A stretch of DNA of 10,617 nucleotides, from contig JAAUSP010000233.1 in the NCBI GenBank assembly GCA_012032575.1, positions 1-10,617 on the forward strand, written 5' to 3'. Position numbers and translations under genes: made by a program. The DNA comes from Anaerolineales bacterium. GTDB lineage: Bacteria; Chloroflexota; Anaerolineae; 4572-78; J111. Under the pieces are notes generated by a model. It was not told the origin of the DNA. It saw nothing but the letters and a program-made list of their open reading frames with translations, and searched no databases. This document shows positions 1 through 10,617 of the stretch, piece by piece; the first letter of the stretch is position 1; every line of letters starts with the position of its first letter.

Positions 1-229
1 GGGTGGCGGTGGGCGCAACCGTTGGCGCAGGTGATGGTTCTTCTGCCGCCGCCAGGGCTTCGGTTTGCGGGACGGATGTCCAGCGTAAAAAACTAAACAA
101 CAACCCGCCCCACACCCCGGCAATAATAACGATAATGACGGCCTGGCTCAACAATTGAGTCAAGCCGGGCCAGACGATTTTGCTCCGGCGCTGCGGGACA
201 GACCCGGTTTTCCAGGGAGATTTGCTCAT
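1..229 (-). CDS. Membrane-anchored protein, N-terminal part only (runs off left edge)
   Basis: Only the first 76 codons are in the window. The ATG at 229 is preceded by a strong Shine-Dalgarno (AGGAGGGG, about 11 nt away) that overlaps the TAG stop of the upstream DUF2231 gene, which fixes the start and implies coupling. The protein begins with a basic, Trp-containing stretch (MSKSPWKTG) and has one hydrophobic segment at about residues 29-48 (QAVIIVIIAGVWGGLLFSFL). An Ala/Pro/Thr-rich linker (EEPSPAPTVAPTAT) then runs to the window edge. A short cytoplasmic head, one anchor and a P/T-rich stalk suggest an extracytoplasmic domain beyond the edge. Given the cytochrome c and DUF2231 genes upstream in the same operon, a redox or haem protein is a reasonable guess, but the catalytic part is not visible. 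Confidence 0.75.
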   Translation of the reverse strand, partial: MSKSPWKTGSVPQRRSKIVWPGLTQLLSQAVIIVIIAGVWGGLLFSFLRWTSVPQTEALAAAEEPSPAPTVAPTAT

Positions 230-247
230 ATTCCTGACTCTCCCCTC

Positions 248-688
248 CTAAAAGCCATACAAAATGATGCCGCCCAAAAAGCCCAGAACCGAGGCCAGGA
301 TAAAACTGGCGGCAAAACCGGCGACATAAAGCACCATCGTCGCGGGCCGCCACAGCACTTCGGGCTGCCGCCAGCGCGCCACAGTGATGGCAGTGGTCAA
401 AACAAACAGGCTGATGGCTAAAAATATTTTGGCGTTGATGTAAGGCGCGTCGCCCTCAAACCGAACCACGTAATCGCGATAGCCGGTAAACCCGGCGACA
501 AGGGTGCTGAGAGCGGCCAGGGTCATGTTATAAAATGCGGCCCGTTCCAGCGCTTCATTGCGCTGCCACAAAGCCAAAAGCAGCAAAAGCAGTCCCACGG
601 CGGTCAGGGCAATGGGGAAATGGACTGTGGGAACATGCCAGGGATGCACGTCGAAGATGGTATTAAACAAACCGGTGATAGATTCCAT
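248..688 (-). CDS. DUF2231 family integral membrane protein
   Basis: This 146-residue protein has four hydrophobic segments (about 22-41, 49-67, 84-102 and 119-142). Near the N-terminus is the DUF2231 signature HPWHVPTVHFPIAL, with histidines at 15, 18 and 23; the family is a four-helix inner-membrane protein of unknown biochemistry, often found near cytochrome and redox genes. I chose the ATG at 688. An in-frame GTG at 721 would add 11 residues but lies inside a 17-bp hairpin and gives a poor N-terminus. No good Shine-Dalgarno precedes either start, so translation may depend on the upstream cytochrome gene. The stop overlaps the ribosome binding site of the next gene. The histidine cluster could bind haem or metal, but that is inference. 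Confidence 0.82.
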   Translation of the reverse strand: MESITGLFNTIFDVHPWHVPTVHFPIALTAVGLLLLLLALWQRNEALERAAFYNMTLAALSTLVAGFTGYRDYVVRFEGDAPYINAKIFLAISLFVLTTAITVARWRQPEVLWRPATMVLYVAGFAASFILASVLGFLGGIILYGF

Positions 689-708
689 AAAGTTAGGGTT
701 TTTTGATG

Positions 709-746
709 GACCTAAAGGCACACTTGAGAAAGTGTACCTTTAGGTC
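709..746 (-). other. Intercistronic hairpin between cytochrome c and DUF2231 genes
   Basis: Two 17-base arms (709-725 and 730-746) flank a 4-base loop. In minus-strand RNA all 17 positions pair, with one G-U wobble. In plus-strand RNA the same position is a C-A mismatch, so the structure is fitted to the operon mRNA. The sequence after the stem in the mRNA direction is A-rich rather than U-rich, so it is not a classic intrinsic terminator. An mRNA processing or stability element that sets unequal expression of the two genes is more likely. Confidence 0.6.
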
Positions 747-766
747 AGGGGAATTGAGAGCAGAAC

Positions 767-1492
767 TTAATTTTTAACCATGCGCTGGCGCAGCACAAAT
801 CCGATCAGCGCCAGGCCACCTCCGAGCAAGAGGAGGGCCATAGGCCAGGTATTGCTGGCGCTGCCGCCGGATTGGGGCAGACTGGCCGGCGGAGTTTGAC
901 CGGAAACGAGTGTGTTCAGATAGTCGGCAATTTGAGCGGCTTCGTCATTGCTCACCTGCGCTTCGCTGTAGGCGGGCATGTTTTTGAACGGGGTCCGAAG
1001 CTGCTTGATAACGCCCTCGGCGGTAGGCGTAATACCGCGCTGCACAAACCCATCAATCATCCGCCCTTTGCCTGTTGAAGCTTCATCGGTGTGACAGGCC
1101 GCACAGGTCTTTTGCAGCATCAGTTCCTGCCCCGGGTGAGTGGCGGTAACGCCGAGGTCTTTCCGTTGAAAATCACCGGTGGGGTCGGGCAGGGCGGTAA
1201 TGTAGGCGTGCATGTCCTTGATCTGCTGGTCCGACACTTGGGCTTCGGAGAAGCCGGGCATAAAGCGGCGGGGGGTGCGGACCTGGGCAATCCATTCGTC
1301 GGCGGTAGCGGTACTATTCGATAAGGGGCGGGCAAATGTCCCTTCGCCGGCCGGCCCGTGACAGGCGGCGCACTGCCAAACCTGTTGTTCCCAGGCTGTT
1401 TTGCCGGCATCGGGGTCTTGGGCCAGGGCCACCGAGGTGGTCATAATGAGTAAGACCAGAACTACCGGAAGCAAAATAATTAATCTTCGCAT
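767..1492 (-). CDS. Di-haem c-type cytochrome with C-terminal sorting-like membrane anchor
   Basis: This 241-residue exported electron carrier starts with a signal peptide (MRRLIILLPVV to VALA, cleavage near 24). It has two class I cytochrome c domains: CAACH at 41-45 and CAACH at 130-134, with likely distal Met ligands M78 (RRFMPGF) and M172 (KNMPAY). The domains are an internal duplication, sharing the pattern RTP-x2-x-MPxFSEAQVS/MPAYSEAQVS. The tail has LPQSGG (205-210), a hydrophobic helix (about 217-235) and a basic end (RQRMVKN), which looks like a sortase signal or a simple anchor. The ATG at 1492 fits the signal peptide. GGAGG lies 13 nt upstream of it and only 4 nt upstream of an in-frame TTG at 1501, so the start is slightly uncertain. 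It is the first gene of the operon that continues into DUF2231. Confidence 0.9.
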   Translation of the reverse strand: MRRLIILLPVVLVLLIMTTSVALAQDPDAGKTAWEQQVWQCAACHGPAGEGTFARPLSNSTATADEWIAQVRTPRRFMPGFSEAQVSDQQIKDMHAYITALPDPTGDFQRKDLGVTATHPGQELMLQKTCAACHTDEASTGKGRMIDGFVQRGITPTAEGVIKQLRTPFKNMPAYSEAQVSNDEAAQIADYLNTLVSGQTPPASLPQSGGSASNTWPMALLLLGGGLALIGFVLRQRMVKN

Positions 1493-1620
1493 GTGAATCA
1501 AAAACCCTCCTTAATAAAGTGTTTGGTTTCTTAAACAAATGTGGAGTTGCTGATACCAAATTTTTGGAAATCCACCTCCCTTTGATTAAGGTTTATCCAT
1601 TTGGGATACCGGTGATAAGT

Positions 1621-1665
1621 GGACTATAGTCCATATCAGCCGAGCGGATTATAGTGACTATAGTC
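1621..1665. promoter_or_regulatory. Paired palindromic operators over the cytochrome promoter
   Basis: GGACTATAGTCC at 1621-1632 is a perfect 12-bp palindrome, and GACTATAGTC at 1656-1665 is a perfect 10-bp palindrome with the same core. Centres are 34 bp apart, a little over three helical turns. The second copy sits between the -35 and -10 boxes; the first sits just downstream of the predicted transcription start. This is the geometry of a repressor operator pair. A small dimeric winged-helix repressor (for example BlaI/CopY-like) would fit, but no candidate regulator is encoded beside it, so the protein is unknown. Confidence 0.65.
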
Positions 1666-1675
1666 TGTTTGTCAA
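1648..1675 (-). promoter_or_regulatory. Sigma-70-type promoter of the cytochrome operon
   Basis: Read on the minus strand, TTGACA (1675-1670) and TATAAT (1653-1648) are separated by 16 bp. Both hexamers match consensus exactly. The predicted start is near 1641, leaving a leader of about 150 nt before the cytochrome ATG. The spacer is filled by a 10-bp palindrome, described separately. The assignment rests on sequence match alone, but an exact double match upstream of a correctly oriented gene is unlikely by chance. Confidence 0.75.
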
Positions 1676-1723
1676 AAATAGATACGTAGCCCAAACAATT
1701 TTGGATTTGATTTTGCCGATTAA

Positions 1724-1745
1724 ATGCTGAGAATATGCTGAGAAA
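1724..1745. repeat. Two tandem copies of an 11-bp unit
   Basis: ATGCTGAGAAT is followed directly by ATGCTGAGAAA (10 of 11 identical). It lies in the non-coding stretch between the anti-sigma gene and the cytochrome promoter, about 50 bp upstream of the -35 box. It could be an activator site at one-turn spacing or simple slippage. The rest of the gap 1502-1822 holds the promoter and operators described separately and nothing else I recognise. Confidence 0.45.
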
Positions 1746-1822
1746 TTTAACCAGAACCGATCCACTGAGACTGCGGCGACCGAAGGAAGGGGTAAATACA
1801 TTAATTGCAGATGGGGAGAGAT

Positions 1823-2548
1823 TTATTTGAGATTACCGGCCAGGACTTTTTCGCCGGTCGGCTCGGAACTGCCGCCGGTCGGCTCGACGCTGACATCACA
1901 GCCGGAATATTCAAAGAGGTTTTGGGGCGCTCTGATCCGCCCTCCGCCATAACCGTATTCGTCAACCGAGAAAACAGCGCCACTGGTGCGGTATTCATTT
2001 TGCAGCAGCCATAATTGATACTGATAATTGGGTTCGAGCGTGGGCAAGGCATCCACCACAAACGCGCCGTTTTCTCCATCCGCGCCGATGAGTACGAAAC
2101 CGGCTGCTCCGGGGGCCAGCCCGATGAGCGGAATGGCCCGCATCCCACCCGAATGAGCTCCAGATTCAAGCCGAGTGAGGCGCTGCCAGAGCAAGAAATT
2201 GCTGGCGATTAATACCAGGATCAAGAGTAAGGAGGCGACTCCCCAGGCCAGTACCACCCGCTGGCTGAAATTGGGCCAGTGCTGCCACCAGGGGGCCGGA
2301 GCCTGGCTGAGGGGAGATGAGGGCTGCTTTTGTACTCGCGCCAGCAAACGGCGCTTTAAGCCGGTCGAGGGCAGGGCATCAGGTGCAGCCAGGGCCAGGT
2401 CAGCCGCTACGGCCTCATAAACGGCCAGTTCTGCCTTACAAACGGGGCAGTTTCCCAGGTGCTCAGACACCGCTATTTGCTCAGCCGGGTCTAAACTCCC
2501 CAGGGCATAAGCTGGCAGTAATTCAAAAAAATGGTCGTCAGCAGTCAT
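1823..2548 (-). CDS. Anti-sigma-K factor (RskA-like) with zinc-binding N-terminus
   Basis: This 241-residue single-pass membrane protein should hold an ECF sigma factor inactive until an envelope signal releases it. The N-terminal cytoplasmic domain carries the zinc anti-sigma motif H30-x3-C34-x2-C37 (HLGNCPVC). One membrane helix spans about 98-121. The extracytoplasmic part (about 145-239) matches the RskA C-terminal domain, including GFVLIGADG, LPTLEPNYQYQLWLL, and the closing SVEPTGGSSEPTGEKVLAG. The length is normal and the ends are intact. The gene lies 70 bp downstream of the ECF sigma gene on the same strand, the usual order for such a pair. The target genes are unknown. The cytochrome operon next door looks sigma-70 driven, so it is not an obvious target. 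Confidence 0.88.
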   Translation of the reverse strand: MTADDHFFELLPAYALGSLDPAEQIAVSEHLGNCPVCKAELAVYEAVAADLALAAPDALPSTGLKRRLLARVQKQPSSPLSQAPAPWWQHWPNFSQRVVLAWGVASLLLILVLIASNFLLWQRLTRLESGAHSGGMRAIPLIGLAPGAAGFVLIGADGENGAFVVDALPTLEPNYQYQLWLLQNEYRTSGAVFSVDEYGYGGGRIRAPQNLFEYSGCDVSVEPTGGSSEPTGEKVLAGNLK

Positions 2549-2618
2549 GGCCTAATACCCGAATCAACAACTCTGTAGATTCATACGCAAATCGAAATGT
2601 TTTGGATTTAGACAAACA

Positions 2619-3191
2619 TTATTCATCGTGCAGCATCTGGCGGAGTTTCTGCATGGCTGAGCGGAGCCGGGTTTTAACGGTCCCCAGCGGCTCTTGCAAT
2701 ATCTCGGCAATCTGGCGATGGGTGTAGCCCTTGAAATAGGCCAACGCCAGCGACTGCTTCTGTTCGGCCGGGAGTTGGGCGATGGCGGCCCGAATAAGCT
2801 CTTGCCGCAGGGTAAGTTCCACTGTTTCTTCCGGGCCGTTGCTAAATCCGGCAGTTTCCGGGACATCGGCCCAGCTTACCAGGTTTTGTTCCACCCGGGT
2901 CCGGCGCTGGCGCAACACGTCAATGGCCCGATGGCGGGCCAGACTCAACAGCCAGGTCGTCACCTTGGACTGCTCGGTTCGATAGGTCTCGGCCTTTTCC
3001 CAAACCCGGGTAAAAACGTCCAGCGTGATTTCTTCGGCGGCAGCGTGATCGGCCACCGAGTTCAAAGCCAGGCTAAAAACCAGACGGTGATAGCGTTGGT
3101 ACAATTCGCCCAGCGCGTCCGGTTGGGCGCAGGTGATATGCGTCATGAGTTCGGCGTCGTCCAGCTTTGAATAATCAACGGTGGATTTCAT
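2619..3191 (-). CDS. ECF-type RNA polymerase sigma-70 factor
   Basis: This 190-residue alternative sigma factor has region 2 at about 27-98. Its recognisable parts are ELYQRYHRLVFSLAL, the core-binding helix EEITLDVFTRVWEKAETYR, and the -10 recognition part TTWLLSLARHRAIDVLRQRR. A short linker follows, then region 4 at about 131-185 with the helix-turn-helix YTHRQIAEILQEPLGTVKTRL. There is no region 1 or 3, as expected for the ECF class. The partner RskA-like anti-sigma gene is next in the transcript, and SigK/RskA pairs are the closest named parallel. The ATG at 3191 gives the right N-terminus but has only a weak ribosome binding site. I cannot see an ECF-style autoregulatory promoter in the short gap upstream. 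Confidence 0.92.
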   Translation of the reverse strand: MKSTVDYSKLDDAELMTHITCAQPDALGELYQRYHRLVFSLALNSVADHAAAEEITLDVFTRVWEKAETYRTEQSKVTTWLLSLARHRAIDVLRQRRTRVEQNLVSWADVPETAGFSNGPEETVELTLRQELIRAAIAQLPAEQKQSLALAYFKGYTHRQIAEILQEPLGTVKTRLRSAMQKLRQMLHDE

Positions 3192-3226
3192 GTTTTAAGA
3201 CAAAAAACTCCCCTACCCCCCTTGGA

Positions 3227-3284
3227 GGAGATTGGAGATTGGAGATTTTTAATTTGAATCTCCCATCTCTAATCTCTCATCTCC
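3227..3284. repeat. Phased 7-bp repeats forming an imperfect hairpin
   Basis: Three tandem GGAGATT units (3227-3247) face four tandem units of the complementary type (AATCTCC, CATCTCT, AATCTCT, CATCTCC; 3257-3284) across a 9-base gap. The two arrays can fold into a stem of about 21 bp with a few mismatches. They lie just after the valS stop and before the sigma gene, so they could end or stabilise the valS message. There is no U-tract directly after the stem. A run of six T follows only about 30 bases later in the mRNA direction, so terminator activity is uncertain. The perfect 7-bp phasing points to repeat expansion. Confidence 0.6.
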
Positions 3285-3289
3285 TTAAT

Positions 3290-5992
3290 TTACCCCAACT
3301 CCTTTAGCCGTTCCCAGATCTTGGCAGCCTGAAGTTCCAGGTCGGCCAGTTGTTCACGCTCTTTTTCTACCACGGCGGCCGGGGCTTTTTGGGTGAAATT
3401 GGGATTACTGAGTTTAACTCTACCTGCGGCAATTCGCTTTTCGAGTTGAGCCACTTCCTTATGCCAGCGGGCCTGTTCTGCCTCCAAATCAATCATCCCC
3501 GCCAGCGGTAAATAAATTTCAATGCCGCCGCTAATCACCTCGGCTATGGCTTGAGCCGGCTTTTGGTCCAGCGTGGCCGCCACCTGGAAATCATCTTTCT
3601 CCAGGCGAGCCAACGCGATCACAATCTCCTGGTGTTTGATGATCAACTCGTAGTTAGCTCCGGCAGCAATTGTGGCAGCAATCTTTTTGCCCGGTTCGAC
3701 ATTGTATTCGGAGCGGATATTGCGGATGGCCCGGATCATTTCGATCAGAAGGTCCATCTGCGCTTCGGCTTCTTCGTCAATCCCCGTATGGCTTTGGTGC
3801 GGCCAGGAAGTCACCATCAGGCTGTCGCCCTCGTGGGGGAGGTGCTGCCAGGCGGCTTCGGTGACAAAAGGGATAAAGGGATGGAGCAGCCGCAGGACGT
3901 GTTCCAGCACGTAGACCAGCACCCGCCGGGCGGTCGCCTGGGCGCGGGCATCGGTCCCGTAGAGCCGGATTTTGGCAATCTCGATGTACCAATCGGCAAA
4001 CTCGCCCCAGAAGAATTCGTAGATCTGACGGCCGGCCTCGCCAAAGTTGAACTCGTTCATCAAACGGGTCACATCGGTGACGAGGCGGTTGTGGCGGCTC
4101 AAAATCCAGCGATCCGGCAGAGACAGCCCCGACAAATTCCACGTTCCCGCCCCCGATTGAAAGGCCGTGCCGGTGTTGTTGACCACAAAGCGGGTGGCGT
4201 TCCAGATTTTGTTGCAGAAGTTGCGGTTGGCGGCGATGCGCTCCATAGACAGGTTCATATCGTTGCCGGGCGCGGAGCCGGTCAGCAGGGTGAAGCGCAG
4301 GGCGTCGGTGCCGTACTCGTCCATCACCTCCAGCGGGTCAACTACATTGCCGGATGTTTTGCTCATCTTGCGGCCATGCTCGTCGCGAATGAGGCCGTGC
4401 AAATAGACAGTATTGAACGGAGCCTGCTCGGTGTATTCCAACCCGCTCATGATCATGCGGGCCACCCAGAAAAAGAGAATATCGTAGCCGGTTTCCATGA
4501 CTGAGGTGGGATAGTAACGGCGCAGGTCGGGCGTGTCTTCGGGCCAGCCCAGGGTGGAGAAAGGCCACAAACCGGAGCTAAACCAGGTGTCCAACACGTC
4601 AGCGTCCTGCTCGATTTTTTGGCTGTGGCAGTGGGTACACTCGGACGGGTCCTGCCGGGCCACGGTCATGCCGCCGCAGTCGGCGCAGTACCAGACCGGG
4701 ATGCGATGGCCCCACCAGAGCTGGCGGCTGATGCACCAATCCCGGATATTATCCAGCCAGTTGTTGTAAATTTTGGTAAAGCGCTCCGGGATGATCTTGA
4801 TATCGCCGTTGGCCACTGCCGCCAGGCCCTTATCGGCCAGCGGCTTCATTTTGACAAACCACTGGGTCGAAACCAGCGGCTCGACCACCTCGCCGCCCCG
4901 CTGCGAGCGCGGCACTTGCAGCCGGTGCGGTTTGACTTCCAGGGTCAGCCCGGCCGCTTCCATATCGGCCCACAGTTTGCGGCGACAGTCAAAGCGGTCC
5001 AACCCCTGATACGGGCCGGCGTTCTGGTTCATCGTGGCGTCTTTGTTCATCACATTGATGATGGGCAGGTTGTGTTTCCGGCCAATTTCAAAGTCGTTGG
5101 GATCGTGGCCGGGGGTAATTTTGAGCGCCCCGGTGCCAAACTCGCGGTCCACGTAGGGGTCGGCAATCACCGGAATCTGGCGGCCCAGCATGGGCACGAG
5201 CGCCATGCGGCCCACAAACCGCTGGTAGCGCTCATCGTCCGGGTGGACGGCCACGGCGGTATCGCCCAAAATGGTTTCGGGACGGGTGGTCGCCACAGCG
5301 ATATACTCCTCCTCCCCCTCCGAGGGGGAGGTCGGGAGGGGGTCAGCCAGCCTATATTTGAAGTAGTACAGCCGCCCTTCTTCTTCGCTGTACTCCACCT
5401 CCAGATCGCTGACGGCGGTTTGCAGACCCGGCGACCAGTTGATCAGGTATTCGCCCCGATAGATCAGGCCGCGCTCGTACAGAGTCACAAACGCTTCGCG
5501 CACCGCCCGCGAGAGGCCCTCATCCATCGTAAATCTTTCCCGGTCCCAGTCACACGATGCACCCAAACGGCGGTGCTGCTGCTGGATAGTGCCGCTGTAC
5601 TGCTCTTTCCAGGCCCAGGTCCGTTCCAGAAATTTCTCGCGGCCAATTTCCTCGCGGCTGGTGCCTTCGTTGCGCAGGGCGCGTTCCACCTGCAACTGGG
5701 TGGCGATGCCGGCGTGATCGGTGCCGGGAACCCACAACGCCGCCTTGCCGTGCATGCGCTGGTAGCGGATCAGCAAATCCTCAATCGAGGCGGTGATGGC
5801 GTGGCCCAGGTGCAGCGCGCCGGTCACATTGGGCGGCGGCATCGAGATAACAAACGGCTCGGCTTTGGGGCCGGCGATCTCCGGTTTAAAATAACCCTTG
5901 CTTTCCCACCAGTCATAGATGGGCTGTTCAAACAATTTGGGTTCGTAGGCTTTGGCCATATCATTGGGGTCAATGGGTAGTTGTTTTGGCAT
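3290..5992 (-). CDS. valS: Valine--tRNA ligase
   Basis: This 900-residue class I aminoacyl-tRNA synthetase charges tRNA-Val with valine in the cytoplasm. The HIGH motif is HLGH at 61-64, after PPPNVTGAL. The CP1 editing domain includes VATTRPET (233-240), and DHAGIATQ follows HIGH. A zinc-knuckle-like CxxC/CxxC region lies near the WGHRIPVWYC segment. The KMSKS loop reads KMSKT at about 543, and a C-terminal coiled coil ends the protein. The PRSQRGGEVVEPLVSTQWF segment is the usual bacterial form. The ATG at 5992 has AGGAG 8 nt upstream. One oddity is an extra D-P-L-P-T-S-P-S-E-G-rich stretch at about 217-228 in the editing domain. The gene starts only 92 bp from the end of a recombinase gene, so its native upstream region may have been displaced. 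Confidence 0.98.
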   Translation of the reverse strand: MPKQLPIDPNDMAKAYEPKLFEQPIYDWWESKGYFKPEIAGPKAEPFVISMPPPNVTGALHLGHAITASIEDLLIRYQRMHGKAALWVPGTDHAGIATQLQVERALRNEGTSREEIGREKFLERTWAWKEQYSGTIQQQHRRLGASCDWDRERFTMDEGLSRAVREAFVTLYERGLIYRGEYLINWSPGLQTAVSDLEVEYSEEEGRLYYFKYRLADPLPTSPSEGEEEYIAVATTRPETILGDTAVAVHPDDERYQRFVGRMALVPMLGRQIPVIADPYVDREFGTGALKITPGHDPNDFEIGRKHNLPIINVMNKDATMNQNAGPYQGLDRFDCRRKLWADMEAAGLTLEVKPHRLQVPRSQRGGEVVEPLVSTQWFVKMKPLADKGLAAVANGDIKIIPERFTKIYNNWLDNIRDWCISRQLWWGHRIPVWYCADCGGMTVARQDPSECTHCHSQKIEQDADVLDTWFSSGLWPFSTLGWPEDTPDLRRYYPTSVMETGYDILFFWVARMIMSGLEYTEQAPFNTVYLHGLIRDEHGRKMSKTSGNVVDPLEVMDEYGTDALRFTLLTGSAPGNDMNLSMERIAANRNFCNKIWNATRFVVNNTGTAFQSGAGTWNLSGLSLPDRWILSRHNRLVTDVTRLMNEFNFGEAGRQIYEFFWGEFADWYIEIAKIRLYGTDARAQATARRVLVYVLEHVLRLLHPFIPFVTEAAWQHLPHEGDSLMVTSWPHQSHTGIDEEAEAQMDLLIEMIRAIRNIRSEYNVEPGKKIAATIAAGANYELIIKHQEIVIALARLEKDDFQVAATLDQKPAQAIAEVISGGIEIYLPLAGMIDLEAEQARWHKEVAQLEKRIAAGRVKLSNPNFTQKAPAAVVEKEREQLADLELQAAKIWERLKELG
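5311..5331. repeat. GC-rich palindromic repeat inside valS
   Basis: Nine-base arms CCTCCCCCT and AGGGGGAGG surround CCG. The palindrome is flanked by further C/G-rich sequence (to about 5343). It is read in frame as the Pro/Ser/Glu-rich insert of the ValS editing domain, between LYYFKYRLAD and EEYIAVATTRPET, which are normally nearly adjacent. Such CTCCCCCTC-type palindromes are common as dispersed intergenic elements in Chloroflexota and cyanobacteria. Here one seems to have entered a coding region without breaking the frame. Confidence 0.6.
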
Positions 5993-6010
5993 GTTTATTG
6001 CTCCTGAGCT

Positions 6011-6047
6011 GACCGGGGACCGGAAAAATAGACCCCGGTCTCCGGTC
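6011..6047. other. 13-bp inverted repeat in the valS leader
   Basis: GACCGGGGACCGG (6011-6023) can pair with CCGGTCTCCGGTC (6035-6047), with one G-T wobble, across 11 bases. It sits just upstream of the valS ribosome binding site. CGGTCT also recurs a third time nearby (6055-6060), suggesting a small repeat family. It could be an attenuator, a terminator for the recombinase transcript or a dispersed repeat. No U-tract follows on the minus strand; on the plus strand only TTT follows. Confidence 0.4.
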
Positions 6048-6071
6048 TTTCGTCCTCGGTCTTAAATCAAA

Positions 6072-6106
6072 ATCCCTTCCATCCTCAAGGATGAATATCA
6101 AGGGAT
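6072..6106. other. Nested inverted repeats around the recombinase stop codon
   Basis: An outer pair ATCCCTT/AAGGGAT (6072-6078 and 6100-6106) encloses an inner pair CATCC/GGATG (6080-6084 and 6089-6093). The stop codon of the recombinase (6085-6087) lies in the inner loop. Read on the minus strand the structure is followed by AAGACC rather than a U-run, so a standard terminator is not evident. It marks the host-proximal end of the recombinase gene and could be part of an attachment region, but I have no second copy to confirm that. Confidence 0.35.
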
Positions 6107-7539
6107 AGGGTATTTATAACTTTGGTTAGGTGATACTCGACTAATGTTCCCTGCCATTGCCGGCCTTGTGTCCGTTCTGTTTTTACCTTTACGCTGTTAG
6201 GTTCAAACACAAAGGAGAGTAACCGCCTAAAGGCTATCGGCTTCGTTTCGGCCATTTTGCCAAGTCTATCGGCTATGTTTTGCCCTTTTAACACTTCTAT
6301 GGCCGTTTGCCATTCTGCCATTATCACGGCTTTTTCGGCAATGCTGGACAGTTCAACCGTCAAACGTTGCTCCTGTTCTCTCAGTTCAGCCAGCTTTGCG
6401 GCGGCCTCTTGGTTAGTGAGTATACCCAGGCTGATCGCTTCGACTAACCGTTCCTTCCCGGCCTGAACGCTGGCTAACTCGCCTTGTATAGCGGCTTCTA
6501 TAGCTTCCTCAGTTATGCTTTTGCCATATTGGGCGGCGGTGCTGTAAAGGCTGTCAGGAAAATCAATCTGGCCTTGAATAAAATCGGTCAAAAATTCTAT
6601 AATGGGCGGTAAAATTAAATGCTCGCTTATAGTTTGTCCGGTTGAGCAAACATCTACCCCAAACTTGCGCCGATTCATACATTGATAAATAACTGGCCCA
6701 TTTCCGCTTTTGCCTGCTACCATTACACTGCCACAATTGCTACAGGCAACAAAACCGGTGAAGATATAGCGGCCCCTACGCCCCAGCCCTTTTCTATTCC
6801 CGGCGCGGCTCTTAATCAATTCTTTTATTCGCTCAAATTGGTCTAGGCTGATAATTTGCAAGTCAGGGCGGTGGGTTACTTTGTCGGTTACTTTGCTCTC
6901 AAAGATACCAATATACAATTTGTTCTTTATTATTTGGTGGATGGTATTTTGAGTAAATAACTTGCCCTTTTTGCCTCTATACCCGGCCTTATTCAATCGT
7001 TTGGCCGTTTCGGTCATATTTCCCCCTGTTGCTTCCAGGGTTGAAAAAATCAATTCTACTAATTTAACCTCATTCGGGTTTTTAGCAAAATCAGCCGTTT
7101 CTCTTTGTCCTATAATGATATAACCTAGCCCCGCTTGCCCCCCTACAAATTTACCGCTTTTAGCTCGTGCCTCTATTCCCCTTCTCATGCGCTTAAGTGT
7201 CCGCCGGCGTTCCTTCTTGGCTACAGACATAGTTATATCAGCCAAAAAGTCGTCATCATCATTATTCAGATCAACCCGGGCTGTATGGGTGTAAATGATG
7301 ACGCCATACTCCATTATGACGTTTCTAATCGTGGTATAGACTACCGCTTCCTCTGGCCGGGCCAGCCGGTCCAAGTCTTGAACAATGATAACTTGAATCT
7401 CCCCTGCGGCTATCCGGTCCAAAATTTTCATCATTTCCGGCCTGCCGGTTAGGGTAGTGCCTGAGCCAATTTCTTTGATATATTCCCAGGTAAAATTATT
7501 CTGCTCTGCTACCCTGATTCCAACTTCACGGGCGTTCAC
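6085..7539 (-). CDS. Large serine recombinase (integrase), catalytic N-terminus out of frame
   Basis: This frame of 484 codons opens at a GTG and covers most of a large serine recombinase, the DNA strand-exchange enzyme of phages and integrative elements. Visible parts are the resolvase-fold remainder (IGSGTTL and the LDRLAR motif at 56-61), the Recombinase domain (about 130-245, e.g. GLGYIII, NKAGYRGKKGKLFTQNTI), a zinc ribbon with C266, C269, C287 and C298, and a coiled coil at about 340-405. The catalytic serine is absent from this frame. It lies directly upstream in a second frame, described separately, so the natural start is near 7601 and the full enzyme would be about 505 residues. The gene ends 92 bp before valS and is more AT-rich than the host genes. 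As drawn it should be inactive. Confidence 0.85.
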   Translation of the reverse strand: MNAREVGIRVAEQNNFTWEYIKEIGSGTTLTGRPEMMKILDRIAAGEIQVIIVQDLDRLARPEEAVVYTTIRNVIMEYGVIIYTHTARVDLNNDDDDFLADITMSVAKKERRRTLKRMRRGIEARAKSGKFVGGQAGLGYIIIGQRETADFAKNPNEVKLVELIFSTLEATGGNMTETAKRLNKAGYRGKKGKLFTQNTIHQIIKNKLYIGIFESKVTDKVTHRPDLQIISLDQFERIKELIKSRAGNRKGLGRRGRYIFTGFVACSNCGSVMVAGKSGNGPVIYQCMNRRKFGVDVCSTGQTISEHLILPPIIEFLTDFIQGQIDFPDSLYSTAAQYGKSITEEAIEAAIQGELASVQAGKERLVEAISLGILTNQEAAAKLAELREQEQRLTVELSSIAEKAVIMAEWQTAIEVLKGQNIADRLGKMAETKPIAFRRLLSFVFEPNSVKVKTERTQGRQWQGTLVEYHLTKVINTLSLDIHP

Positions 7540-7601
7540 TCGGCATAGTTGTCTTTTTGTAGCTTTGTGCTGGCTCTGTCGTAAATTGCTGCGTGTGTCA
7601 T
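7536..7601 (-). pseudogene. Detached N-terminal segment of the serine recombinase with catalytic Ser
   Basis: ATG at 7601 opens 21 codons, MTHAAIYDRASTKLQKDNYA plus E, ending at TGA (7538-7536). AIYDRAST-x2-Q is the catalytic strand of serine recombinases (Y-x-R-x-S-T-x-x-Q), with Ser11 the nucleophile. The main frame resumes as VNAREVGIRVAEQ at the same spot. Joining the two at the E/V boundary gives a gap-free resolvase helix of normal length, so one missing base (for example a G in GAG-GTG) explains the break. The cause may be a real mutation, an assembly or basecalling error, or -1 recoding. Only a single-site AAA slip is possible upstream, not a full slippery heptamer. Confidence 0.8.
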
Positions 7602-7639
7602 TGCCCTAATTGTCACTTTCTACCCGTTCTATCAACTTC

Positions 7640-7676
7640 TGCCACTTCATGCCACTTTTGCCACTTATTGCCACTT
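7640..7676. repeat. Four iteron-like direct repeats upstream of the recombinase
   Basis: TGCCACTT (AAGTGGCA in the mRNA direction) occurs at 7640, 7650, 7659 and 7669, spaced 10, 9 and 10 bp, so all copies face the same side of the helix. They lie in the 78-bp gap between the last small ORF of the operon and the recombinase start. Arrays like this bind a cooperative regulator or a replication/recombination protein. They could control the recombinase, serve as accessory recombination sites, or be an origin. Confidence 0.65.
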
Positions 7677-7679
7677 CTC

Positions 7680-7988
7680 CTAGCTAGTTGACGTGGTAGA
7701 AGTTTTGGCATACTCCTCAGAGTAGGGGGCTATCCCCAGGTGTTCATAACAGTAACGCAAGCCCCCGGCCAGCCGGCCTGATGTCCCTTGCCCTCGCCCG
7801 GTGACAATGTGATGCTGCTCACCTAATGTCACAAAAGCCAAATATTCTTCAACCCACAAACGGCGGTCAACGGTCCGATAATGCAGTGAGCATAGGTAAC
7901 GTTGGCTGAGGGGGTGGGGGTGTACTTGACGACAGGGCCATACCCCCTCTTGCGCTCGCCAGGCTTTCAATACAATTTCTTCTACCAA
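7680..7988 (-). CDS. Small protein of unknown function
   Basis: I do not recognise this protein of about 102 residues. It is rich in Tyr, Trp, His and Cys (e.g. VWPCRQVHPHP, RYLCSLHYRTVDRRLWVEEY) and has a Gly-rich stretch, TGRGQGTSGRLAGGLRYCYEHLG. No membrane helix or signal peptide is seen. There is no ATG. The TTG at 7988 is one possible start; the frame stays open upstream to 8039 and includes TIIYCPFISG, so a non-ATG start overlapping the previous ORF is also possible. It is the last gene of the operon before the iterons. Composition and the long open frame suggest it is real, but start and function are unknown. Confidence 0.45.
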   Translation of the reverse strand: MVEEIVLKAWRAQEGVWPCRQVHPHPLSQRYLCSLHYRTVDRRLWVEEYLAFVTLGEQHHIVTGRGQGTSGRLAGGLRYCYEHLGIAPYSEEYAKTSTTSTS

Positions 7989-8017
7989 TCCTGATATAAA
8001 CGGACAGTAAATAATAG

Positions 8018-8254
8018 TCAGGCGATTAGAGCGGGCGGGTTATCTACATATCCCCAATATTTCATAGGCGCGGGCTTTTCCTTCCACTTAATTACCTTCG
8101 TGGGTTGCATATCAGGATCGTTTCTTAGGGAAGGGTCAAAAGCAAGCCGGGCCGTATGAAAGAAAGCAGTTACGCCGTTGACGCTGCGTTCTACTTGCTG
8201 CCTACCGCCTGAAACAATACGCTGGCGGGCGATGGCGTTTCTGAAAGCGTCCAC
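8018..8254 (-). CDS. Small hypothetical protein
   Basis: This 78-residue ORF has a basic N-terminal half (DAFRNAIARQRIVSGGRQQVERSV) and a C-terminal part with KVIKWKEKPAPMKYWGYVDNPP. No known family is recognised and no membrane helix is seen. It starts at GTG (8254) with AGGT a few bases upstream and overlaps the previous gene by 64 bp, which is long for an operon overlap and lowers confidence. It lies in the same direction as its neighbours and fills space that would otherwise be empty. The true start may be further in, although no good internal one is visible before Met49. Confidence 0.4.
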   Translation of the reverse strand: MDAFRNAIARQRIVSGGRQQVERSVNGVTAFFHTARLAFDPSLRNDPDMQPTKVIKWKEKPAPMKYWGYVDNPPALIA

Positions 8255-8463
8255 ATTTTACCTAGTGAGCGAGCGGCCAGGGCAATAGCAGGTAGGGCCG
8301 ACAGGCTACCGGTTAGAGTAATAACGATGTATGGTTCCGGCCAATCACCAGTTGCGGCGCTGTAAGCAATAATAAGCGAGCCTGTAGCGGCCCCGGTCAT
8401 CAAGGTATAATTCATATATTCTTTGAGTAAAGTGCCGGTGGGGGTAGCTTTAATGGAGGTCAT
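8191..8463 (-). CDS. Small two-helix membrane protein of the mobile element
   Basis: This protein has 90 residues with hydrophobic segments at about 21-37 (MTGAATGSLIIAYSAAT) and 45-66 (YIVITLTGSLSALPAIALAA), and a hydrophilic C-terminus ending AVGSK. The ATG at 8463 overlaps the TGA of the upstream DUF2637-like gene (ATGA), and GGGAGG lies 7 nt before it inside that gene. An ATG five codons earlier is within the Shine-Dalgarno and was not chosen. Translational coupling suggests it works with the DUF2637-like membrane protein, perhaps in one membrane assembly. I recognise no family. Confidence 0.65.
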   Translation of the reverse strand: MTSIKATPTGTLLKEYMNYTLMTGAATGSLIIAYSAATGDWPEPYIVITLTGSLSALPAIALAARSLGKMWTLSETPSPASVLFQAVGSK

Positions 8464-9296
8464 GCTGTTACCTCCCATCCGTTGCCATTTTGATGTAGTT
8501 TGCCAGACTTGGTTAATTCATTGACATAATTGCTTGCTGTTTGCCGGCTTGTGCCAAGCTCTTGGGCGGCCTCTCTCAAACTGGCATAGGGGTTGCTTGA
8601 TAGGTAACGTAACAGGATGTTAAGGCGCTCTTGACGCTTGGCTTGCCGGGCATCATTCAGGGTGTCAATTTTCGGGGAAAATTGCTGGAAATTTAACGCC
8701 GCGTTTTGTATGTCGGCTTTCAAAGTTTCAATTTGGGTGGTCAACTCACCACGCTTTAGTGAGAGGGTGTCAACCTCTTGCGCCAAGTTGTTTAGTTCCC
8801 CTTGCTTGGTTGACACAAGGGCGTCAAGCTCGGCTTGCTTGTCGGCTATCATCTTGTCAAGCTCTTGGCGCTTGACCTCAAGTTCGATTGTCAGATTGGT
8901 AATAGATTTAACAACGGCTGATAACTTAACCGCGTGTTTAATCTGACCCAGGAATGTCTCAAAACTTAAGAGCAGAAATAGACTCGGCATTGCCGACATT
9001 GACTGGCTGATTAAATCAGATTCAGCGTGTAGCACATTGAACAGGCCAGCCAGCAAAGATGAGCCAATAATTAGCCCCCATTGCCACTTAGCCGACTCGC
9101 CATGTATGGAGCGGTATAAAGCATTAAGTGAGAAGATGATAACCCCGGCCTCGACTACCAACGGAAACAAGGGCGGAATCGAAACGCTGTGCTTGGCGGC
9201 CAGATCGGTTAAGGCGTTAAAACTAAGAATGAAGGAAAACAGAGCCATTAGAAGGGTTAAAGAGCCAGTTACCCAGGCTATAGTTTTGGTGTTCAT
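8460..9296 (-). CDS. DUF2637-like membrane protein with coiled coil and C-terminal winged helix
   Basis: The protein has 278 residues. Four membrane helices (about 5-26, 42-60, 72-90, 100-117) match the DUF2637 pattern, notably SFNALTDLAAKHSVSIPPLFPLVVEAG read in two parts: SFNALTDLA and PPLFPLVVEAG. A coiled coil follows at about 130-208 with heptad Lys/Glu/Leu repeats. A winged helix-turn-helix ends the protein at about 224-275 (SLREAAQELGTSRQTASNYVNEL). DUF2637 proteins, some with similar HTH tails, are typical of actinobacterial conjugative and phage-like elements. A membrane protein that also binds DNA could tether the element or the transfer apparatus to the membrane; that is inference. 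Start and stop both overlap neighbours by ATGA, so it is tightly coupled in the operon. Confidence 0.8.
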   Translation of the reverse strand: MNTKTIAWVTGSLTLLMALFSFILSFNALTDLAAKHSVSIPPLFPLVVEAGVIIFSLNALYRSIHGESAKWQWGLIIGSSLLAGLFNVLHAESDLISQSMSAMPSLFLLLSFETFLGQIKHAVKLSAVVKSITNLTIELEVKRQELDKMIADKQAELDALVSTKQGELNNLAQEVDTLSLKRGELTTQIETLKADIQNAALNFQQFSPKIDTLNDARQAKRQERLNILLRYLSSNPYASLREAAQELGTSRQTASNYVNELTKSGKLHQNGNGWEVTA

Positions 9297-9478
9297 AGCC
9301 GGGTCTCGATTCTGGCTTTATCGGCCTCGTATTGCCTTTGCCAATAATTCAGCGATTGCCAGGCATAATTAAGCTGCTGCTGCCAATGTTCTTGCCAACG
9401 TGGGGTAGACTTGGCGAGTCGGTTCTCTACCCAATGAAGATAAAACTTAGCATCCTTTACACGTGGAGAAAAAGACAA
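9293..9478 (-). CDS. Small Trp/Gln-rich helical protein
   Basis: This 61-residue protein is basic and aromatic, with many Trp and Gln (FYLHWVENRL, RWQEHWQQQLNYAWQSLNYW), and probably forms one long helix or short coiled coil. It has no known family and no membrane segment. It has no ATG: it starts at TTG (9478) directly after the TGA of the 47-aa ORF (TGATTG), and its own TGA overlaps the ATG of the DUF2637-like gene. Start and stop placement inside a packed operon is the main support. It may be a partner of the membrane protein. Confidence 0.5.
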   Translation of the reverse strand: MSFSPRVKDAKFYLHWVENRLAKSTPRWQEHWQQQLNYAWQSLNYWQRQYEADKARIETRL

Positions 9479-9622
9479 TCAGGACAAAGGCAAGCTCTTA
9501 GGTGTTTTGGGTTGACCTTTTGGGAAAATTGCGCCGAATCGGGCACGGTTTGCCCATTGCAGGCTTGGGGATTCTGTGTTAAATTCTGTGAAGACATTGC
9601 AGTAAGTTTCCTTTACTGTCAT
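9479..9622 (-). CDS. 47-residue ORF, second gene of the operon
   Basis: The ATG at 9622 (MTVKETYCNVFTEF) leads to 47 codons containing SLQWANRARFGAIFPKG and a Pro/Lys/Ser-rich tail ending LPLS. No family is recognised. The TGA abuts the TTG start of the next gene. No Shine-Dalgarno is visible at the start, which lies within the arm of a candidate antisense RNA. Placement 46 bp after the ribbon-helix-helix gene and exact abutment to the next gene support it as coding. Confidence 0.45.
   Translation of the reverse strand: MTVKETYCNVFTEFNTESPSLQWANRARFGAIFPKGQPKTPKSLPLS
9557..9584 (+). promoter_or_regulatory. Candidate plus-strand promoter of an antisense RNA
   Basis: TTGCAG (9557-9562) and TTAAAT (9579-9584) are 16 bp apart. 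Each matches four or five of six consensus positions. The predicted start near 9591 would give a transcript of about 80 nt ending at the plus-strand terminator at 9627-9670. This is weak by itself; it is listed because the terminator needs a source. Confidence 0.3.
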
Positions 9623-9670
9623 GTTAGAGGCGCGTTGCCGGTTGCGACGGCGGCGCGTCTCGTTTTGTTT
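9591..9670 (+). ncRNA. Candidate antisense RNA against the operon's RHH/47-aa junction
   Basis: The predicted RNA of about 80 nt has a small hairpin (CAGTAA/TTACTG, 9600-9605 and 9613-9618) followed by a strong terminator hairpin. It is fully complementary to the start region of the 47-aa ORF and to the end of the ribbon-helix-helix gene on the other strand. In pMV158-type plasmids a ribbon-helix-helix repressor gene (copG) is followed by an antisense RNA (RNA II) that blocks translation of the next gene. The layout here is the same, but the target is a mobile-element operon of unknown role. The boundaries are predictions. Confidence 0.35.
9627..9670 (+). terminator. Intrinsic terminator on the plus strand, antisense to the operon
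   Basis: Fourteen-base arms (9627-9640 and 9648-9661) with a 7-base loop pair completely in plus-strand RNA, including three G-U pairs, and are followed by GTTTTGTTT. On the minus strand the three wobble positions become A-C mismatches and the flank is A-rich, so it works, if at all, on a plus-strand transcript. All genes here are on the minus strand, so it most likely ends an antisense RNA. It lies between the ribbon-helix-helix stop and the next start. Confidence 0.65.
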
Positions 9671-9842
9671 AGTGGGGTTGCTCGACTGGTTTTTGTGCTT
9701 GAGCCTTGCGGCGCTGCGCTTCCTGTTTGAGAATTTGACGCATCACCCAGGATATTGACCGATCATCCTGTTTGGCCCATCTTTCGAGCAAGGTCTTTTG
9801 CTCGGTAGTGCCGACAAAAGAGATTGTGATAGATTCTGACAT
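9669..9842 (-). CDS. Ribbon-helix-helix (CopG/Arc-type) DNA-binding protein
   Basis: The protein has 57 residues: MSESITISFVGTTEQ begins with a beta strand, followed by two helices (QKTLLERWAKQDD and SISWVMRQILKQEAQRR), the usual ribbon-helix-helix order, with a basic Gln/Lys-rich tail. Such proteins are dimeric repressors. The ATG at 9842 has AGGAG 9 nt upstream, so the start is secure. It is the first gene after a strong promoter whose -35 box overlaps an inverted repeat, a probable self-operator. It begins the operon that runs to the small ORF at 7680 and lies divergent to the XRE regulator. Autoregulation and control of the element are inferred. Confidence 0.8.
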   Translation of the reverse strand: MSESITISFVGTTEQKTLLERWAKQDDRSISWVMRQILKQEAQRRKAQAQKPVEQPH

Positions 9843-9894
9843 AAATTATACTCCTGTGGTGATAAAATATTCCATAATGTATATTTTTATTACC

Positions 9895-9923
9895 AGTATA
9901 AATTAAAAGATATTGATTGTCAA
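9895..9923 (-). promoter_or_regulatory. Sigma-70-type promoter of the mobile-element operon
   Basis: Read on the minus strand, TTGACA (9923-9918) and TATACT (9900-9895) are 17 bp apart: a perfect -35 and a five-of-six -10 at ideal spacing. The predicted start lies about 46 bp upstream of the ribbon-helix-helix ATG. The region is strongly AT-rich compared with the host genes. Confidence 0.75.
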
Positions 9924-9931
9924 TAATCAAT
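9912..9931. promoter_or_regulatory. Inverted repeat operator over the -35 box
   Basis: ATTGATT (9912-9918) and AATCAAT (9925-9931) are perfect inverted 7-mers separated by 6 bases, with the TTGACA of the operon promoter inside. A dimer bound here would block RNA polymerase for the operon and could also affect the divergent gene. Candidate binders are the ribbon-helix-helix protein or the XRE protein, one encoded on each side. Confidence 0.55.
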
Positions 9932-9966
9932 TTCCAAGCCAGGGGGCTTTAGGGTAAAATTGGCCT

Positions 9967-10302
9967 ATGAGCGATTTAGGAACTTGGGCATCTGAGGCAA
10001 CAAAAAAGCGCGGATGGTCTTATAGGGAATTGGCGAGACGGGCCGGAATCTCCCATAGTCTCATATCAAAGGTCTTTTCAGATGATATGCCCCCAAGTGC
10101 CGACTTTTGTATAAAAATCGCCTCCGCCCTCAGTGAATCCCCTGAAAAAGTTTTGCGACTGGCCGGGATTCTGCCATCGTCTCCGGCCTCAGATAATGAC
10201 ACTTTGCAAGAATTGATAGAGCTTGCCCGCAATCTCCCCCCGGAAGATCAAAAAGAACTTTTGGACTATGCCCGCTTTCGTTACCAGAAACGGAAGGGTT
10301 AG
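9967..10302 (+). CDS. XRE-family helix-turn-helix regulator
   Basis: The protein has 111 residues. The N-terminal Cro/CI-type HTH is at about 6-65, with the recognition part SYRELARRAGISHSLISKVF at 18-37 and a conserved later segment (ADFCIKIASALSESPEKVLRLAGILP). A helical tail follows (ELARNLPPEDQKELLDYARFRYQKRK), common in stand-alone XRE repressors. It is transcribed away from the ribbon-helix-helix operon across a 124-bp shared control region, the classic layout of a switch in phages and integrative elements. A weak GGG lies upstream; a possible -10 (TAAAAT, 9955-9960) ends 6 bp before the ATG, so the message may be nearly leaderless. The operator partner is not proven. Confidence 0.85.
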   Translation: MSDLGTWASEATKKRGWSYRELARRAGISHSLISKVFSDDMPPSADFCIKIASALSESPEKVLRLAGILPSSPASDNDTLQELIELARNLPPEDQKELLDYARFRYQKRKG

Positions 10303-10406
10303 CCCCAGGTGCGGTCTTGCTCTGTAATTTTGAGATTATCAAACAAGGCTTGTAACCGTTTCACAAACTCTCCACGTAACGCGGCCAATATTGCGGCACT
10401 GGCCTG
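10299..10406 (-). other. Short protein-like reading frame, possible gene remnant
   Basis: A minus-strand frame of 35 codons ends in TAA at 10301-10299, which overlaps the XRE stop. It has protein-like composition (AAILAALRGEFVKRLQALF, then DNLKITEQDRTWG) but no ATG; an internal TTG at 10388 is the only obvious start, and TAA and TGA stops lie just upstream. Neighbouring frames there also stay open in a protein-like way (e.g. PAKPPRLKANLTGQ), so it may be the C-terminal end of a decayed gene. I cannot name a family. Confidence 0.25.
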
Positions 10407-10598
10407 TTAGATTCGCTTTCAGCCGAGGCGGTTTGGCAGGGTTTTGTGGTTATGTGTTTTGTGTAGAGTACCACGAAACTTACTTCTGTAGTTCTGTTAG
10501 CATTACCCTTGACTGCACCTTAAAAAGCGCATAACTGAAATTGCACGAGGGCGAATTGTGAGTAAACTCTCCCTATTCCATAGATGAGGGTCAGAGCC
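10303..10598. other. Mostly non-coding stretch at the right edge
   Basis: Apart from the short minus-strand frame above, I see no gene. It contains a GGCCA/TGGCC inverted repeat (about 10383-10404). TTGACT at about 10509 is followed by a poor -10 candidate (near GCATAACTG), possibly the promoter of the gene that starts at 10599. No tRNA, CRISPR or attachment-site copy was recognised. Confidence 0.4.
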
Positions 10599-10617
10599 AT
10601 GGAAAATATTATCCCCG
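10599..10617 (+). CDS. Possible start of a gene cut by the window edge
   Basis: ATG at 10599 opens MENIIP and runs off the edge. GAGGG lies about 10 nt upstream, which is an acceptable ribosome binding site. Only six codons are visible, so product and reality cannot be judged. The strand matches the XRE gene, not the operon. Confidence 0.35.

What the first reader, a model, noticed from the sequence alone, without database searches (positions are those of the whole stretch)
9557..9670. Antisense RNA module between a ribbon-helix-helix repressor gene and its operon, like pMV158 copG/RNA II
A plus-strand terminator (14-bp stem, U-rich tail) sits antisense to the minus-strand operon. Three of its base pairs are G-U in plus RNA but A-C mismatches in minus RNA, so the structure is fitted to an antisense transcript. 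A candidate promoter lies upstream (TTGCAG-16-TTAAAT). The predicted RNA covers the start of the 47-aa ORF, directly after a CopG/Arc-like gene. In pMV158-family plasmids the same order controls rep; here the controlled genes are a DUF2637 membrane/HTH operon. This would be dual transcriptional and antisense control of a chromosomal integrative element, which I do not know to be described.
Basis: partly seen in the sequence, partly recalled or inferred. Interest (0 to 1): 0.72.

Follow-up and report, generated by a model that had tools for sequence, protein, structure and literature searches.

The report
Antisense RNA cassette in mobile elements
A mobile DNA element, probably from a Chloroflexota bacterium, carries what looks like a small two-hairpin RNA gene read backwards across the start of one of its operons, and related elements and prophages carry the same cassette, which probably works as a brake on making the operon's proteins.

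Summary
The hairpin is real, and relatives support the antisense reading. A plus-strand RNA of about 79 nt (9592 to about 9670) is predicted: promoter TTGCAG (9557-9562), 17 bp, TAAATT (9580-9585); SL1, whose loop UUUCC complements a Shine-Dalgarno (SD) sequence; SL2, the 14-bp terminator. The covered start codon is 9597 (46-aa ORF), not the 47-aa ORF. I list 20 instances (window, 18 genome loci, one viral contig). In 20 of 20 the antisense strand folds better than the sense strand and a promoter-like -10 lies over sense codons 5-7 (selection was partly by these features). In the first 13, antisense folds hold 69 G-U pairs, sense folds 4. Stems covary: 13 of 25 pairs on a structure-blind alignment, 19 of 25 on a model-fitted one, 0 of 500 shuffles reaching either. 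Two of nine relatives with the ribbon-helix-helix gene lack the cassette. It resembles pMV158 copG/RNAII/repB and P22 arc/sar/ant in layout, FinP/RepX in RNA shape, but is no FinP/FinO member (no Rfam match; no ProQ/FinO domain in 7 genomes). Most likely it blocks translation initiation of the operon's first ORF. Transcription and function are inferred, not shown.

The parts
9557..9585 (+). Predicted antisense promoter: -35 TTGCAG (9557-9562), 17 bp, -10 TAAATT (9580-9585) preceded by TGT
   Evidence: Same arrangement at the same distance from the sense start codon in 20 of 20 listed instances
9592..9670 (+). Predicted antisense RNA, about 79 nt (5' end placed 7 nt after the -10; 3' end in the U-tract)
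   Evidence: Two-hairpin fold -39.7 kcal/mol, sense strand -24.8; covariation
9593..9625 (+). SL1; loop UUUCC at 9607-9611 complements the SD of the minus-strand leader ORF
9627..9661 (+). SL2, 14-bp terminator stem with three G-U pairs; U-rich tail 9662-9670
9609..9614 (-). Candidate SD (AAAGGA) of the leader ORF
   Evidence: Read from the sequence; SD-like pattern before the start in 19 of 20 instances
9457..9597 (-). 46-aa leader ORF MSSQNLTQNP..., likely target of the antisense RNA
   Evidence: First 16 residues 81% identical to the L016 leader
9669..9842 (-). 57-aa RHH-type protein (CopG/Arc-like)
   Evidence: Pfam RHH_1 E 0.017, below the curated cut-off; 13 of 25 relatives match RHH_1 at E <= 0.1; predicted fold resembles RHH proteins, Foldseek E >= 0.16
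9895..9923 (-). Candidate operon promoter TTGACA-17-TATACT upstream of the RHH gene
   Evidence: Consensus scan, 11 of 12
9293..9478 (-). 61-aa ORF between leader and DUF2637 gene, unknown
   Evidence: ORF list only; no Pfam match over cut-off
8460..9296 (-). DUF2637 membrane protein with C-terminal winged helix
   Evidence: PF10935 E 3.5e-15, PF13412 E 4.6e-7
6085..7601 (-). Large serine recombinase, split between two frames (6112-7545 and 7542-7601)

Best explanation
The region encodes a cis-antisense RNA of about 79 nt. It starts opposite codons 2-3 of the operon's leader ORF, crosses the start codon and SD, folds into SL1 (anti-SD loop) and SL2 (terminator), and ends at the stop codon of the RHH gene. 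SL1 contacts the complementary mRNA hairpin that presents the SD in its loop, pairing spreads over the start codon, and the leader ORF, with any gene translationally coupled to it, is translated less. The RHH protein represses transcription of the same operon, so the element has two brakes on its DUF2637/integrase operon. Shown by comparison: a conserved antisense promoter sequence, two covarying hairpins fitted to the antisense strand, and placement over SD and start codon. Inferred: transcription, loop-loop contact, translation block, operator binding by the RHH protein, coupling to later genes.
For: Antisense fold better in 13 of 13 (mean difference about -13 kcal/mol) with 69 against 4 G-U pairs; 94 other SD-bearing starts differ by +0.3 on average, sd 5.6. 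Covariation: 13 of 25 pairs with two-sided change on a structure-blind MAFFT alignment of 7, 0 of 500 shuffles; 19 of 25 on 13 model-fitted sequences. Promoter over sense codons 5-7 in 20 of 20, against 2 of 306 other ORF starts. An RNA-only model found two new loci, L050 and L074, whose promoter and start codon, not part of the model, are in place.
Against: No transcript data. 2 of 9 RHH loci lack the cassette. Asymmetry is weak in L021 (-28.5 against -25.9), and L017 and L021 have no A-C mismatch in SL2. L022 and L035 have a poor U-tract. Control starts include 5 of 94 with a difference of -9 or stronger and 12 of 94 with an antisense fold of -28 or stronger. The first 13 instances were picked by eye and later ones by structure, promoter or leader, so the counts are not independent; the sequences share descent. 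L050 has no standard SD pattern.
Confidence: 0.8

Rival explanations
1. The antisense RNA exists but acts mainly through attenuation of operon transcription or through RNase III cleavage of the duplex, as described for pT181/pIP501-type control, rather than by blocking ribosomes.
For: Attenuation by antisense RNA is a known alternative for plasmid control (passages); full complementarity makes duplex cleavage plausible. In L002 and L003 the sense hairpin is followed by a short run of T.
Against: In the window the sense hairpin is followed by TAACATGACAG, not a T run, and the conserved placement is over SD and start codon.
Confidence: 0.1
2. The hairpins belong to the sense mRNA: a leader structure that hides the start codon, or a protein binding site, without antisense RNA.
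For: The minus strand also folds better than shuffles (z -3.00 and -3.66), and SL1 presents the SD in a loop.
Against: 69 against 4 G-U pairs and better antisense fold in 13 of 13; an antisense promoter at fixed place over codons 5-7.
Confidence: 0.05
3. The plus-strand terminator only stops stray or convergent transcription from the operon side and has no target.
For: Intrinsic terminators are common; the window's number of terminator-like sites is ordinary.
Against: Conservation of promoter, SL1 with anti-SD loop and SL2 as a unit; covariation in SL1, which is not needed for termination.
Confidence: 0.03
4. The palindrome is a DNA site (recombination, origin or transfer site) and not an RNA structure.
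For: It lies in an integrated mobile element and is strongly palindromic.
Against: A DNA site gives no reason for G-U over A-C on one strand or for a promoter at fixed distance.
Confidence: 0.02

Closest known systems
pMV158 copG - RNAII - repB (PMC4485353, passages)
   Same: Small RHH repressor gene, then an antisense RNA gene in the intergenic region, then the controlled gene; RNAII inhibits translation and ends in an intrinsic terminator.
   Different: RNAII is 48 nt with one hairpin and a 17-nt unpaired 5' tail and pairs just upstream of the repB initiation signals; here 67-98 nt, two hairpins, and SD and start codon are covered. Target is not a plasmid initiator in the window.
Phage P22 immunity I: mnt/arc - sar RNA - ant (PMC2629481 and PMC13397905, passages; layout of sar between arc and ant recalled)
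   Same: RHH repressor (Arc) plus an antisense RNA that stops translation of the next gene, in a mobile element.
   Different: Target is the antirepressor; no relative of Ant was seen or searched for here. No Rfam match.
FinP (F-like plasmids) and RepX (IncQ) antisense RNAs (PMC8136791, passages)
   Same: About 74-79 nt (FinP length recalled, RepX 74 nt), two stem-loops, covering the ribosome binding site or start of the target; FinP controls conjugation.
   Different: They bind the FinO protein; no ProQ/FinO domain found in 7 genomes carrying the cassette. No Rfam match.
Anti-Q of pCF10 (PMC6540685, passages)
   Same: Antisense RNA controlling a conjugation operon.
   Different: Acts by inducing termination of the sense transcript.
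sgm-sRNA of SGI1 (PMC9299015, passages)
   Same: Small RNA encoded by an integrated mobile island.
   Different: Required for mobilization and apparently not a classical antisense regulator.

Membership tests
pMV158-type copG/rnaII/rep control | Antisense gene overlapping the intergenic region after an RHH repressor gene, opposite to the operon | tested here: met
   (RHH assignment weak by sequence)
pMV158-type copG/rnaII/rep control | 48-nt RNA with a single hairpin and unpaired 5' tail | tested here: not met
   Two hairpins, 67-98 nt in 13 instances
pMV158-type copG/rnaII/rep control | Target gene encodes the replication initiator | tested here: not met
   Window leader, 61-aa ORF and DUF2637 protein have no initiator match in Pfam
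pMV158-type copG/rnaII/rep control | RHH protein binds its own promoter | not testable with these tools
   Needs a binding experiment
FinP/FinO system | Antisense RNA of two stem-loops over SD and start codon of the target | tested here: met
FinP/FinO system | FinO/ProQ-domain RNA chaperone | tested here: not met
   PF04352: 0 of 7 genomes; control rings in E. coli. The window's own genome is not held
FinP/FinO system and other antisense families of Rfam | Match to an Rfam family at the gathering score | tested here: not met
   0 matches in the window and in 12 loci
P22 arc/sar/ant | RHH repressor gene followed by antisense RNA over the start of the next gene | tested here: met
   layout of P22 partly recalled
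P22 arc/sar/ant | Target is an antirepressor (Ant) | not tested
   No search for Ant relatives was made; leader and DUF2637 proteins match no such Pfam family
Any of these antisense control systems | RNA is made and lowers synthesis of the target | not testable with these tools
   Needs RNA and reporter work
RHH (CopG/Arc) proteins | Ribbon-helix-helix fold | tested here: inconclusive
   AlphaFold model (pLDDT 82) shows two helices, no assigned strand in the monomer; Foldseek best matches are RHH proteins, CopG 2cpg among them, but all E >= 0.16; Pfam below cut-off

The most novel reading that the evidence does not exclude
This is a portable antisense-control cassette of Chloroflexota mobile DNA. 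One unit of promoter, SL1, SL2 and SD has been fitted in front of unrelated operons: DUF2637/ATPase/integrase, an operon with a primase-like gene (L095), one with a ParA-like gene (L092), and phage-like genes (L050, L074, viral contig L097). Because its promoter lies inside the target's first codons, it imposes a recurring N-terminal peptide (M, three residues, N or I, L or V) on otherwise unrelated proteins. One genome (G319) carries at least six copies whose SL1 loops differ, so the cassettes may also act as incompatibility markers between co-resident elements.
Probability: 0.45. Interest if true: 0.74.

Novelty: new variant of a known kind. Interest (0 to 1): 0.62.

Why it matters
Paired control by a small RHH repressor and an antisense RNA was established on small plasmids and in phage P22. 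Here the same logic appears with a different, two-hairpin RNA in a family of integrated elements and phage-like regions of Anaerolineae, where my ten full-text searches (open-licence papers only) found no such RNA described. It offers a small, concrete and testable regulator of how these elements express their transfer and integration genes, and an example of a promoter dictating the N-terminal residues of unrelated proteins.

Tried and rejected
RHH protein in plasmid and phage records: no match. Viral contigs with the RHH and DUF2637 alignments: candidates but none confirmed. Rfam: nothing at gathering scores. FinO/ProQ: 0 of 7 genomes. ATPase against plasmids: 7 records, none covering 80% of the query. 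L074 leader in phage records: no match. End repeats between 5901-6200 and 10281-10617: nothing longer than 8 bp. First-reader spacer of 16 bp with TTAAAT: replaced by 17 bp with TAAATT. The four family-level searches with the wider RHH alignment found no RHH locus beyond those.

Rows not counted as instances: L087 (both hairpins, no TTG at -35), L094 (6-aa GTG leader), L045 (hairpins without the promoter). Read and not accepted: R1 matches L051-L057 (L053 is doubtful: hairpins but no start codon at the expected place), R2 matches L083-L085 and L096. Not inspected: 14 weaker R1 matches (L058-L069, L071, L072). Four weak RHH matches (frames of 248-321 aa) and three ATPase matches (one of G224, two of G291) were not followed.

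Full report
What is there. The plus strand of 9627-9661 forms a 14-pair stem with a U-rich tail and folds better than shuffles (z -4.82); the minus strand does so too, less strongly (z -3.00). Just upstream lies a second stem-loop, SL1 (9593-9625), whose loop UUUCC complements the AAAGGA before a minus-strand ORF starting at 9597. The stretch follows a 57-aa RHH-type gene (9669-9842) and precedes a 61-aa ORF, a DUF2637/winged-helix gene and a serine recombinase. A divergent HTH_3 regulator lies at 9967-10302. No whole genome is held for the window. The three named records with DUF2637 relatives are Anaerolineales, Anaerolineae and Chloroflexi assemblies, so I infer a Chloroflexota host.

Relatives. 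The RHH protein has 25 homologues at E <= 0.001 in the protein database. Among 396 genomes of the class of G001, 12 RHH matches were found in 8 genomes; 8 are strong, in 4 genomes (G001, G146, G193, G319), and 4 weak ones were dropped. With the window that makes 9 loci; 7 of them (window, L016, L017, L018, L020, L021, L022) have a hairpin, SD and ATG in this arrangement. In L016 an 86-aa ORF lies between the RHH gene and the cassette. L001 and L019 lack it: DUF2637 follows the RHH gene directly. A search with the P-loop ATPase that follows DUF2637 in relatives gave 26 matches in 14 of 396 genomes; 9 were places already in hand, 14 further regions were fetched and 3 were not. Of those 14, four (L034, L035, L036, L038) show the cassette and L045 the hairpins only; several of the others are short or distant. 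L002 and L003 show it too, with a different small protein before it, RHH-like by eye and not matched by the RHH alignment.

Tests on these 13. (1) Strand: the predicted RNA (67-98 nt) folds better than its complement in 13 of 13, by about 13 kcal/mol on average (weakest L021, 2.6), with 69 G-U pairs against 4. For 94 other SD-bearing starts in the same loci the difference averages +0.3 (sd 5.6); 45 of 94 lean to the antisense side, 5 of 94 by 9 or more, and 12 of 94 have an antisense fold of -28 or stronger. (2) Covariation: on a plain MAFFT alignment of seven RNAs, 91.7% of cells pair and 13 of 25 pairs have two-sided changes; none of 500 shuffles reaches any of the five measures. (3) Promoter: 13 of 13 have TTGnnn-17/18-TAnnnT with the -10 over sense nt 13-18, or 16-21 in L003 and L036. 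Of 312 ORF starts of at least 80 aa in these loci, 8 have such a pattern, and 6 of the 8 are cassette leaders, so 2 of 306 others. The codons under the -10 are ANT NTA in 13 of 13 although the residues vary (N or I, then L or V) and NTA codons are a minority for Leu (0.19) and Val (0.15); the joint figure of 10^-14.3 ignores common descent and is only a gauge. Instances had been picked by eye, so blind support was sought.

Blind support. A covariance model of the RNA part alone (R1) over the 396 genomes gave 29 matches at E <= 1 in 24 genomes. The best eight are six loci used for training and two new ones, L050 and L074; in both the promoter, which is not in the model, and an ATG stand at the expected places. 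The next seven were read and not accepted; 14 were not inspected. A model with promoter (R2) over the 12 genomes of the family of G319 gave 17 matches at E <= 0.1: seven training loci; L021, L002 and L036, not used in training; L092, L081 and L093, new and accepted; L087, not counted; three failures. Over 400 genomes of the phylum it gave 4 matches at E <= 0.01: one known, L095 accepted, L094 not counted, L096 failed; the wide searches used stricter filters. A leader relative on an IMG/VR contig, L097, has the cassette as well. Final tally of the 20 listed: promoter 20 of 20, SD-like pattern 19 of 20 (not L050), antisense fold better 20 of 20. On 13 sequences fitted to R1, 19 of 25 pairs have two-sided changes, 0 of 500 shuffles; that alignment leans to the structure. 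Since these loci were found or accepted by structure, promoter or leader, the later counts are partly circular.

Target and context. Leaders share little beyond the first residues: 79 aa in L017, 169 aa in L016, the DUF2637 protein itself in L002, a 16-aa peptide whose stop overlaps the next start (ATGA) in L050. Downstream genes include DUF2637 and a P-loop ATPase with weak profile matches to EccC and FtsK, a Toprim/primase-like protein (L095), a ParA-like protein (L092, by eye) and phage-like genes (L075, L076, by eye). Before the cassette of L074 there is a TTGACA-17-TACAAT promoter and a divergent gene; no RHH gene was seen there. In the window no match to three ATPases of relatives was found and the recombinase is split between two frames, so this copy is a decayed element or the contig carries an error.

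Mechanism. The RNA would cover SD and start codon, its SL1 loop complements the SD, which the mRNA also presents in a loop, and the window's sense hairpin has no T run after it. A translation block is the best reading, with duplex cleavage a likely follow-up. With the RHH protein this would give transcriptional plus antisense control, as in pMV158 and P22. The RNA shape is that of FinP and RepX, without a FinO/ProQ domain in 7 genomes or an Rfam match.

Literature. Ten full-text searches of open-licence papers listed no description of an antisense RNA in Chloroflexota mobile elements. Most subscription journals are not held, so this is weak evidence. Nine papers were seen, as passages only.

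Noticed in passing
window 6085-7601 (-): The serine recombinase's N-terminal stretch (7542-7601) lies in another frame than the rest (6112-7545): a frame break in this copy, or a contig error.
   Followed up: partly
window 7540-8250: The P-loop ATPase gene found between DUF2637 and the recombinase in relatives gave no tblastn match in the window (three relatives tried).
   Followed up: partly
window 9967-10302 (+): Divergent HTH_3 (Cro/C1-type) regulator; relatives have it at the same place.
   Followed up: no
window 1648-1675 (-): A perfect consensus promoter, TTGACA-16-TATAAT.
   Followed up: no
window 1823-3191 (-): Neighbouring ORFs that look by eye like an ECF-type sigma factor and its zinc-finger anti-sigma factor.
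   Followed up: no
L017, L018, L020, L074, L092, L093 (genome G319): One genome holds six cassettes whose SL1 loops differ by eye, while L017 and L020 share the SL2 loop GUUUCAG.
   Followed up: partly
L016 2071-4538; L018 1-4804: The recombinase genes abut or overlap the ends of a ComM/Mg-chelatase-like gene (L016) and an SMC-like gene (L018), recognised by eye, suggesting insertion next to or into housekeeping genes.
   Followed up: no
L042 650-920: A stretch rich in nested palindromes folds at about -112 to -116 kcal/mol on either strand.
   Followed up: no
L040 3918-3939 and L041 4040-4061: The same antisense terminator-like hairpin (GGCCGGTGCTGATACACCGGCC plus T run) lies before the ATPase-like gene in two more distant elements; no antisense promoter was looked for.
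   Followed up: no
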